Of a stretch of DNA of 64,000 bases, positions 1 through 64,000 are shown piece after piece; positions within the stretch are counted from its first letter, which is position 1, and each line of letters starts with the position of its first letter. The position numbers and the translations under genes are program-made. The notes below the pieces were generated by a model that made no database searches, was not told the DNA's origin, and saw only the letters and a list, made by a program, of their open reading frames with translations. The stretch comes from a virus, in IMG/VR virus record IMGVR_UViG_3300037261_000044, positions 31,228-95,227 of that record; one strand, written 5' to 3'.

Positions 1-147
1 ACGACGGAGGCCGGACGCCTCGGCAATGCGCAGACCTCCCAGAACCATGGTGCTGAGTAAAGCCCGGTCGCGCCGCCCGGAACGACAACGAAGGTCTGGC
101 ACCTCAAGAAGGCGTCCCACTTCGTCTTTGCTGAGCACCTGCACCAT
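1..147 (-). CDS. Tyrosine recombinase (phage integrase family), 3' part beyond window edge
   Basis: Forty-nine codons run open to the window edge. The protein begins MVQVLSKDEVGRLLEVP and continues RDRALLSTMVLGGLRIAEA. This is the start of the tyrosine recombinase catalytic domain (Box I, GLRIxEA), with the first catalytic arginine at residue 40. An AGGAG ribosome site lies 8 bases before the ATG. The protein starts at the catalytic domain, so the usual N-terminal core-binding domain is absent or encoded elsewhere. Its role could be integration, resolution of genome multimers or inversion. The RHRY remainder is outside the window. Confidence 0.82.
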   Translation of the reverse strand, partial: MVQVLSKDEVGRLLEVPDLRCRSGRRDRALLSTMVLGGLRIAEASGLRR

Positions 148-391
148 TTCTTAATCTCCTGCTGTTCTCAAGAAGAGCACTCGCTACTCTCAAGAACGCA
201 GCTATCGTCTCGGTGTTACAGCAGTGTACGTGCTTCTCCCTGAGGGTGTCAAGGAGCCGGGACTCAGGAATCGCCCGCGAGCAGTTGATGCACTCGTAGT
301 CGCGAATCCTCGCTCCCTCTGCCGGGTACGCCATGAGGTGCAGCGACCCGTGACAGACTGGACACCCGTGATTTATCACCGGCCAATCCAT
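104..391 (-). CDS. Small putative zinc-binding protein
   Basis: A 95-residue protein with CPVC at residues 10-13 and CINC near residue 34, a treble-clef or zinc-ribbon pattern, plus CC near residue 58. It starts 16 bases inside the metallophosphoesterase gene and its 3' end overlaps the recombinase start by 44 bases, so the C-terminal part is less certain. No family recognised. A DNA- or protein-binding adaptor role would be a guess. Confidence 0.6.
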   Translation of the reverse strand: MDWPVINHGCPVCHGSLHLMAYPAEGARIRDYECINCSRAIPESRLLDTLREKHVHCCNTETIAAFLRVASALLENSRRLRNGAGAQQRRSGTPS

Positions 392-1590
392 TCCTGAAAC
401 TGGCGCATCTCTTCAACGGAGGCGAGGTGCAGAATCTCCTTGTGCACCATCCCGTGCTTCGGGTGCATGAACCAGAGGTCTTGGGACGGCAGCGACGCCG
501 CAGGGCGCGACATGCTGATGCTGAAGTCCGAGGGGCCGACGAAGCAGCCGCCCTGACTGATGGCACCGCCAATCTCGTGCTCAGCCATCTGGCTCTCGTG
601 CAGGTGCGCCTTGACGAGGTAGTTGATGGTCTCGCCGACGACGCTGTTCCACGCCAGCTTGGTCGCCATGGCCCCGGTGTACGTGGACTGGATGCCCTTC
701 ATGCCGTGGCCGTGCGTGATGAGGAACTTGAACCCCAGCACGTCGAGCAGCATGCGCGGGCTGGACGCGATGTAGAAGTCGATGGCCCCGCCGCTCATGA
801 TGCGGACGCCACCCGGCGTCATCGAGGTGTTCCACTCGCCGCCTACAGAGGCGCGAATGCGGTCGGCGATGTTCTGCCACGCCATGAGTTCGATGTTGTC
901 CGGCGGAAAGGCGTCCTTGGCGCTCTGGGCGATGCGCCCGTGGTTGCCGTGCACCTTGTAGATGGTGATGTGCTTGTAGCGCTCAAGCAGCGACAGGAGG
1001 ACGTTCGACACGTCGTCCACGAAGCCGAGGTACTGGAAGCCGATGGACTCCGACATGCTGAACGCCTGCGTGCCGAACATCTTGCCGTGGCCCTCGAAGT
1101 CGTCGCCCAGCGCGAGCAGGTGGCCCTCTTCAACGGTCGTCGTCAGTTGGTGCAGTTGCGTGAACCGGAGGACGAGGTTGCGCCACCGGGCCAGCCGGTC
1201 ACGCGCGATGTCCGGGTCGTAGAAGGCGAAGCCGCCGTTCACACGCGGGTCTATCTTGCTGCCGAAGTGGTAGTCGTGAAACGGGAAGACGGCCTGAATG
1301 GGACTGTCGAACCCCATGTCCTTCAGTTGCGTGGCCTTGATTATCTTCGGGACAGGCGGGAGAGCAATGCGGCTCTCAAGGAACTTCGCGGCGTCGCCGT
1401 AGAGTTCGTTCTGAAGTTCCCGGCGCTGCTCTTCAATCTTCTTGTCGGCGGCGATGGAAGCCGTCTTGTTTACGTGCGCCTCACGCTTTTCGTACCCCTT
1501 ACGGGCGTTCTCGACACGGTGTTCGTCCGTGCAATACTTTGCGTCCTTGCGGGCCTTCTCGTGACACGGAGGGAACTTGCAGATAGCCAT
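376..1590 (-). CDS. Calcineurin-like metallophosphoesterase with N-terminal Cys/His motif
   Basis: A 404-residue protein. The first 25 residues hold C-x4-C-x9-C-x3-H, a small zinc-binding motif. The dimetal phosphoesterase motifs follow in order: HDYHFG (about 104), LALGDDFEGHG (about 160), VHGNHGR (about 214), THGHG (about 292) and KAHLHES (about 327). Such phage enzymes may be phosphodiesterases or nucleases, but the substrate cannot be read from sequence. AAGGAG precedes the ATG. A possible -10 element (TACACT, minus strand, 1614-1619) lies about 25 bases upstream, so this may be a local transcription start. Confidence 0.88.
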   Translation of the reverse strand: MAICKFPPCHEKARKDAKYCTDEHRVENARKGYEKREAHVNKTASIAADKKIEEQRRELQNELYGDAAKFLESRIALPPVPKIIKATQLKDMGFDSPIQAVFPFHDYHFGSKIDPRVNGGFAFYDPDIARDRLARWRNLVLRFTQLHQLTTTVEEGHLLALGDDFEGHGKMFGTQAFSMSESIGFQYLGFVDDVSNVLLSLLERYKHITIYKVHGNHGRIAQSAKDAFPPDNIELMAWQNIADRIRASVGGEWNTSMTPGGVRIMSGGAIDFYIASSPRMLLDVLGFKFLITHGHGMKGIQSTYTGAMATKLAWNSVVGETINYLVKAHLHESQMAEHEIGGAISQGGCFVGPSDFSISMSRPAASLPSQDLWFMHPKHGMVHKEILHLASVEEMRQFQEWIGR

Positions 1591-1613
1591 GAAAACTCCT
1601 TGCGATACTCTTC

Positions 1614-1619
1614 AGTGTA
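1614..1619 (-). promoter_or_regulatory. Possible -10 element for the metallophosphoesterase gene
   Basis: On the minus strand the sequence reads TGGTACACTGAAGAG. It resembles the GTATACTGAA seen at 26339, 52042 and 55514. No TTG-type -35 is found 16-19 bases upstream, so it would have to act as an extended -10. Confidence 0.35.
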
Positions 1620-1623
1620 CCAG

Positions 1624-2133
1624 TTACGGTACCACGATGCCGTTCACTGCGCGGCGCGCCCACCACGCTGCCAAGTCTTCGAGCGAAGGGAAGAATCGCT
1701 TGCTCAAGCCGATGAGAAACATGTCCGGCTGCTCCGACTCGTCCACGTAGAGGATAGGCGTGTTGGTCGCAGCGGCGTAGCCCATCTCTGCGGCCATGCC
1801 GTGGCTGGCATAGCCGCCGGGGTAGTACGCGATGATGAGTTGTGCCCGTTCAACGAGCGCGATGTCCTGCGCTACGAACTGGTAGAGCGCGTCTTGCTTG
1901 CTGTCACGGAATGGGTCGAGGCCGACGACTGGAAGATGCGCCTCTATCCACTCGCGCCAGTTGCGTCCGTTCTGGACGCTACGCCCTCCGGCGATGTACG
2001 TGTCCACCGGCTCTATGCCCGCATCGCGCCAGAACTTCTGCCACACCAGCGGGTCAGCATCCCTGTCCGGGACGGTAGTATACGTCTCGGGTATCGGGTC
2101 AGCGGGCAGGCGCTTCAACAGTCTCACTTCCAT
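1624..2133 (-). CDS. Nucleoside 2-deoxyribosyltransferase-like protein (copy A)
   Basis: A 169-residue protein with the Ndt/Rossmann-like pattern: TYIAGG near residue 45, a central NWREWI...PFRDSK stretch, AQDIALVERAQLIIAYYP, and SHGMAAEMGYA, where the Glu matches the family nucleophile position. These enzymes swap or hydrolyse bases on deoxynucleosides and are common in phages for nucleotide salvage or modified-base metabolism. The next gene upstream is a second member, with its stop sharing one base with this start. Specificity is unknown. Confidence 0.75.
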   Translation of the reverse strand: MEVRLLKRLPADPIPETYTTVPDRDADPLVWQKFWRDAGIEPVDTYIAGGRSVQNGRNWREWIEAHLPVVGLDPFRDSKQDALYQFVAQDIALVERAQLIIAYYPGGYASHGMAAEMGYAAATNTPILYVDESEQPDMFLIGLSKRFFPSLEDLAAWWARRAVNGIVVP

Positions 2134-2561
2134 CAGGGCACCTTCTTCAGTTCCGCCATGAGTTCATCAGGCGTGAACACTACGCGCGTGGCGAAACGGT
2201 ACATGACATCCCAGCGCCACTCTGGCTCTTCATCGAAGAGGATGAACGTCGGGCGTCCCATCCCCGCCATGTACCCTAACTCAAGATGGCCGGACTTGCC
2301 AGCCGGGAGCACCAGCACTGCTACGTCGGAGTCTTGCAGGTGATGCAGGTCGAACTCAAAGACGTGTGTCGCTGCGTGACCGTAGAGCGCTTCCTTGTAG
2401 GTGCGCTCACGCTGCTGCTCATAGAACTTCCACGAGTCATCGGCTTTCTCTCCGGCGGCGAACCAGTCATCGAAGACCTCGTAGCCGCCAATGCGAAGGA
2501 TGGCCGCAATGACTTGCACCCGTGGGTTCCTGAGCGAGCCGATGAGATAGACCTTTGTCAT
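2133..2561 (-). CDS. Nucleoside 2-deoxyribosyltransferase-like protein (copy B)
   Basis: A 142-residue protein beginning KVYLIGSLRNPRV, with SDVAVLVLPAGKSGHLELGY and FILFDEEPEWRWDVMYRFA. This is the layout of phage Ndt-like proteins, including the Glu in GHLELGY at the catalytic position. It is only distantly similar to copy A, so it is an old duplication or separate acquisition. The 3' end abuts copy A and the 5' end overlaps the nuclease gene by 4 bases. Confidence 0.78.
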   Translation of the reverse strand: MTKVYLIGSLRNPRVQVIAAILRIGGYEVFDDWFAAGEKADDSWKFYEQQRERTYKEALYGHAATHVFEFDLHHLQDSDVAVLVLPAGKSGHLELGYMAGMGRPTFILFDEEPEWRWDVMYRFATRVVFTPDELMAELKKVP

Positions 2562-2989
2562 GGCTTCACCGTAGCAGTCGTCTCGCCCCTAGTCAAGGCA
2601 AGCAACACATTCGCACACTGGGCACGCCTCAGGTAGGCGGCGGCACGGTCGAACGCCTCAGGCGCGTTGCGGAAGTAGCCAACCATCTTGTTGCAGGGGC
2701 CGCAGAGCAGTCCCCTGACCAGACCTGTATCGTGGTCGTGGTCTACAGCGAGGCGCTTCGTCTTACCGGTGGCGCGCTGGCAGATGGCACAGGCACCGCC
2801 CTGCTCCCGGTACATGCGCTCGTAGGCTCCCGGTTCGAGGCCGTAGGTCTTTGCCACCATCCGCTCGTGGTTGTGCGCTCTCTGTCGCTTACGGAATGCA
2901 CGGTGGTGCGTCGCACAGCGTGGGCCGGGGTACGGCGCAGGCCGCATGGAGCCGGGAGTACAGTCCTTGCAGGCAACGTCAGCACTCAC
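2558..2989 (-). CDS. Endonuclease VII-type HNH nuclease
   Basis: A 143-residue protein. Residues 47-135 match the recombination endonuclease VII family (T4 gp49 type): YGLEPGAYERM, GGACAICQ, LAVDHDHDTGLVRGLLC, GPCNKMVG and a C-terminal FRNAPEAFDRAAAYL. The CAIC/CGPC pairs hold the structural zinc, and DHDH-x-TG is the catalytic core. The expected role is resolving branched DNA before packaging, in keeping with the recombination genes nearby. Homing activity is an alternative for HNH proteins. Confidence 0.85.
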   Translation of the reverse strand: MSADVACKDCTPGSMRPAPYPGPRCATHHRAFRKRQRAHNHERMVAKTYGLEPGAYERMYREQGGACAICQRATGKTKRLAVDHDHDTGLVRGLLCGPCNKMVGYFRNAPEAFDRAAAYLRRAQCANVLLALTRGETTATVKP

Positions 2990-3240
2990 AGTCCACCATG
3001 CTCTTTGCAGCGCGCATGAAGTGGGTCGCGACCGTCATACACATGGCCTTTGCAAGAGCCAAGCGGTGTACCCTCACCTTCGAATTGGCAGGTTGGGCGC
3101 GGGGCCATCGCCATGGCGACTAGGGCGTGCGGACGACAGTAGTGCTTGGTACCCACCTCGTAGTCGCCGTCGCTCTTGCAGCGGTCAGAGGGTAGATAAT
3201 CTATCCCGGCGTCAGCCTCATAAGCGTCACACTGATTCAT
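2986..3240 (-). CDS. Small Cys/His-rich protein
   Basis: An 84-residue protein linked by 4-base overlaps to the nuclease gene downstream and the PTH2 gene upstream, so it is almost certainly translated. Cysteines are spread along it (residues 4, 21, 35, 51, 63, 78) with C-x2-H pairs (CRPH, CKEH), suggesting metal binding. No family recognised. Confidence 0.65.
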   Translation of the reverse strand: MNQCDAYEADAGIDYLPSDRCKSDGDYEVGTKHYCRPHALVAMAMAPRPTCQFEGEGTPLGSCKGHVYDGRDPLHARCKEHGGL

Positions 3241-3848
3241 CGGGTCTTCAGGTGGTCGGTCACCCCCTCAAACGACTCCGGCCAGTGCGGGCCGACCGCG
3301 ATGGCGACGAACGTGCCGATGGGGTTATGACTGAAACCGCTGTCATGCGCCGTCCCGATGGTTAGGCCGCGCGCCTCAGCCTTGCGTTGCACCGCGAGCA
3401 GTTCTTCCTCGCTGCTGACGAAGACGACAATCTTCGCGAACGACTGCTGGCCGGTGTGCTCGATGCCGGGGTCTAGCTCGGTGAGCCACTGTAGCTGGTC
3501 GCTCGTGAACGTGACGATGGTATCTACCTCAGGCAGGCCGCGCAGCGATAGAGCACGTTTGCTGGCGTACTTGTCGGCCAGCCACTTCATGGAGGCGTGC
3601 GCTACCATAGTCGCCGTCTTGCCTGTCGGCATGCCGAGGTCTTTGCGAACGACGATGACCTGTTTGAGGTAGCGCGGCGGTGTCGCAGCGATAATCGCAG
3701 CGACCTGCGCGATTTCCTCATCGGTCGGCGGGTCAGCGTATTGGCTGCCGCGCGGCTCTTTAGCACCGCCGCGTGGCTCCTTAGCACCGCCGCGTGGCTC
3801 GCCTTCAGACCACGTGCGTCCTTCTGCGTCTGTCCACTGCCTAGTCAT
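3237..3848 (-). CDS. Peptidyl-tRNA hydrolase 2 (PTH2)-like protein
   Basis: A 203-residue protein. After a 60-residue N-terminal extension the PTH2 fold is recognisable: KQVIVVRKDLGMPTGKTATM, AHASMKWL, SFAKIVVFVSSEEEL, then HDSGFSHNPIGTFVAIAVGP and a final VTDHLK. The family frees tRNA from peptidyl-tRNA. In a phage it could rescue stalled translation or act on modified tRNA. The extension has a tandem EPRGGAK repeat encoded by an 18-base DNA repeat (about 3750-3800). The start ATG at 3848 overlaps the preceding stop by 8 bases. Confidence 0.8.
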   Translation of the reverse strand: MTRQWTDAEGRTWSEGEPRGGAKEPRGGAKEPRGSQYADPPTDEEIAQVAAIIAATPPRYLKQVIVVRKDLGMPTGKTATMVAHASMKWLADKYASKRALSLRGLPEVDTIVTFTSDQLQWLTELDPGIEHTGQQSFAKIVVFVSSEEELLAVQRKAEARGLTIGTAHDSGFSHNPIGTFVAIAVGPHWPESFEGVTDHLKTR

Positions 3849-4167
3849 CCCAACGACCTCCCTTGATGAACTCGACGCATTCCTTGTAGGAGCGCACCGT
3901 CTCACCGTTCTTGGGCATGCGCGCCGGGGCAGGTTTCGCCACCAGTGCTGCTTTGTTCCCGTAGATGCGCTGATACTCCGGCGACGACTGCATGCAGAAG
4001 TCACAGAGCAGGTTCTTGCCCTCGGGGAAGACCTCAACCTGCGTCACCTTTGCGGGCAGCACAAGCCAGCCGCGCAGGTAGAATCCCCCAGTGAAACCGT
4101 CCACCGCAGCGATGGTGCCCTTCACCAGACCGCCGCACGTGTCACAGGCGACTGTTACCTTGCTCAT
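3841..4167 (-). CDS. Hypothetical zinc-ribbon-like protein
   Basis: A 108-residue protein starting MSKVTVACDTCGG, with a second pair in LLCDFCMQ, so it probably binds zinc through two CxxC knuckles. A GGAG ribosome site lies upstream of ATG 4167. This favours it over the longer reading frame from 4260, whose added residues look unlike coding sequence. Function unknown. Confidence 0.7.
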   Translation of the reverse strand: MSKVTVACDTCGGLVKGTIAAVDGFTGGFYLRGWLVLPAKVTQVEVFPEGKNLLCDFCMQSSPEYQRIYGNKAALVAKPAPARMPKNGETVRSYKECVEFIKGGRWDD

Positions 4168-4223
4168 CGGTTTCTCCAATCCCAATTGAACTTCTTCCAG
4201 CGTAGCTGATAGCGGATGTTCCG

Positions 4224-4331
4224 TCAAGAGAAACGCGGGTATGGGTGCGATTGTGCACATAGATAGTCATCGCAGTACGGGCCATCGGCTTTGACCGTCA
4301 GCAGTATGCAAGCGAGCCGCCCCATGTTCAT
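4224..4331 (-). CDS. Possible 35-residue peptide
   Basis: A very short frame whose ATG overlaps the stop of the preceding gene (ATGA), the coupling used throughout this operon. The peptide starts MNMGRLACILLTVKADG. Without the overlap I would not call it, and it could simply be leader sequence for the next gene. Confidence 0.4.
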   Translation of the reverse strand: MNMGRLACILLTVKADGPYCDDYLCAQSHPYPRFS

Positions 4332-4540
4332 GATACTTCGTCCTTCCGGCCTTCTTGTTCCAGCATGAACTTCTCGTGGTCAGGGCCACCACACACGTAC
4401 TGTTCCCACCCGTAGTTTCCGTGGTAGGTCTCATGCTTCCAGCAGAAGGTTTTCTCCCACGACACAACTCGCACCGTCGTCTCGGGATGGTACGGTATGA
4501 AAGTAGCAGATGCGCCGGACTTCAAGTGTGGGTGACTCAT
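4328..4540 (-). CDS. Hypothetical small protein
   Basis: A 70-residue protein starting MSHPHLKSGASATFIPYHP, with HETYHGNYGWEQYVCGGPDH in the middle. Its ATG overlaps the stop of the Rad50-like C-lobe gene (ATGA), indicating translational coupling. No recognised family. Confidence 0.6.
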   Translation of the reverse strand: MSHPHLKSGASATFIPYHPETTVRVVSWEKTFCWKHETYHGNYGWEQYVCGGPDHEKFMLEQEGRKDEVS

Positions 4541-5181
4541 TGCTCATCCCTCTCGGTCTTCAGTACAACGACCTTGCCGACGCTGCGCACGTCAATCACC
4601 ACGTCCGCTACATCAGCATACACCCTATCCTGCGTGACGAACAGGAGTTGCATCCCGGTGTCGTCCACCAGTTGCCGGAGCAGTCGCGCCAACACCGGCA
4701 CCTTCTCTTCCTGCATGCCGCCGAATGCCTCGTCTAGCAGGATGACGTGCCGGAGTTCAGGTCGGTGCGCCAGTGTCACCATGAGGTGCAAGAGGAACGA
4801 CGTAATCTGCACGACGCTGCCGCCCGTGCAGTCCATGATGCCGGTCTCGCCGCGCGGCGTCTCGATGCTGAACGAGATGGCGCTGGCACCGTTCTTGATG
4901 CTGGACTTGATGTGCAGGTAGGTGTCCTCATCGAACACCAGCGTCAGGCCGTCACTCACGACCTCTTCGAGCGAGGATTCGAATGACTTGCGCCACTCAC
5001 CTTCCAGCGCGATGGCGAGCGCCTGCGTCAGTTCCAACACCTCGACCTCTTCGGCCAGTGCCTTGCGCTTGCCGTGAGAGTTGGCCGACTGAATGACGAT
5101 ACGCTCCCGCGACCCCAGCGCACGCTGTGCACTTTGGAACCGGAGAGCGTAAACATCCTTGACCCGGTTAAGCGATGCCAA
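4537..5181 (-). CDS. Rad50/SbcC-like ATPase, C-terminal lobe (split)
   Basis: About 214 residues. The C-terminal half carries the signature motif (DCTGGSVVQI, the place of LSGG in ABC ATPases), Walker B and catalytic Glu (HVILLDEAFGGM) and the D-loop/H-loop region (MQLLFVTQD). This is the C-terminal nucleotide-binding lobe of an SMC/Rad50 ATPase without its partner lobe, which is encoded at 6585-7700. I prefer the TTG start at 5181, which has GGAG 7 bases before it and a 14-base overlap with the previous gene. An ATG at 5229 lacks a ribosome site. Confidence 0.82.
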   Translation of the reverse strand: MASLNRVKDVYALRFQSAQRALGSRERIVIQSANSHGKRKALAEEVEVLELTQALAIALEGEWRKSFESSLEEVVSDGLTLVFDEDTYLHIKSSIKNGASAISFSIETPRGETGIMDCTGGSVVQITSFLLHLMVTLAHRPELRHVILLDEAFGGMQEEKVPVLARLLRQLVDDTGMQLLFVTQDRVYADVADVVIDVRSVGKVVVLKTERDEQ

Positions 5182-5386
5182 GAGTCTTCTCCACCTCTTC
5201 GAGTTCGGCAGTGAGTTCCGCCTCAGCATCTCGAATAGCAGTCCACGCCGTCTTGGGGGCTAACCCCAGTGCCTTCAGCGCTTCCTTGGCGGTGTTCAAG
5301 TCCTGCTCTGCGCGCTTCTTGCGCTCTTCAAGCGCGGCGCGCTTCTGCACGCAGGTGTCGATTCTTTCGCGGAGGGAACTAGCCAT
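5168..5386 (-). CDS. Small coiled-coil protein, possible Rad50 arm fragment
   Basis: About 72 residues, mostly charged heptads (EERKKRAEQDLNTAKEAL, then DAEAELTAELEEVEKTL). It lies between the Mre11-like gene and the Rad50 C-lobe gene, overlapping both. I infer it supplies part of the returning coiled-coil arm missing from the separate C-lobe. Confidence 0.65.
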   Translation of the reverse strand: MASSLRERIDTCVQKRAALEERKKRAEQDLNTAKEALKALGLAPKTAWTAIRDAEAELTAELEEVEKTLGIA

Positions 5387-6377
5387 TGATGCCTGCCTTC
5401 TCAAGATACTCGCCTAGCCTCAGCTTAGCACGCGCGTCGGCATCGCCGCCACCCACCTTAGCAAGTACCTCGGCGAGGGAACCGCCTTCGACGCTGATGG
5501 CCTCTTCCACGCTGCGCACGAACCGGCGCATGGCCTTAGTGACTTCCACGTGCGACCCGGCCTTCGTCAGGAAGAGTTGGTCGGCGGGGACGGCGCTGGA
5601 TAATAGGAGTTCATCGAAGTAGACCTCAGTCTTGTCCAACTGCACTTGCAGGAGCCGCATGACGCGCTGCTCGTTGTCGTCGGTATGCTGCGTGCGCCCC
5701 AGTGACCCGAGCGAGGCGAACGTGCAGCCGCGTACATCATGAATGCCCACATCCCAGTGCGGGTGGCCGAAGAGGCAGATGTCCATCCCCTCGGTCGGTA
5801 TGGTGTCCATGGGGATGACGTGGAACGGATAGCCCTTGCCCGGTACCGTGATGGTGCCGTGCGCCACCTTGATGGCCCAGTCCACGCCGGAGACGCGCTC
5901 TAGGCCGAAGTTCTGCGGGTTGTGGTCGATGGCGTCGAAGTAGTTCGCCGGAGAGAACTGGATGCGAACGCTGCACTCGTCGTTGTGCGGCGCGCCCGGA
6001 GTAAGCGAGAGGCAGGTCTCAACTACGAGGTCTTCCTTCAGCCACTCAAGGCTACCCTCCTTGAAGAGCAGGCCGATGGGCTGAGAGGGAACCGAGGCGA
6101 GACCCCCGTACCCGAGGTCGTGGTTGCCAACGATAGCCAGCTTGCGCCCCGGCCAGTGTTGCAGCAAGTCCATGGCCCACCACTTCAGGCTATCCGGCAC
6201 GTTGCGCTTGCTGTGGAAGAAGTCGCCTGTGAAGATAGTGAACTCGCACCCGTTGTCGATGGCGTACTGCCGCGCCTCGACCAGCATGCCCTTCACGTCA
6301 TCCACGTAGACATCGCGGCAGCCCATGGGAGGCGACGCGGCTAAGTGCACATCGTTGATGACGAGCAGGCGAATCAT
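5379..6377 (-). CDS. Mre11/SbcD-like nuclease subunit
   Basis: A 332-residue metallophosphoesterase of the SbcD/Mre11/T4 gp47 type. Motifs in order: INDVHLAA (6-13), FTGDFFHSKR (about 52), IVGNHDLGYGG (about 87), VAHGTI (about 173) and FGHPHWDV (about 203). The ATG at 6377 overlaps the upstream stop (ATGA). Lying between the two halves of a Rad50-like ATPase, it should be the nuclease of a repair/recombination complex that processes DNA ends. Confidence 0.88.
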   Translation of the reverse strand: MIRLLVINDVHLAASPPMGCRDVYVDDVKGMLVEARQYAIDNGCEFTIFTGDFFHSKRNVPDSLKWWAMDLLQHWPGRKLAIVGNHDLGYGGLASVPSQPIGLLFKEGSLEWLKEDLVVETCLSLTPGAPHNDECSVRIQFSPANYFDAIDHNPQNFGLERVSGVDWAIKVAHGTITVPGKGYPFHVIPMDTIPTEGMDICLFGHPHWDVGIHDVRGCTFASLGSLGRTQHTDDNEQRVMRLLQVQLDKTEVYFDELLLSSAVPADQLFLTKAGSHVEVTKAMRRFVRSVEEAISVEGGSLAEVLAKVGGGDADARAKLRLGEYLEKAGING

Positions 6378-6592
6378 TCGGGCTTGCCTCGGTACCAATT
6401 CGCCAACGCCGTCTGTGCACTCATGAGGTCTGTGCTGTGACGGATGAACTGATTCAGTTCGACACGGCGCTGCTGGGCGAGCACGATAGTGCGGTTGATG
6501 CGTGTAATCTCTTCCTGAGCAAGCAGTACCTCACGCACTCGCGCATCACGCTCTTGCTCGATGACGAATGCTTTGTCGCTTGGCCTAGTCAT
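6374..6592 (-). CDS. Small coiled-coil protein, possible Rad50 arm fragment
   Basis: A 72-residue, mainly helical protein (VIEQERDARVREVLLAQEEI, then RRVELNQFIRH). It overlaps the Rad50 N-lobe gene by 8 bases and the Mre11-like gene by 4. Placed just after the zinc-hook end of the N-lobe gene, it may be the start of the second coiled-coil arm. The role is inferred from position. Confidence 0.62.
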   Translation of the reverse strand: MTRPSDKAFVIEQERDARVREVLLAQEEITRINRTIVLAQQRRVELNQFIRHSTDLMSAQTALANWYRGKPE

Positions 6593-7700
6593 CTTCCGGT
6601 AACGCTCCTATCTTCGGCATTGGCTGGCCGCACTCCGGGCACAGGTCTTGCTGGTTCCACTCGTCTACGAGGTATCCGTAGACCTTCTCGACCTCAGCCT
6701 GCTCTTCGAGGACTTCGGTGAGTACGCTGTCGGCGTGCGTCAGGTCGAGGTGCGCGGTGTACTGGGCCTCAAGTCGCCCGTACTTCGCCAACAGAGGCAT
6801 GACCTCCGGGAGGGTGCCAATCAGCATTTCTGCCTCAGCAGCCTCATACTCACGCCGGGTGCGTCGGGCGTCGAGCAGCCAGTTGAAGGCGCTCTTCAGG
6901 CCGTCCATGGTGTCGTCGGCGGGTAGGTCTCCGATGCCTTCGACGGTACGCCGTGCCTCATCATAGAGGCCGACCTGCTGGCGCACTATGATGATGCGGC
7001 GCTGTTCCATCTCGATAAGGTCGATGCCTATGGCGACGTTCTCTAGCAACTCCACCTCTGCGTCGAGGCCGTCGAACTCTTTCATCTGTAGGTCAAGGGA
7101 CTCGATGAGTGCGCCCTCTGCGCTGAGACCTTGCTTTGCTTTCCGCAGGTCGCCGCGTATCAATCCCTGTGCTTCCACGACGACATCCAGCTTGGTCATC
7201 TTCGCCAGAGCGCGAGCAGCCTGACCATCCGGGCGGTCTATGAGGAAGGCGTACTCGCCTTGGGTGTGTATCTGGGGTGTGATGGTGAGGGTCTTGTCAA
7301 CCTCAATCTGCGCAATGCCAAGTACGCCAGACACCTCCGGCGGGACAGCCGCGCCGAGTTTGCTGAAGTGCTGCTGCTCACCGGGGTGGAGTTCACCATT
7401 GGTGTCCAGTTCGTACAGGTCATAGGTAGCGCCGCCTTCGCGCTTCTTGCGCCACCGCAGGAGGTGCGTGTTGGCGTCGCCGTCGAACAGGGTGAGGTCA
7501 ACGGTCGTCTTGTCCTTGCCGTGGGTGATGTAGTCGGTACCAGTCTGGTTGAAGCAGGCGTACCGGATAGCGCGCAGGAGCGCGGACTTTCCGGCGGCGT
7601 TGTCGCCAACGATGACGGTCAACGGCCCAAGCGGAACATCCGCGTCCAAGATGGACTGGAAGTTCTTGACTACCAGATTGCTGAACCCGCTGCGCTTCAC
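6585..7700 (-). CDS. Rad50/SbcC-like ATPase, N-terminal lobe plus zinc hook (split)
   Basis: 371 residues. The N-terminus has the Rad50 layout LVVKNFQSI...GPLTVIVGDNAAGKSALLRA (Walker A at about 32-39). A helical arm follows and the protein ends in DLCPECGQPMPK, a CxxC zinc hook where Rad50 chains normally turn back. So it is exactly the first half of a Rad50. The GTG start at 7700 overlaps the upstream stop (GTGA). ATP-driven control of DNA-end access is expected together with the genes down to 4537. Confidence 0.86.
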   Translation of the reverse strand: MKRSGFSNLVVKNFQSILDADVPLGPLTVIVGDNAAGKSALLRAIRYACFNQTGTDYITHGKDKTTVDLTLFDGDANTHLLRWRKKREGGATYDLYELDTNGELHPGEQQHFSKLGAAVPPEVSGVLGIAQIEVDKTLTITPQIHTQGEYAFLIDRPDGQAARALAKMTKLDVVVEAQGLIRGDLRKAKQGLSAEGALIESLDLQMKEFDGLDAEVELLENVAIGIDLIEMEQRRIIIVRQQVGLYDEARRTVEGIGDLPADDTMDGLKSAFNWLLDARRTRREYEAAEAEMLIGTLPEVMPLLAKYGRLEAQYTAHLDLTHADSVLTEVLEEQAEVEKVYGYLVDEWNQQDLCPECGQPMPKIGALPEDD

Positions 7701-7768
7701 ATCTCTGCTCCGAAGACGGCGATGATGAGGGTGATGGCCCAGAGAATGGCGACGATAGCGACTGTCAT
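7697..7768 (-). CDS. 23-residue membrane peptide
   Basis: The peptide MTVAIVAILWAITLIIAVF plus four residues is one transmembrane helix. It has a strong GGAGG ribosome site, an ATGA overlap with the gene before it and a GTGA overlap with the Rad50 N-lobe gene after it, so translation is well supported despite its size. Function unknown. Confidence 0.62.
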   Translation of the reverse strand: MTVAIVAILWAITLIIAVFGAEM

Positions 7769-7947
7769 GGTACCTCCGTGGGGCAGATGGTGTGGATGAA
7801 TCCGAGAGGCTTGCCGGGGATGTTCACGATTTCCCGGCAGTTGGTAGGAGAGGCAGTTGGCCCGGTCGCAGCTTGGACGAACAGGAAGAGCGCCATCCCG
7901 AGGGTGACGCCTATCACTGCCACAACCGCGAGCCGGAAATGCCTCAC
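7765..7947 (-). CDS. Small single-pass membrane protein
   Basis: A 60-residue protein. Residues 6-25 form a transmembrane helix (LAVVAVIGVTLGMALFLFV), followed by a short outer domain with two cysteines (NCREI, HTICP) that could pair. The GTG start overlaps the previous stop (GTGA). It could be inner-membrane with an extracellular tail. Confidence 0.62.
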   Translation of the reverse strand: MRHFRLAVVAVIGVTLGMALFLFVQAATGPTASPTNCREIVNIPGKPLGFIHTICPTEVP

Positions 7948-8321
7948 CGGGCGGCAACCAACTTCGGCGGTACCGGTGTCGCAATCTCGCTCAGGTGGAG
8001 GTTCTGGATGATGAGGTGGTCGGCGACACGGAACGTGTCTTTGAAGTCCTCGTACACGATGGTAATCTGGCAGAAGCATCCACCGTCGCGGGCGATTATT
8101 TCCGCTGGTGGTTGCATGATGCCCATACCAACGACTTCTCCGATATGCTCCACCATTATCTCTTTGCCTTTGTCGTCCTTCTCGGGGACAAGGTAAGAGG
8201 ACTTCCTACCGAGTGCCCACGACTGCCCGGTGCCGCTGATGATGATGCTCTTCAGCTTAGCCTGCACCTGCACCTCGATGGGCTTCGGGACGCCGGGGCC
8301 ATTGCGTTGCTCTGCCATCAA
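7944..8321 (-). CDS. Hypothetical protein between uvsX and the membrane peptides
   Basis: A 125-residue beta-rich protein (IEVQVQAKLKSIIISGTGQS, later GGCFCQITIVYEDFKDTF). It is coupled by ATGA to the end of the UvsX gene. No family recognised. Position suggests a recombination accessory role. Confidence 0.65.
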   Translation of the reverse strand: MMAEQRNGPGVPKPIEVQVQAKLKSIIISGTGQSWALGRKSSYLVPEKDDKGKEIMVEHIGEVVGMGIMQPPAEIIARDGGCFCQITIVYEDFKDTFRVADHLIIQNLHLSEIATPVPPKLVAAR

Positions 8322-9589
8322 TCCTCCAATTCCTTCTCGAATGCCTCTAGTTCTGCGTCGGTCAGTGACCCGGCGTTCGGGCCTGTATCTTCGTCGCCTT
8401 CATCCTCCGCATCCACAGCGGTAGGAGTCTCGTCCAACACGAACCCTTCGAACCGGTGCGAGAGTTCATCGTCCATGGCCTTGCGGACAGCTTTGCACAC
8501 GGCGTCGTAGTCATCCGCCTTGGCGAAGTCCTTCGCGTACCACTTCTCGTCGCTGCCGCGCAGGTGGCAGAACGCGCCGACCTTGATGACGATGGCGGGC
8601 TTGGCGTCCAGCGCGAAGTCGAGAATCCACTTGTCGTTGTCCGGCCCCAGCGTCTTGCCCACCGTGATGAGGTTGAAGCGCGCGATGCGCCCCTTGGGGC
8701 CGCATTGGTTCTTCGCCACCTTGGCGGCAATCTTGATGCCGATGGCATTCTCTTCCTTCTGGTCTTCCTTTGGCACACCGACCGGCGCGACGAACCCGTA
8801 GGTCTTCATCGTGATGCGCACAGTGCAGTGGAACGCCAGCGGCTTCTGGGCGATGGTCGCCACTTTCGAACCCTTGTTGCCGGGGCCGGTGAACCCGATG
8901 GCTTCCTTCTCTTGGTTCACCGCGATGAGCGTGACGTTCTCGCGCGCCAGCTTGAAGCACAGTTTCTTGAGGTACTGCGACATCTGGCGCGCCGGAGAAC
9001 CCGGCTGGTTGTTGTCGTAGTTCGCCTCGAACTCCGCAGTGCTTGGCGTGGCTGCCACAGAGTCCCATGCTATCAGCACCTCTACGTCCGGGTCTTCGTC
9101 GCGGATGGCGTCAATCAGAACGTCAAGCTGTTGGAACACAAGCTGGATGTGCTCGGGATAGATAATCATGAGGGGCAGCGTGTCCTCGGTGGCGTCGCCG
9201 CGCGCGATGGCTGCCGGGAGGGTCTGGTCGTCATACAGGCCCAACCGCGCTGCATAGCGGCGGTCGAACTTGTACTCTGCGTCGATGTAGACTGTCTGCC
9301 CGCCACGCTTCTGGCACATGGCGAGGAACTTCGTCAGGGTGCTGGTCTTGCCAGCCTGCTCGTCACCTTGCAGGACGGTCATCCGGCCACGCGGTAGACC
9401 TCCGGCGTTACCCGCACCGATAGCGTAGTTGATAGCCAGCACGCCTGTGTCGCAGTATCCGGTGATGTCGCCATAGCCGCCGGACACGCTGATGCTCTCT
9501 TCGCCGAACTTCTTCTGCATCGCCTTCATGACGAGTTCGGTGATACGGGCTTTGTGCGCCGGAACCTTGGCTGCTGCTTTGCGTGGCAT
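8318..9589 (-). CDS. uvsX: UvsX/RecA-like recombinase
   Basis: A 423-residue RecA-fold protein. Walker A is LQGDEQAGKTSTL (about 73-85), Walker B is VEVLIAWDSVAAT (about 176), and the region after it (MSQYLKKLCFKLARENVTLI) matches UvsX/RecA. The C-terminal 45 residues are very acidic, a known way to modulate DNA binding. It catalyses strand exchange, with a gp32-like protein, a possible UvsY-like mediator and a UvsW-like helicase in the same block. Confidence 0.9.
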   Translation of the reverse strand: MPRKAAAKVPAHKARITELVMKAMQKKFGEESISVSGGYGDITGYCDTGVLAINYAIGAGNAGGLPRGRMTVLQGDEQAGKTSTLTKFLAMCQKRGGQTVYIDAEYKFDRRYAARLGLYDDQTLPAAIARGDATEDTLPLMIIYPEHIQLVFQQLDVLIDAIRDEDPDVEVLIAWDSVAATPSTAEFEANYDNNQPGSPARQMSQYLKKLCFKLARENVTLIAVNQEKEAIGFTGPGNKGSKVATIAQKPLAFHCTVRITMKTYGFVAPVGVPKEDQKEENAIGIKIAAKVAKNQCGPKGRIARFNLITVGKTLGPDNDKWILDFALDAKPAIVIKVGAFCHLRGSDEKWYAKDFAKADDYDAVCKAVRKAMDDELSHRFEGFVLDETPTAVDAEDEGDEDTGPNAGSLTDAELEAFEKELED

Positions 9590-9611
9590 GTGTAAATTAC
9601 ACCTTCTGCTA

Positions 9612-9657
9612 ATGGGGAGAGAGCATCCTTGCTCTCGGACATCCAGCCCCTCCCCAT
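9612..9657. promoter_or_regulatory. Two-tier stem-loop between ssDNA-binding protein and uvsX genes
   Basis: An outer 8-base stem (ATGGGGAG 9612-9619 with CTCCCCAT 9650-9657) encloses an inner hairpin (GAGAGCA with TGCTCTC, 9619-9636, TCCT loop). It fills most of the 95-base gap between the two genes, with no U-run after it. It may be a partial terminator, an RNA-processing site or an mRNA stabiliser that sets different levels of the two proteins. Confidence 0.6.
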
Positions 9658-9684
9658 CATTCCAGTCTTGGGCGCTGGGGTTCC

Positions 9685-10599
9685 CTAATCCTCGTCCCGC
9701 GAGCGCGTCGCCAAGCGGCGTCCACGCGGCGGGTCATCCTCGTCCTTGGCGGCAGACCGCTTCGGAGTCGGCTCGTCGTCATCGCGGGCGCGCCGGGGCT
9801 TCGGCTCGTCGTCGTCGCGGTTGCGACGCGGCGCTTCCGGCTCCGGGTCTTCCGGGTCTTCGTCACGCGACCGGCGCGGCTTCGGCTCGTCGTCGTCCAC
9901 CGACTTGCGGCGGGACTTCTCCGCTTCGGGCTTCGGCTTGTCGTCGTCGCTCACCACGTTGTTCCACGCGGCCTTCATCTGCTTGTTCGTCGCTGGCTCG
10001 CAGATGCCGAAGATGTCCGGCGGCTCGTTGGCTTCGAGGATGTCCACGACGTTCGACTCGTTGCGCCGGGGCCGCACCGCGTACTCCGTGCCGTACTGGC
10101 CCGAGCCGGACTTCTCGATGGTAATGTTGATGCCGTGCACCGGGTCGGTCAGGTCGCCGTACTCCTTGTCACGCATCAGCTTGGCAATCTGCTTGTGCGC
10201 CTTGATGCCAATGCCCATGACCTGAATGCCCTTGCGCAGGCTCGCCTCGCTGCTGGGGTCGATGATGCGGTAGAGGAACTGCCTCTTCGCATACATGTCC
10301 GTCGCCTTGTCCACGTCGGCATCGTCGTCGGACTTCTTCAGTTCGAGTTGCTTGTCGCAGAGGAAGCACTGGGCGTCCTCGTTGAGCGCCTTCGGGCAGT
10401 TGAAGGTCTTCTCCGCGTCGCCGATGCGCCAGTGCTGACCGCGCTTGGCGAAGGGCTTCTTCTCACCCGGCGCGGGCGGGCAGAGCCGCACCTCGTTGTC
10501 GCCGTCCTTGAACTTGAAGAAATCCGCACCGCCCGCCAAGTCCTCTTCGTACTGGTCGAGCGTTTCGGCCATGTCCGTCTGGCCCCATCCCTTAACCAT
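9685..10599 (-). CDS. gp32-like single-stranded DNA-binding protein
   Basis: 304 residues. The core matches phage gp32-type proteins: FFKFKDGDNEVRLCPP, HWRIGDAEKTFNCPKAL, then CFLCDKQLEL (zinc ligands) and QFLYRIIDPSSEASLRKGIQ. The last 90 residues alternate acidic and basic repeats (DDDEPKPRR, four to five copies). This is longer than the usual acidic tail, which recruits replication partners. AGGAG lies 9 bases before the ATG. It coats ssDNA for the helicase, polymerase and UvsX. Confidence 0.82.
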   Translation of the reverse strand: MVKGWGQTDMAETLDQYEEDLAGGADFFKFKDGDNEVRLCPPAPGEKKPFAKRGQHWRIGDAEKTFNCPKALNEDAQCFLCDKQLELKKSDDDADVDKATDMYAKRQFLYRIIDPSSEASLRKGIQVMGIGIKAHKQIAKLMRDKEYGDLTDPVHGINITIEKSGSGQYGTEYAVRPRRNESNVVDILEANEPPDIFGICEPATNKQMKAAWNNVVSDDDKPKPEAEKSRRKSVDDDEPKPRRSRDEDPEDPEPEAPRRNRDDDEPKPRRARDDDEPTPKRSAAKDEDDPPRGRRLATRSRDED

Positions 10600-10630
10600 G
10601 TCTGTGTTCTCCTTCTGCGCTTTCGGCGCT

Positions 10631-11089
10631 CTAACCCTCTGCTCGTGCCGCGTCGGCCAGCTTGGTCAACATGAACTGCTTCATCTTGATGGCCTCGCGC
10701 GCGTTCTCCAACATCGAGGCATCTTCTTGCGCCTCGGCGTAGACCGTGAGGCGCTTCTTGTACTCCGGGTTCGCTCTGACCGTGGCCTTCGCGTTGTCCA
10801 CGGTCGGCTGCTTCTCTCCACGCCCTGCGGCGTCGCTGAAGAGTTCAGACCATGCCTCAGAGTACCAGATGTCCAATGCCTGTTTCAAGTGCTCGGCTCG
10901 GGCGACGGCGCAGGACGTGTACTGGGCGATGTCGAAGTATTGGTTCGCCACCTTCATCATCTGCTCAATGATGTTGTTCGGGTCGAGGATGAGCAGGTCG
11001 GCCCACGCCGCGAGGTCAACCGCGACCTTGTGGCCGTACACGTCCACGTCGATGACGACGCTGGGGAAGTCGCTCTTAACCTTCGGCAT
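10631..11089 (-). CDS. Possible UvsY-like recombination mediator
   Basis: A 152-residue protein with a largely helical C-terminus (NPEYKKRLTVYAEAQEDA, NAREAIKMKQFMLTKLADAA). Size, helical pattern and location just upstream of the gp32-like and uvsX genes suggest a UvsY-type loader of UvsX onto coated ssDNA. Similarity is weak by eye, so the call rests mainly on context. Start ATG 11089 is preceded by AGGAAAAGG. Confidence 0.5.
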   Translation of the reverse strand: MPKVKSDFPSVVIDVDVYGHKVAVDLAAWADLLILDPNNIIEQMMKVANQYFDIAQYTSCAVARAEHLKQALDIWYSEAWSELFSDAAGRGEKQPTVDNAKATVRANPEYKKRLTVYAEAQEDASMLENAREAIKMKQFMLTKLADAARAEG

Positions 11090-11285
11090 TGGCCTTTTCC
11101 TCCGCGTCAATCGCGACCAGACATTCGTCCAGCCACTTTTCAAGTGCCGCCGCCTCACGCCGGTCGAGGCGCTGGGGGAAGTCGCCCTCCAATAGAACAC
11201 CGTCGCTGGGGTACGACACGTACCGGACGGTGAAACCGTTGGAAATTGCTTTCGCCTTGCAGAACGTCGAGAGTTTCTTAGTCAT
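11076..11285 (-). CDS. Hypothetical small protein
   Basis: A 69-residue protein starting MTKKLSTFCKAKAISNGF and ending with a helix rich in Glu/Ala (RREAAALEKWLDECLVAIDA). It overlaps the neighbouring genes by 8 and 14 bases, so it is part of the operon. Not recognised. Confidence 0.6.
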   Translation of the reverse strand: MTKKLSTFCKAKAISNGFTVRYVSYPSDGVLLEGDFPQRLDRREAAALEKWLDECLVAIDAEEKANAEG

Positions 11286-11520
11286 GGTTGTACACACTCC
11301 TAACTTTCCCGAGCACGTAGAACGTGTTGCGCGTCTCCACGGTGTCACCTTCGTGCAACGGTACTTCCTCTGGTGGCGACAGGATGAGCGACGTGTTCAC
11401 GACTGTCTCATCACGGAACCTTGGGTGGTCGCTCACGCTACCGTACAGCGTGTTCCACCCGGTACGCTGCCAGTTCTCGATGTGGACGGTCGGCTTCGCC
11501 GGGGCTTCAGCGTCAGGCAT
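11278..11520 (-). CDS. Hypothetical protein
   Basis: An 80-residue, beta-rich protein (IENWQRTGWNTLYGSVSDHP, VETRNTFYVLGKVRSVY). It overlaps the dNMP kinase gene by 8 bases. No domain recognised. Confidence 0.6.
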   Translation of the reverse strand: MPDAEAPAKPTVHIENWQRTGWNTLYGSVSDHPRFRDETVVNTSLILSPPEEVPLHEGDTVETRNTFYVLGKVRSVYNHD

Positions 11521-12244
11521 CTTTCTTCACCTCTTCCAGCGTAACCTTACCATCAGAGAGGACGAGCGTCACGATGCCCATCAACTGTACCCATGTTAGC
11601 TTGTCGCCGCCGTTGGTGTCAATGACGTACTGAGCGTCCCACGGCTTGCCGTCCATGTCGTCCAGCCAGTGCTCGCTGCTGTGGCTGAGCGTCACGCTGG
11701 CCTTCTCCACGTCGTACCCGAGCACTTCGGTCAGGTAGTCCATCTGACGGTCATGCTCAACGAGTAGGCGGATGTGGATGGCGTTCGGCCAGCGGTTCTT
11801 CACCGCCATCACTTCGCTGTCCCGGCGGATGCTGTCGAAGACGATACCGGACTCGATGCCAGCCTGCGCCAGCGTCTTGTACGCCTCGTCGGCGACGGCC
11901 ACGCACTGGTCGGCCCAGTACGACTTATCGCGGTTGCTGAAGAACTCGCCGTAGCCTTGCAGGAGCAGGCGGTACTCAGCTTTGGTCTTCTGGTCGAGCA
12001 TCTGCTGGTAGAACGGCTCCCAGCCATCGTCAGTTTCCCAGTCGTTGAACTGCGCTGCGATGTGACGCGCCAGCGATTCTTTCATCACGTCGGCAGGTGA
12101 GCCGGACACGAAGTGGAAGTCGGTCTTGAGCCGGTTGACAATCTGGGTCTTGCCCGCGCCGATGCCGCCGGACAGGATGAACACGTACTTCGGTTCCGGG
12201 ATAATGGGCTTCTTCTTCATGGGCGTCGGCTTCTTGGCGGTCAT
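11513..12244 (-). CDS. Deoxynucleoside monophosphate kinase-like P-loop protein
   Basis: 243 residues with Walker A in YVFILSGGIGAGKTQIV (about 26-34). SGIVFDSIRRDSEVMAV and IHIRLLVEHDRQMDYL follow, the layout of T4 gp1-type dNMP kinases. It would phosphorylate dNMPs for phage DNA synthesis and may act on nucleotides released by host DNA breakdown. The ATG overlaps the primase stop by 4 bases. Other P-loop NMP kinases remain possible. Confidence 0.75.
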   Translation of the reverse strand: MTAKKPTPMKKKPIIPEPKYVFILSGGIGAGKTQIVNRLKTDFHFVSGSPADVMKESLARHIAAQFNDWETDDGWEPFYQQMLDQKTKAEYRLLLQGYGEFFSNRDKSYWADQCVAVADEAYKTLAQAGIESGIVFDSIRRDSEVMAVKNRWPNAIHIRLLVEHDRQMDYLTEVLGYDVEKASVTLSHSSEHWLDDMDGKPWDAQYVIDTNGGDKLTWVQLMGIVTLVLSDGKVTLEEVKKDA

Positions 12245-13254
12245 AGTCTTACCCTCTCCACAACCTGCATCTCGCAGCCTGTCTGCTTGTTGAACACCCT
12301 CGGCGGGTGCGCCTCTTTTAGGAACTGTACCATGCGCTCGCGCCCAAGGGAAGCCGGGTCTTCACCCTCCGGCAACTCCACGACCGTGATGCTGTTGAAC
12401 TGCACCCGGAGCCGCCAGTAGTCGTCCCAGATTTCCTGCTTGGCGTCAGCATCCCAGCACAGGACTAACTCACGCACGCCTGCGTTCAAGAGCGCGTTCA
12501 CCTGCGTGTCCGTGACTTTCTTCCCGAACGAGGCCACCGCGATGTCCTCCATGGCGAGACAGTCGAAGACGCCCTCGGTGATGACGGCGCGCTCATGGCC
12601 CCAGACCTTTTCAAGGTTGAACAGGTAGCTGTACTGCTCGTTCTTCGGCGGCGTCAGCACCTTCTTTGGCTCGGTGTCGGAGATGGAGCGGGCCACCCAG
12701 TTCACCAACTGCCCGAGGTAGTAGACCGGCACGATGATGCGCTTGCGGTAGAACCCGGTCGCCACGAACCCGACCTGATACTCGCGAATCTGTGCGCCGG
12801 TCATGCGGGTGAGCGCGTACTCCCAGTAGCGGCGGGCAGTCTCCCCGTGACTGTCCGCCAGTAGGTGGAATCCTTCGGGTAGTTCGATGACATCTGGTAG
12901 CTCGATTGCTGCATCTTCAGCCTCCTGTTCGACAACGGTGTACTCGTCGTCCTCATAGATGCTGCTGCGCTGCGCCATGATGCGGTCGATGGCTTCGTTG
13001 ATGGTGCAGCGCGCAACCTTCTGGATGAGTGCGATGGCCCAGCCGGACTCGTGGCAGTAGTGGCACTTGAAGACGCCGACGCCGACCTTCACGTAGAACG
13101 ACGTGCGATGGTGGTGACACCACGGGCACTCGCCGGAGACCTCACCATTCCGCTCACGCGCATCCAACCCGGCGTTCTCTAGGAACGACTGGAAGTCGAA
13201 CGTACGCAGCGCGCGCCGGAGTTGTCCGGGAGTGGGGCCACTATTTCTTGGCAA
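12241..13254 (-). CDS. DnaG-type primase (zinc finger plus TOPRIM)
   Basis: About 337 residues from a TTG start at 13254, which has AAGGG upstream and a 14-base overlap. An ATG at 13311 would overlap the neighbour by 71 bases and lacks a ribosome site. The N-terminal zinc finger is CPWCHHH...FKCHYC (CHC2 type). The TOPRIM domain has AVITEGVFDCLAM (catalytic Glu) and LVLCWDADAK (DxD). It makes RNA primers for the helicase encoded just upstream. No helicase is fused. Confidence 0.9.
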   Translation of the reverse strand: MPRNSGPTPGQLRRALRTFDFQSFLENAGLDARERNGEVSGECPWCHHHRTSFYVKVGVGVFKCHYCHESGWAIALIQKVARCTINEAIDRIMAQRSSIYEDDEYTVVEQEAEDAAIELPDVIELPEGFHLLADSHGETARRYWEYALTRMTGAQIREYQVGFVATGFYRKRIIVPVYYLGQLVNWVARSISDTEPKKVLTPPKNEQYSYLFNLEKVWGHERAVITEGVFDCLAMEDIAVASFGKKVTDTQVNALLNAGVRELVLCWDADAKQEIWDDYWRLRVQFNSITVVELPEGEDPASLGRERMVQFLKEAHPPRVFNKQTGCEMQVVERVRL

Positions 13255-13552
13255 GAGGACGCCCTTTGGTATCGTGCCTACCGTACGGGTTGTTGTCGTA
13301 GGTCTTGCCATAGTGCTTGTGGTCGCCGCGCTTCATGCAGCGCACCGGCTTCTTGGGGGCAGGGGCCGCAGCAGGCGGGCACAGGGCCAAAGCCATATCG
13401 TGTGCAGCGCTGCACAACTCGGCGAAGAAGAGCGCGCGTAGAGCGGCAGGGAGGCGACCCTTGACGAGCACTTCGTTCATGTTCCAAACTTCGAGTTTGG
13501 TGGCGTCCGTCAGGTCTTTGTCGCTGGCATCAGGCTTCAGGAGCATCGTCAT
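13241..13552 (-). CDS. Hypothetical protein between helicase and primase genes
   Basis: A 103-residue protein starting MTMLLKPDASDKDL, with KGRLPAALRALFFAELC in the middle and a basic tail (GDHKHYGKTYDNNPYGRHD). GAAGGAAAG precedes ATG 13552. It is sandwiched between helicase and primase genes and overlaps both, so a replisome accessory role is plausible but unproven. Confidence 0.6.
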   Translation of the reverse strand: MTMLLKPDASDKDLTDATKLEVWNMNEVLVKGRLPAALRALFFAELCSAAHDMALALCPPAAAPAPKKPVRCMKRGDHKHYGKTYDNNPYGRHDTKGRPLAKK

Positions 13553-14981
13553 CTTTCCTTCGCGACTTCCAGTGGTTGGACGCCTCAACCTCGATGTCGG
13601 TCGTGTCGTCTTCCCAATCATCGCACACTAGCTTAGCCTGAGCATACCGCGTCTTGGCCTTCACCCACCAGTTGTCGCTGCCGCCGCGCCGCAGCTTGAG
13701 CAGGTGGAGAATGCGGATGCCGTTGTCCGTCTCATCCTCGGTGCCGTCCTCATCATTGCCAATCTCATGGCCCTCGTGTTCCTTCTGCTCCTTCGACATC
13801 GAAATGATTACGTCGGCAGTGAACGCTTTGCCCAGCGCATCGGCAATGTGATGCGTCAGCACGCGCTTGCCCTTGAGACCTTCGCGGTTGGCCTGCGCCG
13901 CCGTCCACAGGACGACGTTGTGTGTCTCAGCCAAGTCGCGCAGTTCCTCGAACACCGTCTGCAACTCTTCGTACTTCTTCGATTGGTGGCTGCTCCGGCG
14001 CGCGGCAGCCATCAGGTCACCGTAGTCTACGATGACGACGGTCGGCTTCCAGTCGGCGTCTTCGAGCCGGGAGAGGTACCCGGAAAGGTCTACAGCGGTG
14101 GTGTTCGACCCGACGAGCCGCATGATTTTCAGCTTGCCGCCGAAGGTCTTCATCTCTTCAAGGCGCTCGCGGTACGCTGGCGTCAGCACCTTGTAGGACT
14201 TCAGGATTTCGCTGTTGATAGAGAGCAGATTGTACATGTACCGGGCCAGCGTTTCCTCTTTCCCGTTCTCGAAGGAGAAGTGCACCACGTTGAAGCCCCG
14301 GCGGATGGCCTCTGACCCGATGTGCACGAGCATCTGGCTCTTGCCGTAGCCCAGTGGAGCCACGATGACGTTCAGTTCCTTGCGCCGCGCGCCGCCCTCA
14401 ATCTTCCGGTCGAGCGGGGCGATGCCGATGGGTACCGTTGACTGCTTCAGCGCCTCCGGGTCGAAGAACTCAAAGAAGCGGTCAGCGTCATCGGGGAGGT
14501 TCAGCCAGTCGTCGCTGTAGCGGCGAATCATCTGCGAGTCGCGCACCACCTGCACGGCTTGGTCGAGGTCGCCATCCTCGATGAGTTCCTGCGCCTCGTG
14601 CACAGCGTGCAACGTCGCGCGGTACGTGATGAAGTTCTCGAACGTGTCCTCGACGTACTTCCGGGTTACGTCATCGAGTTCGAAGTCGTCCAGCTTGTCG
14701 AGCACGCGGACGATGAGTTTCTTCTGCTCTGCGTCGGCCTGCTTGTCCGCTTCGAGCCGCATGCGCAGCGAGGGAATCTTCGGCGCGGTCTGGTACTTCT
14801 CGTAGTGGTCGATGGCCTGTGCGGTTATCCACTTCAGTTCCATCTCGCCCCACCACGCCGGGTTGAGCAGCGGGTAGTATTCGCGCAGGAACTTGCTGTT
14901 CACGCACAGCAAGCGGAACGCGGCGAGGATGAGCGTCGGCGACTTCTCGTACTCGTAAATGCTGTCGGCTTGAACTTTCAA
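13530..14981 (-). CDS. DnaB-type replicative helicase
   Basis: 483 residues with a small N-terminal helical domain and a RecA-type motor. Walker A is NVIVAPLGYGKSQMLVHIG (about 208-226), Walker B PTVVIVDYGDLM (about 320), with the DnaB-like AQANREGL and KAFTADVIISM after it. T4 gp41-like hexameric helicases have this order. It should unwind the fork 5' to 3' with the primase encoded just downstream. Confidence 0.9.
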   Translation of the reverse strand: MKVQADSIYEYEKSPTLILAAFRLLCVNSKFLREYYPLLNPAWWGEMELKWITAQAIDHYEKYQTAPKIPSLRMRLEADKQADAEQKKLIVRVLDKLDDFELDDVTRKYVEDTFENFITYRATLHAVHEAQELIEDGDLDQAVQVVRDSQMIRRYSDDWLNLPDDADRFFEFFDPEALKQSTVPIGIAPLDRKIEGGARRKELNVIVAPLGYGKSQMLVHIGSEAIRRGFNVVHFSFENGKEETLARYMYNLLSINSEILKSYKVLTPAYRERLEEMKTFGGKLKIMRLVGSNTTAVDLSGYLSRLEDADWKPTVVIVDYGDLMAAARRSSHQSKKYEELQTVFEELRDLAETHNVVLWTAAQANREGLKGKRVLTHHIADALGKAFTADVIISMSKEQKEHEGHEIGNDEDGTEDETDNGIRILHLLKLRRGGSDNWWVKAKTRYAQAKLVCDDWEDDTTDIEVEASNHWKSRRKDDDAPEA

Positions 14982-15754
14982 AGAGCGTCATCCTCAGCTA
15001 GGCGCGCCGCGCGCGCCGCCTCTGCATCTTTTCGTTCTTTGGTTTCTGCCCGGTAACGCGCGGCCTCTGCGTGGAACTCAGCCGTCTCTTCCGGGGTTGG
15101 TTCATGGCGACGCGCAGCAGCGTTGCGCGCTCCGACGATGCGGGCAGTTTCCCATCCCTTCTCGGTTACCATCGTCGCAAGAATCTTGTCCACGCTGTAG
15201 TAGAACGACACGAACCCGAGGTCGTCTGGTGCGGTCTCCGGCGGCGCAGTGAAGAACACGCGCGCCAGTTTCGTGGCCTCGTAGGGGTCGCCGTTGCACT
15301 TGGTCATCACCCGGCGTGCAAGGCTCACTTCTTTGGCGGTGCGCGGCCACTGGTGCTGGGTGTACTTGCGGTAGAGCAGGTCGTAGTTGTTCAGGAGATA
15401 GTTCAGGGCGTCTCCCGGCGGCATGGATTGCTTCACCTCACCGAGGTGCGGAGCCAGCGCGTCGAGGTCGAGGACGGTGATGTGCATGGAGGTGATGCGC
15501 CCCTTCTCGCTGAACTGTAATTGGCATTGTAGCATGCCCAGCTTTTGCATGTCGTTCAAGAAGACGGCGAGCACCATCGTGTCGTAGTTGTGACCGAAGA
15601 TGGCGCGTATCTCTTCAACGAGGTGACGGCTTTCCCCAAGGGGAAACGTCCGCAACCGGCGGTAGGCTTCGATGTGTGCCACACCTCGCATATCCCGAAA
15701 GTTCTCGTACTCAAGCGGCCCGAAGGCATTAGCAACGACGACGGTCTTCTGCAT
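14978..15754 (-). CDS. Hypothetical replication-region protein
   Basis: 258 residues, coupled by ATGA to the helicase gene. The C-terminal 50 residues form a long charged helix (EETAEFHAEAARYRAETK, KDAEAARAARLAEDD). The centre reads MPPGDALNYLLNNYDLLYRK. I do not recognise the family. A helicase loader is an attractive guess from the neighbouring helicase and the repeat array upstream, but nothing in the sequence proves it. Confidence 0.6.
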   Translation of the reverse strand: MQKTVVVANAFGPLEYENFRDMRGVAHIEAYRRLRTFPLGESRHLVEEIRAIFGHNYDTMVLAVFLNDMQKLGMLQCQLQFSEKGRITSMHITVLDLDALAPHLGEVKQSMPPGDALNYLLNNYDLLYRKYTQHQWPRTAKEVSLARRVMTKCNGDPYEATKLARVFFTAPPETAPDDLGFVSFYYSVDKILATMVTEKGWETARIVGARNAAARRHEPTPEETAEFHAEAARYRAETKERKDAEAARAARLAEDDAL

Positions 15755-15766
15755 TCCAAACCTCAG

Positions 15767-15902
15767 TCATTCCTCCCATTCCTCCCAATTCGGGCTATTC
15801 CTCCCATCTCTACTGTCTGTACTCTTCTTTATAAGTAGATGGGAGGAATGAGTTAAATTGGGAGGAATGACTGTTTTAGCTTCAATTTCATGGGAGGAAT
15901 CA
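15767..15902. repeat. Nested inverted-repeat array, six copies of TGGGAGGAAT
   Basis: Copies in one orientation lie at 15769-15778, 15778-15787 and 15797-15806, and in the other at 15840-15849, 15859-15868 and 15891-15900. They pair concentrically: 15797-15809 with 15837-15849 (13 bases exact), 15778-15790 with 15856-15868 (13 exact), and 15767-15779 with 15890-15902 (12 of 13). The centre is AT-rich (TTCTTTATAAG). It sits just beyond a winged-helix gene and upstream of the helicase region. It is a candidate replication origin or operator. Confidence 0.85.
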
Positions 15903-16211
15903 TTCCCACTCCCCCTCGTCTATTTCCACCAATCCCGCCCTGTCGAGACCTTCGAGGGCACGCATAAACCCAGCCTTGGTCATCGTGCCAGTCCCGCCCC
16001 AGATGGAGCCGTGCACGGTGTCACCTATTCCCCGAGCCATGGCTGCCACTGTCGTCCGGCCACCGAATGAGGGAGCCGTGGCTATCCACCGGAGGTACCG
16101 ATAGACCTGCTGCTCGGGCACCGTGAGTTTGTCGCGCGTCTGCTTCCAGACCGCTGGCTCTACCAACCCTTCGATACCGGGCGTTGCGGCGAGTGTTACG
16201 GTCTCATCCAT
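15900..16211 (-). CDS. Winged-helix DNA-binding protein, possible replication initiator or repressor
   Basis: A 103-residue protein. LTVPEQQVYRYLRWIATAP, TTVAAMARGIG and TKAGFMRALEGLDRAGLVEI form a helix-turn-helix with a wing, as in MarR or Rep-type proteins. Its stop codon lies inside the last TGGGAGGAAT copy, so the likely binding site directly adjoins the gene. Start ATG 16211 follows the previous stop (TGATG). I infer it binds the array, as initiator or autoregulator. Confidence 0.68.
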   Translation of the reverse strand: MDETVTLAATPGIEGLVEPAVWKQTRDKLTVPEQQVYRYLRWIATAPSFGGRTTVAAMARGIGDTVHGSIWGGTGTMTKAGFMRALEGLDRAGLVEIDEGEWE

Positions 16212-16471
16212 CAGGCGTCGCTGCCCACGACGGCGCGCTCGTAGCCGCACTGCGGACAGGTGTAGCGCGCGGTGGTCGGCCCCTTCTCGTAGAACACGAG
16301 CAGCGCGCCATCCTTCAGCGTGAGAATCTGCCGGATGTCGTAGGTGTTTTCTGCGTCCTCAGAAATCTCTGTGAACCACTCATTCAACTCCTTGGCGAAG
16401 TTTGTAGGTCGCTGGTTGTACCCCTTCGTGAATGGAACGAACTCTTTCACGGCGAATGGGGTGTAGGGCAT
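16211..16471 (-). CDS. Small zinc-ribbon protein
   Basis: An 86-residue protein with a C-terminal YTCPQCGYERAVV knuckle and a preceding beta segment (QILTLKDGALLVFYEKG). It is coupled to the UvsW-like gene (TAATG). Function unknown. Confidence 0.65.
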   Translation of the reverse strand: MPYTPFAVKEFVPFTKGYNQRPTNFAKELNEWFTEISEDAENTYDIRQILTLKDGALLVFYEKGPTTARYTCPQCGYERAVVGSDA

Positions 16472-18066
16472 TATCGTACCTCCACTGTGTAGCCTGCCGG
16501 GTCGGACTGATACGCCGACAACCGCTTGTTCGAATGCATCCACATCGTCTTCGAGTGCGTGTCGAAATAATCGCGCACTTCCACGACGTACTTACCATCA
16601 GCTAGTCGCTGTCCGCGCCCGATGCGCTGGATGTAGCGGTGCTGCGCTTTCCCACCAGCCGCGAATACTAGGCTGATGTTGGCGGGAATGTCAACTCCTT
16701 CATCGAGCACCGTGCTCGCAATGAGCACCGGCAGTCGCCCCTCACCTAACGCGGTAAGGTGGACATCTCGCTCTTCGACATCGTGCTTACCGTGGATGAA
16801 CTTGATGCCTTGAGAAGAATCTTGTCGTGTGCAAAGTGCGGTGTATAGTTCGCGTCCGTGCTCAACCTTGTCAACGAACACCAACACAGGGAGGCCACGG
16901 GCGCGCAGTTCCTCAACATCGTCACAGACAGCATTGTTCCGCTCCTTGTGTTCCATGATGGCGACGCGGTACAACCCCGCTTCGGCAGCAGTTGTCTTTG
17001 TCGCCTTGCGCCCGGTGTAGTCGTAGTGGTCATCGTCAATGTCGAAGTCGCCGCGCTCCATCGACCAACTCGGTTTGATGTGCGGCTTGCGCCAGTTCGT
17101 CATGACGATGTTCGCGTGCACGGTGTAGCCCTCGTCAACGAGGTCGCCTGCGTTGAACTCATGGATGAGCGGGCCGGTGGTGCCGACGACATGGAACAGC
17201 GCGCTCGGGTCGTCGTTGGTGTCCCGGTCTTTGCCGCCCTTCGACTTGAACGGCGTCGCGCTGGTAACGTAGCGGTAGAACGCTGGTATTTTATCCACCG
17301 CACTCTGATACGTCGGCGCTACCAGATGGTGCCCCTCATCAACCACGAGCACGTCGAACCCGGACAACCAGTCCAGCATGTTGTCGCGTCGCTTCTTCGC
17401 CGCCGGGAGTCGCTTGAGCAGCGGGCCGCGTTTGTCAGGCTTGGCCTTCTCAATCGCTTTCATGAGTCGCGCCGGAGCGTCCAGTGAAGCGTTCACGGAC
17501 TGGAACGTAGCGCACACGATGTCGTACTTCGTCTGTCGCACCCCGGCCCCGAGTAGACCGACCTTCACCCCCAGTCGAGCCTCCCAGCGGTCACGGGTCT
17601 GACTGGCGATGTGCCGCTGGTCAACGAGCATGATGGTTGGTAAACCGAGGCGCTGCACAATCGCGGCGTCGGTCTCTGTCTTCCCGCCGCCCGTGCCGTG
17701 CTGGATGACGCCCCGGCCCAGCCGGATGGCGAGGTCAACCGCGTCCTCTTGGTAGGGCCGCAGCTTGATGCCTTTGAGGTTTATGGGGCGCAGTGTAGTG
17801 GGCGGACGGTCGCACAACTCATCGACATGGATGGTGTGGCCCTGACCCTCAAGGAGTTCGACCACGAACATCAGCAGGCCGGTGCGGAACTTGTGGGCGT
17901 CGGTGAAGTGGTGTTCGCACCCGTCCCACTTGCGGCTCTTGAAGAGCCACGTCCTCTCGGCACCCTTCATCCAGACCTTCAACTTCACGTCGAGGAACTT
18001 GTACACCTCGTCAGAGGATTCAACCGTAGTCCAGACGTTGCGTGTGGTGAGGTTGACAAGGGTCAT
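16471..18066 (-). CDS. UvsW-like superfamily II DNA helicase
   Basis: 531 residues with SF2 motifs in order: Q-motif-like LRPYQEDAVDLAI, motif I QHGTGGGKTETDA, Ia TIMLVDQRHIASQ, II VLVVDEGHHL, III YVTSATPF, IV VLVFVDKVEHGREL, V LIASTVLDEGVDIP and VI QRIGRGQRLADG. The ~95-residue N-terminal domain fits T4 UvsW, which drives branch migration and clears R-loops. It is the first gene of the leftward block, starting 22 bases from the divergent rightward block. Confidence 0.87.
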   Translation of the reverse strand: MTLVNLTTRNVWTTVESSDEVYKFLDVKLKVWMKGAERTWLFKSRKWDGCEHHFTDAHKFRTGLLMFVVELLEGQGHTIHVDELCDRPPTTLRPINLKGIKLRPYQEDAVDLAIRLGRGVIQHGTGGGKTETDAAIVQRLGLPTIMLVDQRHIASQTRDRWEARLGVKVGLLGAGVRQTKYDIVCATFQSVNASLDAPARLMKAIEKAKPDKRGPLLKRLPAAKKRRDNMLDWLSGFDVLVVDEGHHLVAPTYQSAVDKIPAFYRYVTSATPFKSKGGKDRDTNDDPSALFHVVGTTGPLIHEFNAGDLVDEGYTVHANIVMTNWRKPHIKPSWSMERGDFDIDDDHYDYTGRKATKTTAAEAGLYRVAIMEHKERNNAVCDDVEELRARGLPVLVFVDKVEHGRELYTALCTRQDSSQGIKFIHGKHDVEERDVHLTALGEGRLPVLIASTVLDEGVDIPANISLVFAAGGKAQHRYIQRIGRGQRLADGKYVVEVRDYFDTHSKTMWMHSNKRLSAYQSDPAGYTVEVR

Positions 18067-18082
18067 ATATCCACCGTACCAT
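18053..18082 (+). promoter_or_regulatory. Promoter for the rightward middle block, probable leaderless start
   Basis: TTGACA (18053-18058), an 18-base spacer and TACCAT (18077-18082) match the TTGNNN-18-TANNNT form found elsewhere in the window. The -10 ends only 5 bases before the ATG at 18088, and no ribosome site is present. The transcript would start at or next to the ATG. Confidence 0.6.
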
Positions 18083-18087
18083 CAAGC

Positions 18088-18321
18088 ATGACCACACGCA
18101 AGTCACGCAGCGATTCCAACGAGCGTCAGGCCGTACGCATCCGTAGGCAACTGTACGCGGTGTTCAAGAGCGACGACCCCTTGCGCCGACGCGCGGTGGT
18201 TGATAAGCTAATCGCACTGGCGCGGCACGACGCGGTTGACTCAGCACTGAGTCGCGTCGCGCTGTACGACCACTGGATAGCTGAACAGGCCGGTTGGGAG
18301 GGCGACGATGGCGACGACTAG
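18088..18321 (+). CDS. Hypothetical basic protein, first gene of rightward block
   Basis: A 77-residue protein starting MTTRKSRSDSNERQAVRIRR, Arg-rich then helical (KLIALARHDAVDSALSRVAL). No ribosome site precedes it, and the promoter spacing suggests leaderless translation. Not recognised. Confidence 0.65.
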   Translation: MTTRKSRSDSNERQAVRIRRQLYAVFKSDDPLRRRAVVDKLIALARHDAVDSALSRVALYDHWIAEQAGWEGDDGDD

Positions 18322-18478
18322 GCGACGGCACTACCCGACTCCGCAGTACAAGAACTGTGGCGACTGCGGTATGGGCTTACCTTGCCCGCATGTCGCCCGC
18401 GACATTGAGTTTGAGAAGAAGAAGTACGGGAAGCGCGGGAATGCGCCGTCGCCGCGCGGCAAGAAGAAGGGGACATAG
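18308..18478 (+). CDS. Small Cys-knuckle protein
   Basis: A 56-residue protein with NCGDCGMGLPCPHVARD (three Cys and one His, zinc-like) and a Lys-rich tail ending PRGKKKGT. GGGAGG lies 6 bases before the ATG. It overlaps the first gene by 14 bases and is followed directly by the next ATG. Confidence 0.6.
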   Translation: MATTRRRHYPTPQYKNCGDCGMGLPCPHVARDIEFEKKKYGKRGNAPSPRGKKKGT

Positions 18479-18703
18479 ATGAACGTGCAAGAACTCATGG
18501 AGGCAGTCGCCGACAAGCCGCGCGATGCGCTGGTCGTCATCAGCACCGAGGACGGTTTCGCCAGTCCGTTGCGCGCCGCGTTCGACGGCAAGTACAAGGG
18601 CGATGAAGTAGAGGGCGTCTTCTTCTACACGGAAGACATCGCCGACAACACGGACATCGCCGGGGCGGTGCTCTGCGTCATGCTGCAACCGAAGTTCCAC
18701 TGA
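18479..18703 (+). CDS. Hypothetical protein
   Basis: A 74-residue protein (MNVQELMEAVADKPRDALVV, later FFYTEDIADNTD). It is a small alpha/beta protein of unknown role. Its ATG directly follows the preceding stop. Confidence 0.65.
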   Translation: MNVQELMEAVADKPRDALVVISTEDGFASPLRAAFDGKYKGDEVEGVFFYTEDIADNTDIAGAVLCVMLQPKFH

Positions 18704-18861
18704 TGCACACGAAGAATGGCGACAACTGCGGACGATGCCCCGGCCCTCTGCGGCCTGACGCGCGCCCAGACTATGGTGTGCGGACGGCAGAGTGCTTCCT
18801 GATGGGGGCCATCGCGGTAGTGCTCATTGCGTTTAACATCGCGGTGCTGGTGACACGCTGA
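18703..18861 (+). CDS. Small membrane protein with N-terminal cysteines
   Basis: A 52-residue protein: NCGRCPGPL near the start and a C-terminal transmembrane helix (GAIAVVLIAFNIAVLV). It is linked at both ends by TGATG overlaps. Role unknown. Confidence 0.58.
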   Translation: MHTKNGDNCGRCPGPLRPDARPDYGVRTAECFLMGAIAVVLIAFNIAVLVTR

Positions 18862-19061
18862 TGCCTGACACGACGAAAGACATCACGAAGGCGGCGACGG
18901 CGTACTGTTGGGAGCACGGTCTTAACCTCATCCCGCACGAGAGTGGCCCGTCGCTGAGCCAAGTCATCGAAGACCACCGCGAGGCGTACGAGACCAAGCA
19001 CTCACAGTGTGACCTCACGTTGTACCGCAAGAGTGAGTGGTGGCTAACGGAGGACAAGTGA
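18861..19061 (+). CDS. Hypothetical protein
   Basis: A 66-residue helical protein (MPDTTKDITKAATAYCWEHG, then SLSQVIEDHREAYETKHSQC). TGATG overlaps on both sides support it. Not recognised. Confidence 0.6.
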   Translation: MPDTTKDITKAATAYCWEHGLNLIPHESGPSLSQVIEDHREAYETKHSQCDLTLYRKSEWWLTEDK

Positions 19062-19129
19062 TGCACCGAGGATGCGCCCACTGTGGCCTATGTTCACGCG
19101 GCCCGCCATGTTCACCACCGGGTGAATAA
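19061..19129 (+). CDS. Possible 22-residue Cys-rich peptide
   Basis: The peptide MHRGCAHCGLCSRGPPCSPP plus two residues has four cysteines in zinc-like spacing and is coupled by TGATG. It is very short, so translation is uncertain. Confidence 0.35.
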   Translation: MHRGCAHCGLCSRGPPCSPPGE

Positions 19130-19147
19130 CTGTGGTTTAGTGAACAT
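19090..19147. promoter_or_regulatory. Clustered TGTTCAC inverted and direct repeats
   Basis: TGTTCAC occurs twice (near 19091 and 19109) and its complement GTGAACA once (near 19140). TTCACC/GGTGAA forms a small hairpin at 19111-19126. This lies just upstream of the membrane protein gene at 19160 and could be an operator. The evidence is only the repetition. Confidence 0.35.
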
Positions 19148-19159
19148 GGAGAACATGAC

Positions 19160-19810
19160 GTGAAGAAAATCATCATCGGGCTGGCACTGGGCTTGGCACT
19201 CATCGGTGCTCTAATCTTTGGCGCTAGGCAGGTTTCGTGGACGAATAACAGTTCGGGCGGTGCGGCAACAGCGGCACCGGTTCCTCTCCCGGCGGCATGG
19301 TTCAACAACGGAGACGAGTCGTACGGTGCACTGATGCGCAACTCGAATCACTGGGAGTGGGAGTTGACGCTCTCTATCTCTGAGATTCTACTGCTCGATG
19401 TGTTCATAGGGTTGATAGTGTGGCCGCGCATACACCGCGACATCAAGCGGCATGGAGTCAAGCCCGCCCACGGTGACTTCTACTGCAATGACCCGGCGCA
19501 CGACTGCGACTACCAAGACGTGACGTTGCCCAGCCTTGCCCAGCGCATCGAGCGCCTAGAGTCTGAGTCAGCAACAGCGTTCGCACGCGGGCATGCGGCG
19601 GCTGTAAGAGAGGATGCCGACCTGCGCTCTGGGAAGACCGGCGCGCGGCTCCGTGCCGAGGCGTGCCCTCACGGAGTAACGCCCGACATCTGTGGCATGT
19701 GCCACCCGGAAAACTTCGCCGGTATCGCCACCAAGGTCTCCCGCAACGACATCGTAGGTACTGAAGTCATCCACGCGCGCACGGATGATTGGTGGCCCGG
19801 AAATCCCTGA
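19160..19810 (+). CDS. Two-pass membrane protein with Cys-rich cytoplasmic tail
   Basis: 216 residues. A signal-anchor-like helix (IIIGLALGLALIGALIFGA) is followed by an extracellular loop and a second helix (ISEILLLDVFIGLIVW). The tail then contains CNDPAHDCDY, a coiled segment (LAQRIERLESE) and ACPHGVTPDICGMCHPENF, another probable zinc site. It is coupled by TGATG to the polymerase gene. Function unknown. Confidence 0.68.
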   Translation: MKKIIIGLALGLALIGALIFGARQVSWTNNSSGGAATAAPVPLPAAWFNNGDESYGALMRNSNHWEWELTLSISEILLLDVFIGLIVWPRIHRDIKRHGVKPAHGDFYCNDPAHDCDYQDVTLPSLAQRIERLESESATAFARGHAAAVREDADLRSGKTGARLRAEACPHGVTPDICGMCHPENFAGIATKVSRNDIVGTEVIHARTDDWWPGNP

Positions 19811-22800
19811 TGGAAGATTTTCCGTACGCCTGCAAACATCGCTCTCAGACCGTCTCTCCCCTGACCCCTGAAGGTTGGTGGGAGAGTCGCGTTAATGACG
19901 ACCAGCCGCGCATGCTGGTCATCACCGGCTGGCCCAACAAGGACGAGATGGAGCGGGGCCGGATGAACGAAGGGAAGGTCAAGCGTAAGCTGGGCCAGAT
20001 GTTTGCACGCGCCGGAGTCCCCATGGGGCAGGTCGCGTTCGCGCCGCTCCTGTGCTGGCGTCCTGACACCGACCGCGAGCCGACCGAGAAGGAAGTCGCG
20101 GAGTGCCGCGCCCACCTCCTTGACTACGTTGATGACCTGAATCCTAACGTCATTCTGACCATGGGCGTCCCGGCGCTCGACGGCTGCCACGAGCCGCTGT
20201 CCATCTACATGCGCCGGGGCGAGGTCTTCAAGTCCAAGGTCTTCGGCAAGAAGCTGGTACCGACGTTTGCGCCGGGGCTGGTGCTGCGGGAGTGGGACAA
20301 GCAGAAGACGATAGAGCATGACCTCCGGCGCGCATGGGAGCAGGCGCAGACGCCGGAGTTCCCGCTGGGTCTGGGCGACGACTACTTCGTGTGCATCACG
20401 CCGGAGGAAGTGAAGGGCGCGCTTGACTACCTGACTGACCGGCCCATCGCCTCCTTCGACATCGAGACTGAGGGCTTCAATCTCTTTGAGCAAGATGAGA
20501 TTCTGTGCGTGCAGATTTCCAGCAAGACCGGGGAAGGCTTCGTCTTCCCGCTGCGCGGCGCGTGGGCGCGGCACAAGAAAGACAAGTACGCGGACTGGCA
20601 GCTTGAGCATGGCATCTGGGGCGAGGGCAAGAACGAGCACGGGCAGGTCAAGCGCGTCCTGTTCGATGGCGAGTCCATGGCGAACCATGAGCGCGACAAG
20701 CGCCGCAAGGTCAAGGTCTTCCACCCGGCGTTCCCGACTGGGAGCGTCATCTGCCAGACGCCGGACGCGCACAATCCATACAGCCCTGCGTACGAGAAGC
20801 AGCAGCACATCTGCCGGGGCACCGTCACCAATGTTTTGCGTGGTGCCCTAGAGCCGTGCACGATGCCGGGTCAGATGCTCGGCAAGGAAGTCCCGCACGA
20901 TTATAATGTCATCGCCGGAATGCTGCGCGATTGGCTGCAAGGGCAGACCAAGAAGGCCGCACAGAACGGTAAGTTCGACGTGAAGGGTCTGCTGTACCAA
21001 CTCGGCATCAAGGTCGAGAACTTTGTGTTCGACACCATCCTCGCGTACCACATCATTCACGAAGAGTTCCCGCACGACCTCGATACCATTCGTTCGTTCG
21101 TCACGTGGATGCCGCGCTACAACGAGTACCTGAAGACGTTCGTGCCATCGAAGAAGCACTCGTTCGCGCTGGTGCCCAATGAGGTGCTGTGGACGTACGG
21201 TGCCGCCGACGCCGACTGTGAGTTCCGCATCATCGAGCCGCTGATGGAGTGGCTGCTGGAAGACAATCCGGCGGATGGGCAGTGGCTCTTCGACAACATC
21301 GCGATGCCGCTGCAACGCACGCTCACGCAGATTGAGGGCAACGGCATCCTCGTCAACCGCGACCGGCTGACGCAACTCAGCCAGTGGTACCGCGAGAAGA
21401 TTGACTCGCTGCGCACGCTGCTCTCCGAGATGGCGCACGACGACGGTTTCACCGAACCCGAGAAGTGGCACAACGACAACGACCTTCGCGAGTGGATGTT
21501 CAAGGCCGACTACGAGCACGAGGTGCGCAAGGGTACGCTCCATACGTGCAAGGCGTGCCACGGCAAGGACTGGGAACTCTGCGAAGAGTGCGTGGAAGGC
21601 AAGGTACCGGGCCGGGAGCCGGAGATGGTCGCGTGCAAGGGCATCAACTTCCCGACGTACATGGCGTGGAAGTCGAAGAAGACCGGCCAGCCATCCACCG
21701 GCAAGAAGTCATTCGCCGCGCTGCGTGCGTGGTGCCGGGAAGAGTTCAAGTACACGATGCGCCAGACCGGCAACCGCCGCGACGGCACGCCCATCATGTC
21801 GCGCTTCATCACGAAGACGGAACTGAAGCCCAGCGCCCGCGCATACCGCGCCCGCATGGCTGAGTACCTTGATGCCATCGAGCAGTTGAAGAAGTGCATC
21901 AAGGCGAAGAATCAGTTCCTCGATGGCGACGACGAGAAGCAGGTCGTGGGCGCGAAGGCGCTGCTGGCGCACATCAAGCGCGACGGGCGCGTGCACACGA
22001 CCTTCAACCAACTGGTCGAGACGGCACGCCTGTCGTCCCGCGACCCGAACATGCAGAACCAGACGAACTCCGGCGAGTGCGGCATTCACCAAGAACAGGG
22101 CGTGCGATGTCCAGCCGGATGTCCCGGCGAGTACCGGCACTACAGCATCCGGTCGATGTACACCGTCAAGGAGGGTTGTAAGTGGGTCGCCGCTGACTAC
22201 CGGTCAGAGGAAGTCCGCATCATGGCGTACCTTGCGGGCGATATGAAGCTGCTGGAAGCGACCATGACGTGCTACGGGCCGAAGAAGGTCGGTGGCTGCG
22301 GCCTCGTCTTCCTCCCAACTGAGGACGACCCGGAGCGCCCGCTCAAGATGCTCAAGCACGAGCGTGACGAGGGCCATGTCGCCGCTGATGTCCACCAGTG
22401 GGTGGCGTCGCAGGTCTTCGGCGTCGCCTACGATGCCGTCACCAAAGAGCAGCGCCGCCAGTGCAAGAGCGTCACCTTCGGCATCGCCTACGGGCAGTCG
22501 GAGATGGGTCTGGCCGATGCGCTGGGCTGGACGGTGGAGCGCGCCGCCGCGCTCATCAAGCTGTACTTCCAGACCTTTCCCGACCTCGCCAAGTACCAGA
22601 AGAAGTGTGAGGGCGGCACGTTCCACGGCATGGACAGCATCAACGGCTTCGGTCGCAAGCGCCACACATTCGGCCCGGTCGAGATGAAGCCGTACGTCCG
22701 GGAGTGGGACTGGAAGAAGGTCGTCAACGCGATGTCGCGGGAACGCCTGAACTTCCCGACGCAGAGCACTGCCGCCGAGGTCATCAGCCTTGTCACCATC

Positions 22801-23154
22801 GCGCTGGGCGACGTGTGGGGCTATGAGACCGGGGAGAACACGGTCGCCCACCGGCTGGGCAAGCAACTGTGCGGCGGCGTCGCCCCGGCGCTGACCTTGC
22901 GCGACCTCGCCATCTCGATTATTCTGACAGTACACGACGCCCTTGAGTTCGAGTGCCCGGAAGAGCACGTCGAGCGCCTGTGCGGCATCATCGAGGATGT
23001 GATGGTGGGCATTCCGTGGAAAATCTTGGGTTGGTTTTTGCCTGTTGACATTTCGGTAGGTCGTTACTGGGACGACACGCACGACGAGGATGAGTATGCG
23101 GCAGAACGAGAAGCGTTCGATGTGCCTGACGATGAAGCCGAAGAAGCAGCATGA
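19810..23154 (+). CDS. polA: DNA polymerase I fused to an N-terminal uracil-DNA glycosylase-like domain
   Basis: 1114 residues. Residues 35-165 resemble family 4/5 uracil-DNA glycosylases (MLVITGWPNKDE, FAPLLCWRPDTDREPTEKEV, PNVILTMGVPAL). A 3'-5' exonuclease follows (ASFDIETEGF, D217/E219). The family A polymerase domain has motif A WVAADYRSEEVRIMAYLAGD (D796), motif B RRQCKSVTFGIAYGQSEMG and motif C ILTVHDALEFE (D1043). There is no 5'-3' exonuclease. Unusual Cys-rich insertions occur at about 577-605 (HTCKACHGK...LCEECVEG), 754-775 and 820-835. SPO1-type phages have comparable UDG-polymerase fusions. Start ATG 19810 overlaps the previous stop. Confidence 0.92.
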   Translation: MEDFPYACKHRSQTVSPLTPEGWWESRVNDDQPRMLVITGWPNKDEMERGRMNEGKVKRKLGQMFARAGVPMGQVAFAPLLCWRPDTDREPTEKEVAECRAHLLDYVDDLNPNVILTMGVPALDGCHEPLSIYMRRGEVFKSKVFGKKLVPTFAPGLVLREWDKQKTIEHDLRRAWEQAQTPEFPLGLGDDYFVCITPEEVKGALDYLTDRPIASFDIETEGFNLFEQDEILCVQISSKTGEGFVFPLRGAWARHKKDKYADWQLEHGIWGEGKNEHGQVKRVLFDGESMANHERDKRRKVKVFHPAFPTGSVICQTPDAHNPYSPAYEKQQHICRGTVTNVLRGALEPCTMPGQMLGKEVPHDYNVIAGMLRDWLQGQTKKAAQNGKFDVKGLLYQLGIKVENFVFDTILAYHIIHEEFPHDLDTIRSFVTWMPRYNEYLKTFVPSKKHSFALVPNEVLWTYGAADADCEFRIIEPLMEWLLEDNPADGQWLFDNIAMPLQRTLTQIEGNGILVNRDRLTQLSQWYREKIDSLRTLLSEMAHDDGFTEPEKWHNDNDLREWMFKADYEHEVRKGTLHTCKACHGKDWELCEECVEGKVPGREPEMVACKGINFPTYMAWKSKKTGQPSTGKKSFAALRAWCREEFKYTMRQTGNRRDGTPIMSRFITKTELKPSARAYRARMAEYLDAIEQLKKCIKAKNQFLDGDDEKQVVGAKALLAHIKRDGRVHTTFNQLVETARLSSRDPNMQNQTNSGECGIHQEQGVRCPAGCPGEYRHYSIRSMYTVKEGCKWVAADYRSEEVRIMAYLAGDMKLLEATMTCYGPKKVGGCGLVFLPTEDDPERPLKMLKHERDEGHVAADVHQWVASQVFGVAYDAVTKEQRRQCKSVTFGIAYGQSEMGLADALGWTVERAAALIKLYFQTFPDLAKYQKKCEGGTFHGMDSINGFGRKRHTFGPVEMKPYVREWDWKKVVNAMSRERLNFPTQSTAAEVISLVTIALGDVWGYETGENTVAHRLGKQLCGGVAPALTLRDLAISIILTVHDALEFECPEEHVERLCGIIEDVMVGIPWKILGWFLPVDISVGRYWDDTHDEDEYAAEREAFDVPDDEAEEAA

Positions 23155-23543
23155 AATCTGAGGCTGCTAGGCGGGCCAACTTGAAGTGGCGTACCACTCA
23201 TCCCGGAGCGCACGAGGCGTACAACCATCAATGGCGTAAGGATAGGAGACTGCGACTCATTGACATGCTTGGCGGAAAGTGTGTACGCTGTGGGTTCAAG
23301 GAGCACCCGATGGCTCTGGACTTTGACCACATCGACCCAGAGTCAAAGTTGTTCACCATCAGCAATCATCTCAATCGCTCTTGGGAACGACTCGTTGCAG
23401 AAGTGAAGAAATGCCGGATTCTGTGTGCTAACTGCCACAGGATTCGGACACATGTGCACGGATTAGCGCGCTTCGCTGGCCGAAGCCGGAGTATTCGATA
23501 TGAAGACCGACATCATCTGGGACATCGACGGTGTGCTCTCTGA
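23151..23543 (+). CDS. HNH endonuclease, probably homing type
   Basis: A 130-residue protein. The core is GGKCVRCGF...MALDFDHIDPESK...KKCRILCANCHRIRTH: two CxxC zinc pairs and the HNH DHID/N/H residues. Free-standing HNH genes inserted after polymerase genes are a known homing pattern. Its start overlaps the polymerase stop (ATGA) and its end overlaps the HAD gene by 44 bases, suggesting insertion into a once-continuous operon. Confidence 0.85.
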   Translation: MKSEAARRANLKWRTTHPGAHEAYNHQWRKDRRLRLIDMLGGKCVRCGFKEHPMALDFDHIDPESKLFTISNHLNRSWERLVAEVKKCRILCANCHRIRTHVHGLARFAGRSRSIRYEDRHHLGHRRCAL

Positions 23544-24150
23544 CTTCACGCTGGGGTTCAAGAAGTTCATCAACGAGCGCCATCGCATCCCGGTCGCCCC
23601 GTGCGGCGCGAAGAAGTCGTGGGCCTTTCGCGGCCTCGCTCCTGCTGAGGAAGTGGATATGTGGCAGCAGGCTGCCAGCGGAAAGTACGACTGGTCGCAG
23701 CAGGGCAGTCTGCTCACCGCCGGGGACTGGCAGGGCATTCGCGACCTGAAGGAAGGTGGCGCGACGTATTGGTACATCACCAGTCGGTTCGGCCCGCCGT
23801 CACAGGTCATCGCCCAGACCCAGCAATGGTTGTCCGACCAAGGGTTCCCGGATGTGGAGAACCTGTGTCTCACGATGGACAAGGTAGACTCCATCAAGTT
23901 CCACCCGGCGCACATCGACCCCATCGCGCTCATTGACGACGACATTCGCAACATCGTCTCATACGACGCGGCGTTCGGTGCGGGCCGCGTGTTCATCCGG
24001 GACTGGCAATATAATCGCGGACATGCGGTGTTTGCGGACTACGGCCACTCCATCGAGTCGGTCACGGCGCTGTCGTGCAACCGGGTGTCTTCGGTTTCGG
24101 AGTTCTGCTACAAGGCGCTTGAGAACATCGACGGCATCGACAGGGGATAA
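23500..24150 (+). CDS. HAD-superfamily phosphatase, 5'(3')-deoxyribonucleotidase-like
   Basis: 216 residues. HAD motif I is IIWDIDGVLSDFTLGF (D8/D10), motif II YWYITSRFGPPS and motif IV DPIALIDDDIRNI. The layout resembles 5' nucleotidases of the NT5C type used in nucleotide turnover. The neighbouring polymerase supports a dNMP substrate, which is inference. Confidence 0.8.
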   Translation: MKTDIIWDIDGVLSDFTLGFKKFINERHRIPVAPCGAKKSWAFRGLAPAEEVDMWQQAASGKYDWSQQGSLLTAGDWQGIRDLKEGGATYWYITSRFGPPSQVIAQTQQWLSDQGFPDVENLCLTMDKVDSIKFHPAHIDPIALIDDDIRNIVSYDAAFGAGRVFIRDWQYNRGHAVFADYGHSIESVTALSCNRVSSVSEFCYKALENIDGIDRG

Positions 24151-24152
24151 CC

Positions 24153-24542
24153 ATGGGACTGTTCAAGAAGAAGACTCCACCCGCCCCGAAGACCGGCTAC
24201 GTGCTGGTCGATGGCTCACGCGCCCTGCGCTACCTCACCGGCAAGAACGCCGGGAAGATTGTGCCGCAGGCGCACTACGAGCCGAAAGAGCAAGTGTGCG
24301 CCCGGTGCACACTCCCGAGCTACTCCGGCTTGCCGCCATTCATCACGGTGATGGGGTTCAATCCGAAGACCGGCGAGGCCATCGAGCAGTACGTGCACGA
24401 GCAGTGTCCGCGCGACCCGGCCAAACAGAAGGCTGCCATCGCTAAGTTTGCGGAGGTGAATGCCAAGTTCTACGCGGAGTTCAAGAAGCTGACGCCGCCG
24501 CGCCACTCCCCGAGCGAGTTCATGCGGATGTTCTCGCGATGA
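24153..24542 (+). CDS. Hypothetical protein
   Basis: 129 residues: basic start MGLFKKKTPPAPKTGY, a CARC pair and HEQC (possible zinc site), then a helical tail (AAIAKFAEVNAKFYAEFKKL). Not recognised. Confidence 0.68.
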   Translation: MGLFKKKTPPAPKTGYVLVDGSRALRYLTGKNAGKIVPQAHYEPKEQVCARCTLPSYSGLPPFITVMGFNPKTGEAIEQYVHEQCPRDPAKQKAAIAKFAEVNAKFYAEFKKLTPPRHSPSEFMRMFSR

Positions 24543-24691
24543 GGATGCTCGTGTGGTTCGCGCTGGCGCTGGCCGGAGTCGGCTACTGGTGGCATGTGCA
24601 ACGCCATGAGGTGAAGCGCGACTACTGGACGGAGCAGGACGGCACGGATACGGCGACGACCGTGGCACGGCTCTATGAAAAGAAGCGCTAA
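24539..24691 (+). CDS. Small membrane-anchored protein
   Basis: A 50-residue protein: N-terminal transmembrane helix (MLVWFALALAGVGYWW) and a charged cytoplasmic tail (YWTEQDGTDTATTVARLY). ATGA overlap upstream and 17-base overlap with RNase H downstream. Function unknown. Confidence 0.55.
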   Translation: MRMLVWFALALAGVGYWWHVQRHEVKRDYWTEQDGTDTATTVARLYEKKR

Positions 24692-25206
24692 CCCCTGCCA
24701 GTGTGACAGGGTGCATCTCTGGTGTGACGGGCAACCGTTCACCGGGATGCCTCCGGCGCGCTGGGAGGGTCACTGCACGGTGGTAGCTGACGACGACGAA
24801 GACCCGTTCTCTCCCGGCTGGCTGCTGGTCTATGAGTCCATCGGCGACAAGACCAGCAACGAGTGCGAGTATGCCGCAGTAATCTGGGCGTTAGAGTGGG
24901 CTGAGCGTCATACCCGCAACAACTACCATGTTATCACCGACAGCGAAGTGCTGGTCAAGCCACGTCGAGGGCGACTATCGGTGCCAGCCTAAGCTGCGGC
25001 CTTATCGCGACCGGGTGGTGGAACTGATTGAGGACACTGGGGCGCGGCTGACGTGGCAGGGGCGTGACTTCAACAAGGCCGGTTGGTACAATGCCGGGGT
25101 ACTGCTAGAGCGGGCGCGCCAGAAGCGCCTGCGGGACAAAGAGAATGGCGTCGTCAAGGTGAAGAAGCCGGTGAAGAACTGGTACAAGGGAGGTAAGACA
25201 TGCTGA
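24675..25206 (+). pseudogene. RNase HI-like gene interrupted by a +1 frameshift
   Basis: The frame from 24675 gives LWCDGQPF, a beta-rich stretch, NECEYAAVIWALEWAE and YHVITDSEVLVK, which are RNase H motifs with the first three acidic residues. It then becomes unrelated and stops at 24992. The +1 frame continues exactly where expected: HVEGDYRCQPKLRPYRDRV, then RDFNKAGWYNAGVLLERARQ and a basic tail. Skipping one C at 24960-24961 restores a protein of about 176 residues. It is either an inactivating indel, a sequencing error or programmed frameshifting. If intact it would remove RNA primers next to the polymerase. Confidence 0.78.
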
Positions 25207-26330
25207 CATGGAACTTCGTACAGGGCGCGGCGTCAATCGTCGGCTTCCTTGTGTTCATTATCGCGGCGTCGGTGCTCGGCAGCGCCGGTATTGCCGCCAT
25301 CATTCACTGGTTGGAGACTCGTCCAGCCAAGGACTGCGAGTGGGATAATTCGCCGTATTGCTGGACGCACGCCTGCGGCCCGTCTGACCAGTGCGACCTT
25401 GCGTCTTGTCCACACTGTGGCGACAACGTGAAGAGCGTGCGCCGCGTCATCACCGGCATCGCGCACTCTGAGCCGATACTCCCCGGCGAGACGCCTCTCG
25501 ACGCTATGAAGCGCGTGAAGTGCATCAACGGCGACCACACTCTGGCGGATTGTGTGGAAGGTTGCCCCCCAGTGAAGGAAACTGTGTTCGACCAGTACCA
25601 GCAGCTTCTTCGGGATACGGAAATCCCGGATGACATCGTGTTCCGCGTGCGGTTCGTTAACCCTCAGACGATGGCCTATGAATCCGACGTGGAAGGTTTG
25701 CGGGAAGTGCAGGAGCATCTGTCGAACGGCGACATCATTCACTACATGCGCGGCGAGCGAACGCACACGCACCCGGCAACGCTCGAAGATGACCCGCAGT
25801 TTCGGTCTGAGGACGCCGCCGCCACGTACGAGCATTACGAGCGTGCGGTGAACATCATCCTTGCTGTAGACATCATCATTCCTCACTGCGACAGCAGCGT
25901 GCTCCACGCTCCGGGTGAGTGTGTGTACTGCGACAAGCACCCGCAACTCCAACAGTGCCGGGAGGCGTACGGCATCAACTTCACCGGGAAGTATGACCCG
26001 AACAAGTTCCTGTGTCCGTCTGAAGCGCGGCGTCCGCTCGACATCATCGAGCGGTGGAGCGGGAACCGGAAGTATACGGAGTCGCCCATCGTTGAAGAGT
26101 TCCGCCGTGCACACGAGGCCGGTGAACTTCCTCCGTCGCTCTCCGGCGCGGATGTGGGCTGGGGATTCCCCGGAGATGTCGGTATGCAAGACCACGACCC
26201 CGAGGATGAGGGTGCTGACCCGGACTCGCCGCCGGAGAAGACCTGCACCATCCCGGAGTGCGACACGCCAACCGAGCGGCCCGGACAGCCTTGCGACCCA
26301 TGTCACGATGAACTCGGCGCAGGGCATTAA
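25200..26330 (+). CDS. Membrane-anchored Cys-rich protein
   Basis: 376 residues. One N-terminal transmembrane helix (IVGFLVFIIAASVLGSAGIA) is followed by many cysteines in zinc-like pairs (CDLASCPHCGDN, ECVYCDKHPQ, CDTPTERPGQPCDPC). Residues 299-311 (PIVEEFRRAHEAGE) repeat a sequence in the portal protein, and the underlying DNA is 38/40 identical. Function unknown. Confidence 0.7.
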   Translation: MLTWNFVQGAASIVGFLVFIIAASVLGSAGIAAIIHWLETRPAKDCEWDNSPYCWTHACGPSDQCDLASCPHCGDNVKSVRRVITGIAHSEPILPGETPLDAMKRVKCINGDHTLADCVEGCPPVKETVFDQYQQLLRDTEIPDDIVFRVRFVNPQTMAYESDVEGLREVQEHLSNGDIIHYMRGERTHTHPATLEDDPQFRSEDAAATYEHYERAVNIILAVDIIIPHCDSSVLHAPGECVYCDKHPQLQQCREAYGINFTGKYDPNKFLCPSEARRPLDIIERWSGNRKYTESPIVEEFRRAHEAGELPPSLSGADVGWGFPGDVGMQDHDPEDEGADPDSPPEKTCTIPECDTPTERPGQPCDPCHDELGAGH

Positions 26331-26338
26331 GAAAGCGG

Positions 26339-26344
26339 TATACT
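26339..26344 (+). promoter_or_regulatory. Possible -10 element TATACT, leaderless arrangement
   Basis: GGTATACTGAATATGATG: the hexamer ends 7 bases before the second ATG (26352), a spacing typical of leaderless transcripts. There is no clear -35 and no ribosome site before the gene. Confidence 0.4.
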
Positions 26345-26348
26345 GAAT

Positions 26349-27065
26349 ATGATGAAACCCACTGACAAACTCAGGTTCATTCGCCCCTTCGCCAGCGCCG
26401 AGTCGGTCTTCAACAAACCGACCGGCGTGCTGGATTTCCTCGATACTCTCATGGAGTTCGGCGCGGGCGTCTCCTTCGGTACATGGTACGCCGAAATCAA
26501 CCTCACCATCTTCTCGGTGAATCTCCGGTTGTGCCTGAACAACCCGCTGTCACTCGGCGTGAACTTCGGCGTAGCGGGTAGCTGGGTGTATCTCGGCTTC
26601 GGTTTGGAGCAGGACGACGACGCGGCGCGCCTGTTCAAAGAGGCTGAGGCCAAACGCGCCCGGTTCGTGACGGCGGTGCAGATGTGCAAGCCGGGGCAGA
26701 CCGTTGACGCCGCCGACTTCGAGCGTGAAGAGGCTAGGGCTGAACGCAAGAAGAAAGTCATCCGGGAGTTCCAACGCACATTCTGGAACCGGAACCGTGG
26801 TGACAGCGACGACATTCCGCTTGGTAACGAAACGTGGCTCGTCTTCAAACCGGAGGGTGTCTTCGTTGAGGTTCGCCCGGTAGAGGATGAGGGCGCATCC
26901 TACAGTGAAATCTTTCGTGGCCTGAGCGAAGAAGCATTGGCAGCCGGTACCGCAGCCGCCACCAAGCTGACGGCTGTAGTTGGTGTATCGCATGCAGGTG
27001 AGCGTGATGCGGAAGGTCGCATCATCGTCACCGAGCGCCAACCCGGCGAGTTCCCGGAAGTGTAA
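26349..27065 (+). CDS. Hypothetical protein
   Basis: 238 residues. The N-terminal third is beta-rich and mildly hydrophobic (INLTIFSVNLRLCLNNPLSL, NFGVAGSWVYLGFGL), the middle is a charged helix (FEREEARAERKKKVIREF) and the C-terminus is Ala-rich. ATG occurs twice in tandem (26349, 26352). Not recognised. Confidence 0.68.
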   Translation: MMKPTDKLRFIRPFASAESVFNKPTGVLDFLDTLMEFGAGVSFGTWYAEINLTIFSVNLRLCLNNPLSLGVNFGVAGSWVYLGFGLEQDDDAARLFKEAEAKRARFVTAVQMCKPGQTVDAADFEREEARAERKKKVIREFQRTFWNRNRGDSDDIPLGNETWLVFKPEGVFVEVRPVEDEGASYSEIFRGLSEEALAAGTAAATKLTAVVGVSHAGERDAEGRIIVTERQPGEFPEV

Positions 27066-27538
27066 TGGAACCCAAGGCTGTACTCGGCAAGTTTGAGTTC
27101 CTTGAGCGCACGGTTGATACCGTGCTCAACACTATCATCTGGGAGTTCCTAGCTGATGGTGGTGACATGAGCGAAGAGTTCCTGTTTCAGGTGCCCTTCG
27201 ACCTGCGAAACCCGGCGCGCCACCTGCGCGACAATTTCCTGCTGCGGCATCGTTCCACGACGGAGCACGTCAGGGAGCAGTTCGCGGTCGTACGGTCGGC
27301 TGCGGCGCGTGAGGTCGGCGTGCACGACATGAGCATGGCGCGCAGCATCGGGGCCGGGAAGGAATTGCGGGAGGCATTCACTGCCGCCTGCGCCTTGCAC
27401 CCGGCATACAGCGCGATGCTGCTGGTGCTGTTCGATGAGGGCGACATAGACCGGCTGGTGTGGCAGTCACTCAGGCCGAGGGACTACTTCTACCCGGTGA
27501 TGTCGGTGGCGTTACCAGATGAAACTGACGAAGGCTAG
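27065..27538 (+). CDS. Hypothetical protein
   Basis: 157 residues, probably helical (KFEFLERTVDTVLNTIIWEF, HVREQFAVVRSAAAREVG). It starts on the last base of the previous stop (TAATG). No family recognised. Confidence 0.66.
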   Translation: MEPKAVLGKFEFLERTVDTVLNTIIWEFLADGGDMSEEFLFQVPFDLRNPARHLRDNFLLRHRSTTEHVREQFAVVRSAAAREVGVHDMSMARSIGAGKELREAFTAACALHPAYSAMLLVLFDEGDIDRLVWQSLRPRDYFYPVMSVALPDETDEG

Positions 27539-27659
27539 GCGGCGGGATGCCAAGCGCATCAAGGGTCAGCAGATGCGCGTCGATGGCAGGGGGCTGGTGA
27601 CAGACCTGCCGAATGAGAAGAAGCGGAAGATACGAAGGAGACGTAACGACCGAGGGTAA
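27519..27659 (+). CDS. Small very basic protein
   Basis: 46 residues, starting MKLTKARRRDAKRIKGQQ and ending KKRKIRRRRNDRG. About 40 percent of residues are Lys or Arg, suggesting nucleic acid binding. It overlaps the previous gene by 20 bases. Confidence 0.5.
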   Translation: MKLTKARRRDAKRIKGQQMRVDGRGLVTDLPNEKKRKIRRRRNDRG

Positions 27660-27662
27660 GCC

Positions 27663-27827
27663 GTGAGTAGGAAGCAGCCGGTACACACAGATAATCGCCT
27701 TTTCAACGGTACGTGGTCGTTTCTCCACCTCATCGCCGCCGCCCAGTGCGCGATGATTTTCATGCATCTGGGGAGTTCGCGCTACCACTGGATGCGCGCC
27801 ACAACGAAGGCTGATGACGATGCCTGA
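27663..27827 (+). CDS. Small hypothetical protein (GTG start)
   Basis: 54 residues with a hydrophobic middle (WSFLHLIAAAQCAMIFMHLG). GAGGG precedes the GTG and the end overlaps the next gene. It may be membrane-associated. Confidence 0.5.
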   Translation: MSRKQPVHTDNRLFNGTWSFLHLIAAAQCAMIFMHLGSSRYHWMRATTKADDDA

Positions 27828-28059
27828 CCTCATCCCCGATAAGTCCTCCAACCAGTTCGTGGTCGTCGCTCCGCTCGGGTACAAGGTGACAGCGGTATGC
27901 GGCGTCGGCCATCCCGTGGCCTTTGCGCATCAGGACACTGACGCGAAGTACGTGCCGTTCTCAGTCAACGGCCAGATAGTCTGTTGCCAATGCCTCGCGC
28001 CGATTGTGGGGCTGGCCTGTAACCGTCCTCACCGGACATTCGAGGTCGAAGATGCCTGA
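27820..28059 (+). CDS. Small zinc-finger protein, CGxGHP family
   Basis: 79 residues from ATG 27820 (ATG 27814 also possible). VTAVCGVGHPVAF and IVCCQCLAPIVG give a four-Cys/His knuckle. The gene at 29318 has the same pattern (VTKRCGRGHPMQF, LCSICLTD), so the two are paralogues. Confidence 0.62.
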   Translation: MPDLIPDKSSNQFVVVAPLGYKVTAVCGVGHPVAFAHQDTDAKYVPFSVNGQIVCCQCLAPIVGLACNRPHRTFEVEDA

Positions 28060-28180
28060 GCAGTCGCCCACCCAAACGCCGACACGCACCGAGCCACTGG
28101 TTGACCCGGACAAGCACTACTTCCCTGAGCGCCTGTGTCCCGCACAGCGCGGGGATGGAGAGAAATGGTCACGTCCGTAG
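28052..28180 (+). CDS. Small Pro/Thr-rich peptide
   Basis: 42 residues beginning MPEQSPTQTPTRTEPLVDPD and ending with DGEKWSRP. It overlaps both neighbours. Translation is supported only by this coupling. Confidence 0.45.
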   Translation: MPEQSPTQTPTRTEPLVDPDKHYFPERLCPAQRGDGEKWSRP

Positions 28181-28299
28181 CACGTAAGGTGTTGGTTGGT
28201 GCCATCTACAAGGTGAAGCAGTTCGGTGGCGGGAAGCGCTCGCACAAGTTGCTCACCAGTAAGCTAGTGCGTCAGCGCCTCAAGAGGTTAGACCGATGA
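28165..28299 (+). CDS. Small basic protein
   Basis: 44 residues (MVTSVARKVLVGAIYKVKQF, then KRSHKLLTSKLVRQRLKR). GGAGAG precedes the ATG, and its stop overlaps the next start (ATGA). It may bind nucleic acid. Confidence 0.52.
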   Translation: MVTSVARKVLVGAIYKVKQFGGGKRSHKLLTSKLVRQRLKRLDR

Positions 28300-28967
28300 G
28301 ACAGACAGTCACCGTCCCGCAGGCCGTCATTGACGAGCACAGCCTTGTCGCGCAGGTGTACGCCGGGTACCTCGTTGGTCACCCCGTACGCGCCGCGCGC
28401 TATACCGTGCCTATCGCTACGCCGGGTGCCGTGGACATCGACTGGAAGTCGCCGTGGAAGGAACCAAACCCGGTGCAAGATGACTGCGCCTTCTGCCTGC
28501 GCCTGACCGACGATGAGGCTGTGCGCCGCGTCGCCGGGTTTCAGGCTGCCATCGACAAGGAAGTGCTCGGCACCAAGTACAAGCACCTGTCCGAGTGGGC
28601 GACAGAACGCGGCCTCGACAGCACCGACCATGCCGTGCGCCGCCAGTTCATCGCGGAGAACCAGTACGTCCCCCGGCCTGAGCATATCAGCGACTACGGT
28701 ACCCCGCGCCCTGCCGCCCCCAATGGGTGGAAGACCAAGGCCGCGCCTATTGTAGACCTGCCGCTGCGCCTCAAGCGTAAGCTGTGCATCGACTGGAACC
28801 ACGTGTACATGCGCTGGCTCGCGTCGATGGACAATCTGCACTATGACTTCGAGACCCGCGAGTTCTACCGAGACCTCGATGTGAGTCAGGAGTTCTACGA
28901 CGAGTTCGTGAACGGGGCCGACGACTCCGGTGCCTTCTGCTGGCCGGGGAGCATCGGCCATGTCTAG
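28296..28967 (+). CDS. Hypothetical protein
   Basis: 223 residues with a CAFC pair (DDCAFCLRLTDDEAV). The C-terminal part is acidic and aromatic (HYDFETREFYRDLDVSQEFY). It is coupled to neighbours by short overlaps. Not recognised. Confidence 0.68.
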   Translation: MRQTVTVPQAVIDEHSLVAQVYAGYLVGHPVRAARYTVPIATPGAVDIDWKSPWKEPNPVQDDCAFCLRLTDDEAVRRVAGFQAAIDKEVLGTKYKHLSEWATERGLDSTDHAVRRQFIAENQYVPRPEHISDYGTPRPAAPNGWKTKAAPIVDLPLRLKRKLCIDWNHVYMRWLASMDNLHYDFETREFYRDLDVSQEFYDEFVNGADDSGAFCWPGSIGHV

Positions 28968-29358
28968 CCGCATTCCGCTCAGCCACGTGCAGGCGCTCGG
29001 CTTGCGCGAAGCCATCCGCCCGCTCGGCATGCCGCCCGGTAGCCCTATTGAGGCCGGTCTGCTCATCGCCTTGCACGAGAAGATTCTGATGGTGCTGGTC
29101 GATTTCGATACCTCGAATGCCACCGTCCTTGAACTGGAACTGACGCGGGAGGATGTGCTGCTGATAAACCAGTTCCTCTCGCAGCAGGACGGCGACTGGG
29201 CGGCAGCAATCCTGCGGATGGCGCGACGCGCTCTGCACGAACTGCGAACTGGTATACTGCCAGCGTGGGCCGAAGACAACGAGGCCATATCGAAGATGAT
29301 GGAGAGGACTCAGGCAGATGGCACTCAAGATGCCGGGGCCGGTACTACTGGGTCTTAG
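28960..29358 (+). CDS. Hypothetical protein
   Basis: 132 residues from MSSRIPLSHVQALGLREAIR; beta strands follow (KILMVLVDFDTSNATVLELE) and a helical tail (WAAAILRMARRALHELR). Start 28960 overlaps the previous stop by 8 bases. Not recognised. Confidence 0.64.
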   Translation: MSSRIPLSHVQALGLREAIRPLGMPPGSPIEAGLLIALHEKILMVLVDFDTSNATVLELELTREDVLLINQFLSQQDGDWAAAILRMARRALHELRTGILPAWAEDNEAISKMMERTQADGTQDAGAGTTGS

Positions 29359-29545
29359 TGATACGGTCACGAAGCGGTGTGGCAGGGGTCACCCGATGCA
29401 ATTCGTTCGTGACTTTGGGGCTGGCGGGCAGGTGGTCTGCACGCCTCTTCTAGCGGATGGGGTTCCGCTGTGCTCAATCTGTCTAACCGATGAGCAGATG
29501 CTTGAGATGACTCATCTCGGCGTCGTCATCGAACTCGAAAACTAA
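29318..29545 (+). CDS. Small zinc-finger protein, CGxGHP family
   Basis: 75 residues. VTKRCGRGHPMQF and VPLCSICLTDEQ form the same Cys-x2-GHP ... CxxC knuckle as the protein at 27820. GGAGAGG lies upstream. It overlaps the previous gene by 41 bases. Confidence 0.62.
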   Translation: MALKMPGPVLLGLSDTVTKRCGRGHPMQFVRDFGAGGQVVCTPLLADGVPLCSICLTDEQMLEMTHLGVVIELEN

Positions 29546-29561
29546 GGGAAGGAGGTAAGCA

Positions 29562-29825
29562 ATGAGCAAGGTAGTCGATAAGGTCGTAGCGTTCGTATCG
29601 AGTCCCGTCGTTCACCGCGTGGCTGCGGCTCTCGCCGTAGCGTTCGTCGGAGTTCAGGGATTCGTCGCGGTTCACGGCGTGGACTTTGGCCTCGATGCGA
29701 ACACCGTGCAGACGGTCTCCGCAGTTCTCGGTGGTCTCGTCGTTGTCGCGCACGAGTTCGTCAGTCCGGTCATCGTGCCGTTCATCACGGCGCTGTTCAA
29801 GCCGACGCCGCCCGTAGCGAAGTAA
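29562..29825 (+). CDS. Small hydrophobic membrane protein (weak holin candidate)
   Basis: 87 residues with two hydrophobic stretches (RVAAALAVAFVGVQGFVAV and VSAVLGGLVVVAHEFVSPVI) and a very strong ribosome site (AAGGAGG). It is the last gene before a strong terminator. Two-helix topology, size and strong initiation fit a holin, but no endolysin is nearby and charged ends are modest. Confidence 0.58.
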   Translation: MSKVVDKVVAFVSSPVVHRVAAALAVAFVGVQGFVAVHGVDFGLDANTVQTVSAVLGGLVVVAHEFVSPVIVPFITALFKPTPPVAK

Positions 29826-29844
29826 CACCTTCGGTGCGACGACA

Positions 29845-29872
29845 AGAGACCCCGGCAATCACCGGGGTCTCT
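29845..29872. terminator. Strong terminator ending the rightward middle block
   Basis: AGAGACCCCGG (29845-29855) pairs perfectly with CCGGGGTCTCT (29862-29872) around a 6-base loop. It lies 20 bases after the last rightward stop codon. The tail is only moderately T-rich. Confidence 0.88.
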
Positions 29873-29887
29873 CTGCGTCTAAGAAAT

Positions 29888-29914
29888 GTTGAAAATATGG
29901 GGTTGTTTTTCAAC
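29888..29914 (-). terminator. Second hairpin, probable terminator of the leftward block
   Basis: GTTGAAAA (29888-29895) pairs with TTTTCAAC (29907-29914) across an 11-base loop. Reading leftwards, the stem is followed by ATTTCTT, so it can serve the opposing leftward genes. The rest of 29915-29991 holds nothing I recognise. Confidence 0.6.
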
Positions 29915-29991
29915 GTCTACGGGTTGTTGCGCTTGCGGAGGTCACCTAGCCCGAACAAGAGTGTCACCAAGCGGCGAGCGACCTGTGGTCA

Positions 29992-30240
29992 TCAGCGCTT
30001 GCTCCCAGATTGCGGTAGTATATCAGAGTCGCTGTTCGGTCGCTCCCGCGTGTCGTCGAGCGGTATGAGTGTATACCCGTCACCGAGCAGGAGCGCGCCG
30101 GTCTGCATGGTGGGACGGTTGCGCACGGCGCTGTCGAAGAAGGCGAACGTGTCCACGCTCTCCATCACGCGCTCGAAGTTGTCCCTCGGTTCACTGAAGC
30201 CACCGCCGGACAGCGCCTTCAGGTCGTACAGGCTTCTCAT
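29992..30240 (-). CDS. Hypothetical protein
   Basis: 82 residues (MRSLYDLKALSGGGFSEPRD, then MQTGALLLGDGYTLIPLDD). It is the last gene of the leftward accessory block and coupled by ATGA to the one before. Not recognised. Confidence 0.6.
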   Translation of the reverse strand: MRSLYDLKALSGGGFSEPRDNFERVMESVDTFAFFDSAVRNRPTMQTGALLLGDGYTLIPLDDTRERPNSDSDILPQSGSKR

Positions 30241-30446
30241 GTTACCTCCACCGGTCGCCCGCAGTTCAGGCAGGTCGCCGTCGCTCTCTGGGATATGTCG
30301 CGGGCCAGTTCGACAAAGCCACCGCATCGCCCGCAACTGATGCCGCGCTTCCTGATGGCCGCAAGGTCGTCACGTTCGTCCCTTGCGAACTCGTAGCCAC
30401 TGCTGGGGTCACGGGCAACGCCGCGTGTTGGGTAGCTAGTAGCCAT
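30237..30446 (-). CDS. Small zinc-ribbon protein
   Basis: 69 residues with ISCGRCGGFVELA and ATCLNCGRPVEV, a clear two-knuckle zinc ribbon. It overlaps both neighbours. Possibly an adaptor or transcription-factor-like ribbon. Confidence 0.65.
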   Translation of the reverse strand: MATSYPTRGVARDPSSGYEFARDERDDLAAIRKRGISCGRCGGFVELARDISQRATATCLNCGRPVEVT

Positions 30447-30660
30447 GCTGGCCCCAGACCTTTCCATCCTTGCCGACGCGCACGCCATTGGCCGTAATAC
30501 GCGACAGGTCAGGCTTCGGCTCTAGCCGCTCCCGGCGCTCGCGCGACAGCCTCGCCTTGCGCAGTTCTTCTGCGACCTCGTTGGTGGCGTCGCAGCAGGC
30601 CCAGACACCGATGCTGCCAATGATGGAGAAGACGGCGATGATGATGATTGCTACTTCCAT
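30436..30660 (-). CDS. Small membrane protein
   Basis: 74 residues. N-terminal helix MEVAIIIIAVFSIIGSIGVW crosses the membrane, then a basic helix (EELRKARLSRERRERLE). It starts on the last base of the preceding stop. Function unknown. Confidence 0.6.
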   Translation of the reverse strand: MEVAIIIIAVFSIIGSIGVWACCDATNEVAEELRKARLSRERRERLEPKPDLSRITANGVRVGKDGKVWGQHGY

Positions 30661-30854
30661 CAGGCTGCCACCAAGTCGAGGATGTGCTTCGGTGAGCAGA
30701 AGTACACTTCGGTCTCGCCGTTGACACACAGGCGGTGCACGCCCCGGCGCAGGGGCAGGAGCACCAGCGAGTAGATGCCGTCTTCTGCATCCAACTCGAA
30801 GAAGAACGCCTTGCCCAGCGCGTCGATGAACTTGATGCCCTTGAGTGAAATCAT
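30660..30854 (-). CDS. Hypothetical small protein
   Basis: 64 residues, beta-rich (KAFFFELDAEDGIYSLVLLP, RLCVNGETEVYFCSP). GGAGGG lies before the ATG. No family recognised. Confidence 0.6.
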   Translation of the reverse strand: MISLKGIKFIDALGKAFFFELDAEDGIYSLVLLPLRRGVHRLCVNGETEVYFCSPKHILDLVAA

Positions 30855-31138
30855 TTCTTTCCCTCCGATGGAATGAGCAGGGCGTGGTGCGCTGCGTACA
30901 GCGCCCAGCGCCGGGTGAATACCGCCTCGCACTCGTCCGAGCAGAAGCGGTTGCGGCCTGCGGGATTGTCTTTCTTGCCGGTGACGTTCTCGCCGTCCTT
31001 GGTGCAGGTGTTGCACAGGTCGAGCGCGACATCGTGCGGGACACTGGCGAAGACCTTGCCGACTGCGGCGAAGTGCTTAATCAGTTCCGACTCGCTGGCG
31101 TCTGCCCTTGGCAGCTTCAGTAGCTTGCGCTCTTTCAT
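30851..31138 (-). CDS. Zinc-finger-like protein
   Basis: 95 residues. ALDLCNTCTKDGENV and NRFCSDECEAVFTRRWALYA resemble MYM/FCS-type fingers (CxxC...FCSxxC). ATGA overlap with the gene before it. It probably binds protein or nucleic acid. Confidence 0.62.
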   Translation of the reverse strand: MKERKLLKLPRADASESELIKHFAAVGKVFASVPHDVALDLCNTCTKDGENVTGKKDNPAGRNRFCSDECEAVFTRRWALYAAHHALLIPSEGKK

Positions 31139-31980
31139 TCGGCCTTTCCTTTCAGCGCCTCTTGCAGCGCCTCGTTGGTCGCCATCTTCAGGGCGATGTC
31201 GTTGAGCCATTCGTCGGCCTCGATGAGGTCTTGGTTCTTGTACATCCACCGGGCCAGTTCTACGAGAATGTCGAATGCGTCTTCCTTGTCCTCCTGTCGC
31301 TTGTACCGTGCATCGGCAGCGGCGTTCTCGGCGCGGTACTTGGCCTCCCAGTCGTCCTTGCGTTTCTTGCGGGCCTCGGGCGTGTGGATGCTACACAGGA
31401 ATCCCCATACGAGATTCTTGCCGTTGAGTTCGTGGCGGTCGTACTGGTATTCGGCTTTCGCTCCCTTGTTGCAGTAGCCGAAGTCGGTGCTGATGCCAGC
31501 GGAGCGCCCCACCACGAAGTCGCAGAAGTGCTTGTCCGGCTCACGATAGCCGCAGGAGCTACACGCGCCGTACGTCGGATGATGTTCGGCGCATCGCTCG
31601 AAGCGATTCCACTCCACCTTCGGGCAGTTCTTGCAACGCGGACGTACCGGATTGATGATGTGCTTCGTCAACTCTCCGGTGCGCTCGCTGAGCACCGGGC
31701 AGTCGCCCTTGCGCAGCGGCGGCAGCACCCATTCGACAAGACCATCCCGGTCTGCGACTTTCTGGCACAGCTTGCAAACCTTGGCCCACGCCTCATTCCG
31801 AGGGTCGTGCTCTACCTTGCGGTTGCACTTGTAGCCCGCCGGAGCACCGCACAGCGACTCGCGCTTCCCGTCGTGGTACAGCAGATGCCCGGTCGCTGTG
31901 AAGGGCAGGTTGTATGCCGGGACGTTGCCGTACCCGGAGACGCCGTAGTGCTTCGGGTCGATGGTGCGCTTCTCGGTCAT
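31135..31980 (-). CDS. Large Cys-rich hypothetical protein
   Basis: 281 residues with at least five zinc-like pairs (VCKLCQKV, RCKNCPKVEW, RCAEHH, CSSCGYREPDKHFC, GYCNKG) and a helical C-terminus (AENAAADARYKRQEDKEDAF). ATGA coupling on both sides. Not recognised. Confidence 0.65.
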   Translation of the reverse strand: MTEKRTIDPKHYGVSGYGNVPAYNLPFTATGHLLYHDGKRESLCGAPAGYKCNRKVEHDPRNEAWAKVCKLCQKVADRDGLVEWVLPPLRKGDCPVLSERTGELTKHIINPVRPRCKNCPKVEWNRFERCAEHHPTYGACSSCGYREPDKHFCDFVVGRSAGISTDFGYCNKGAKAEYQYDRHELNGKNLVWGFLCSIHTPEARKKRKDDWEAKYRAENAAADARYKRQEDKEDAFDILVELARWMYKNQDLIEADEWLNDIALKMATNEALQEALKGKAE

Positions 31981-32672
31981 GCGTGGCACGAACAGTGGCA
32001 CGGCGACCAGTCGTCGTCGCAGCATGTCCCTGTACCGCCGCAGGACATCGGCACAGCAGGCGGCTCGTCCTCGTATCCGGCAGCGTCGTCGTGCGCCCCC
32101 TTGCAGTTCCGCAGGTCGCCGTGCTGCGGGCAGATGCCCAGCTTGAGAAGCGACTCAGCGAACTTGGTGAGGTCGGCGATAATAGTCTGGTCGTCGTCAG
32201 TCAGGTACACGTGGTCGCGGTCGATGTAGTCTCCCGGTGTGTGAACAAACGGCGTCCGATTTATCACGACGTGCGTGTGATTGCCGGTCTTGCCACAGTC
32301 CTCACAGCGCCGGGAGTCGGCTTGCCAGACGGTGCGCACGTCGCGCTGGCGCTGAAGTTCCCGGCGGTTCAGCCGAATCTTCACCGATTCCTTTGGATGC
32401 GTGCCGAACGGGTCGATGTGGCCGGGGCCGTTGAACTCCTGACCTTCCGGTGGCAGGATGCGGATGGTGGTCTCACCCGGCGGGAGCACGTAGTCGCCGC
32501 CCTTCGACTCGTCCGGTCGCACGGGAGTCAGAACGGGGCACGGGCAGTCGGTGCAATCGCTCTGAACGTGGCAGTTCTCACAGGGGCCGCGCGACACGCG
32601 CCCGAGGTCGAACTTCATCTGGCACCACCCATTGACGGGCGGCTTGTGGCATGGTTGGCAGGTAAATCCCAT
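31977..32672 (-). CDS. Cys-rich hypothetical protein
   Basis: 231 residues. It opens MGFTCQPCHKPPVNGWCQ, continues PCENCHVQSDCTDCPCP, RRCEDCGKTGNHTH, and ends in a dense GTGTCCDD...CHCSCHA tail. It is clearly metal-binding in design. Not recognised. Confidence 0.65.
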   Translation of the reverse strand: MGFTCQPCHKPPVNGWCQMKFDLGRVSRGPCENCHVQSDCTDCPCPVLTPVRPDESKGGDYVLPPGETTIRILPPEGQEFNGPGHIDPFGTHPKESVKIRLNRRELQRQRDVRTVWQADSRRCEDCGKTGNHTHVVINRTPFVHTPGDYIDRDHVYLTDDDQTIIADLTKFAESLLKLGICPQHGDLRNCKGAHDDAAGYEDEPPAVPMSCGGTGTCCDDDWSPCHCSCHA

Positions 32673-33148
32673 CAGAATCCCTCGCTTTCAAAGAACTGGT
32701 CACGGGCAGGGTCTTGGTCTGCCCAGTGTGTCAGGTACCGGGCGCACGCCTCGGCGAAATCCTCTACCGTGTTGTCCAAGCTGAGCCGCCACGACGCCGG
32801 ACGCACGTTTGCTTCCACGACGGCGGCATACGCGCGGCCTTCGCTCGTGTCCAGCCAGTCCTGTAGCGTCAGGCCGCGCGGTTCGTGGCCGGTTTCTTCG
32901 ATGATGGTCTCTTGCTGGTGAGCGTGGCACAATTCGTGCGCTTCGACCTTGATGCTCTGGCCGGGTGCCACGACAATCTCCCGCGTCGGTGCGTAGTAGA
33001 AGTCGTGCACCTGTCCATCGGCCCATGGGCAGAACCCTTGGCTTGTGCACCCGGTGTCAGTGACGTACAGGTGCACGCCGGACGGCACCGACATGCACCC
33101 GGTGAACAGGATGCCAATCATCGCCAGTGGTACTATCAGTCGCTTCAT
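32672..33148 (-). CDS. Secreted or lipoprotein zincin-like metallopeptidase
   Basis: 158 residues. A signal sequence (MKRLIVPLAMIGILFTGCMS) has a possible lipobox cysteine at 18. The zincin motif KVEAHELCHAHQ (HELCH, 71-75) is followed by NTVEDFAEACARYLTHW, supplying a possible third ligand. It may act in the envelope of the infected cell, for example against superinfecting phage. Peptidase activity and lipidation are inferred. An inverted repeat (33169-33277) lies just upstream. Confidence 0.68.
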   Translation of the reverse strand: MKRLIVPLAMIGILFTGCMSVPSGVHLYVTDTGCTSQGFCPWADGQVHDFYYAPTREIVVAPGQSIKVEAHELCHAHQQETIIEETGHEPRGLTLQDWLDTSEGRAYAAVVEANVRPASWRLSLDNTVEDFAEACARYLTHWADQDPARDQFFESEGF

Positions 33149-33168
33149 GTTGATTCGTCCTCTCGACT

Positions 33169-33277
33169 CATGCGGTCGTCGCTGTGCTGCGTGTCGTGAC
33201 GCCCGACCGTCACTGGTGCCCTGACGCCTACCGTATGGCGCTCTCACCGAAACAAACAGTACAGCGACCGCCGCATG
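33169..33277 (-). repeat. Long-range inverted repeat upstream of the lipoprotein gene
   Basis: Arms 33169-33185 and 33261-33277 match at 15 of 17 bases, separated by 75 bases. The near arm is about 20 bases upstream of the ATG at 33148. The rest of 33278-33399 has no gene I can support. Confidence 0.6.
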
Positions 33278-33399
33278 AACGCTGCGGTCAGCGGGGCTTA
33301 ACCCCCACCCAGTCATTAGTTTCGCCTCCCTTCGTGGGGTGCGGCCCCCGAAGTCCGCATCTAGTCACGTGTCACCACGCCCATTCGCCCCTCATGGAT

Positions 33400-33510
33400 T
33401 TACCTTAGGATGAGCGGCCCGACTGTCAGGCCGAGCACGAACAGTACCGTCAGCACAAGGTAGACCCTGTGCGGCGGCTTCTGTCGTGGCGTCCACTCCG
33501 GCCTAGTCAT
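33400..33510 (-). CDS. 36-residue membrane peptide
   Basis: MTRPEWTPRQKPPHRVY followed by a hydrophobic helix (LVLTVLFVLGLTVGPLIL). ATGA overlap with the preceding gene supports it. Role unknown. Confidence 0.52.
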   Translation of the reverse strand: MTRPEWTPRQKPPHRVYLVLTVLFVLGLTVGPLILR

Positions 33511-33911
33511 CGGCCAATACTCGGGTCGCCGCCCCGGATGGCGCGCCAGCATGCGCAGGTGCAGAAGATGTCGCCTGCATTTGGGTCGCACGATTCGTTT
33601 CCCGGCGGCAGTGCAAGGCTGCGCTCGGAGAGCGGGTGCTTGCACGCGGGGCAGGTCGTCGGCCTGAGCCAGACGACACGGCAGCGCGGGCACTTGTCGA
33701 TGGACAGCGCCTTCGTGTCGATGGTCGCGTTCATGAGCATCGCCACCGGGAAGTACCCGGCGTCGAGGAACATGCTCCGTATGGCCTTGAGTACCAGTTC
33801 CGCGTTGTGCGGGCAGGCGACTACGGTGCCGTCCTCACTGTGCGGCGCGCCGCCTGCGGACAGGAGCGCCGCCTGCTTCGCCCATTCCTTTTCGAGGGTC
33901 GTCTTAGCCAT
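33507..33911 (-). CDS. Zinc-ribbon hypothetical protein
   Basis: 134 residues. DKCPRCRVVWLRPTTCPACK is a classic zinc ribbon, with FCTCACW later. It overlaps both neighbours. Not recognised. Confidence 0.65.
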   Translation of the reverse strand: MAKTTLEKEWAKQAALLSAGGAPHSEDGTVVACPHNAELVLKAIRSMFLDAGYFPVAMLMNATIDTKALSIDKCPRCRVVWLRPTTCPACKHPLSERSLALPPGNESCDPNAGDIFCTCACWRAIRGGDPSIGR

Positions 33912-34194
33912 CGTGCCCGTCCCTTTCGTCGGCGATGTTGATGTTGGTGAGGATGACCTCGCCCATGCGGCGCGCGAACAGGTGCTCCTGTTTCACGCAT
34001 TGCGTGCCGCCGAGTTCACGCACGAGTTTGATGCCGCGCTCGGCATTGCTCCGCATGAAGAACTCGGTAGTCGATTCGTGCGGGCCTTGCAAGAGTTCCC
34101 GCGCCTGTGATGCGGTCGCTGATGCGACGACATCGAGCAACTTCTGAAGGTGCTTCGCGTCGCCTCGACTGAGGGTTATCCTGACTGCTGCCAT
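33904..34194 (-). CDS. Hypothetical protein
   Basis: 96 residues (MAAVRITLSRGDAKHLQKLL, then RSNAERGIKLVRELGGTQC). AGGAGAG precedes the ATG. An inverted repeat (34235-34315) lies upstream. Not recognised. Confidence 0.62.
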   Translation of the reverse strand: MAAVRITLSRGDAKHLQKLLDVVASATASQARELLQGPHESTTEFFMRSNAERGIKLVRELGGTQCVKQEHLFARRMGEVILTNINIADERDGHDG

Positions 34195-34234
34195 TGCACA
34201 CTCTCCTGTGACTAACTGGGTTGGGTGTCATGTT

Positions 34235-34315
34235 CACCCATCGCAGAGCATGAGGTCTTCGGTACCTTCGGTCGTTATCCGCCTGCTGACACTGCCTCGC
34301 GCCCTGCGATGGGTG
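34235..34315 (-). repeat. Inverted repeat with 57-base spacer upstream of the 34194 gene
   Basis: CACCCATCGCAG (34235-34246) pairs exactly with CTGCGATGGGTG (34304-34315). The near arm ends about 40 bases from the start codon. The 158-base gap contains no gene. Confidence 0.7.
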
Positions 34316-34352
34316 GGCGTACGCTGATGACAACGCACGCCCGCCCGGTTCG

Positions 34353-34808
34353 TTACACCAACATCAACAGGTAGCGTAACCGCTTGTCGATAGCGGCGCG
34401 CACTTCCGGCGACACCGGCACGCCTTCGCGCGCGACTTCGTGGAGAATGACTCCCCGGCTAGTGGCGACCACGATGCCCACTTCATCGCACATGTCGATG
34501 AACTGTCGCGCCAGACTAGCGGCGCTACTCTGCGCCGTTGCTCGGCAGATGTGTGCCGGAGGGCGCAGGTACGTGCCATCGCGCCGCTTCAGACTGTACA
34601 GCATCTTGCCCTCTCGGTCGAGCAGCGACCAGTTGATGCGGTCGTACTCGCCGTGGTTGCTCAAGTTCGCCTCGATGCTCAGGCTCTTGGATGTGCGGTA
34701 ACTCTTAGCCAGCGCGCGCTTGACAGCGACATCCATGCTGGCCGCGATGATGTCTTCCTGATGCGTGCCGTTGTTCGCGGTCACGGTGACGTGGTACAAC
34801 TTGCTCAT
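34353..34808 (-). CDS. Hypothetical protein
   Basis: 151 residues starting MSKLYHVTVTANNGTHQEDI with AASMDVAVKRALAKSYR. The beta-strand then AVKRAL helix resembles the start of the next gene (34805), so the two may share a fold. C-terminal half helical. Function unknown. Confidence 0.64.
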   Translation of the reverse strand: MSKLYHVTVTANNGTHQEDIIAASMDVAVKRALAKSYRTSKSLSIEANLSNHGEYDRINWSLLDREGKMLYSLKRRDGTYLRPPAHICRATAQSSAASLARQFIDMCDEVGIVVATSRGVILHEVAREGVPVSPEVRAAIDKRLRYLLMLV

Positions 34809-34993
34809 TTCACTTCGCCTCCGAGTGTGATGGTGATGACGTTGAAGGACGTGTCACCGAGTCGCCCATGTCGTTGCTTGTGCTGCCGTAGCGCGTCACG
34901 CACGGCGGCAGGCCGCGACCCGGCGATGGTCTTGTAGCTGGCGACCAAGTAGTAGTCGGTGAACGTCACCGTGTAGCTGTATCGCTTGCTCAT
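34805..34993 (-). CDS. Hypothetical small protein, possible relative of its neighbour
   Basis: 62 residues: MSKRYSYTVTFTDYYLVASY, then SRPAAVRDALRQHKQRHG and a final strand. The order (MSK-Y-TVT strand, AVRDAL helix) echoes the 34353 gene. ATGA coupling. An inverted repeat lies upstream. Confidence 0.6.
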   Translation of the reverse strand: MSKRYSYTVTFTDYYLVASYKTIAGSRPAAVRDALRQHKQRHGRLGDTSFNVITITLGGEVK

Positions 34994-35018
34994 GGTTCCC
35001 TCTTTCTCGGGTGAACGC

Positions 35019-35103
35019 CCGTCAGGTGGCTTCAGGCCATGGAATCAGGTTCTCGCTATCTTCCGTGCGCCCCTGTCTCTGCCTGCATCCAGCCACCTGA
35101 CGG
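35019..35103 (-). repeat. Inverted repeat with 59-base spacer upstream of the 34993 gene
   Basis: CCGTCAGGTGGCT (35019-35031) pairs exactly with AGCCACCTGACGG (35091-35103). The near arm is 25 bases from the ATG. The remaining gap to 35197 holds no gene. Confidence 0.7.
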
Positions 35104-35197
35104 ACGGGGCAACCTCCCTGCTGCCCTTCGTGTACGTCCTCGTCCGTTTGCACGGTCACCTGCCCTTTGTACGACAGGCGTTGCCGGTGCTCGCTCG

Positions 35198-36272
35198 TTA
35201 CGCGGCCTTGCTGCCGCCGACCCCGGACAGTTCCAGAATCTTGTTCGTGGCCTGCGCGTTGAACTCCGCGCCAGCGCCGAGCAACTGCTTCTCGAACCGG
35301 GCCTCGCCCTCGTCGCGGCCCTTCGCTACCCGAATCTTGTCGCCGTGCGTGGTGAACCGGGTCACCGCGCTGAGCAACTGCCAGTACGAGAACGACTTCT
35401 CGCCGCCGCCGGTCGCGGTGTACTGCGGGAGCAGAAGCACTTCCTCTTTCAGCGCCTCGGTGAACGCCAGCACCCGCTCGTTGCGGTTCTGGATGGCGCG
35501 CTTGCCCTGCTTGGTGATGTCCACTTCCGGGAAGATGGTGTTCATGAACTCGTCGTAGGCGTCGCGCGCCACCTTCACGTCGTCCAGCGCGTCGGCCTTC
35601 ACCTTGAAGTCGCCGAACACACTCGCCGCCTGCGCCATCATCTTGCGCAGTTCTTGCAGCTTCTCCTGCATGTTGCCCGTGTGGCGGATGTTGACGGACA
35701 GTTCCGCGTACGCCTCGCCGAGTGCGGCGTTGAGCGTGTTGTTGCACACGACATCGACCGTCGTGAGCAGGAACTTCCCGCTGCCGGTGCCGTCGTGGCT
35801 GTTCATGCCGAGCAGGAACGGGATGATAGGGTGCTTCTGGTTGCCGACCGTGAAGCCGCTGTCCACCAGCGACATCAGCATCCACACGCGCCGACCGTCG
35901 AGCAGGCTGCCCGCTGTCTGCATCTTCGCGACGTTCAGCCCCTCGCTCGATACGAGTAGGTCGAACACGCTCGCCAGTTCCTCGTTGTGGAGCGACTGGT
36001 AGATGCCGCCGACATAGCCGAGCCGCTTGTTGTCCTTGCCGCGCATGTGCTCGAAGATGTCCGGCGCAACCTCGAAGCCGCCGGGTACGATGATACCGTT
36101 CGCGTCGGGTAGGTCTGGGCGTAGGCTGTAGAGTGGCCGCTTCTCAAGCGCCCACCCGGCGAGGCCCGCTTCCTCCAACGCCTCAGGCACGCTCATCAGG
36201 TGGTCTACCCGCGTGCCTGCGTTGTGCCATGCGCCGCCGTAGTATAGCGGCTGTCTCAATCTCGTGAGCCAT
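35198..36272 (-). CDS. DUF932-like phage/plasmid protein, possible +1 frameshift near the start
   Basis: About 350 residues matching the DUF932 plan: YYGGAWHNAGTRVDHLMS, EALEEAGLAGW, KRLGYVGGIYQSLHNEE, QTAGSLLDGRRVWMLMSL, FLLGMNSHDGTGSGKFLLTT and VDVVCNNTLNAAL. The natural family start seems to be ATG 36272 (MAHEIETAA), which is in another frame. Dropping one base near 36248 joins it as MAHEIETAAYYGGAWHN. Without this, translation would begin at an in-frame TTG near 36259. Family function is unknown, often plasmid- or phage-borne. Confidence 0.78.
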
Positions 36273-36338
36273 GGGTTCGTTTGTGTCCTTTCCAAAGACG
36301 ATGCTGGTCTGCTGGTTGGCGATAGCTGCGCGTATTGT

Positions 36339-36530
36339 TTACTGCCGGTTAACCTCCGCAATCTCATCTTCCAAGTCACCCAGTTGGGTGTCGATGTCGT
36401 CAAGCACCGTCCAGTCGATGGACTCGTTGACCTTGAGGCGCGCATCTGCGGCGATGGTCTGCTGAAGCAGGCTCGTCGTCGTGATGATGCTGGCAAGATA
36501 GTTCTCGATGGTCGTCCTCAGCTTAGCCAT
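36339..36530 (-). CDS. Small coiled-coil protein
   Basis: 63 residues: TTIENYLASIITTTSLLQQT, then TVLDDIDTQLGDLEDEIAEV, with heptad-like spacing. It overlaps the preceding gene by 8 bases. Function unknown. Confidence 0.6.
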   Translation of the reverse strand: MAKLRTTIENYLASIITTTSLLQQTIAADARLKVNESIDWTVLDDIDTQLGDLEDEIAEVNRQ

Positions 36531-36933
36531 TGCGTGCTCCCTCGTACTCCCGGCTGCGCTCGCTGGTCAGTCGGTGCTGGTCGTCGTCGTTGTTCCACCA
36601 ACCGGTGACAATCTCGCCGGTCGCTGCGTCGATAACGATGGATAACTCCTGCTTGCTGGCGACGGTGCGCCCCGGCAGCTTGATGTAGCCCGAACCCCGG
36701 ACGAGCCAGCGTAGCACAGCGTTGTCACGCGCCGCCACCTGAATCTCGATGAGGTCGGCTTGCTCTGCCCATGCGCGCTCTACAAGCAACGGCAGATGCT
36801 TCGCGACGCGCCGGTAGTTGTAGTGCGGCGTGCCGGTCAGAACGTCCGGCAGACTGCGCTCGTAGCGCCTGCGGTCGAACCAGACAGGGAAGCCGAGGTC
36901 GCGGTGGTAGAGTCGAAGCGGTTCGTTGCTCAT
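36523..36933 (-). CDS. Hypothetical protein
   Basis: 136 residues starting MSNEPLRLYHRDLGFPVWFD. It contains a strand pair LSIVIDAATGEIVTGWWNN. ATGA overlap with the gene before it sets the start at 36933. Not recognised. Confidence 0.6.
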   Translation of the reverse strand: MSNEPLRLYHRDLGFPVWFDRRRYERSLPDVLTGTPHYNYRRVAKHLPLLVERAWAEQADLIEIQVAARDNAVLRWLVRGSGYIKLPGRTVASKQELSIVIDAATGEIVTGWWNNDDDQHRLTSERSREYEGARNG

Positions 36934-37166
36934 CGCTTGCACCTTTCATGCCACTCTTTCTCAAGATACGGGCATTCGCCGTGGTCGCCCTTGATGCTGC
37001 TGAACTCGCACTCAGCGCGTTCGAACACTTCGTCAATCTCAGCCGTGGACAAGTCCATCGACTCGCCAAGCTGTGCGTATTGCTCTGGTGTTAAGCCAAC
37101 GGCCAGAACCTCAGCGAGCAAGCGCGGGAATTGTACGCTGTTGTCGTTCCAGATTCCGTTGCTCAT
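36930..37166 (-). CDS. Hypothetical acidic protein
   Basis: 78 residues (MSNGIWNDNSVQFPRLLAEV, LTPEQYAQLGESMDLSTAEI) with two Cys near the end. ATGA coupling. Not recognised. Confidence 0.6.
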   Translation of the reverse strand: MSNGIWNDNSVQFPRLLAEVLAVGLTPEQYAQLGESMDLSTAEIDEVFERAECEFSSIKGDHGECPYLEKEWHERCKR

Positions 37167-37444
37167 GATAGACTCCTGTTCGTGTCCTCGCGAATCTCCC
37201 GAAGCATGGCGAGTGTCCGACTGGCGCATGTCACCGCCACCGCTTCGCCTGCGATGTTGATGCTGTTCGGTGCGGGAATGACTTCGACCTGAACTTCGGA
37301 ACCGCACCTGCGGCAGTGTGCGACGACAACCGCATCACGCAGAGCCGTCAGGCCATGGCCGGTGAATCGAAACGGCGTCAGGTCGTGGCCGCGAAACGCT
37401 GCGGACTTGCGCGCCTGTCGCTTGAGTGTTTGAAGTGTCGGCAT
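37163..37444 (-). CDS. Hypothetical protein with CxxC
   Basis: 93 residues. VVVAHCRRCGSEVQVEVIPA is a single zinc-like knuckle. The N-terminus is basic (TLQTLKRQARKSAAFRG). It starts on the last base of the preceding stop. Confidence 0.6.
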   Translation of the reverse strand: MPTLQTLKRQARKSAAFRGHDLTPFRFTGHGLTALRDAVVVAHCRRCGSEVQVEVIPAPNSINIAGEAVAVTCASRTLAMLREIREDTNRSLS

Positions 37445-37779
37445 CACGCGCCCCTCCTGTAGTGCACGAACGTACGCCCGTGGCATACGCACTGGCACCC
37501 GTCACGGATACCGGCATCGTCGCCCTTGAGCCGCCGTGCGCGGCATAGGCAGGCGTTCCACTCGTGCGGCGCGCCACCGCCTACTGGCTCGATGCTCCAA
37601 CCCTTGGCCTTCGCCCGCTCCACCGCCGCGCCAATTTTGCGTCGTTCCACGACTGGCGGCTGGTCTTGCTCGTAGTCGCCGCCTGATGCTTCGCTCGCAC
37701 TCAGGCCGCGCGGTGTGGCCGGTGTGTGCTCTCCCGTCAGGAACTCTCGCACCTGCTCGGGCGTTAAGGTGGTACTCAT
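37444..37779 (-). CDS. Hypothetical protein with Cys-rich tail
   Basis: 111 residues from MSTTLTPEQVREFLTGEHTP, with AGGAG upstream. The C-terminus has ACLCRARRLKGDDAG and GCQCVCHGRTF, a metal-binding-like pattern. Function unknown. Confidence 0.62.
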   Translation of the reverse strand: MSTTLTPEQVREFLTGEHTPATPRGLSASEASGGDYEQDQPPVVERRKIGAAVERAKAKGWSIEPVGGGAPHEWNACLCRARRLKGDDAGIRDGCQCVCHGRTFVHYRRGA

Positions 37780-37848
37780 GGCTTCTCTCCTGTGCTGCTT
37801 GCAACTGTGCAAGCGTAGCATCGGCACGCCGACGCCACGTCTGAACGG

Positions 37849-38418
37849 TTACCGGCGCTCTCCCTCAGGTCGAGGGAAGCGGAAGCACACCGACTCGATG
37901 AACTTGCGCGGGAGCGCATACTCACGCCCGTCCTTCTCGCTGCGGTAGACGAGCGTGCGCTTCTGTAGGCGCGTGATGGTCAGGTTGGCACCGTACGTGG
38001 TGGTGACAACATCGCCCGGAGCAATGACGGCGCGCGATGCGCTGCCCTTGCTGTGGAACTCGCGCACTTCCTCGCGCCACTTGCGGGCGTAGTCACTATC
38101 AGGACACGGCACCATGTCGAGCAGGGACAGCGGGCAGTCAACCTCGCACGGCCCCATGGTTTCGTCCATCGGCTTGTACACCCATTCGCTCGCGCGTTCC
38201 TTGCCGGGTGCGTTGCACTCGCGATACCTGCTGATGAGTGACAGTTCAATCGCCACCGGCACGCCGTTCTCCCGGCGGATGTTGTAGTGGTGATTGAAGT
38301 TGACGAGTCGGCAATCGGTGCGAGTCACGGCGACGCCGCCGAACTCTGCCCGCGTCATCAGTTCGCGGTCTATCTGCGCATGTGTCCCGGACTCGCCGGG
38401 GATACCGTAGCTTCCCAT
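37849..38418 (-). CDS. Hypothetical protein
   Basis: 189 residues: central CNAPGKERASEWVYKPMDET, MGPCEVDCPLSLLDMVPCPD, and a C-terminal small beta-barrel-like stretch (IAPGDVVTTTYGANLTITRL). Not recognised. A 69-base gap to the next gene holds nothing evident. Confidence 0.62.
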   Translation of the reverse strand: MGSYGIPGESGTHAQIDRELMTRAEFGGVAVTRTDCRLVNFNHHYNIRRENGVPVAIELSLISRYRECNAPGKERASEWVYKPMDETMGPCEVDCPLSLLDMVPCPDSDYARKWREEVREFHSKGSASRAVIAPGDVVTTTYGANLTITRLQKRTLVYRSEKDGREYALPRKFIESVCFRFPRPEGERR

Positions 38419-38420
38419 GG

Positions 38421-38633
38421 TTACTTCACCTTCCTGACGCGCGGCGCGCCGCTGTTGCGTGTACTCTTGCTCGCGGTGCCGGATGCCCGCGTGCTGCTGT
38501 GACTCGATGGCGACGTGCGATGTACGCCCGTCGTGGTGCTGGTGTGATGCATGTGCGACTTCGCGATATGCCCACCGCCGAACGCCACGCCCGCCACAAT
38601 TGCCAGCTTCGCTACGTGGTGATGGAATGCCAT
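38421..38633 (-). CDS. Small Ser/Thr/Arg-rich protein with hydrophobic start
   Basis: 70 residues: MAFHHHVAKLAIVAGVAFGG then a low-complexity basic tail (SSHSSTRASGTASKSTR). GGGGAGGA lies upstream of the ATG. It may be membrane-associated. Moderate confidence because of composition. Confidence 0.5.
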   Translation of the reverse strand: MAFHHHVAKLAIVAGVAFGGGHIAKSHMHHTSTTTGVHRTSPSSHSSTRASGTASKSTRNSGAPRVRKVK

Positions 38634-38635
38634 GG

Positions 38636-38926
38636 TTACTCGTCCTCCCCTAACCCGAGGTCTACGCCTGAGTCCTCGTAGTCGCTCTGGTCTAGGAACT
38701 GCTCAAGGTGCAGGCCATCGACAATGGCCGATGCTGTGAGCGTGCGCCCGTTCGGCATCAGTATCTCGTTGCCGCCGTGTCCACAGTCAACATCCTCGAT
38801 GGCAGTCTCGGCAACGCCCATGAAGTCCAGCGACACGGGCGGGAAGTGGTTCGACTGAAGGTGCCACTTCAGCGCCACGCTTCGGTCGGCAATCTCAAGC
38901 ATGCCGGTCAGTGCTGTGCTACCCAT
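38636..38926 (-). CDS. Hypothetical acidic protein
   Basis: 96 residues from MGSTALTGMLEIADRSVALK, with AAAGG upstream of ATG 38926 (38944 is an alternative). It has a very acidic C-terminus (DQSDYEDSGVDLGLGEDE). Not recognised. Confidence 0.6.
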   Translation of the reverse strand: MGSTALTGMLEIADRSVALKWHLQSNHFPPVSLDFMGVAETAIEDVDCGHGGNEILMPNGRTLTASAIVDGLHLEQFLDQSDYEDSGVDLGLGEDE

Positions 38927-38930
38927 GATG

Positions 38931-39077
38931 TCACGCCCTTTCATACCCGTCGAACCAACCCTTACCGGTTGTGTTCGGGTCGTTGCACCACGCTTGCGCC
39001 TGTTCGAGCGTCAAGCCGGTGCGTATAATCTGCTTCCGTCCGCGCATGCGATAGCGCACGATGTTGTACAGCGTCAT
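38931..39077 (-). CDS. 48-residue protein of a common phage small-protein type
   Basis: MTLYNIVRYRMRGRKQIIRT, then GLTLEQAQAWCNDPNTTGKG and WFDGYERA. The arrangement 'I-R-TGLTLEQAQ-CNDP ... WFDGY' is widespread in small proteins of phages infecting high-G+C hosts, function unknown. ATGA overlap with the preceding gene. Confidence 0.68.
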   Translation of the reverse strand: MTLYNIVRYRMRGRKQIIRTGLTLEQAQAWCNDPNTTGKGWFDGYERA

Positions 39078-39364
39078 GCCGTCACCTTCAGCGCCGGGTC
39101 GAATGGCTCTGCCTGTTCGCTCAGGTTGCGCGCTCTCTGAAGCGCGACCTCGATGTAGCGGTGGAACTTCTGGCCGTCGAACTTCTCCGAGTCTGCCGTG
39201 AAGCGCCCGACGAACGCGCCGCGCACCAGATTGATGCCGAGCGTGACGCTGCGGCTCTCGGCTTCGGTGCGGAGTACGCCGGTCGTGACTGCCGGGTGCT
39301 GATACGCTTCGACCAGCGCATCGGCAACCGCGATGTAGTGTTTCTGCGTGAACGTGCGTGCCAT
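39074..39364 (-). CDS. Hypothetical protein
   Basis: 96 residues from MARTFTQKHYIAVADALVEA, with VTLGINLVRGAFVGRFTADS, FDGQKFHRYIEVALQRARN. AGGAG precedes ATG 39364. This 'FDGQKFHRYIE' style is seen in small phage proteins of unknown role. Confidence 0.63.
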   Translation of the reverse strand: MARTFTQKHYIAVADALVEAYQHPAVTTGVLRTEAESRSVTLGINLVRGAFVGRFTADSEKFDGQKFHRYIEVALQRARNLSEQAEPFDPALKVTA

Positions 39365-39416
39365 CGGATGATTCTCCTGACTAAGTTCATGTGCCGTCAT
39401 GTCAGGCACAAGCGCA

Positions 39417-39433
39417 CGCCCTACGCTAGGGCG
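39417..39433 (-). promoter_or_regulatory. Stem-loop in the 5' region of the 39364 gene
   Basis: CGCCCT (39417-39422) pairs with AGGGCG (39428-39433) around a 5-base loop, 50-70 bases upstream of the ATG. A second, weaker TGCC...GGCA pair lies at 39392-39408. It may be a terminator remnant or regulatory leader. Confidence 0.45.
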
Positions 39434-39445
39434 CGCGTCTGTGTC

Positions 39446-39694
39446 TCACGGTGTGCCGCACCGGGTGGTACAGTCGAAGCGTACGTGCACCGGGCAGAGC
39501 GTGCGCGCTTCGACATCGAAGAACACGCGCGCCGGGTGCGTGTGGCGCTCGTAGAACATGTGCGTATGTTTCACCACGCCATCGCCGAACGGGTGCTCGT
39601 GCTCAAGGTGGTACACGGCACACACCGCGTGCGCTCCGGCGCTGCGGTCATGGCAGTGGCAGAGCGGGCAAGCGTTTAGGTCTATCTTCATCAC
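39446..39694 (-). CDS. His/Cys-rich small protein
   Basis: 82 residues: NACPLCHCHDRSAGAHAVC, HLEHEHPFGDGVVKHTHMFY, then TLCPVHVRFDCTTRC. There are thirteen His and eight Cys, so strong metal binding is likely. ATGA overlap upstream. Confidence 0.62.
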   Translation of the reverse strand: MMKIDLNACPLCHCHDRSAGAHAVCAVYHLEHEHPFGDGVVKHTHMFYERHTHPARVFFDVEARTLCPVHVRFDCTTRCGTP

Positions 39695-39876
39695 TCGACT
39701 CCGATGCGGATTGGGAACCCGTCGCCACGGATTCGTTGCTGGTACGGATAGGCGGGCAAGGTGACAGTTAGGCGCGTGTCGTCTTTGATTGTCACGAACG
39801 TGACGGCCTCGCCGTTAGCCTGCGTTAGCGCCTTGCTGAGCCATTCGAATGTCTCGTTGGTGACAGGGACTCGCAT
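39691..39876 (-). CDS. Hypothetical small protein
   Basis: 61 residues from MRVPVTNETFEWLSKALTQA, with strands FVTIKDDTRLTVTLPAY. Start 39876 follows the previous stop (TGATG). Not recognised. Confidence 0.6.
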   Translation of the reverse strand: MRVPVTNETFEWLSKALTQANGEAVTFVTIKDDTRLTVTLPAYPYQQRIRGDGFPIRIGVE

Positions 39877-40430
39877 CACTCCCACCTTTCGCCGTTGAAG
39901 AACGCCACCACGGCGCGCTTCGCTACCCGCCTGAATGCGAGGTAGCCGAAGAACACGTCGCTATCTTCCGGCCAATACTCCGACGAGTAGCCGACTCCGC
40001 GATTGTTGTCCTCGCTCTTGCTCAGGATGAACGGTGCCGCCAGCTTGCGATAGTCGCCGTCGATGTCGCACGCGGCCTCTGCCGATTCGATAGCTTCGTC
40101 GTACTCAAGTTCCGACATCACTTCGTCATCGACTACCGGGTAGTCTTCGAGGTCGTTGAGAATCTGTTTCACGATGTCGATTGCATCCTGCCGTGCCGGG
40201 TCGATGAGAATCCACCCGCCATACACGCCGGACAACGGGCCTCTGAAGTCCTCGACCTCGAACGAATCCTCAGGCAACGCCCGTTGAATCGCAATGAAGT
40301 TCGACCGGCGCACGATGTCGGACACGTTCGCCGATGTGTATGCCACCAACCAGTCGTTACGCTCGCCGAAGTAGGCGAAGTCGCGGGTGGTGCGTTCGTA
40401 TTCGGCCATGCTGCGGAGCGTCGTGCTCAT
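39876..40430 (-). CDS. Hypothetical acidic protein
   Basis: 184 residues, very acidic in the middle (NDLEDYPVVDDEVMSELEYD) and hydrophobic at the end (DVFFGYLAFRRVAKRAVVAF). Coupled by ATGA. Acidic phage proteins can mimic DNA, but this is only a possibility. Not recognised. Confidence 0.62.
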   Translation of the reverse strand: MSTTLRSMAEYERTTRDFAYFGERNDWLVAYTSANVSDIVRRSNFIAIQRALPEDSFEVEDFRGPLSGVYGGWILIDPARQDAIDIVKQILNDLEDYPVVDDEVMSELEYDEAIESAEAACDIDGDYRKLAAPFILSKSEDNNRGVGYSSEYWPEDSDVFFGYLAFRRVAKRAVVAFFNGERWE

Positions 40431-40594
40431 AACGTCGCCCTCCACTGTGCTAACCGCGACAGCTTCTCAAAGTAGTGTCGGCACGCGGCGAGTGCTTCTG
40501 GTGTCGCATGCGTGCGGCAGATAGGGCAGTAGCCCTCAGAAGATAGCCACGAACTGCCGCAAGACGGACATTCGACCGTGTTCGAATTGCTCAT
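40427..40594 (-). CDS. Small zinc-ribbon protein
   Basis: 55 residues: VECPSCGSSWLSSEGYCPIC is a compact zinc ribbon followed by a helix. ATG 40594 overlaps the preceding stop. Role unknown. Confidence 0.62.
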   Translation of the reverse strand: MSNSNTVECPSCGSSWLSSEGYCPICRTHATPEALAACRHYFEKLSRLAQWRATL

Positions 40595-40878
40595 GATGCG
40601 CCCTCCTGTTGACGCCGGACTGCGGCCTGTTGCGTCGCCGATGAGGGTACGCAACCGATGCGCGCCGGGAGGTCGTTGTACTTCTCGCGGCTGATGCGGA
40701 TGCACACTGAGCACCGCCGGTCGTAGCCGTTGAAGATTGCCCATTGCGCGTACCGCTCCGGGCCTGCGTGATAGAGCACGGTTGGCGCTTGGTTCGCCGC
40801 AACCGTGATGCCGCACTCCGTCCGGCGCGTAGTGTCGCCGTCGTGCGGGTTCACCGGGATATGCGTGTTGCCTGCCAT
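40591..40878 (-). CDS. First gene of the leftward accessory block
   Basis: 95 residues starting MAGNTHIPVNPHDGDTTRR, with RCSVCIRISREKY in the middle. GGAGG lies upstream of the ATG. The transcription start is probably in the region of the 40907-41001 inverted repeat. Function unknown. Confidence 0.62.
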   Translation of the reverse strand: MAGNTHIPVNPHDGDTTRRTECGITVAANQAPTVLYHAGPERYAQWAIFNGYDRRCSVCIRISREKYNDLPARIGCVPSSATQQAAVRRQQEGAS

Positions 40879-40906
40879 TGGTTGATACCTCCGACTAGAT
40901 TCTGTT

Positions 40907-41001
40907 CGCCCATGTCAGCACTCGCCCTCAACCTCAGGTCGCCGCTTGTCCCGCCGGGACTGGACTAGGTGTGCTTACTTGCGCGAGTGCTGACATGGGC
41001 G
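40907..41001. repeat. Perfect 19-base inverted repeat with 57-base spacer
   Basis: CGCCCATGTCAGCACTCGC (40907-40925) and its exact complement at 40983-41001. It lies 30 bases upstream of the leftward block's first ATG. It could fold as an RNA leader, form a cruciform or bind a dimeric regulator. Confidence 0.85.
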
Positions 41002-42585
41002 GGTGAACGTCAACGAACGCCTAACGCGCCGTGGCTTTATTGTCCGTGAATCGTGCCGGGTCATATCCGCGAAGGGTTGCCCGTGCCAACACAAACGAAG
41101 CGCCTAACCGGCGCATAGCTACCATCGGAACGCGCCATGCATCCGTCGTTGCTCACCTACTCATGTCCGCCTAGTTACACTCCCGCTTAGCGAATCCTCC
41201 TGAATCCTACAGCGCCGCAACGGGTCGTATAGAGTCGCTGAGCTACGCACAACTAGGTACACGTAGCAGAGGAATCCCCCGCCGGTCGTTTCGCGCTTCA
41301 AGGGTGTGTGTGCTTCGAAGTTCGCTCTACAAGCGCCGGGGTTCGTGGGCTACGGTGCGCGGGGTACCTGTTATCACCGATGCCGGAAGCATCGCAGCGG
41401 GTCAGGTGCGCATCAGGTTTCGACCGGCGCTTAGGTGTCGCTTAGGTTTCGCCATGAGGCTATCGCCACGGGGGAGCAGGCACGCATCCTAGCGCTTCAC
41501 CCTGCTAATCACACTCCCCACCCCGCTCGCGTCCCGGTTAGAGCCGAGTCTGCGGATTGGTTTCGCGCCCCGATTGCCAGCGTTCGGGGGGATTCTCATC
41601 TGGCGTCACGTGTTACAACACAATCATCGGGCGTACGTTTCAAGCCTGAAGGGGTCAGGGCAGTTTCTTTCAAAGATTGTTGCTCGACAACGAGCCTTCG
41701 TATCTGGGAGAGGCCAAAACACGCGCAACAGGTAGCACAATCGACCCGGCGCGCCACCCTCACGCCCAATCCCTACGCACCCGGCGCGCGCCACCCCGCC
41801 CGCCTGTCAACCTAACGACAGGCGACGCCCGCAACCATCCGGCCCATGCATCCGAAACACTAGCCAGCACCGCCACCAAACGACCACTCCCGCCCATGCA
41901 CCCCGCGTTACCCTGACAATCACTCCCGCCGGTACACTCACGACCGCACCCAACACACCACCCCGCCACGCCACCGCTAACGCATACTCGCGACGTTCAC
42001 GCCCTCATCACGCCACCCCTACGCACCCTCACGCCACCCTCACGCCACCATGCGCCCGGTACCCACCCATGCACCGCACCTCTGCCACCGTACGCGCGGC
42101 GACGGAAGCCAGCGACGGAAGCGCCGACAGGCGCGCCCGGAGTCTGAGCTAGCCACCGCGTTGGGAGTCGCGCCCGCAGCGCCAATCCGCCACGACTCGC
42201 GACGCACGACTCCCAGCGGCCATGATGACGCGCGTTCTATAGGCGCGACGGCCTCGAACTACCGCTTCCGACTCAAAGCGGCAGTAGGTGAAGCTGCGAC
42301 CGGCATACGTTGCGCTTCGAAGCTGAGCGCGGCAGGTCGGCAGCCCGTGCCACCAGCCGCCACCTACCGACAGCCCGGTAGGTGGCAGAGGTTCGGCGGT
42401 GCGCCCGCGCCCGCCCTGCCAACTTTGTATCATGCCACGGCGCTAACGCCTCCCAAAATGGCAGCATATACCGGCTCAACACTCAGACCGGGTTGACCTT
42501 AGCGCCCTGAGTTCTCGCCCTCGACTCGGGATGGGGGACATCCGGGAGCCGCAAAATCCCCGGAAAATTGCGCGTACCCCTCGGC
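41002..42585. other. Non-coding divergent region
   Basis: About 1.6 kb without a credible gene. Short frames here (for example near 41435-41815 and 42050-42496) have low-complexity, Arg/Pro-rich products and no ribosome sites. From about 41750 to 42110 the plus strand is strongly C- and A-rich with very few G, containing repeats of CACGCCACC and CCTCACGCC. No tRNA could be recognised. Origin, packaging or regulatory functions are possible. Confidence 0.7.
42359..42386. terminator. Strong hairpin in the divergent region
   Basis: GCCACCTACCG (42359-42369) pairs exactly with CGGTAGGTGGC (42376-42386) over a 6-base loop. There is no T-tract. It may insulate the promoter downstream or be a structured RNA/DNA element. 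Confidence 0.55.
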
Positions 42586-42671
42586 GTCGCGACCCACGTT
42601 ACCCTGCCCGTCGCGACCGCGTTACCTTAGCGTCGCGACCGGGGTCGTGCGTCGTGGTACCCGTCGCGACC
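42586..42671. repeat. Four GTCGCGAC palindromes upstream of a promoter
   Basis: GTCGCGACC at 42586-42594, 42610-42618, 42632-42640 and 42663-42671. The first three are about two helical turns apart and the last is 31 bases on, 15 bases before the -35. A likely operator or activator array. The same core recurs at 52901-52934. Confidence 0.75.
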
Positions 42672-42685
42672 GCTGTAGCTTCGGG

Positions 42686-42715
42686 TTGCGGTACTCAGTG
42701 CGGGCACGGTATGAT
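42686..42715 (+). promoter_or_regulatory. Promoter of the right-hand block
   Basis: TTGCGG (42686-42691), 18-base spacer, TATGAT (42710-42715). The first gene starts about 50 bases downstream after an AAAGGA ribosome site. Confidence 0.75.
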
Positions 42716-42765
42716 GGGGGTACTGGCCCGGTGTTGTTGAAACCCGGTACAAAGAAAGGAACCCC

Positions 42766-43344
42766 ATGAGTACCAGAGAAGACGCCCCGCCCGTGAGCGG
42801 AACCCCCGTTGTCGTGTCGATAGAAGGAACCGTCACCGCCTCAGTTGGCGGTAGAACCCTGAAGACCCCCTTCGCTGTCTCAGCCTCGCGCATGGCCCTC
42901 GACCAAGACACGGCACGTGCCGTGTGGCTGGCTATCAGCGAGGCGTGGCGGCGATTCTACGCGGACTTCCCGTCCACGGATTCTGAGCTACCCCCGTCGT
43001 TCGAGTTCGCCTCCCCCAAGAAGGAGCCGTACCTGCCGGACTGCCTGCACAAGTTCGATGAGCATGGCGCTCACCCGACTTTCTGCGTGCGGTGCAACGA
43101 GGACTGCAACCCCACCACCACCGGGAAAGACCGGTACCCATTCACCCGTGGCCTTGCACGAGTCATCAGTGTGTCCGACCTTGCTGATGGTGACGTGCTC
43201 GTGAAGACCGAAGGTGTCGGCGCGCGCCAGCACGTGAGCACCCACTTCAGGGTGTCAGTCGCCTCAGCACCTCACGTCGGTGACTACGTGGAGGTGCTGG
43301 TCATGCCCCACCACGACGAGTCGCTGGTCGTCGTAAGCGTCTAA
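42766..43344 (+). CDS. Hypothetical protein, first gene of the right-hand block
   Basis: 192 residues. N-terminal strands (PVVVSIEGTVTASVGGRTLK), a Cys/His stretch (PDCLHKFDEHGAHPTFCVRC, then EDC) suggesting zinc, and a C-terminal beta domain (THFRVSVASAPHVGDYVEVL). It forms its own unit between a strong promoter and a terminator, so it may be an early, highly expressed protein. Not recognised. Confidence 0.7.
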   Translation: MSTREDAPPVSGTPVVVSIEGTVTASVGGRTLKTPFAVSASRMALDQDTARAVWLAISEAWRRFYADFPSTDSELPPSFEFASPKKEPYLPDCLHKFDEHGAHPTFCVRCNEDCNPTTTGKDRYPFTRGLARVISVSDLADGDVLVKTEGVGARQHVSTHFRVSVASAPHVGDYVEVLVMPHHDESLVVVSV

Positions 43345-43373
43345 CCCTCCCCTGTTCCGAGCCAGTAGCGAGC

Positions 43374-43387
43374 GCCCCTTCGGGGGC
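43374..43387 (+). terminator. Short UUCG-capped terminator
   Basis: GCCCC-TTCG-GGGGC: a five-pair stem closed by the very stable UUCG tetraloop, 30 bases after the stop codon and followed by ATCTTGCTTT. It immediately precedes the next promoter. Confidence 0.72.
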
Positions 43388-43390
43388 ATC

Positions 43391-43420
43391 TTGCTTTGCC
43401 CTGTCCGGGGTCGGTATAGT
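43391..43420 (+). promoter_or_regulatory. Promoter for the 43472-46876 operon
   Basis: TTGCTT (43391-43396), 18-base spacer, TATAGT (43415-43420). It lies directly behind the terminator. Confidence 0.75.
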
Positions 43421-43471
43421 GGTGTAGGCCCGGAGTCAGATGGCCCGGAGCAACACGCAGGAGAAGAAGAC

Positions 43472-44086
43472 ATGAGTACCCACTATCACGACATGGGCGA
43501 CGGCCACAGCCACAAGGGCGATGAAGAAGCCCATGGTCACCTCCCCGGCGATGTCATCGCAAGCGGTCACCTCCCGCGCCCAGCGCACCCTCGCTACCTA
43601 GCCGAGGCTCCGGTGAACCCGGAGCACAACCACGCTGCCCGTGAGACCTCATTCGACATCGCGACGGACACGGACAAGACGCGCCTCGTCTACCGTCCTA
43701 CCCTCTGCGATGCCTGTGCGGCACTCGACCTCGACCCGAACCGCGAGGTGCAGAAGTTCCGGGAGGGTGGGAGCGAAGACCCGGACTGGATGGAGAACGG
43801 TGGCATCGAGAACGCCCACAAGAGCGCCATCGAGGAACTGCGCGCGACGGTCGATGCGATAGACCCGCCGCTCGATGTCGTGTTCGACCACGTGCCGCTC
43901 TTCGTGTTCAGCGCGGTCAGGGGCAGCGCGGAGGTCACGTTCATCAAGGCGCGCACGCAGGGCGATGTTGACCTGACGGCGGAACTCCACTTCCCGACGC
44001 TGACGCCGGGGAAGTTCCCGGTCGGCTCCATCGTCGCGATGCGGCTGACGCTCGTCGGCACGCCTGTGGAAGAGGCGGTGTCATGA
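43472..44086 (+). CDS. His-rich N-terminal hypothetical protein
   Basis: 204 residues starting MSTHYHDMGDGHSHKGDEEA, with 11 His in the first 45 residues, suggestive of metal binding. A CDAC pair follows, then a C-terminal beta domain (VTFIKARTQGDVDLTAELHF). AGGAG precedes ATG 43472. Not recognised. Confidence 0.68.
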   Translation: MSTHYHDMGDGHSHKGDEEAHGHLPGDVIASGHLPRPAHPRYLAEAPVNPEHNHAARETSFDIATDTDKTRLVYRPTLCDACAALDLDPNREVQKFREGGSEDPDWMENGGIENAHKSAIEELRATVDAIDPPLDVVFDHVPLFVFSAVRGSAEVTFIKARTQGDVDLTAELHFPTLTPGKFPVGSIVAMRLTLVGTPVEEAVS

Positions 44087-44322
44087 GTACACCCGCGCAA
44101 GACCTTTGCTTCAACATCACCGGTCACTGCTGGTACGACCGCCCGTCATGGCGAACCATCAGCATGTCACAATCGCTGGACAGTCCCGGTCAGCGTGAGT
44201 GCCGTCACTGTCACTACAGGGAGCGGGAACTTATCGTCCGCTCTTGGGTCGAGATGGTGCCGGTGCCGGAGGACACGATACGGATGGAAGGTGGGCCGGG
44301 GCCGGGGTACGGTACGACATGA
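44083..44322 (+). CDS. Small Cys/His protein
   Basis: 79 residues: LCFNITGHCWY and QRECRHCHYRERELIVRSWV. A zinc site from CxxCH is probable. ATGA overlap upstream. Not recognised. Confidence 0.62.
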   Translation: MSTPAQDLCFNITGHCWYDRPSWRTISMSQSLDSPGQRECRHCHYRERELIVRSWVEMVPVPEDTIRMEGGPGPGYGTT

Positions 44323-44618
44323 GCAAGCCTGCGACCATCGCCAACTCGGACATCGTGGGTGCATGGGCAGCAAACATGAGCCGCGCTATCGCCCATCGTC
44401 TCGAACTCGATGTCAAGGCTCTGGAAGGGCCAAAGCCCGGTCAGGTATGGTGCCAGATCAAGGGTGAGAAGATAGGCCGTCGCGCTCTTGTCACGCAGGT
44501 CGTACCGCCGACACAACCTGATTCCTTCGTGCGTTTGTATCTTGGGAGCACGATGCGGCAGACACGTCTTCAGTATCGGCGGTTCATCAAGGCGTGGCAG
44601 TTGGAGGTCGAGGCATGA
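44319..44618 (+). CDS. Hypothetical protein
   Basis: 99 residues: MSKPATIANSDIVGAWAANM, then KPGQVWCQIKGEKIGRRALV, a small beta-barrel-like segment, and a basic helix. ATGA overlaps at both ends. Confidence 0.6.
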   Translation: MSKPATIANSDIVGAWAANMSRAIAHRLELDVKALEGPKPGQVWCQIKGEKIGRRALVTQVVPPTQPDSFVRLYLGSTMRQTRLQYRRFIKAWQLEVEA

Positions 44619-44752
44619 TAGACAAGTGCATCGGCATCTGCCTGCTCGCGCTCGTTATCTTCGTGCTCATCGCTGCGGCCAACGGGGCGTTCGACCAGCC
44701 GCGCCCGACCGTGAACACAGGCGGCTGCACCGCCGGACAGTGGGCCTGCTGA
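44615..44752 (+). CDS. Small membrane protein with C-terminal cysteines
   Basis: 45 residues: MIDKCIGICLLALVIFVLIA as transmembrane helix, then an external tail ending GGCTAGQWAC, where two Cys could pair. ATGA overlap. Confidence 0.55.
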   Translation: MIDKCIGICLLALVIFVLIAAANGAFDQPRPTVNTGGCTAGQWAC

Positions 44753-44853
44753 TGGCCTGCGTGTGGTGTGGCGACAAGAAGGCGGCGGCGCTGTGCGCCG
44801 TGTGCCAGAAGAAGGTGCGGTCAATACCGCTGTCTTCGGGGAACAAAATGTGA
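44752..44853 (+). CDS. 33-residue zinc-knuckle peptide
   Basis: MACVWCGDKKAAALCAVCQK followed by 13 residues: two CxxC pairs in ideal zinc spacing. TGATG coupling on both sides. Confidence 0.52.
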   Translation: MACVWCGDKKAAALCAVCQKKVRSIPLSSGNKM

Positions 44854-45296
44854 TGAAGAAGAAGAAGGCCACCGACAAAGAATTGTTGGCGCGCTGCCTG
44901 CGCATCACGACCGACATGGCCGCGTTCATGGGCATCACGCCGCAGTGGAGCATCTGTGTGATGCTCAGCGCGCTGACACGCGACGGCGGTGAAGCGAACT
45001 CGGCGGCGTCAGTCCAGTGGCCGGTGCTTTACAAGCAGGCCACCATTTTCTTCGACCGGGAGATTGTGCGCACGTCCACCGACTCTGAACTGCTCGCCAT
45101 CGTCATCCATGAATTGGTGCACATCCTGTACGCCCCTGTCGAGGACATGCTGCGTGAAGAGATAGGCCGCAACTCGTACGTCAGGATGCGGCTCACCGAC
45201 ATTCAGGAGAACGTGTGCGACTCCATCGCGCACATCATCCTCAAGGCGCTGGGCGAGGGCCGACCTCCTACCTACTCTCGGGACAAAGCGCCATGA
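44853..45296 (+). CDS. Zincin-like metallopeptidase-fold protein
   Basis: 147 residues. LAIVIHELVHILYAPVED holds HELVH (86-90), and LTDIQENVCDSIAHII supplies a Glu about 29 residues later, as in gluzincin-like small proteases. The protein at 49868 has the same plan, so they are paralogues. Enzyme activity and substrate are unknown; such proteins sometimes bind host targets. Confidence 0.65.
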   Translation: MKKKKATDKELLARCLRITTDMAAFMGITPQWSICVMLSALTRDGGEANSAASVQWPVLYKQATIFFDREIVRTSTDSELLAIVIHELVHILYAPVEDMLREEIGRNSYVRMRLTDIQENVCDSIAHIILKALGEGRPPTYSRDKAP

Positions 45297-45505
45297 CGAG
45301 GTTCACGACGCCGGAGGTACAGCGCTACGCCAAACTCTTCCAGAGCATCATCTGGGCAGGAGAACTGAAATGTCCACCACTACCGGAAGGCTACAAGTCA
45401 CACCCGCCGAGCCGACTGACCCGCCTTCGATGGTGGTTCGAATCACACCGCCCGTACCTGCACTTCGGCCCGTGCAGGAGTTGGGACGACGACCCGTGGG
45501 AGTGA
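45293..45505 (+). CDS. Hypothetical small protein
   Basis: 70 residues starting MTRFTTPEVQRYAKLFQSII, aromatic and basic in the second half (RLRWWFESHRPYLHFG). ATGA overlap upstream. Confidence 0.58.
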   Translation: MTRFTTPEVQRYAKLFQSIIWAGELKCPPLPEGYKSHPPSRLTRLRWWFESHRPYLHFGPCRSWDDDPWE

Positions 45506-45741
45506 CCGACAACTCGGCGTCACCAATGGAGCAACTTCGCGAAGCCATCCGCCTGAGCAACGCCCGGTTGGAGAACCCGGAGCGCTACGTGCTGATGCGC
45601 ATGCAGTGGGCGCGCTTCGCGATTGAGGGTGGCTGCAAAGAGGACATGGCGACTCTCGTTGAAGCCGGTAAGCACAGTGACCGCTGCCGGGGCATTCGAC
45701 CTCCGTCTCTGTTCGCCCGGTTGCGTGCCCGGTGGACGTAG
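45502..45741 (+). CDS. Hypothetical helical protein (GTG start)
   Basis: 79 residues. The GTG overlaps the previous stop (GTGA), which fits better than a start at 45370 that would overlap by 136 bases. MEQLREAIRLSNARLENPER and MRMQWARFAIEGGC are helical. Not recognised. Confidence 0.58.
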   Translation: MTDNSASPMEQLREAIRLSNARLENPERYVLMRMQWARFAIEGGCKEDMATLVEAGKHSDRCRGIRPPSLFARLRARWT

Positions 45742-45899
45742 ACGAACTCATTGAGCCGCGCTTCGGTACCTGCCCTTGCGGACGGCGCGGTGAGTGGTTA
45801 GTATGGAACAAGGCTGTACGCATCGGGACGTTCTCGTGCGACGGCCACCTGAAGTTCGTGAAGAAGCGGTACGGCGGCGGGCCGGTGGAGAAGGTGTGA
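45732..45899 (+). CDS. Small Cys-knuckle protein (GTG start)
   Basis: 55 residues: FGTCPCGRRGEWLVW and TFSCDGHLKFVKKRY, a CxC...CxxH zinc-like layout. It overlaps the previous stop by 10 bases and is followed by TGATG. Confidence 0.55.
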   Translation: MDVDELIEPRFGTCPCGRRGEWLVWNKAVRIGTFSCDGHLKFVKKRYGGGPVEKV

Positions 45900-46174
45900 T
45901 GGTGTCGAGTTTGCAGCTATTGAAGGATGCCCTGATGGACGACCAGAAGGTTGCCGGGAAGTGGGGCAAAGCTGTAAGTCCACGGGCCATGGAGCACTAC
46001 CTTGCAAGCCTTATCGACATCCTCATTGACCGCGACAACGAGAACATCGTGTTCCGGTGCGTTAGCGGTGACGCCATCTGCGGCGGCTGCGGTGCTCCGT
46101 ACAAGGCGCACGGTGCTGACGATGAGTTCCCGTTCTTCACGCGCGCGTGCCTTGGGCAGTTGGTGAAGCTGTGA
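45899..46174 (+). CDS. Hypothetical protein
   Basis: 91 residues: helical start (MVSSLQLLKDALMDDQKVAG), then GDAICGGCGAPYKAHGADDE, a knuckle of three Cys/His. TGATG start. Not recognised. Confidence 0.6.
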   Translation: MVSSLQLLKDALMDDQKVAGKWGKAVSPRAMEHYLASLIDILIDRDNENIVFRCVSGDAICGGCGAPYKAHGADDEFPFFTRACLGQLVKL

Positions 46175-46407
46175 TTCAGGACTACTACAGAACGCTTCTG
46201 TCTGCCGCTGCGCTGGCACGTAACTGTGGCCCCGGTCACAAGACGGCGATACTGACGCACCCTAGTGGTGGATTGACGCTGATGCACGGTGACCATCGCC
46301 GAGAGGTTCCGGCGCATGCCCTTGAGTCGGAGGTGTCGGTGGTAACGGCGGTGAACGACTTCATCGAGATAGTTCACGCCTACGACGAGGATGAGGATGA
46401 GCGATGA
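46171..46407 (+). CDS. Hypothetical protein (GTG start)
   Basis: 78 residues; GTG overlaps the previous stop (GTGA). It contains LLSAAALARNCGPGHKTAIL and an acidic tail (DEDEDER). Not recognised. Confidence 0.58.
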   Translation: MIQDYYRTLLSAAALARNCGPGHKTAILTHPSGGLTLMHGDHRREVPAHALESEVSVVTAVNDFIEIVHAYDEDEDER

Positions 46408-46679
46408 TAGTTGTTAACGTAGACCTCGACAGTGCCAACGGGCCTCAGTATGATGAGCACCTCTACACCGTGGTCATCGCCAACGACGGCACGGCAGGCG
46501 ACGGCACGCCGCGCTCCCGCAGAGGCAACTACGACGTGTGGCTTGGCCGCAAAGGAGAACGCAATCCTCAGGTCATCATGCTGCACCCGCAGCGTGTTGG
46601 CCGCGTCGAAGGTCACGCCCGGAAGAACACGCACGCCGGGACACTCATCCGCAAGGCGCTACAGTCGGTGAAACTGTGA
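46404..46679 (+). CDS. Hypothetical protein
   Basis: 91 residues with strands (MIVVNVDLDS, YTVVIANDG) and a basic C-terminal half (RRGNYDVWLGRKGERN). ATGA overlap. Not recognised. Confidence 0.6.
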   Translation: MIVVNVDLDSANGPQYDEHLYTVVIANDGTAGDGTPRSRRGNYDVWLGRKGERNPQVIMLHPQRVGRVEGHARKNTHAGTLIRKALQSVKL

Positions 46680-46876
46680 GCAATCAAGTAGGTGACATGG
46701 ACGAGATAGACATCGCGCTCGCTGCCAAGCAGGCCGCAGGCGAAGCCCCGGCGCTCATCACACGCGAGCAGCGCCAGCACATCCGGTACTGGGACTTCTT
46801 CATTCACGACCTCGACATGCGGGAGAAGCTGTACCAAGGTCGCCTTGCAGCATCTACGCATCCCGTGGTAAGCTAG
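46676..46876 (+). CDS. Hypothetical small protein (GTG start)
   Basis: 66 residues; GTG overlaps the previous stop. DEIDIALAAKQAAGEAPALI then HIRYWDFFIHDLDMREKLY. A promoter -10 element overlaps its stop codon. Confidence 0.58.
   Translation: MSNQVGDMDEIDIALAAKQAAGEAPALITREQRQHIRYWDFFIHDLDMREKLYQGRLAASTHPVVS
46845..46874 (+). promoter_or_regulatory. Promoter for the 46951 operon
   Basis: TTGCAG (46845-46850), 18-base spacer, TAAGCT (46869-46874), inside the end of the previous gene. A 75-base leader follows with a T-run near 46904-46910. Confidence 0.6.
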
Positions 46877-46950
46877 ACCCAGAAAGAGAAGAAAACGTAC
46901 TTGTTTTTTTCACGAAATAGCTTCAAACTCCTGAAGAGGAAGTACAACGG

Positions 46951-47046
46951 ATGAGTGATGGTGTTCTGATTCCGCTTATCTTTCTCGGCTACATTGTGTT
47001 CTTCCTTGCTCTCTGGTTCCTGATGGGATGGTGGCAGAACAGATGA
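46951..47046 (+). CDS. 31-residue membrane peptide
   Basis: MSDGVLIPLIFLGYIVFFLA followed by LWFLMGWWQNR: a single transmembrane helix. GAGGAAG lies upstream and the stop overlaps the DUF3291 gene (ATGA). Confidence 0.58.
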   Translation: MSDGVLIPLIFLGYIVFFLALWFLMGWWQNR

Positions 47047-47495
47047 ATTGGCACGTAGCTCAGTATAACGTCGTGCGGCTGGCGCACCCTATCGACTCCC
47101 CGGAGATGCAGGGGTTCATGGACTTGCTCGATCCGATACACCACGCGGGCGACGTGTCCAAAGGATTCATCTGGCGCTTCAAGGGTGAGAACGGGGACAA
47201 CGCGCTCGACATGCGCCCCTCCGATGGCGACGAAGGAATCCTCATCGCGATGACGGTGTGGGAGACCGCCGACGACCTTGACGCCTTCATGAAAGGCCCG
47301 CACCTCGAAGCCTTCCTGCGACGCCGGGAATGGTTCGTCAGGGGCAGCGGTGAGAACGTCTGCTGGTATGTTCGCCCCGGCGAACTGCCCACGGTGAAGG
47401 ATGGGGAGCAGCGCCTCGCGCTCCTTCAGAAGCACGGCCCGGTCAGTCCGCTGGCGTGGACACTGCGCCGCCGACAGGAGCCGCCCTGTGGCTAA
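47043..47495 (+). CDS. DUF3291-like protein (dimeric alpha/beta-barrel type)
   Basis: 150 residues that fit DUF3291 throughout: HVAQYNVVRLAHPIDSPEMQ, SKGFIWRFKGENGDN, ILIAMTVWETADDLDAFM, AFLRRREWFVRGSG, NVCWYVRPGELPTVKDGEQR and a C-terminal GPVSPLAWTLR. The family is related to antibiotic-biosynthesis monooxygenase folds and is mainly bacterial. In a phage it may be a captured host metabolic gene. Substrate unknown. ATG 47043 overlaps the previous stop. Confidence 0.8.
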   Translation: MNWHVAQYNVVRLAHPIDSPEMQGFMDLLDPIHHAGDVSKGFIWRFKGENGDNALDMRPSDGDEGILIAMTVWETADDLDAFMKGPHLEAFLRRREWFVRGSGENVCWYVRPGELPTVKDGEQRLALLQKHGPVSPLAWTLRRRQEPPCG

Positions 47496-47745
47496 CACCG
47501 CTCTGTACTACGCGCAGCGCATTCTCCGCATGAGGGAAATCTACTCTGGTGTACCGTACACCAACATCGAACTCTGGCAGGAGTACCGGAGCATGCGTGC
47601 TACGATGAACGAGATTATCCGGGAGCAGGAAACGCAGGCGCTCTTGCAGCAACTCTTGAACATGAAGGAGTGGCAGCGTACGCTGCTGCTGGCAGAGCTA
47701 GACCCAGCGGAGGAACTATGGCAGACTACATCGGTCTTGAGCTAG
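47488..47745 (+). CDS. Hypothetical helical protein (GTG start)
   Basis: 85 residues: ALYYAQRILRMREIYSGVPY, MRATMNEIIREQETQALLQQ, helical and Gln/Glu-rich. AGGAG precedes the GTG by 8 bases. Confidence 0.58.
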   Translation: MANTALYYAQRILRMREIYSGVPYTNIELWQEYRSMRATMNEIIREQETQALLQQLLNMKEWQRTLLLAELDPAEELWQTTSVLS

Positions 47746-48053
47746 GCAACATCCCCGGCACCGCGCGCTGCATGGAGACCAGTCCGATGAACGGCGCACA
47801 GTGCATTCTGGAACAGGGTCACGACGGTGAGCACCGCGCTCCCGGCATCCCTGTCGATGCCGCGCCCCACGCCTGCCCAGACTGCGGCGGGCCGATGGCT
47901 GAGTTCACCGTAGACGCCCCGAGTGAAGAGATGGCGCTCCGAGTCTTCAATGCGTACTACGCCACGCTGGCGCTCCCGGACGAAGACCTTGAGGCCGTGA
48001 GGGAAGGTAAGAAGCACATCCACGTTGTGGACGGGAAGGGATGCATGGAATGA
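47718..48053 (+). CDS. Small protein with GHDGEH-type Cys/His motif
   Basis: 111 residues: QCILEQGHDGEHRAPG matches the C-x5-GHxGxH motif repeated in the protein at 50802, followed by HACPDCGGPMAEF. GGAGG lies upstream of ATG 47718. It probably binds zinc. Confidence 0.63.
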   Translation: MADYIGLELGNIPGTARCMETSPMNGAQCILEQGHDGEHRAPGIPVDAAPHACPDCGGPMAEFTVDAPSEEMALRVFNAYYATLALPDEDLEAVREGKKHIHVVDGKGCME

Positions 48054-48547
48054 TTTCGTTTCGCACACCGTTCATTCGCGAGGAACTGTGGGGCCGCGAC
48101 CACAAGTCTACACTCCTGTACGTCGAGACGCGGGCTGTTGACCATGCCGGTGTACTGGGCAATGCCCAACTCCGTATCGACGCCTCCCGCCACCCCACGT
48201 TCCTCGCGCCTCGGAGCGCACAGAACGGGAAGGACTACCCGACGCGCCTGCGCGATGGGTACATGGAATACGACCACGATGACCTCGATTGCATCCTAGA
48301 CATGTGGGCTGCGGGTTTCGTCGCTGTCGCCTCCCCGGCGAAGGAGTGGTGGGACGTTGCGCCCGGTGCGCGCGGCCCTATCAAGCTGGGCACGTACTGG
48401 CCGAAGGGCCAGCACGTGGTCTGCATGCTGACGGGTGAGGGCTGGGTCTACGCCCAACGGCTGCGCCGCGCTCGCGCGGAGAAGCCGAACCCTGACCCGC
48501 CTGTGCGCCCGCTGCCGCCGAAGTCCCGACTCCCAGTGCCCGCGTAG
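48050..48547 (+). CDS. Hypothetical protein
   Basis: 165 residues from MISFRTPFIREELWGRDHKS (ATGA overlap): beta-rich core, aromatic stretch (AAGFVAVASPAKEWWDVAPG) and a Pro-rich tail (PNPDPPVRPLPPKSR). Not recognised. Confidence 0.63.
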   Translation: MISFRTPFIREELWGRDHKSTLLYVETRAVDHAGVLGNAQLRIDASRHPTFLAPRSAQNGKDYPTRLRDGYMEYDHDDLDCILDMWAAGFVAVASPAKEWWDVAPGARGPIKLGTYWPKGQHVVCMLTGEGWVYAQRLRRARAEKPNPDPPVRPLPPKSRLPVPA

Positions 48548-48586
48548 TCGGCTTAGCAGTTGTGTGAAAATCAAGGCGGTCGTTTC

Positions 48587-48949
48587 ATGAGCGCAGACCT
48601 CACTATCCTCAAGTCGATTCAGGCATACTACCCACATCCCTCGCGGCGGTTCTACTGCCGCTGCTGGGGTTGTGGTGAGCGCCGCTTCCTCGCGAATTGG
48701 TGGGAGGGACACCAGCTTGGTGCCCACTGGGGATTCTTCTGCGGACACTGCACGGTCATCATCGCGAGCATGCGCCTTGATGCGATGAACTTCGCCCGAG
48801 ACGCTGTGCGCATCGAAACATTGGACGAAGCGCTTGACCAATTCACATATGAGAACGTCTTACTCGACCCGGCGGCATCGGCAGTGTGCAAGCGCATCAA
48901 GGCATTACAGGCGGACATCGAACACGACTGCCAGACGAACGGCTACTGA
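48587..48949 (+). CDS. Hypothetical Cys-containing protein
   Basis: 120 residues: RFYCRCWGCGERRFLANWWE and WGFFCGHCTVIIASM give two zinc knuckles, and the C-terminus is helical. AAGGCGG lies upstream of ATG 48587. Confidence 0.62.
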   Translation: MSADLTILKSIQAYYPHPSRRFYCRCWGCGERRFLANWWEGHQLGAHWGFFCGHCTVIIASMRLDAMNFARDAVRIETLDEALDQFTYENVLLDPAASAVCKRIKALQADIEHDCQTNGY

Positions 48950-49062
48950 TGCTCATCATGAAGTGTCCGAAGTGCAAGGACGTGGTACCGGTGACCGTCT
49001 GCCCTGTGTGCCGACAGCGCTACTGCGAGCAATGTTTGCCGGGGCACCAGTGCATCCGGTAG
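48949..49062 (+). CDS. 37-residue zinc-finger peptide
   Basis: MKCPKCKDVVPVTVCPVCRQ then RYCEQCLPGHQC: eight Cys/His in cross-brace-like (AN1/RING-like) order. TGATG start. The next promoter overlaps its end. Confidence 0.58.
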   Translation: MLIMKCPKCKDVVPVTVCPVCRQRYCEQCLPGHQCIR

Positions 49063-49065
49063 ACT
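49036..49065 (+). promoter_or_regulatory. Promoter for the 49092 operon
   Basis: TTGCCG (49036-49041), 18-base spacer, TAGACT (49060-49065), overlapping the end of the zinc-finger peptide gene. The next ATG is 26 bases on with AAGGAG. Confidence 0.65.
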
Positions 49066-49091
49066 GACCAGAGAACAAAGAAGGAGACCTC

Positions 49092-49868
49092 ATGATTACC
49101 ATCCTCGGCTACACGGCGTACTTCCTCATCAGCGTGTTCAGTTGGCTGCAACTGGGCTTCAGCCTGCGCAAGAAGACCCTCAACCTCGGACTGCTCCCGC
49201 TCGTCGCACTGACCCTCGGGTTGGCACTGTTGCAGGTCACGCTCTTCTACGGCGTCGTCCCGACGTACATCATCGTCGGCAACGCCGCCAGCACCATCGG
49301 CACGGCGCTGATACTCCTGCATACGCTGAGCGTGCAGCGCGCTGCGCGGCGGCAGGCCATCATCGAGAAGGGCCGTGCTGGTCGAAGTCCTAACCTTGTG
49401 GACATGGCTCAGAACCAGATGCGCGCCATTCCTCCGGCGGGCAACCGGATTCAGATTGACACGCTGGACTTCAGTAGCAGGTCTCCGTATGCGTTCATGA
49501 CGCGCGACGACTTCCGGCTGTGCGCGGAGTGCTCCTGCCTCGTGTTCAACCTCCCGGAGAACGCCGTCAAGATTGTTGCCTACGATGTTTTCGCGAAGTT
49601 GGCACGACCTGATGCCCCGGAGGAAACAGACTTCGAGAAGATGCTCCTGCCTATGCGGGATGACTTCTACTGCCGGGAGGACAAGCCCGCGTACGACCGC
49701 GAAGTGATTGTCCTAGGCGCTGGCCCGGTATGCTCTGACCGTCTGTTCTACAAGCGCATGATGACAGATGCAGAGCACGCGCGACTGTGGCGCATCAGCG
49801 GCAACGTGGCTGCTGGACAGAACCCCATCTGGATGCAGGTGCGCGAGAATGGCGAGGCGTACGACTAA
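49092..49868 (+). CDS. Multi-pass membrane protein with cytoplasmic domain
   Basis: 258 residues. Three hydrophobic helices (ILGYTAYFLISVFSWLQLGF, LPLVALTLGLALLQVTLFYG, TYIIVGNAASTIGTALILLH) are followed by a ~170-residue soluble region (CAECSCLVFNLPENAVKIVA). It leads its own operon. Function unknown. Confidence 0.66.
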   Translation: MITILGYTAYFLISVFSWLQLGFSLRKKTLNLGLLPLVALTLGLALLQVTLFYGVVPTYIIVGNAASTIGTALILLHTLSVQRAARRQAIIEKGRAGRSPNLVDMAQNQMRAIPPAGNRIQIDTLDFSSRSPYAFMTRDDFRLCAECSCLVFNLPENAVKIVAYDVFAKLARPDAPEETDFEKMLLPMRDDFYCREDKPAYDREVIVLGAGPVCSDRLFYKRMMTDAEHARLWRISGNVAAGQNPIWMQVRENGEAYD

Positions 49869-50293
49869 TGACCCGCCGGATGAAGCCCTACTCAACGAAG
49901 CCCAACCCCGAGCGCCCACCGCTGTACATGTACAAGTTGGTGACGTTGTGGCAGAAGCGCATGAGGTTGGAAAACTGGGGCGACATCAAACTGTACACCC
50001 GAAACTTCAAGGATGCGACGGCGGCTGAGATGCGCTGGACGCGCGGCTACAAGGGAGCAGCGATTCACTTCGGACACAAGTGGTTGTGCAACCCGACCGT
50101 GACGTATGAGGAAGCAGAGCAGGTCATCGTCCATGAACTCTGTCACCTCATCTTCGCGGAGATGGACGACAAGTTCACGTATTATCTCGGTATCGGTGAA
50201 GTTTTCCTAGAGTACGCCGTAGCGCGTGAGGGTATGTGCGACCTCTGGGCGAACATGCTGGTGCAGCGATACAAGAGGGCAAAGCGAAAATGA
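49868..50293 (+). CDS. Zincin-like metallopeptidase-fold protein
   Basis: 141 residues. QVIVHELCHLIFAEMDD has HELCH (89-93), and EYAVAREGMCDLWANMLVQR gives a Glu/Cys-Asp at about 121-124. It matches the 44853 protein in order and spacing. Start ATG 49868 overlaps the previous stop (TAATG). Activity unproven. Confidence 0.68.
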   Translation: MTRRMKPYSTKPNPERPPLYMYKLVTLWQKRMRLENWGDIKLYTRNFKDATAAEMRWTRGYKGAAIHFGHKWLCNPTVTYEEAEQVIVHELCHLIFAEMDDKFTYYLGIGEVFLEYAVAREGMCDLWANMLVQRYKRAKRK

Positions 50294-50499
50294 GTATCTT
50301 GACTTCCGTCTCCGGCCACGATGGCGACTGCCGACCCCGCGTCCCGAGCACCTGCCCTGCGTGCATTCTCTGCGACTGCGAGGGCACGTACTATGCCGAG
50401 GAAGGTCTCATCTGTGGCCCGTGCTTGCGCGCCTGCGTGACACTCTCCATCCTTGTCAGCCGACTCATACTTTCACTGGCGACGAAGGAGGCGAAGTGA
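50290..50499 (+). CDS. Cys-rich protein with hydrophobic C-terminus
   Basis: 69 residues: STCPACILCDCEGTYYAEEG, ICGPCLRACVTLSILVSRLI. A zinc knuckle followed by a possible membrane-associated helix. ATGA overlap. Confidence 0.58.
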   Translation: MSILTSVSGHDGDCRPRVPSTCPACILCDCEGTYYAEEGLICGPCLRACVTLSILVSRLILSLATKEAK

Positions 50500-50579
50500 T
50501 GGCGCTCGCCGCCGCGATAACCGTGTTCGTCGTGATGACCGCCGTTTCCATCTTTCTTTTTGGACGTGGCGATGAGTGA
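50499..50579 (+). CDS. 26-residue membrane peptide
   Basis: MALAAAITVFVVMTAVSIFL followed by FGRGDE: one transmembrane helix. TGATG coupling upstream and overlap with the next ATG. Confidence 0.52.
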   Translation: MALAAAITVFVVMTAVSIFLFGRGDE

Positions 50580-50805
50580 GTGGGTTCTCGCCGAGCAAGC
50601 CTACGTGAAGAACGGCGTCGCCTACCCACTGTTGGTTGAGGGCCAGACGGATGAGGTACGGCACCTACAGAACCCATGGGCACTGGCAAAGGGCATTCTC
50701 GCCTCGATGTGCGAGAAGGAACTCGGTTACGTCCTCGTGATGTCTCGGGTACCGTACCCAGTCTGCGCACGCTGCCTCAAGGCAGCAGAAGAGGTGAACG
50801 CATGA
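50572..50805 (+). CDS. Hypothetical protein
   Basis: 77 residues from MSEWVLAEQAYVKNGVAYPL, ending PVCARCLKAAEEVN (one CxxC). It overlaps the upstream peptide gene by 8 bases. Not recognised. Confidence 0.58.
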   Translation: MSEWVLAEQAYVKNGVAYPLLVEGQTDEVRHLQNPWALAKGILASMCEKELGYVLVMSRVPYPVCARCLKAAEEVNA

Positions 50806-51620
50806 AGTCCTATGCTGAACTCAAGAGCGCTAACGACTACCTCAAGAACCGGGAGCGCGGCCTGCTTCGAGTCATTGAAGAAATCGGTGCCGAGCGTGAC
50901 CGCCTCTTGAATGATGTCCGGCGGCATCAGAGCGAGGAAGATTCCTTGCGCTCTATCGCAGCACGCGCAGGCCAGCGTGCCAACGAGTTGTATCAAGAAC
51001 TCTGCGCGGCACAGAAAACTATTGACCAACTCACCAATGCCGAACAGGTCTGGGCCATGTTCGGTGCGGACGAGCAAGGCGTCTTCTGCACCAACCCGCA
51101 GACCGGTGAGCGCCTGCAACTCCTATGGTGGGAGAAGGCACTCACTGCTGTCCCTTGCGCAGAACCTCTCTTCCCGAGTGGCCTATGCCGTCAACCTCAA
51201 GGACACGATGGTGAGTGCGACGGCCCGCGTGCATTATGGCCTATGTCCGGGGACTGCACGCGCTCCGCTGGGCATCAAGGCCCATGCAACGGATTCCCGG
51301 TTCTCGGTTGTGAGCGCCCGCTGTTGTGCCGCGTCCCCATCACACAGGATGAGCAATGCAATCGCTTCGCCGGACATTACGGTGAGCACATGCATCTGAA
51401 CAAGGCCGACCCGCAACCAGCCGCCGCACCGCTCTTCGCCAGAGCGAAGACCCCAGCAGAATCGGCAGGGCTGAAGACACGCCCGCTCTGCAACAGGGTC
51501 GAGGGCCATGAGTGCGGGTGCGCTTTCATTGTGAATCCTGACTTCTCGCGACCGTTCTGCAATCGCATGTGGCACCCGGACTCCTGCGACGAATACTGTC
51601 AGGGGCACTCCAATGTTTGA
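50802..51620 (+). CDS. Coiled-coil protein with repeated Cys-GH motifs
   Basis: 272 residues. Residues 1-85 are a coiled coil (MKSYAELKSANDYLKNRERG, QRANELYQELCAAQKTIDQL). The rest carries at least four C-x5-GH-x(1-2)-G-x-C/H modules (CRQPQGHDGEC, CTRSAGHQGPC, CNRFAGHYGEH, CNRVEGHECGC), probably each binding zinc. ATGA overlap. A scaffold or binding protein is likely but unproven. Confidence 0.66.
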   Translation: MKSYAELKSANDYLKNRERGLLRVIEEIGAERDRLLNDVRRHQSEEDSLRSIAARAGQRANELYQELCAAQKTIDQLTNAEQVWAMFGADEQGVFCTNPQTGERLQLLWWEKALTAVPCAEPLFPSGLCRQPQGHDGECDGPRALWPMSGDCTRSAGHQGPCNGFPVLGCERPLLCRVPITQDEQCNRFAGHYGEHMHLNKADPQPAAAPLFARAKTPAESAGLKTRPLCNRVEGHECGCAFIVNPDFSRPFCNRMWHPDSCDEYCQGHSNV

Positions 51621-51930
51621 GGAAGACATGGACGGCGAGCCGCTAGGATGCGACCACCCTATCCGCTGGTTCCATCGGGTGGCGGCGTGGTCACACGAGC
51701 GCATCGAGCGCATGACATTCATTGACCGGGAGAAGTGGCACCGCCGCCTCCCGGACTGGGTGTGCGAAGCCTACGAGCGCATCGAGTTTGGCTACCCGTG
51801 CTGGGTCTGTGTCGCCGACCGGGAGCGCGAGTATGGCGCGACCATCAAGACCGACGATGACGTGCGAGCCAAGTTCCCTTGTCCGGGATGCGGCGAGGTT
51901 CATCAGTTCGGATGCGAAGGCACCTCCTAG
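51613..51930 (+). CDS. Hypothetical zinc-binding protein
   Basis: 105 residues: DHPIRWFHRVAAWSHERIER, PCWVCVADREREYG and KFPCPGCGEVHQFGCEG, a probable zinc ribbon. Last gene before a terminator. Confidence 0.62.
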   Translation: MFEEDMDGEPLGCDHPIRWFHRVAAWSHERIERMTFIDREKWHRRLPDWVCEAYERIEFGYPCWVCVADREREYGATIKTDDDVRAKFPCPGCGEVHQFGCEGTS

Positions 51931-51962
51931 TCCGCCACCCATAAGAGCGGACAGTGCGACAG

Positions 51963-51996
51963 GAAGACCCCCGGCACTGCGACACCGGGGGTCTTC
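51963..51996 (+). terminator. Strong terminator before the virion genes
   Basis: GAAGACCCCCGG (51963-51974) pairs exactly with CCGGGGGTCTTC (51985-51996), loop of 10, followed by TGTG. It separates the accessory genes from the virion module. Confidence 0.87.
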
Positions 51997-52017
51997 TGTG
52001 CCCAGCAACTACCTCGC

Positions 52018-52047
52018 TTGACTCCCTTTGTTGAATGCACGTATACT
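52018..52047 (+). promoter_or_regulatory. Promoter of the virion module
   Basis: TTGACT (52018-52023), 18-base spacer, TATACT (52042-52047), the closest match to a sigma70-type consensus in the window. The first gene starts 44 bases on with AGGAGA. Confidence 0.8.
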
Positions 52048-52090
52048 GAAGAGACAGCCCCACTGGCGCTGAACCTTCAGGAGATACCTC

Positions 52091-52255
52091 ATGGCTATGA
52101 CCAAGCCCCCCAAGGGCAAAGCCCCAAAGTCGGACGGCAAGCCTGCCAAGAATCTTCCGCCGTGGCTGCAAGCCAAGGGTGCCAAGGCTCCGGCCAAGGG
52201 CACCAAGGGCGGCAAGGCTCCGAAGTCCAGCAATCCGTTCGCGAAGAAGAAGTAA
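52091..52255 (+). CDS. Small Lys/Pro/Ala-rich basic protein
   Basis: 54 residues: MAMTKPPKGKAPKSDGKPAK, then NLPPWLQAKGAKAP and SSNPFAKKK. About 30 percent is Lys. First of four small basic genes ahead of the portal gene, possibly virion or DNA-condensing proteins. Confidence 0.62.
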   Translation: MAMTKPPKGKAPKSDGKPAKNLPPWLQAKGAKAPAKGTKGGKAPKSSNPFAKKK

Positions 52256-52259
52256 CGCG

Positions 52260-52475
52260 ATGGCGATGACGCGCAAGCCCAAGACGAAGACCATCAGCGC
52301 GCCGGGGAAGAAGCCCATCACGTTCAAGCCGGGTGGCTTGCACGAATCGACCGGCACCCCCTCCGGGAAACCGATTCCCGCCGCGAAGAAGGCCAAAGCA
52401 CTCTCGGGAGGTTTCGGCCCGAAGGCGAAGAGACAAGCACAGTTCGCGAAGAACGTCCTCAATCACGGCGACTAG
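52260..52475 (+). CDS. Small basic protein
   Basis: 71 residues: MAMTRKPKTKTISAPGKKPI and KAKALSGGFGPKAKRQAQFA. It shares the MAMTxKPK start with the preceding gene. Function unknown. Confidence 0.6.
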   Translation: MAMTRKPKTKTISAPGKKPITFKPGGLHESTGTPSGKPIPAAKKAKALSGGFGPKAKRQAQFAKNVLNHGD

Positions 52476-52485
52476 GAGTACCACC

Positions 52486-52902
52486 ATGGCTCTCACGAAA
52501 CTTCCCCGAGGCACGCAGGCCGGTGTCGGCACGTCTACTGGTTTGGCTGCGGCCTCGACCAGTGGCCCGACTGGCAAGGTGCCGTCCGGTAACACCCCGA
52601 AGTCCAGCACTGGCAAGACCATCAAGCCTGCTGGCTCCCAGCGCATGTCCTCGGTGAGTGTCAAGGTGACTCGCGCTCCCGAAGGTCAGACCAACGGTGT
52701 CATCCCGCGCAAGTCCGCTCCCGGCGGCATGTCCAAGCAGGGCGACAACGGCAACCGCAAGCCCACGGAGAAGTCCTTCGGCAAGGACAAGCACGACGGC
52801 GGCGGCAAGGTCGGTGGCCGAAAGGTTGCAGGCCCGATTGCCAGCGGCGGCAACGGCTTCGGTCAGGGCAGCGGTCTGCTCGGCGGCGTCAGCAATAGCT
52901 AA
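52486..52902 (+). CDS. Low-complexity basic protein
   Basis: 138 residues rich in Gly, Ser, Thr and Lys (MALTKLPRGTQAGVGTSTGL, DKHDGGGKVGGRKVAG). The GNGFGQGSG tail resembles the end of the 52948 protein. No globular domain visible. Confidence 0.6.
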   Translation: MALTKLPRGTQAGVGTSTGLAAASTSGPTGKVPSGNTPKSSTGKTIKPAGSQRMSSVSVKVTRAPEGQTNGVIPRKSAPGGMSKQGDNGNRKPTEKSFGKDKHDGGGKVGGRKVAGPIASGGNGFGQGSGLLGGVSNS

Positions 52903-52934
52903 TCGCGACATGATGTCGCGATTCATGTCGCGAT
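52901..52934. repeat. TGTCGCGA palindrome plus third copy
   Basis: AATCGCGACA (52901-52910) pairs exactly with TGTCGCGATT (52914-52923), and CATGTCGCGAT follows at 52924-52934. It overlaps the previous stop codon and lies 14 bases before the next ATG. The core equals that of the 42586-42671 array. It could be an mRNA hairpin or operator. Confidence 0.72.
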
Positions 52935-52947
52935 AAGGGAGTGCACC

Positions 52948-53157
52948 ATGGCCCTTACCCGGAACAAGAAGTCAACTCGCGCTGCGCGCAAGCCCTCGGC
53001 ACCAAAGAATGTCGGCGGTCTGCCACCACTCGGCGGCGCTCTTCCTGCAACCCCTGCGCCTACCAACACTGGCGTCAATGGCTTCGGTGGCTCACGCCCC
53101 ACGGCCAAGCGCGCTACCGCTGTGACAAGCGGCGGCGGCAGCTTCGGCCAGAAGTAG
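52948..53157 (+). CDS. Small basic low-complexity protein
   Basis: 69 residues: MALTRNKKSTRAARKPSAPK, GSRPTAKRATAVTSGG and a final GSFGQK. AGGGAG lies upstream. It resembles the preceding genes in composition and start (MALT). Confidence 0.6.
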   Translation: MALTRNKKSTRAARKPSAPKNVGGLPPLGGALPATPAPTNTGVNGFGGSRPTAKRATAVTSGGGSFGQK

Positions 53158-53184
53158 AACGCGCCACACAGTTAGGTTTCCCTG

Positions 53185-55182
53185 ATGGCGTCTGCCCAGA
53201 CCAAGAAACGGGATAACAAGGCCAGCGCAACTACCGCATGGTCTATCATTGATGTATTGAAGCGGGCGTTCTCTGACCGAGACGCCATCTGGCCGGTACG
53301 CCGCCGCGTGCGCCTGCGCCAAGAAGACCCACCGATTCCTGAGGCATACACCGGTACCGCCCTGCGCCACAAGAGCGCGGAGCTAGACTGGGCTGTGCGC
53401 CAGATTGTCTCCTTGCTCGGCGAGAACCGCGAGCAGTACATCATCTACGCCCCCAACGAAACCGAGAAGATGCAGCGCAAGGCTGATGACTGTCAGAAGA
53501 CCGTCAGCGCGATGATGCAGATGTTGGATGAGCGCCACCCCATCGAGCGCCCTCGGCAACTGTGTCACGACTTCCAAGTAGCGGATGGTATCGCTGCGGA
53601 GAAGTTCACGTTCCCGCAAGACTACTTTGACACGGTGCGCGCCGGTAAGGGCGACAAGAGTTGGAAGGATGCATGGACGGATTACGTGCGCACCGAGCAC
53701 GAGATACCGCTCCGTAAGCATGCAGTAGACCCGTTCACTCTGTACTGGGAGTTCGACCTCAACGGACTGGCTGTCGTCGCGGAGCACGCGCGGGCGCGCA
53801 AGTCATCGCTCATGGACGACTATGCGGAGAACAAGGCAGTCTGCGACGCCATCGCGCGCATCCCTGTCGGCGACGGGTTCACACCCGGTAGCGCCACAGC
53901 GGGTAGCAGCAGCACAGTATCAGTTGGCAGTCCGGGCGCGACATCATTCGGCGACAACGGGGAGATGATGAACATCCTCGAAGTCTGGACGCGGAAGGAC
54001 TTCTACCTGCTGGTCGAGAACGCTGGGACACCCGCGCTCCTGTACCACGAGAAGCACCCGTTCAAGCGCCCGCCATACTTCTTCGCTCCCGGCATCTTGA
54101 CCGGCAGTCAGAACCCTCTGCACCAGTTCCAGCCGTTGGTACTCCCGATGTACCCGCTGGCGTTGGAGTTGTCGGCAGTGCGGACGGCGCGCCTCAACGC
54201 AGCCTTCCTCTCATCGTTCAAACCGTTCTACGTGAAGTACGCAGCGGGCGTCTCCGAGGACGAAGAGAGTGGCAACATCAAGATTCACTTCTTGCTGCCG
54301 GGGTCGAACATCCCGAGCCTCAAGGGCGGCGAGATTGTCGCCATCGAGTGGACGAATCTCAACGAACTTGAGAAGCTAGAAGCCTCGCTCATGCAAGACC
54401 GTGAGCGTTTTGGTTTCCAGTCGATACTCGCGGGCAACGTAGCCGCCAGTGGCGACAGCACCGCGTGGGCCACGCGCATGATGCGCGACCAAGGCATGGT
54501 GCAGTTCAACGGTGTGCTGCGGAACTACGCGCAGATGCGTGCCGACGAAGTGCGGTTCATCATGGCCTTCGTCCGCGATGTTCTCAAGATGGACATCCCG
54601 ATTGCCCGGTTCATCCAACCGAAGGGCACAGGCAACAGCACCGGCCACATGGAGATGCTGTACCTCACCGAAGAGATGTGCAACACCGGATTCGAAGTCC
54701 AGTGTCGTCTGACCGCAGGCAAGGCATCCGACCGCATCTCCATCGTTGAAGAGTTCCGCCGTGCGCACGAAGCCGGTGAGGTCTCGCAGCGCATGGTACG
54801 CGAAGAGGCGTGGCAGTTCGAGAACGCTTCGGAGATTGAGGACGAAGTTCTGGACGAGCAGATTCGACAGGCGCTCATGCCCAAGCTGCTCGAACTCATC
54901 ACGACCATGGCGACCGAGGGTGCTCAGGAAGAGTTGTCTCAGCCGCAGAACTTGTCCCCGCAGATGGCTGCTCAGCAGGCTCAGGAGCAGGCCGCTGCGC
55001 AGGCACAGGCAGCACAGGCCGCAGCGATGCAGGCCAGTGGTGGTGGCGCAACCATCCCGCAGGGCGGTCAGAATGCCGTGACCGGAGAGATGCCCGCCGG
55101 AGCCGCTGAAGCTGGCATCGGGCAAGGGTTGAATAACCCGGAGATACCAGCCGACCAAGGCCCACCCGCAGTAGCGCATTAG
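53185..55182 (+). CDS. Portal protein
   Basis: 665 residues. The N-terminal part reads RQEDPPIPEAYTGTALRHKS, the middle has a beta/loop wing (NILEVWTRKDFYLLVENAGT) and helices (LPMYPLALELSAVRTARLNA), and the C-terminus is Gln/Ala-rich, a layout typical of phage portal/connector proteins. The motif SIVEEFRRAHEAGE (near residues 519-532) is shared with the protein at 25200. It forms the DNA channel at the procapsid vertex. A LAGLIDADG gene follows directly. No terminase or capsid gene is in view, so the call rests on layout and position. Confidence 0.72.
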   Translation: MASAQTKKRDNKASATTAWSIIDVLKRAFSDRDAIWPVRRRVRLRQEDPPIPEAYTGTALRHKSAELDWAVRQIVSLLGENREQYIIYAPNETEKMQRKADDCQKTVSAMMQMLDERHPIERPRQLCHDFQVADGIAAEKFTFPQDYFDTVRAGKGDKSWKDAWTDYVRTEHEIPLRKHAVDPFTLYWEFDLNGLAVVAEHARARKSSLMDDYAENKAVCDAIARIPVGDGFTPGSATAGSSSTVSVGSPGATSFGDNGEMMNILEVWTRKDFYLLVENAGTPALLYHEKHPFKRPPYFFAPGILTGSQNPLHQFQPLVLPMYPLALELSAVRTARLNAAFLSSFKPFYVKYAAGVSEDEESGNIKIHFLLPGSNIPSLKGGEIVAIEWTNLNELEKLEASLMQDRERFGFQSILAGNVAASGDSTAWATRMMRDQGMVQFNGVLRNYAQMRADEVRFIMAFVRDVLKMDIPIARFIQPKGTGNSTGHMEMLYLTEEMCNTGFEVQCRLTAGKASDRISIVEEFRRAHEAGEVSQRMVREEAWQFENASEIEDEVLDEQIRQALMPKLLELITTMATEGAQEELSQPQNLSPQMAAQQAQEQAAAQAQAAQAAAMQASGGGATIPQGGQNAVTGEMPAGAAEAGIGQGLNNPEIPADQGPPAVAH

Positions 55183-55191
55183 GGAGAAGCA

Positions 55192-55512
55192 ATGAGCGTG
55201 CAAGTGCAGAATGTCAGGTTATCGGAGGATGCTGTAGCACGGGCATGGGCTGGGGCGGTGATTGACACAGACGGTTGGATTGGGCTGTCTGGGTCTCCGC
55301 TGAAGTATGCACGTGCCATTGTCACTAACCAGAACCTCGAAATTATTTCTGCTCTCTTGAGGCATTTCGGCGGCGGGGCACGCTTTGCCCAACCCGGAGT
55401 GAAGGGGCCAATCTGGGAATGGTACAGGGGCGGCGAAGGCCCAGCCATGGCTTTCATTGAAGCTATCTCTCCTTACTCAACCAAGGCGCAAGCATTCCTT
55501 GGTGGAAATTAG
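55192..55512 (+). CDS. LAGLIDADG-type homing endonuclease-like protein
   Basis: 106 residues. AWAGAVIDTDGWIGLSG matches the LAGLIDADG helix and catalytic Asp, followed by IVTNQNLEIISALLRHFGGG and WEWYRGGEGPAMAFIEAISP, the fold's usual strands and helices. With one motif it would act as a dimer. It is free-standing between the portal gene and the next virion gene, so the cut site is expected in an allele of that interval lacking it. Confidence 0.78.
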   Translation: MSVQVQNVRLSEDAVARAWAGAVIDTDGWIGLSGSPLKYARAIVTNQNLEIISALLRHFGGGARFAQPGVKGPIWEWYRGGEGPAMAFIEAISPYSTKAQAFLGGN

Positions 55513-55523
55513 GTATACTGAAA

Positions 55524-55955
55524 TTGGCGCAGAAGACGGAAGTCCGTGATGTTTGGGGCGCAGACCAGTACGAGGCCATTGTCAAACGGTCTGTGGACTG
55601 GGCAGTGCCATTCATGGTTGATGCTGTCAAAGCGCTGTGGCGCGACGGTCGCCCTCTCGGTACGTCCGTCGTCCCTGAGCAGCAACGTCTGACATCGCTG
55701 CTTGAAGCAGGCCCGGAGTTCTGGGACGCCCTCAAGGGGAACAACGCCCCGGTCGCCGCCAAGCTGGCCGCGAACATCCTCAGTGCCCGCGCCGCCGGTA
55801 AGATTCCTGAGCAAGGCCCGCGCGTCGGCGAAGCCCAGCAGATTGAAGAGCAACAGCAGAAACTCTCGACCGCACCAGCGCCGCTGGGCACCGAGCGGTT
55901 CCACCCAATCCCGGCCTCCATCGTCAGCGGGGCTGCGGACACGACGACAGGATAA
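55524..55955 (+). CDS. Putative virion-associated protein (TTG start)
   Basis: 143 residues: AQKTEVRDVWGADQYEAIV, VPEQQRLTSLLEAGPEFWDA, then a Gln-rich helix. The first possible start is TTG 55524, only 4 bases after a TATACT element (55514-55519), and no better start exists upstream. The homing gene may have displaced the original start region. Confidence 0.58.
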   Translation: MAQKTEVRDVWGADQYEAIVKRSVDWAVPFMVDAVKALWRDGRPLGTSVVPEQQRLTSLLEAGPEFWDALKGNNAPVAAKLAANILSARAAGKIPEQGPRVGEAQQIEEQQQKLSTAPAPLGTERFHPIPASIVSGAADTTTG

Positions 55956-55958
55956 GTC

Positions 55959-57536
55959 ATGGGTAGTGCTCCCGGTCTCTTCTCACTCGTGCAGGGCGTC
56001 AAGGCTGGCGTCTCTCCGGCGATGCAGGCGAAACTGCACGACACCGCCGCGAAGGCTACCGCCGCTGCCGCTTCATTGCAGGCAGCCGCCGCTGCCGCCG
56101 CCGCGCCGCGTGGCATGGTTCCGAACACTCCTGCGACGATGGCTGCAATGGCTCCCCCGCCGCCCGCGCCGGGTATGCCTGTTGCACCCATGGCCCCGCC
56201 GAGCATTCCCGGTATGCTCGCTCCTGCCGTCCCCGGTCGAGACGCTGGTGGCCCGGTAGACATGAACGCCGCACCGGGAGACCTGTATCAGTCCATGGCG
56301 ACCGGCCCCGCGCAGACGCCGCCCGCGCCGCCCGCGCCCGCGCCGTCCGGCGGTAACCCGCTTCTCGAAGCGCAGAGTCCTATTGCCAGCGTGCTGTTGC
56401 AGATTGCGCAGCAATACGGCCTACTCGACGCGAACGGCCAGCCCGACCTTGCACAGGCGCAGCAGATTTACGACCAGAATCCTTCGGCCTATACAGTCGG
56501 CAACCCGAACGGGGGCACGCCCACGGCGGCGACTCCGGTGAACATGCCCGGTGTCCCCGGCGCAACGTCATCGACTCCGATGGGGGCGCATGCAGCGGCT
56601 CCCGGTGGTCTTGTCCCCGGCGCTGTTGCCGGAGCGACCATTCGCATTCCCGGATACCTCGGCGGCACGCCAACGCCGACGCCGGGTAATGGGCCAATGG
56701 CGGGGCCGGTCGGTACGCCTGACCCGCAGGTGACGAGTGGCAGCACCATGTCCACACCGGTCAGTGGCGCGCCGGGTACATTCCACGCTGTGTACGACCC
56801 TTCGACCGGTGCTCACTACATCGACAACACCAGTGGCGCAGAAGTCTTTCCGTTTGGGCAGGACACCACCACAGGTAGCATGCCTGACACTTCCCCAGTC
56901 GGCCTGCCGTCCGGTGGCGCGGCAGCCCCCGGTGGCCCGAATGTTGACCCATCCGACCTCTACCACTATGCCCAACTCGTGAAGGCTGGGTACGCGGCGG
57001 ACTTGGGTTCTGCCATGACGTTGTGGAACGGAATGAATGCGCAGGAGCGCGCGCAGTTCCTCGGCAGTCCTGCCGGTGGTGGAACGGCCCCGCAGTCGGC
57101 TGACTCAGCGGCGTCGCTCGCGCAGGCCGCAGCGCAGTTTGCGCAGACCATGGCATTCAACCGGGCCAAGCAGGCTTCGGACGAGGCGGTAGCACAACAG
57201 ACCGCAGCGGCAGGCGCTTCCAAGGCGAACCAAGACTACCAAGTGAATCAGGCGAACCTCTTCGACACGGCGCAGGCGCAGAAGCAGTCGGCGACGACGA
57301 GCGCGCTCGGTGAGTGGAGCAAGAACATCGGCCTCGCGACATCTCCTGCTTTGCAGGCCGCACTCGGAAATGGGAACTTCATCTCTGGTGGCGCTGCGGC
57401 TAACGCTGCTGCCATGGGCAATCAGCCAACACTGAGGTTCGACCCAGCACTCGCGTATGGTGCGGCACCAGCGCCGCAGGTATTGACGGCACCGAACATT
57501 CCTTCCATCCAGTTCCCGACACAGCAGGCTGCGTAA
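55959..57536 (+). CDS. Ala/Gly/Pro-rich putative virion protein
   Basis: 525 residues. Two low-complexity stretches (Ala-rich 30-55, Pro/Gly-rich 60-130 and 180-320) flank short folded parts (ASVLLQIAQQYGLLDANGQ; TLWNGMNAQERAQFLG). The C-terminal 130 residues are helical (AAAQFAQTMAFNRAKQASDE). Between portal and giant polyvalent-type genes, it is probably an internal virion or ejected protein. Confidence 0.6.
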   Translation: MGSAPGLFSLVQGVKAGVSPAMQAKLHDTAAKATAAAASLQAAAAAAAAPRGMVPNTPATMAAMAPPPPAPGMPVAPMAPPSIPGMLAPAVPGRDAGGPVDMNAAPGDLYQSMATGPAQTPPAPPAPAPSGGNPLLEAQSPIASVLLQIAQQYGLLDANGQPDLAQAQQIYDQNPSAYTVGNPNGGTPTAATPVNMPGVPGATSSTPMGAHAAAPGGLVPGAVAGATIRIPGYLGGTPTPTPGNGPMAGPVGTPDPQVTSGSTMSTPVSGAPGTFHAVYDPSTGAHYIDNTSGAEVFPFGQDTTTGSMPDTSPVGLPSGGAAAPGGPNVDPSDLYHYAQLVKAGYAADLGSAMTLWNGMNAQERAQFLGSPAGGGTAPQSADSAASLAQAAAQFAQTMAFNRAKQASDEAVAQQTAAAGASKANQDYQVNQANLFDTAQAQKQSATTSALGEWSKNIGLATSPALQAALGNGNFISGGAAANAAAMGNQPTLRFDPALAYGAAPAPQVLTAPNIPSIQFPTQQAA

Positions 57537-57537
57537 C

Positions 57538-59433
57538 ATGCCATCAGTCGTTGCCAACAACCCTCAGTTCATCAACCCGAACACCCAGCAACCGTACACG
57601 GATGCTGAGGCGCTGTATGTCAACACGGTTGCGTCTCAGCAAGCCGCCGGGACGTACAACGCGGCGCGCGATGCGCAGTATCTCGCGAGCGCCCCCGGCC
57701 AGTTGGTCGGTGAGAACGGGATGCCCGGTTACACGGTGGCTGGCGGCGAAACCCTCATCATGGACAAGGCAGCGCGCGACTATCAGGCCGCGCAGATTGC
57801 CGACGCTCAGGCGCAGAACGAAACCAACCGGATGAACATCTCGCAGACGGCTCAGACCGCTGCGAATGACCTTGCTCTCAAGGAGCAACAGCGCGAAGAC
57901 ACCATCCGCAGCAATCCGCTGAATGCCGCCCTCTACGAGCAGGAACGGCGCGGCTGGCGCGCTGGCCCTACAGGCAACGAGAACCCGCTGGACTACGCCG
58001 CTGGTAAGACGGCTGGCATGCCAGCGACGACGCCCACCATCCCGTCTACAGTCGCCCCGGCAGTGACGCCGGGTACTGTGTCGGCTCAACCAGTCGGTAC
58101 GCCTGCTCCGGTTCCCGGAACGGGTGCTGCCGCCGCCCCCGGTGCTGTCGGCACAGCCCCGAAGCCGGTCGCCAGCGGCGGCGGTGGTGGGGGCGACGGT
58201 CTTAACTTCTCGCAGGCCGACATCAACCTCATCAACTCTCGGGTGGCAGGCCATGTCGAGGGTGGTGACATCACGTTGGCTGGCTACAAGAACGGCGCAC
58301 CCGGCGGTGCTCCCGGCGGTGCAGTGACCGTTGGCGGTCAGCCGCACTGGATTGTGGACTCCATGGGCAACCCGGTGGCAGCCCTCAGTGAGGACGGCCA
58401 GAAGGAAACAGTCAAGGGCAAGGGCGGCGTCGAAGTCATCCCGCAGAACCCGGCGCGCAAGGCCGCGTACACCGCCAGCAAGTCGCGCCCCGGCGCGCAG
58501 AGTGGCAACAGTGCTGCCACACTAAGTGGTCGCACCACCCAGTCGAAGCAGGTCAACGCACGCACCAGCGCCGCTCCGGCGGGCGACGGTCGCGCGAACA
58601 ACGGCAAGACGAACAACGGTCGCCCTCCGGCTCCCGGAAGTGAAGTCATGAAGCCCGGTGTTGCAGACAAGGACGCCGCCAGCGTGCGACCAGCGGTCAC
58701 TCGCGGCCCTCTCCCGGTGCAGACACCGATGGTGCAAGGCCCGATGGGCGTCGGCGCGGCGACAGTGCCCGTACGCCAGCCCAGCGGTGCAGTGATGCCG
58801 TATCGCCCCGGCGCTGTTGATGGCGGTCTCGTGCCGGTACCGCAGGTCGCTGGTCACGCAATGGGTACCCTGCCCTCAGACGCATACGGCGGACTTGGTG
58901 GCGCGTCGAATGCATTCGTTGCTTCTGGAAAGGGTACGGCGCAGGACTTCGAGAACTTGATGCTGGGTCGCGGTGCAACGGCTCCTTCGAACTCGGCACA
59001 GACCCAAACGCAATCCACGAACACGGTGTCGGCTCAACCCGTCGCCGCGCCGACACCCGTCGCCCCGGCTGCGGCCCCGGCTCCGACTGCTGGTGCTCCT
59101 GACCCGTTCTCCATTCCCGGCGCTCCGGCGATGAATGCTTCCGGCGGCTCGCGGACAATCGGCAATGCCACGGCTCCGATGTCGCGGTTCGGGTTCGACA
59201 AGAATGCACCCATCGACATCGCCGCGCACGGCGCGACGCGCGGTATCCCCGGCATGCCCGGTGTCCGCATCGACCAACCGTGGAAGATTGCGCCGCGTAC
59301 GGTTTTGCAGAACGGTGCTTTCGGGAACCAGCTTCTTCAGTCGTACTGGAACGCATCAGGCGGTGCGCCAGAGGACTTGGCCGGACGGACATCAGCACCG
59401 GGACAGGCCGGGTCTACGCAACGGTTCGTCTAA
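57538..59433 (+). CDS. Low-complexity putative virion protein
   Basis: 631 residues. The N-terminal 130 are helical (AARDAQYLASAPGQLVGENG, LALKEQQREDTIRSNPLNAA). The rest is Gly/Ala/Pro-rich with islands such as INSRVAGHVEGGDITLAGYK and GMPGVRIDQPWKIAPRTVLQ. It begins one base after the previous stop. Probable virion-internal or tail-tube-like protein. Not recognised. Confidence 0.6.
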   Translation: MPSVVANNPQFINPNTQQPYTDAEALYVNTVASQQAAGTYNAARDAQYLASAPGQLVGENGMPGYTVAGGETLIMDKAARDYQAAQIADAQAQNETNRMNISQTAQTAANDLALKEQQREDTIRSNPLNAALYEQERRGWRAGPTGNENPLDYAAGKTAGMPATTPTIPSTVAPAVTPGTVSAQPVGTPAPVPGTGAAAAPGAVGTAPKPVASGGGGGGDGLNFSQADINLINSRVAGHVEGGDITLAGYKNGAPGGAPGGAVTVGGQPHWIVDSMGNPVAALSEDGQKETVKGKGGVEVIPQNPARKAAYTASKSRPGAQSGNSAATLSGRTTQSKQVNARTSAAPAGDGRANNGKTNNGRPPAPGSEVMKPGVADKDAASVRPAVTRGPLPVQTPMVQGPMGVGAATVPVRQPSGAVMPYRPGAVDGGLVPVPQVAGHAMGTLPSDAYGGLGGASNAFVASGKGTAQDFENLMLGRGATAPSNSAQTQTQSTNTVSAQPVAAPTPVAPAAAPAPTAGAPDPFSIPGAPAMNASGGSRTIGNATAPMSRFGFDKNAPIDIAAHGATRGIPGMPGVRIDQPWKIAPRTVLQNGAFGNQLLQSYWNASGGAPEDLAGRTSAPGQAGSTQRFV

Positions 59434-59451
59434 GCCCAGAGGTAACACGTC

Positions 59452-62400
59452 TTGTCTTCCAACGCCTTTCAAGACTTGCTCGATGGTAAGCCCGCTGGCG
59501 TACCCGGAGTTGACTATCAGTCACTCTTGGCACAGGCTACTGGTGCTGACCCTAACGCAACTGACCCCAATGCCGCCGACCCCAATGCCATGTCGGTCAA
59601 TCCGGGTAACCCGAGCGATGACCCATTCGCTGACCTGCTCTCTGGTAAGCAGGTAGACTCCGGCAACGCGGCCTTCAACAACAACCTTGCCGCCATCAAG
59701 AAGGCGCAGGACGACTACGCTGCACAGCAACAGGCTGCGGACACCGCCGCCAATGCGCGTGCCAATAAGGATGCACCGCTCTGGGCACAGGGTCTCCAAC
59801 TCATCGGCGCGGCGATGAAGTACACCTCGGGTAACACGTACATCCGCAAGTACGTCCCCGGTGTCGCCACGGCTGAAGATGTCATCCCCGGCGTCAAGAC
59901 TCTCGCGGATGTCGCCTCGAACCCCTTGACCTACCTGACGGTGGGCGCGGCGACTCCTGAAGAGGCTGGCCTTGAGGTTGCTCTTGATACTGGGCTGCCT
60001 ATGCTCGGGAAGGTCGGCCTTCGGGCCAGCGCTCCCATGCTTGAGCGCGGGATTGGTGGGGCAATCGGCGGGGCAATCGGCCAGCAGGCTGGTGTTGAGT
60101 ACCAAAAGACAGGTCTCCCCGGTGGTTCTCTGGCCCCCGCTCTTGGCGGTCTCATCGGTGGCGTCAAGGGATACGGTGCAGCCAACTCTGTGTTGGAAGG
60201 TGGCCTCGGCAATCTCCCCGGCGTCGGTAACCTCCTTCCTGAAGACTTGAAGTCGGTCGGCCAGAATGCGGGTATCGCTAGCGCGGCGGCTGAGAAGGCT
60301 GCGGCAGCGGCAACAGCGCAAGCGCAGACCACAGGTGAGTTGACACCCGGCATCACGCTGTACACACGCGGTGATGGAGAGTTCACGACCGTTAAACCGA
60401 AGGCCATTCAGGACACATCGCAACTGACGCCACAGGATTTTGCTGACCCGGTGAAGACTCTTGAGGATGCAGCGATTCACCCTCAGCCGGAAGGGTATGT
60501 CTACGCCACCGTCAACGCAGAAAATGCCAAACTGATTTCCGATACCACGGTACTAGACAAGCAAGGGGCTGTGTTCTCTCCTACTCTCAGCGGGGTAACG
60601 CTCGACCCGGCTGACACGGCTATTGTACGTGTCCCAGAGGCCAGAACAAAGATTGACCCAAAGACTGGTCAAGCCGTTGCAACGCGCAACATTAACACCG
60701 CCGATGTGCATGTGCTCACGGCTGATGGCAGTTGGAAGCCGCTAGGTGGTTCGCTGAGCGACGCGACGAAGGGCGAGTGGACACCGGTACCGGTCACATC
60801 GCCGGAAGAGGCAGCGAAGTACACCTTCGATGGCAAGACGTGGCACTATGACCAGACGCCGGAAGAGATAGCCGCCGCCAAGGCCACGCAGACCGGGCAA
60901 TCCCGAAATGCTTCTAACGTGCTCACGCCGCAAGAAGGCACACCGCCTGTCCCTGAACCGGAGCCTGTGCCCGGACAGCAGCCGATGCCGTTGGCCGGAG
61001 ACATGGCCGCGACGCGCGAACCGCTGGCCCCCACCCCGGAAAATTCGGCGGCTTCCACGACGGAGCCAAAACCCGAAGAGCAGGGCTACCAGCCTAAGCT
61101 GCTCGGCACGGACAAGTTCGCGCCGCCGCAGGTGACGCCACCCGCGCCGGGTGAGGTCAACCCCACAGCCTTCCACCAAGAGGTTGTGAGCAGCAGCGTG
61201 CAGAATGGCGGTGGCACCTTCGATGTCGCCAACGGTGAACCTATCATCCCGAAGGCATTCGCTGAGCCGGGTGCGACGGGCAATATCAGCACGAAGACTT
61301 CAGTCGGCGTCATGCCGGAGCGGTCGGTCATCATCCCACAGGACAAGTTCACTCCCGAGGCCGTGCAGGCGTGGGAGCGCGCGAATGCTGATGTCCTGAA
61401 CGATGGCGTGCACCACATGGGCACGTGGGTGCATGATGGTGACGTGCATCTCGATGTGGTGGAACTCACCACTCCGAAGAAGGCCGTCGCGCTGGGACTT
61501 GAGAACACGCAGCACTCCGTCTTCAACATGCGCACGGGCGCGGACATCCCGGTACCCGGCGTTGACGATGCGGCGGTGCAGGCGAAGTTCGCTGAGGCTC
61601 GGGCGCGCGGCGACGCACTCGTAGGTACTCCGGCGACGCCCGCAGGCCCGCAGGCCATGACACTCACGCACTACGGCCCCACGGCGCACCCGGTCATCGA
61701 CCCGAACTTCCAAGGCACAGGCGTCCCGAGCGAGGAACTTGCTCGTAACGGAGTCAACCCGAACGCCGATGCACGATACGCCTCCTACTACGAAGAGGGA
61801 CAGCAGCCGGAGAAGTTCTTCACGGACAAGACCGGTGTGCCGAACCCGAGTCTTGCGAAGCACACGGTCACCGGCAACTTCAACATTCTCGACCTTACGT
61901 CGCCGGAGGGCCGCGACTTCATCGCGAAGGCCAACATCCCGGCGGGGCCGGTCGGCCACGAACTCGACAACGCGCTGCAACAGGCTGGGTACGACGGGTA
62001 CAAGAACGGCAGCATGGGCACGGTGCGCATGTTCGGTCAGCGCCCGGTGTCTGCCATCAACGACATCCCGGTGGAGAAGAACATCACCACTGAGAACAGC
62101 ACGATGCACATTGCGCCGGACGGCAGCGCTGTGGACGAAGCGTTCGCTGGCAAGGAGACCCCGACGCCGACGCCGGAGCCTGCGCCACAGTCGCGCGTGC
62201 AGCGCACCGAATTGTTCCCGACTGACAAGGGGCCGATGACTCCTGAGCCTGTACCGGGTGAGGCCCGTCAGGTGATGAAGCGCGGACAACTCGTGACCAA
62301 GGGAGCCAGCCCTGTTGCGCCGCAGCAACTCGGCGCGCCGCAACTCGGAGCCGCGACACCGGAAGAGATAAACACGTTCACTGACCGACCGGTGACCGAC

Positions 62401-64000
62401 CCCCGTGCGCAAGCCGCAGGAAAGCAACTGCTAGACGAACTCAATGGCCCCGGTGGCGTCAATCCTGCCGGTCGCCCGAACTACATGGCGTCGTCCATCT
62501 CCCCTGAAGACGCTGCCGCTAAGGGACTGGTTGTCACAAGAGACCTGTCTAACGGCAAGTCGTTCTACCAGCCGGACGGGACGTTCGTGCAGGCGGACTG
62601 GACATCGCCGCATGCCCCGGTGAGCACCAGCGGCCCCATGGCTCCTTCGCGAGCCAACTTCGAACACAACGACCTCGCGCTGCTGCTTGGCGGCAAGGCG
62701 GGGGATGAAGTCACTCTGTTCGACAAGGGGTTCGTGCGAATCGCCAAGGGATTGTCCGGCCAGCGCGTTACACTTCAAGCTGGGTCGCGTGACGACTTGG
62801 AAATGGCCGTCTCGCAGATGTTGCGCCACGGTGAAGACCCGAACACTCCTGTAGCATGGGACGCCGGGAATGACCATGGTCGTGGCATTCTCAAGGACTT
62901 GGCTCCGGTCGAAGACATGAACCCCGCAGGCCGCGCCGCAACACACGGCATGCTCTACGGCACAGGTGCGAAGAACGAAGCCGGGAACTTCTTGCCCGAC
63001 ACCGTGAAGCAGTTGTACTCGGACGGCAAGATTCTCAACGGCAGCGTCGGCGCAAAGAGCGTTCAGGACGTGCTGGGCAAGATGCTGGCCGCAGACTTCC
63101 TGCTGCACGGCAGTGTGGACGATGCGTCAATGACGGCCTTCGAGCAGAAGGCGATGGAGCAGTTCGGTATCGACCTCAAGGCACCGGCCACGGGCACAGG
63201 TGTACAGGCCGGTCAGGGCACGACACTGGGCGACTACGTGCAGAACCGCGCCAACTACTACGTCAACAACATGCTCAGCAAGCCGCGCTACAACGGCGAC
63301 CTCGCCAACATGCAGCGACTCACGGGCCTGCTTCTGTCTGCCGACCCGGTGAGCGGCCAGTGGTACGAGAACACACTCCCGGCGGTGTACGAACTGTTCG
63401 GGCAGGAGGACGGCAACACGTTCCTCAAGTTCCTCGCCACGACGAGTCAGCAGAAGACGCCGCGCGACAACATTCAGATTGCGCTCGATGCATTCGCGGA
63501 CTACAAGCTGGGATACTTCAAAGACCCCAACTACATCCCGTTCGGCATGCCGGAACCGCAAGCGCAGCGGCTTCGCTACGTTGCGCAGGGCGGTGAGGCG
63601 ACCGGTCTGAAAATCAATGCCTTCCACGGTGGCCTCACACTGGACGACTACAACGCGCCGGTTGACCGGTGGATGTTCCGCATCTTCGGGTTCGATGACG
63701 CCAAGGTGGCCTCGTCCGCTAACGTCCACGAAATCATCGCGCAGCAGATGCGCTCCATGGCCGACCAACTGGGTATGACGCCGCGTGAAGTGCAGGCGCG
63801 CCTCTGGGTCGCCGCCCGCAACGAGTCCATGGGCGCGAACGTCGTTAACGAGCCATACGAAGAGTTGATGCTCGGCAGTGGTAAGTACACGAGCGAAGGT
63901 CAGTTGCAGCCAGACCTCACGGACAACAAGGGTCTGCCCACGGCTAAGCAAACGCTTCAGCACATCCTCGACATGCGCGACAAGGGCATCATTGACCTGC
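59452..64000 (+). CDS. Giant polyvalent-type virion protein (runs off window)
   Basis: An uninterrupted frame of 1516 codons to the window edge, starting at TTG 59452 with AGAGG upstream. Order: an Asp/Asn/Pro-rich start; a Gly-rich membrane-like stretch (about 170-245); GYVYATVNAENAKLISDTT (about 350); GTWVHDGDVHLDVVELTT with LGLENTQHSVFNMRTG (about 655-700); an ADP-ribosyltransferase-like segment (MTLTHYGPTAHPVIDPNFQG, HTVTGNFNILDLTSPEG, GYDGYKNGSMGTVRMFGQ, about 736-873); and a C-terminal module with NAPVDRWMFRIFGF and MTPREVQARLWVAARNE (about 1400-1460). Such multi-domain proteins are known to be packaged and injected with phage DNA. Confidence 0.8.
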   Translation, partial: MSSNAFQDLLDGKPAGVPGVDYQSLLAQATGADPNATDPNAADPNAMSVNPGNPSDDPFADLLSGKQVDSGNAAFNNNLAAIKKAQDDYAAQQQAADTAANARANKDAPLWAQGLQLIGAAMKYTSGNTYIRKYVPGVATAEDVIPGVKTLADVASNPLTYLTVGAATPEEAGLEVALDTGLPMLGKVGLRASAPMLERGIGGAIGGAIGQQAGVEYQKTGLPGGSLAPALGGLIGGVKGYGAANSVLEGGLGNLPGVGNLLPEDLKSVGQNAGIASAAAEKAAAAATAQAQTTGELTPGITLYTRGDGEFTTVKPKAIQDTSQLTPQDFADPVKTLEDAAIHPQPEGYVYATVNAENAKLISDTTVLDKQGAVFSPTLSGVTLDPADTAIVRVPEARTKIDPKTGQAVATRNINTADVHVLTADGSWKPLGGSLSDATKGEWTPVPVTSPEEAAKYTFDGKTWHYDQTPEEIAAAKATQTGQSRNASNVLTPQEGTPPVPEPEPVPGQQPMPLAGDMAATREPLAPTPENSAASTTEPKPEEQGYQPKLLGTDKFAPPQVTPPAPGEVNPTAFHQEVVSSSVQNGGGTFDVANGEPIIPKAFAEPGATGNISTKTSVGVMPERSVIIPQDKFTPEAVQAWERANADVLNDGVHHMGTWVHDGDVHLDVVELTTPKKAVALGLENTQHSVFNMRTGADIPVPGVDDAAVQAKFAEARARGDALVGTPATPAGPQAMTLTHYGPTAHPVIDPNFQGTGVPSEELARNGVNPNADARYASYYEEGQQPEKFFTDKTGVPNPSLAKHTVTGNFNILDLTSPEGRDFIAKANIPAGPVGHELDNALQQAGYDGYKNGSMGTVRMFGQRPVSAINDIPVEKNITTENSTMHIAPDGSAVDEAFAGKETPTPTPEPAPQSRVQRTELFPTDKGPMTPEPVPGEARQVMKRGQLVTKGASPVAPQQLGAPQLGAATPEEINTFTDRPVTDPRAQAAGKQLLDELNGPGGVNPAGRPNYMASSISPEDAAAKGLVVTRDLSNGKSFYQPDGTFVQADWTSPHAPVSTSGPMAPSRANFEHNDLALLLGGKAGDEVTLFDKGFVRIAKGLSGQRVTLQAGSRDDLEMAVSQMLRHGEDPNTPVAWDAGNDHGRGILKDLAPVEDMNPAGRAATHGMLYGTGAKNEAGNFLPDTVKQLYSDGKILNGSVGAKSVQDVLGKMLAADFLLHGSVDDASMTAFEQKAMEQFGIDLKAPATGTGVQAGQGTTLGDYVQNRANYYVNNMLSKPRYNGDLANMQRLTGLLLSADPVSGQWYENTLPAVYELFGQEDGNTFLKFLATTSQQKTPRDNIQIALDAFADYKLGYFKDPNYIPFGMPEPQAQRLRYVAQGGEATGLKINAFHGGLTLDDYNAPVDRWMFRIFGFDDAKVASSANVHEIIAQQMRSMADQLGMTPREVQARLWVAARNESMGANVVNEPYEELMLGSGKYTSEGQLQPDLTDNKGLPTAKQTLQHILDMRDKGIIDL

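Follow-up and report, generated by a model that had tools for sequence, protein, structure and literature searches.

A replication gene cluster carries an intergenic array of facing repeats

The viral record IMGVR_UViG_3300037261_000044 (95,227 bp) contains a replication gene cluster in which an array of short repeats separates the genes of two small proteins, P1 and P2. All coordinates are positions in the window, the 64,000-nt stretch of this record that was analysed. Downstream of the array on the minus strand follow P2, a DnaB-like helicase and a primase, while a UvsW-like helicase gene lies upstream of P1 (Table 1). Further genes nearby encode UvsX/RecA-like, gp32-like and SbcCD-like proteins and a family-A DNA polymerase. 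Judged by family matches, the gene set around the array is a T4/SPO1-like replisome. The P1 stop codon (TGA, 15900-15902) touches the outermost repeat copy. ORF coordinates and family matches confirm this placement at the stop codon of a 103-residue protein and near DnaB and primase genes, which had been described in an initial sequence-only reading. A 1121-aa ORF on the plus strand (19789-23154) is a fusion of two parts, a uracil-DNA-glycosylase domain at residues 36-183 and a family-A DNA polymerase that includes a 3'-5' exonuclease region. Outside the replication region, about five TCACGCCACCC units are arranged in tandem at 41997-42049.

Table 1. Features of the array and of its gene neighborhood in the window.
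Feature	Positions	Strand	Basis
DNA primase	12241..13311	-	phrog_47 E 1.4e-48
DnaB-like replicative helicase	13530..14981	-	Pfam DnaB_C E 1.9e-14, phrog_19 E 1.2e-56
P2, 258 aa, predicted N-terminal winged-helix topology and helical C-terminus, candidate initiator/helicase loader	14978..15754	-	ORF; model
Iteron L1, TGGGAGGAAT	15769..15778	-	exact match
Iteron L2, TGGGAGGAAT	15778..15787	-	exact match
9-bp spacer ATTCGGGCT	15788..15796	.	sequence
Iteron L3, TGGGAGGAAT	15797..15806	-	exact match
A+T-rich centre and inner flank, predicted DNA unwinding element, includes iteron R3	15807..15860	.	duplex stability
Iteron R3, TGGGAGGAAT	15840..15849	+	exact match
9-bp spacer GAGTTAAAT	15850..15858	.	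sequence
Iteron R2, TGGGAGGAAT	15859..15868	+	exact match
Iteron R1, TGGGAGGAAT, touches P1 stop codon	15891..15900	+	exact match
P1, 103 aa, winged-helix-like, candidate iteron-binding protein	15900..16211	-	ORF; 48% identity to L011 counterpart
UvsW-like / ResIII helicase, upstream of P1	16471..18066	-	Pfam ResIII E 8.3e-18, phrog_16 E 7.4e-68

The 10-mer TGGGAGGAAT occurs in six exact copies at 15769-15900, three per strand within 132 bp, and all six are oriented toward one A+T-rich centre. Exact matching thereby bears out the copy number given in the sequence-only reading and yields no further copy in the window or in the whole 95,227-bp record. With up to one mismatch allowed, 8 matches are present in the window compared to 2.16 expected, a number reached in none of 100 shuffles. 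In 3.84 Mb of Markov sequence with matched dinucleotide make-up, no 8-mer reached three copies per strand inside 260 bp; other phage loci, 1.27 Mb in total, contained a single such case. Such a non-random cluster of multiple short repeats is a feature of iteron origins. A search of IMG/VR for the same repeat pair returned just three unrelated matches with one facing pair each.

The copies had been described as three concentric nested inverted repeats. They are indeed nested, but concentricity is limited to the inner two pairs: L3/R3 and L2/R2 have a common mirror centre at 15823.0 and identical 19-bp steps, whereas the outermost pair, L1/R1, is centered at 15834.5. Neighboring copies are separated by steps of 9 or 19 bp with the exception of the outermost right copy (32 bp), and the longest perfect arm pair measures 15 bp (15764-15778 with 15859-15873). 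The spacers at paired positions (15788-15796 and 15850-15858) are both 9 bp long and complementary at 3 of 9 positions; the left one is perhaps a decayed iteron unit. That spacer length is kept and base pairing is not fits in-register protein binding rather than selection for an RNA stem.

The weakest duplex of the record lies at the array centre

In nearest-neighbor stability calculations over all 95,227 bp of the record, the least stable segments of 30, 50 and 80 bp begin at 15809-15811. The array centre is consequently the weakest duplex of the record, and an A+T-rich predicted unwinding element lies directly beside the iterons, as in iteron origins. Next in rank is the stretch at 46868-46960, where no iteron array was seen; it is possibly a promoter or secondary site. 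Cumulative GC skew, suggested in the sequence-only reading as a means of locating the origin, shows a local minimum near 18.0 kb, 2 kb away from the array. This minimum coincides with a gene-strand switch, so skew is confounded and gives the origin reading no independent support; GC and AT skew were set aside as origin evidence.

P1 and P2 are likely winged-helix proteins

Family searches with P1 and P2 and fold searches with their models gave no significant match; P2 yielded a weak hint of the PadR type (E 0.19). The AlphaFold model of P2, which rests on two sequences, shows an a1-b1-a2-a3-b2-b3 order over residues 26-95 corresponding to a winged-helix topology (pLDDT 56), while the P1 model is helical and helix-turn-helix-like (pLDDT 70). 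Given the low confidence of the models and the non-significant fold matches, a winged helix is likely rather than proved for P1 or P2. Neither protein matches a known initiator family, and Phage_rep_O (PF04492) is absent from both and from the whole record. For RepA_N (PF06970), the record gave no match, but neither did the control genomes; P1 and P2 had no Pfam match to this family. No relatives of P1 or P2 were found in cultured phages, and scans of IMG/VR with P2 returned a single relative, described below. The candidate initiator is likely P1, P2 or both.

A close relative keeps the architecture with a different iteron

The relative, IMG/VR contig 3300015360_001484 (L011), was the sole close one in scans of viral contigs with DnaB, helicase and P2 segments; genome contigs yielded none. 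Its gene order matches that of the window: helicase, small ORF, P1, array, P2, DnaB and primase. Identities to the window proteins are 69% for the helicase, 64% for DnaB and 66% for the primase, and 48% and 43% for P1 and P2, respectively. The P1-P2 gap of L011 contains three AATGTGCCC-type units, an A+T-rich centre and then eight AGGCACATT-type copies, so that three inverted and eight direct copies of a 9-mer are present, all at strict 9-bp steps. This 9-mer, AGGCACATT, is unrelated in sequence to TGGGAGGAAT of the window. The centre of the L011 array ranks first as the least stable DNA of its locus at both 30 and 50 bp.

Between the two phages, the mirrored form, the register of about 9 bp and the weak centre are kept while the iteron sequence is replaced. 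This combination fits iterons that evolve together with their initiator and not a conserved operator sequence or RNA. The comparison with this one relative is our strongest evidence and suggests that the conserved entity is a DNA-protein recognition array. As a single close relative was found, the case for a conserved mirrored form is built on two arrays.

Arrays in the helicase-DnaB interval of more distant phages

More distant loci, whose UvsW-like helicases are about 22-31% identical to that of the window, were fetched via a conserved helicase segment. A helicase-DnaB interval was present in 17 non-redundant loci, L011 included, and in four of them it carries an array of 4 or more copies: L011, L107 (six AAAGTGGTA units), L124 (eight GCGTACCAC units) and L127 (four ATTGTCAAA units). 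The flanks of these loci never contain more than 3 copies. The remaining 13 of 17 have no clear array in the slot. In L144, where DnaB was not detected, two mirrored TGTGACG/CGTCACA clusters directly follow the helicase; the segment L144:5808-5989 comprises two 37-bp clusters of facing sites, which lie in a 509-aa ORF, and after them three A+T-rich repeats of 15 bp; from its sequence, it is a candidate for a compact origin. In L011, L107, L124, L127 and L144, the weakest 50-mer of the locus is found within the array or next to it. In array-less loci this 50-mer falls inside the interval in 4 of 13 cases, near the expectation from interval lengths. In L107, L127 and L144 the array is situated within a large initiator-like ORF. 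The occurrence of iteron arrays beside weak DNA in several loci makes the helicase slot look like an origin slot in a wider phage group. Profile comparison, with two sequences per profile, gave no homology between P1 or P2 and the slot proteins of Herelleviridae, L107 and L127.

Two further observations concern L124. The near-identical contig L123 differs from it by 107 bp between helicase and DnaB (ca. 6950-7330) and falls short of its eight GCGTACCAC copies, either through copy-number variation or through assembly collapse. The UvsW-like helicase ORF of L124 (2997-5261) contains a large P-loop insertion with intein-like features (CLAGDTEI...HN motifs).

The array is probably a replication origin

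We assign a probability of roughly 77% to the array being the replication origin of this phage, composed of facing iterons and an unwinding element with P1/P2 as candidate initiator. This reading is favored because six exact iterons surround the weakest DNA, the architecture recurs in L011, arrays occupy the slot in distant loci, and DnaB and primase are encoded downstream. The sequence-only reading had likewise proposed an iteron origin with an adjacent initiator, naming P1 alone and omitting P2 on the other side of the array; the origin part is strengthened by L011, the weak centre and the distant arrays, whereas P1 is not the sole candidate, P2 being equally good.

Two facing sets of short iterons flank the A+T-rich predicted unwinding element, and we infer that a winged-helix initiator encoded alongside (P1, P2 or both) would bind them in a fixed register of about 9 bp. 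Binding at both sides would melt the weak centre. The C-terminal region of P2, or a partner, may then recruit the DnaB-like helicase, whose gene comes next, and the primase would follow. With iterons facing each other from the two sides of the melt, each side could receive one helicase, resulting in two divergent forks.

Alternatively, the array could be an operator with no origin role, at which P1 (or P2) would bind the mirrored repeats cooperatively, loop the DNA and control P2, DnaB and primase. The array immediately precedes P2 in a run of genes on one strand, and repressors are commonly small winged-helix proteins. However, a search limited to sigma-70-like promoters found none in or at the array, the eleven copies that L011 carries at strict 9-bp steps, like the stability minimum of the whole record, exceed the needs of an operator, and the arrays of L107, L127 and L144 lie within coding sequence, unlike operators. 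We therefore consider a pure operator unlikely. Since initiators often autoregulate, an operator would be compatible with the origin as an additional role, and the operator alternative raised in the sequence-only reading is in this sense retained, if weaker than the origin.

An RNA element is less probable still. In this scenario, a hairpin in the P1-P2 transcript would attenuate transcription, block P2 translation or stabilize the mRNA. Strong folds are predicted in both phages (z -5.5 and -7.3), but such folding is expected of any mirrored array, and the spacers at paired positions keep their length and not their complementarity. The L011 array is moreover asymmetric, its copies being divided 8 to 3 between the two sides, and neither a T-tract or intrinsic terminator nor a credible Rfam family is present at the array. 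Rfam microRNA matches there were sub-threshold and could be produced by any long hairpin. The repeat does include a Shine-Dalgarno-like GGAGG that could serve a block of P2 translation; it was set aside as the L011 unit is without it. The least probable alternative, at a very low likelihood, is that a small winged-helix protein binds the array as a site for partition or anchoring, in the manner of TubR/tubC or ParB: sites of this sort are typically iteron clusters and P1 is similar in size to TubR-like proteins, but no tubulin-family (TubZ) protein was found in the record and the setting of the array is a replication operon.

Relation of the putative origin to known systems

Taken as an origin, the array is closest to iteron origins of two kinds. 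Lambdoid origins have iterons and an A+T-rich tract within gene O (PMC7466680). The window array resembles the lambda origin in its several iterons, the adjacent A+T-rich unwinding tract and the nearby helicase-loading system. In contrast to lambda, it is intergenic, mirrored about its A+T-rich centre and built on unit steps of about 9 bp, and P1 and P2 do not match Phage_rep_O. The location of the origin inside gene O has its counterpart in L107, L127 and L144 and not in the window. In the origins of PICI/SaPI satellites, two iteron sets flank an A+T-rich region, a form said to be absent from any other bacterial replicon (PMC6092414). The window array shares with them the number of sets and their placement around an A+T-rich region. 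A Rep/Pri initiator is encoded directly upstream of PICI/SaPI origins, whereas the window has a 103-aa ORF without such a match; its neighbors are two small winged-helix-like proteins and DnaB in a T4/SPO1-like replisome. RepA_N origins, for example that of PLE of Vibrio cholerae, combine a winged-helix-type initiator domain with repeats beside the rep gene (PMC7145576). RepA_N iterons are direct repeats with internal dyads, whereas the units of the window have a single polarity and face each other across the centre.

The Herelleviridae module consisting of a UvsW-like helicase, a protein X and DnaB shares its gene slot with the window. In LysYB1, a winged-helix region of X matches phage replication initiators (E 5e-5). 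In LysYB1 and Adastra, however, the slot is without an iteron array, and X is without detectable homology to P1 or P2. The statement in the sequence-only reading that no phage element of this form was known needs qualifying, given the closeness of lambda-type origins and the similar two-set layout of PICI/SaPI. By analogy, the window array may be regarded as a variant of the iteron origin, PICI/SaPI-like in layout and lambda-like in genetic logic, and a member of neither group.

More tentatively, the locus may represent a split-initiator origin, a possibility that we consider doubtful. P1 would be the DNA-binding unit and P2 the helicase recruiter, together equivalent to one O-like protein in distant phages, and the origin would lie between them where in lambda the iterons sit inside gene O. 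The mirrored iterons would load two helicases symmetrically and could be swapped wholesale while the register of about 9 bp, the mirror and the weak centre are kept.

Among large lytic phages that have a T4/SPO1-like replisome, most have an origin that is either unmapped or not known to be iteron-based. The array described here is open to a direct test that takes two small proteins and a DNA fragment of 150 bp, and the exchange of iterons between the window phage and L011 constitutes a ready specificity experiment. If the array is an origin, its mirrored form would explain symmetric bidirectional helicase loading by simple geometry.
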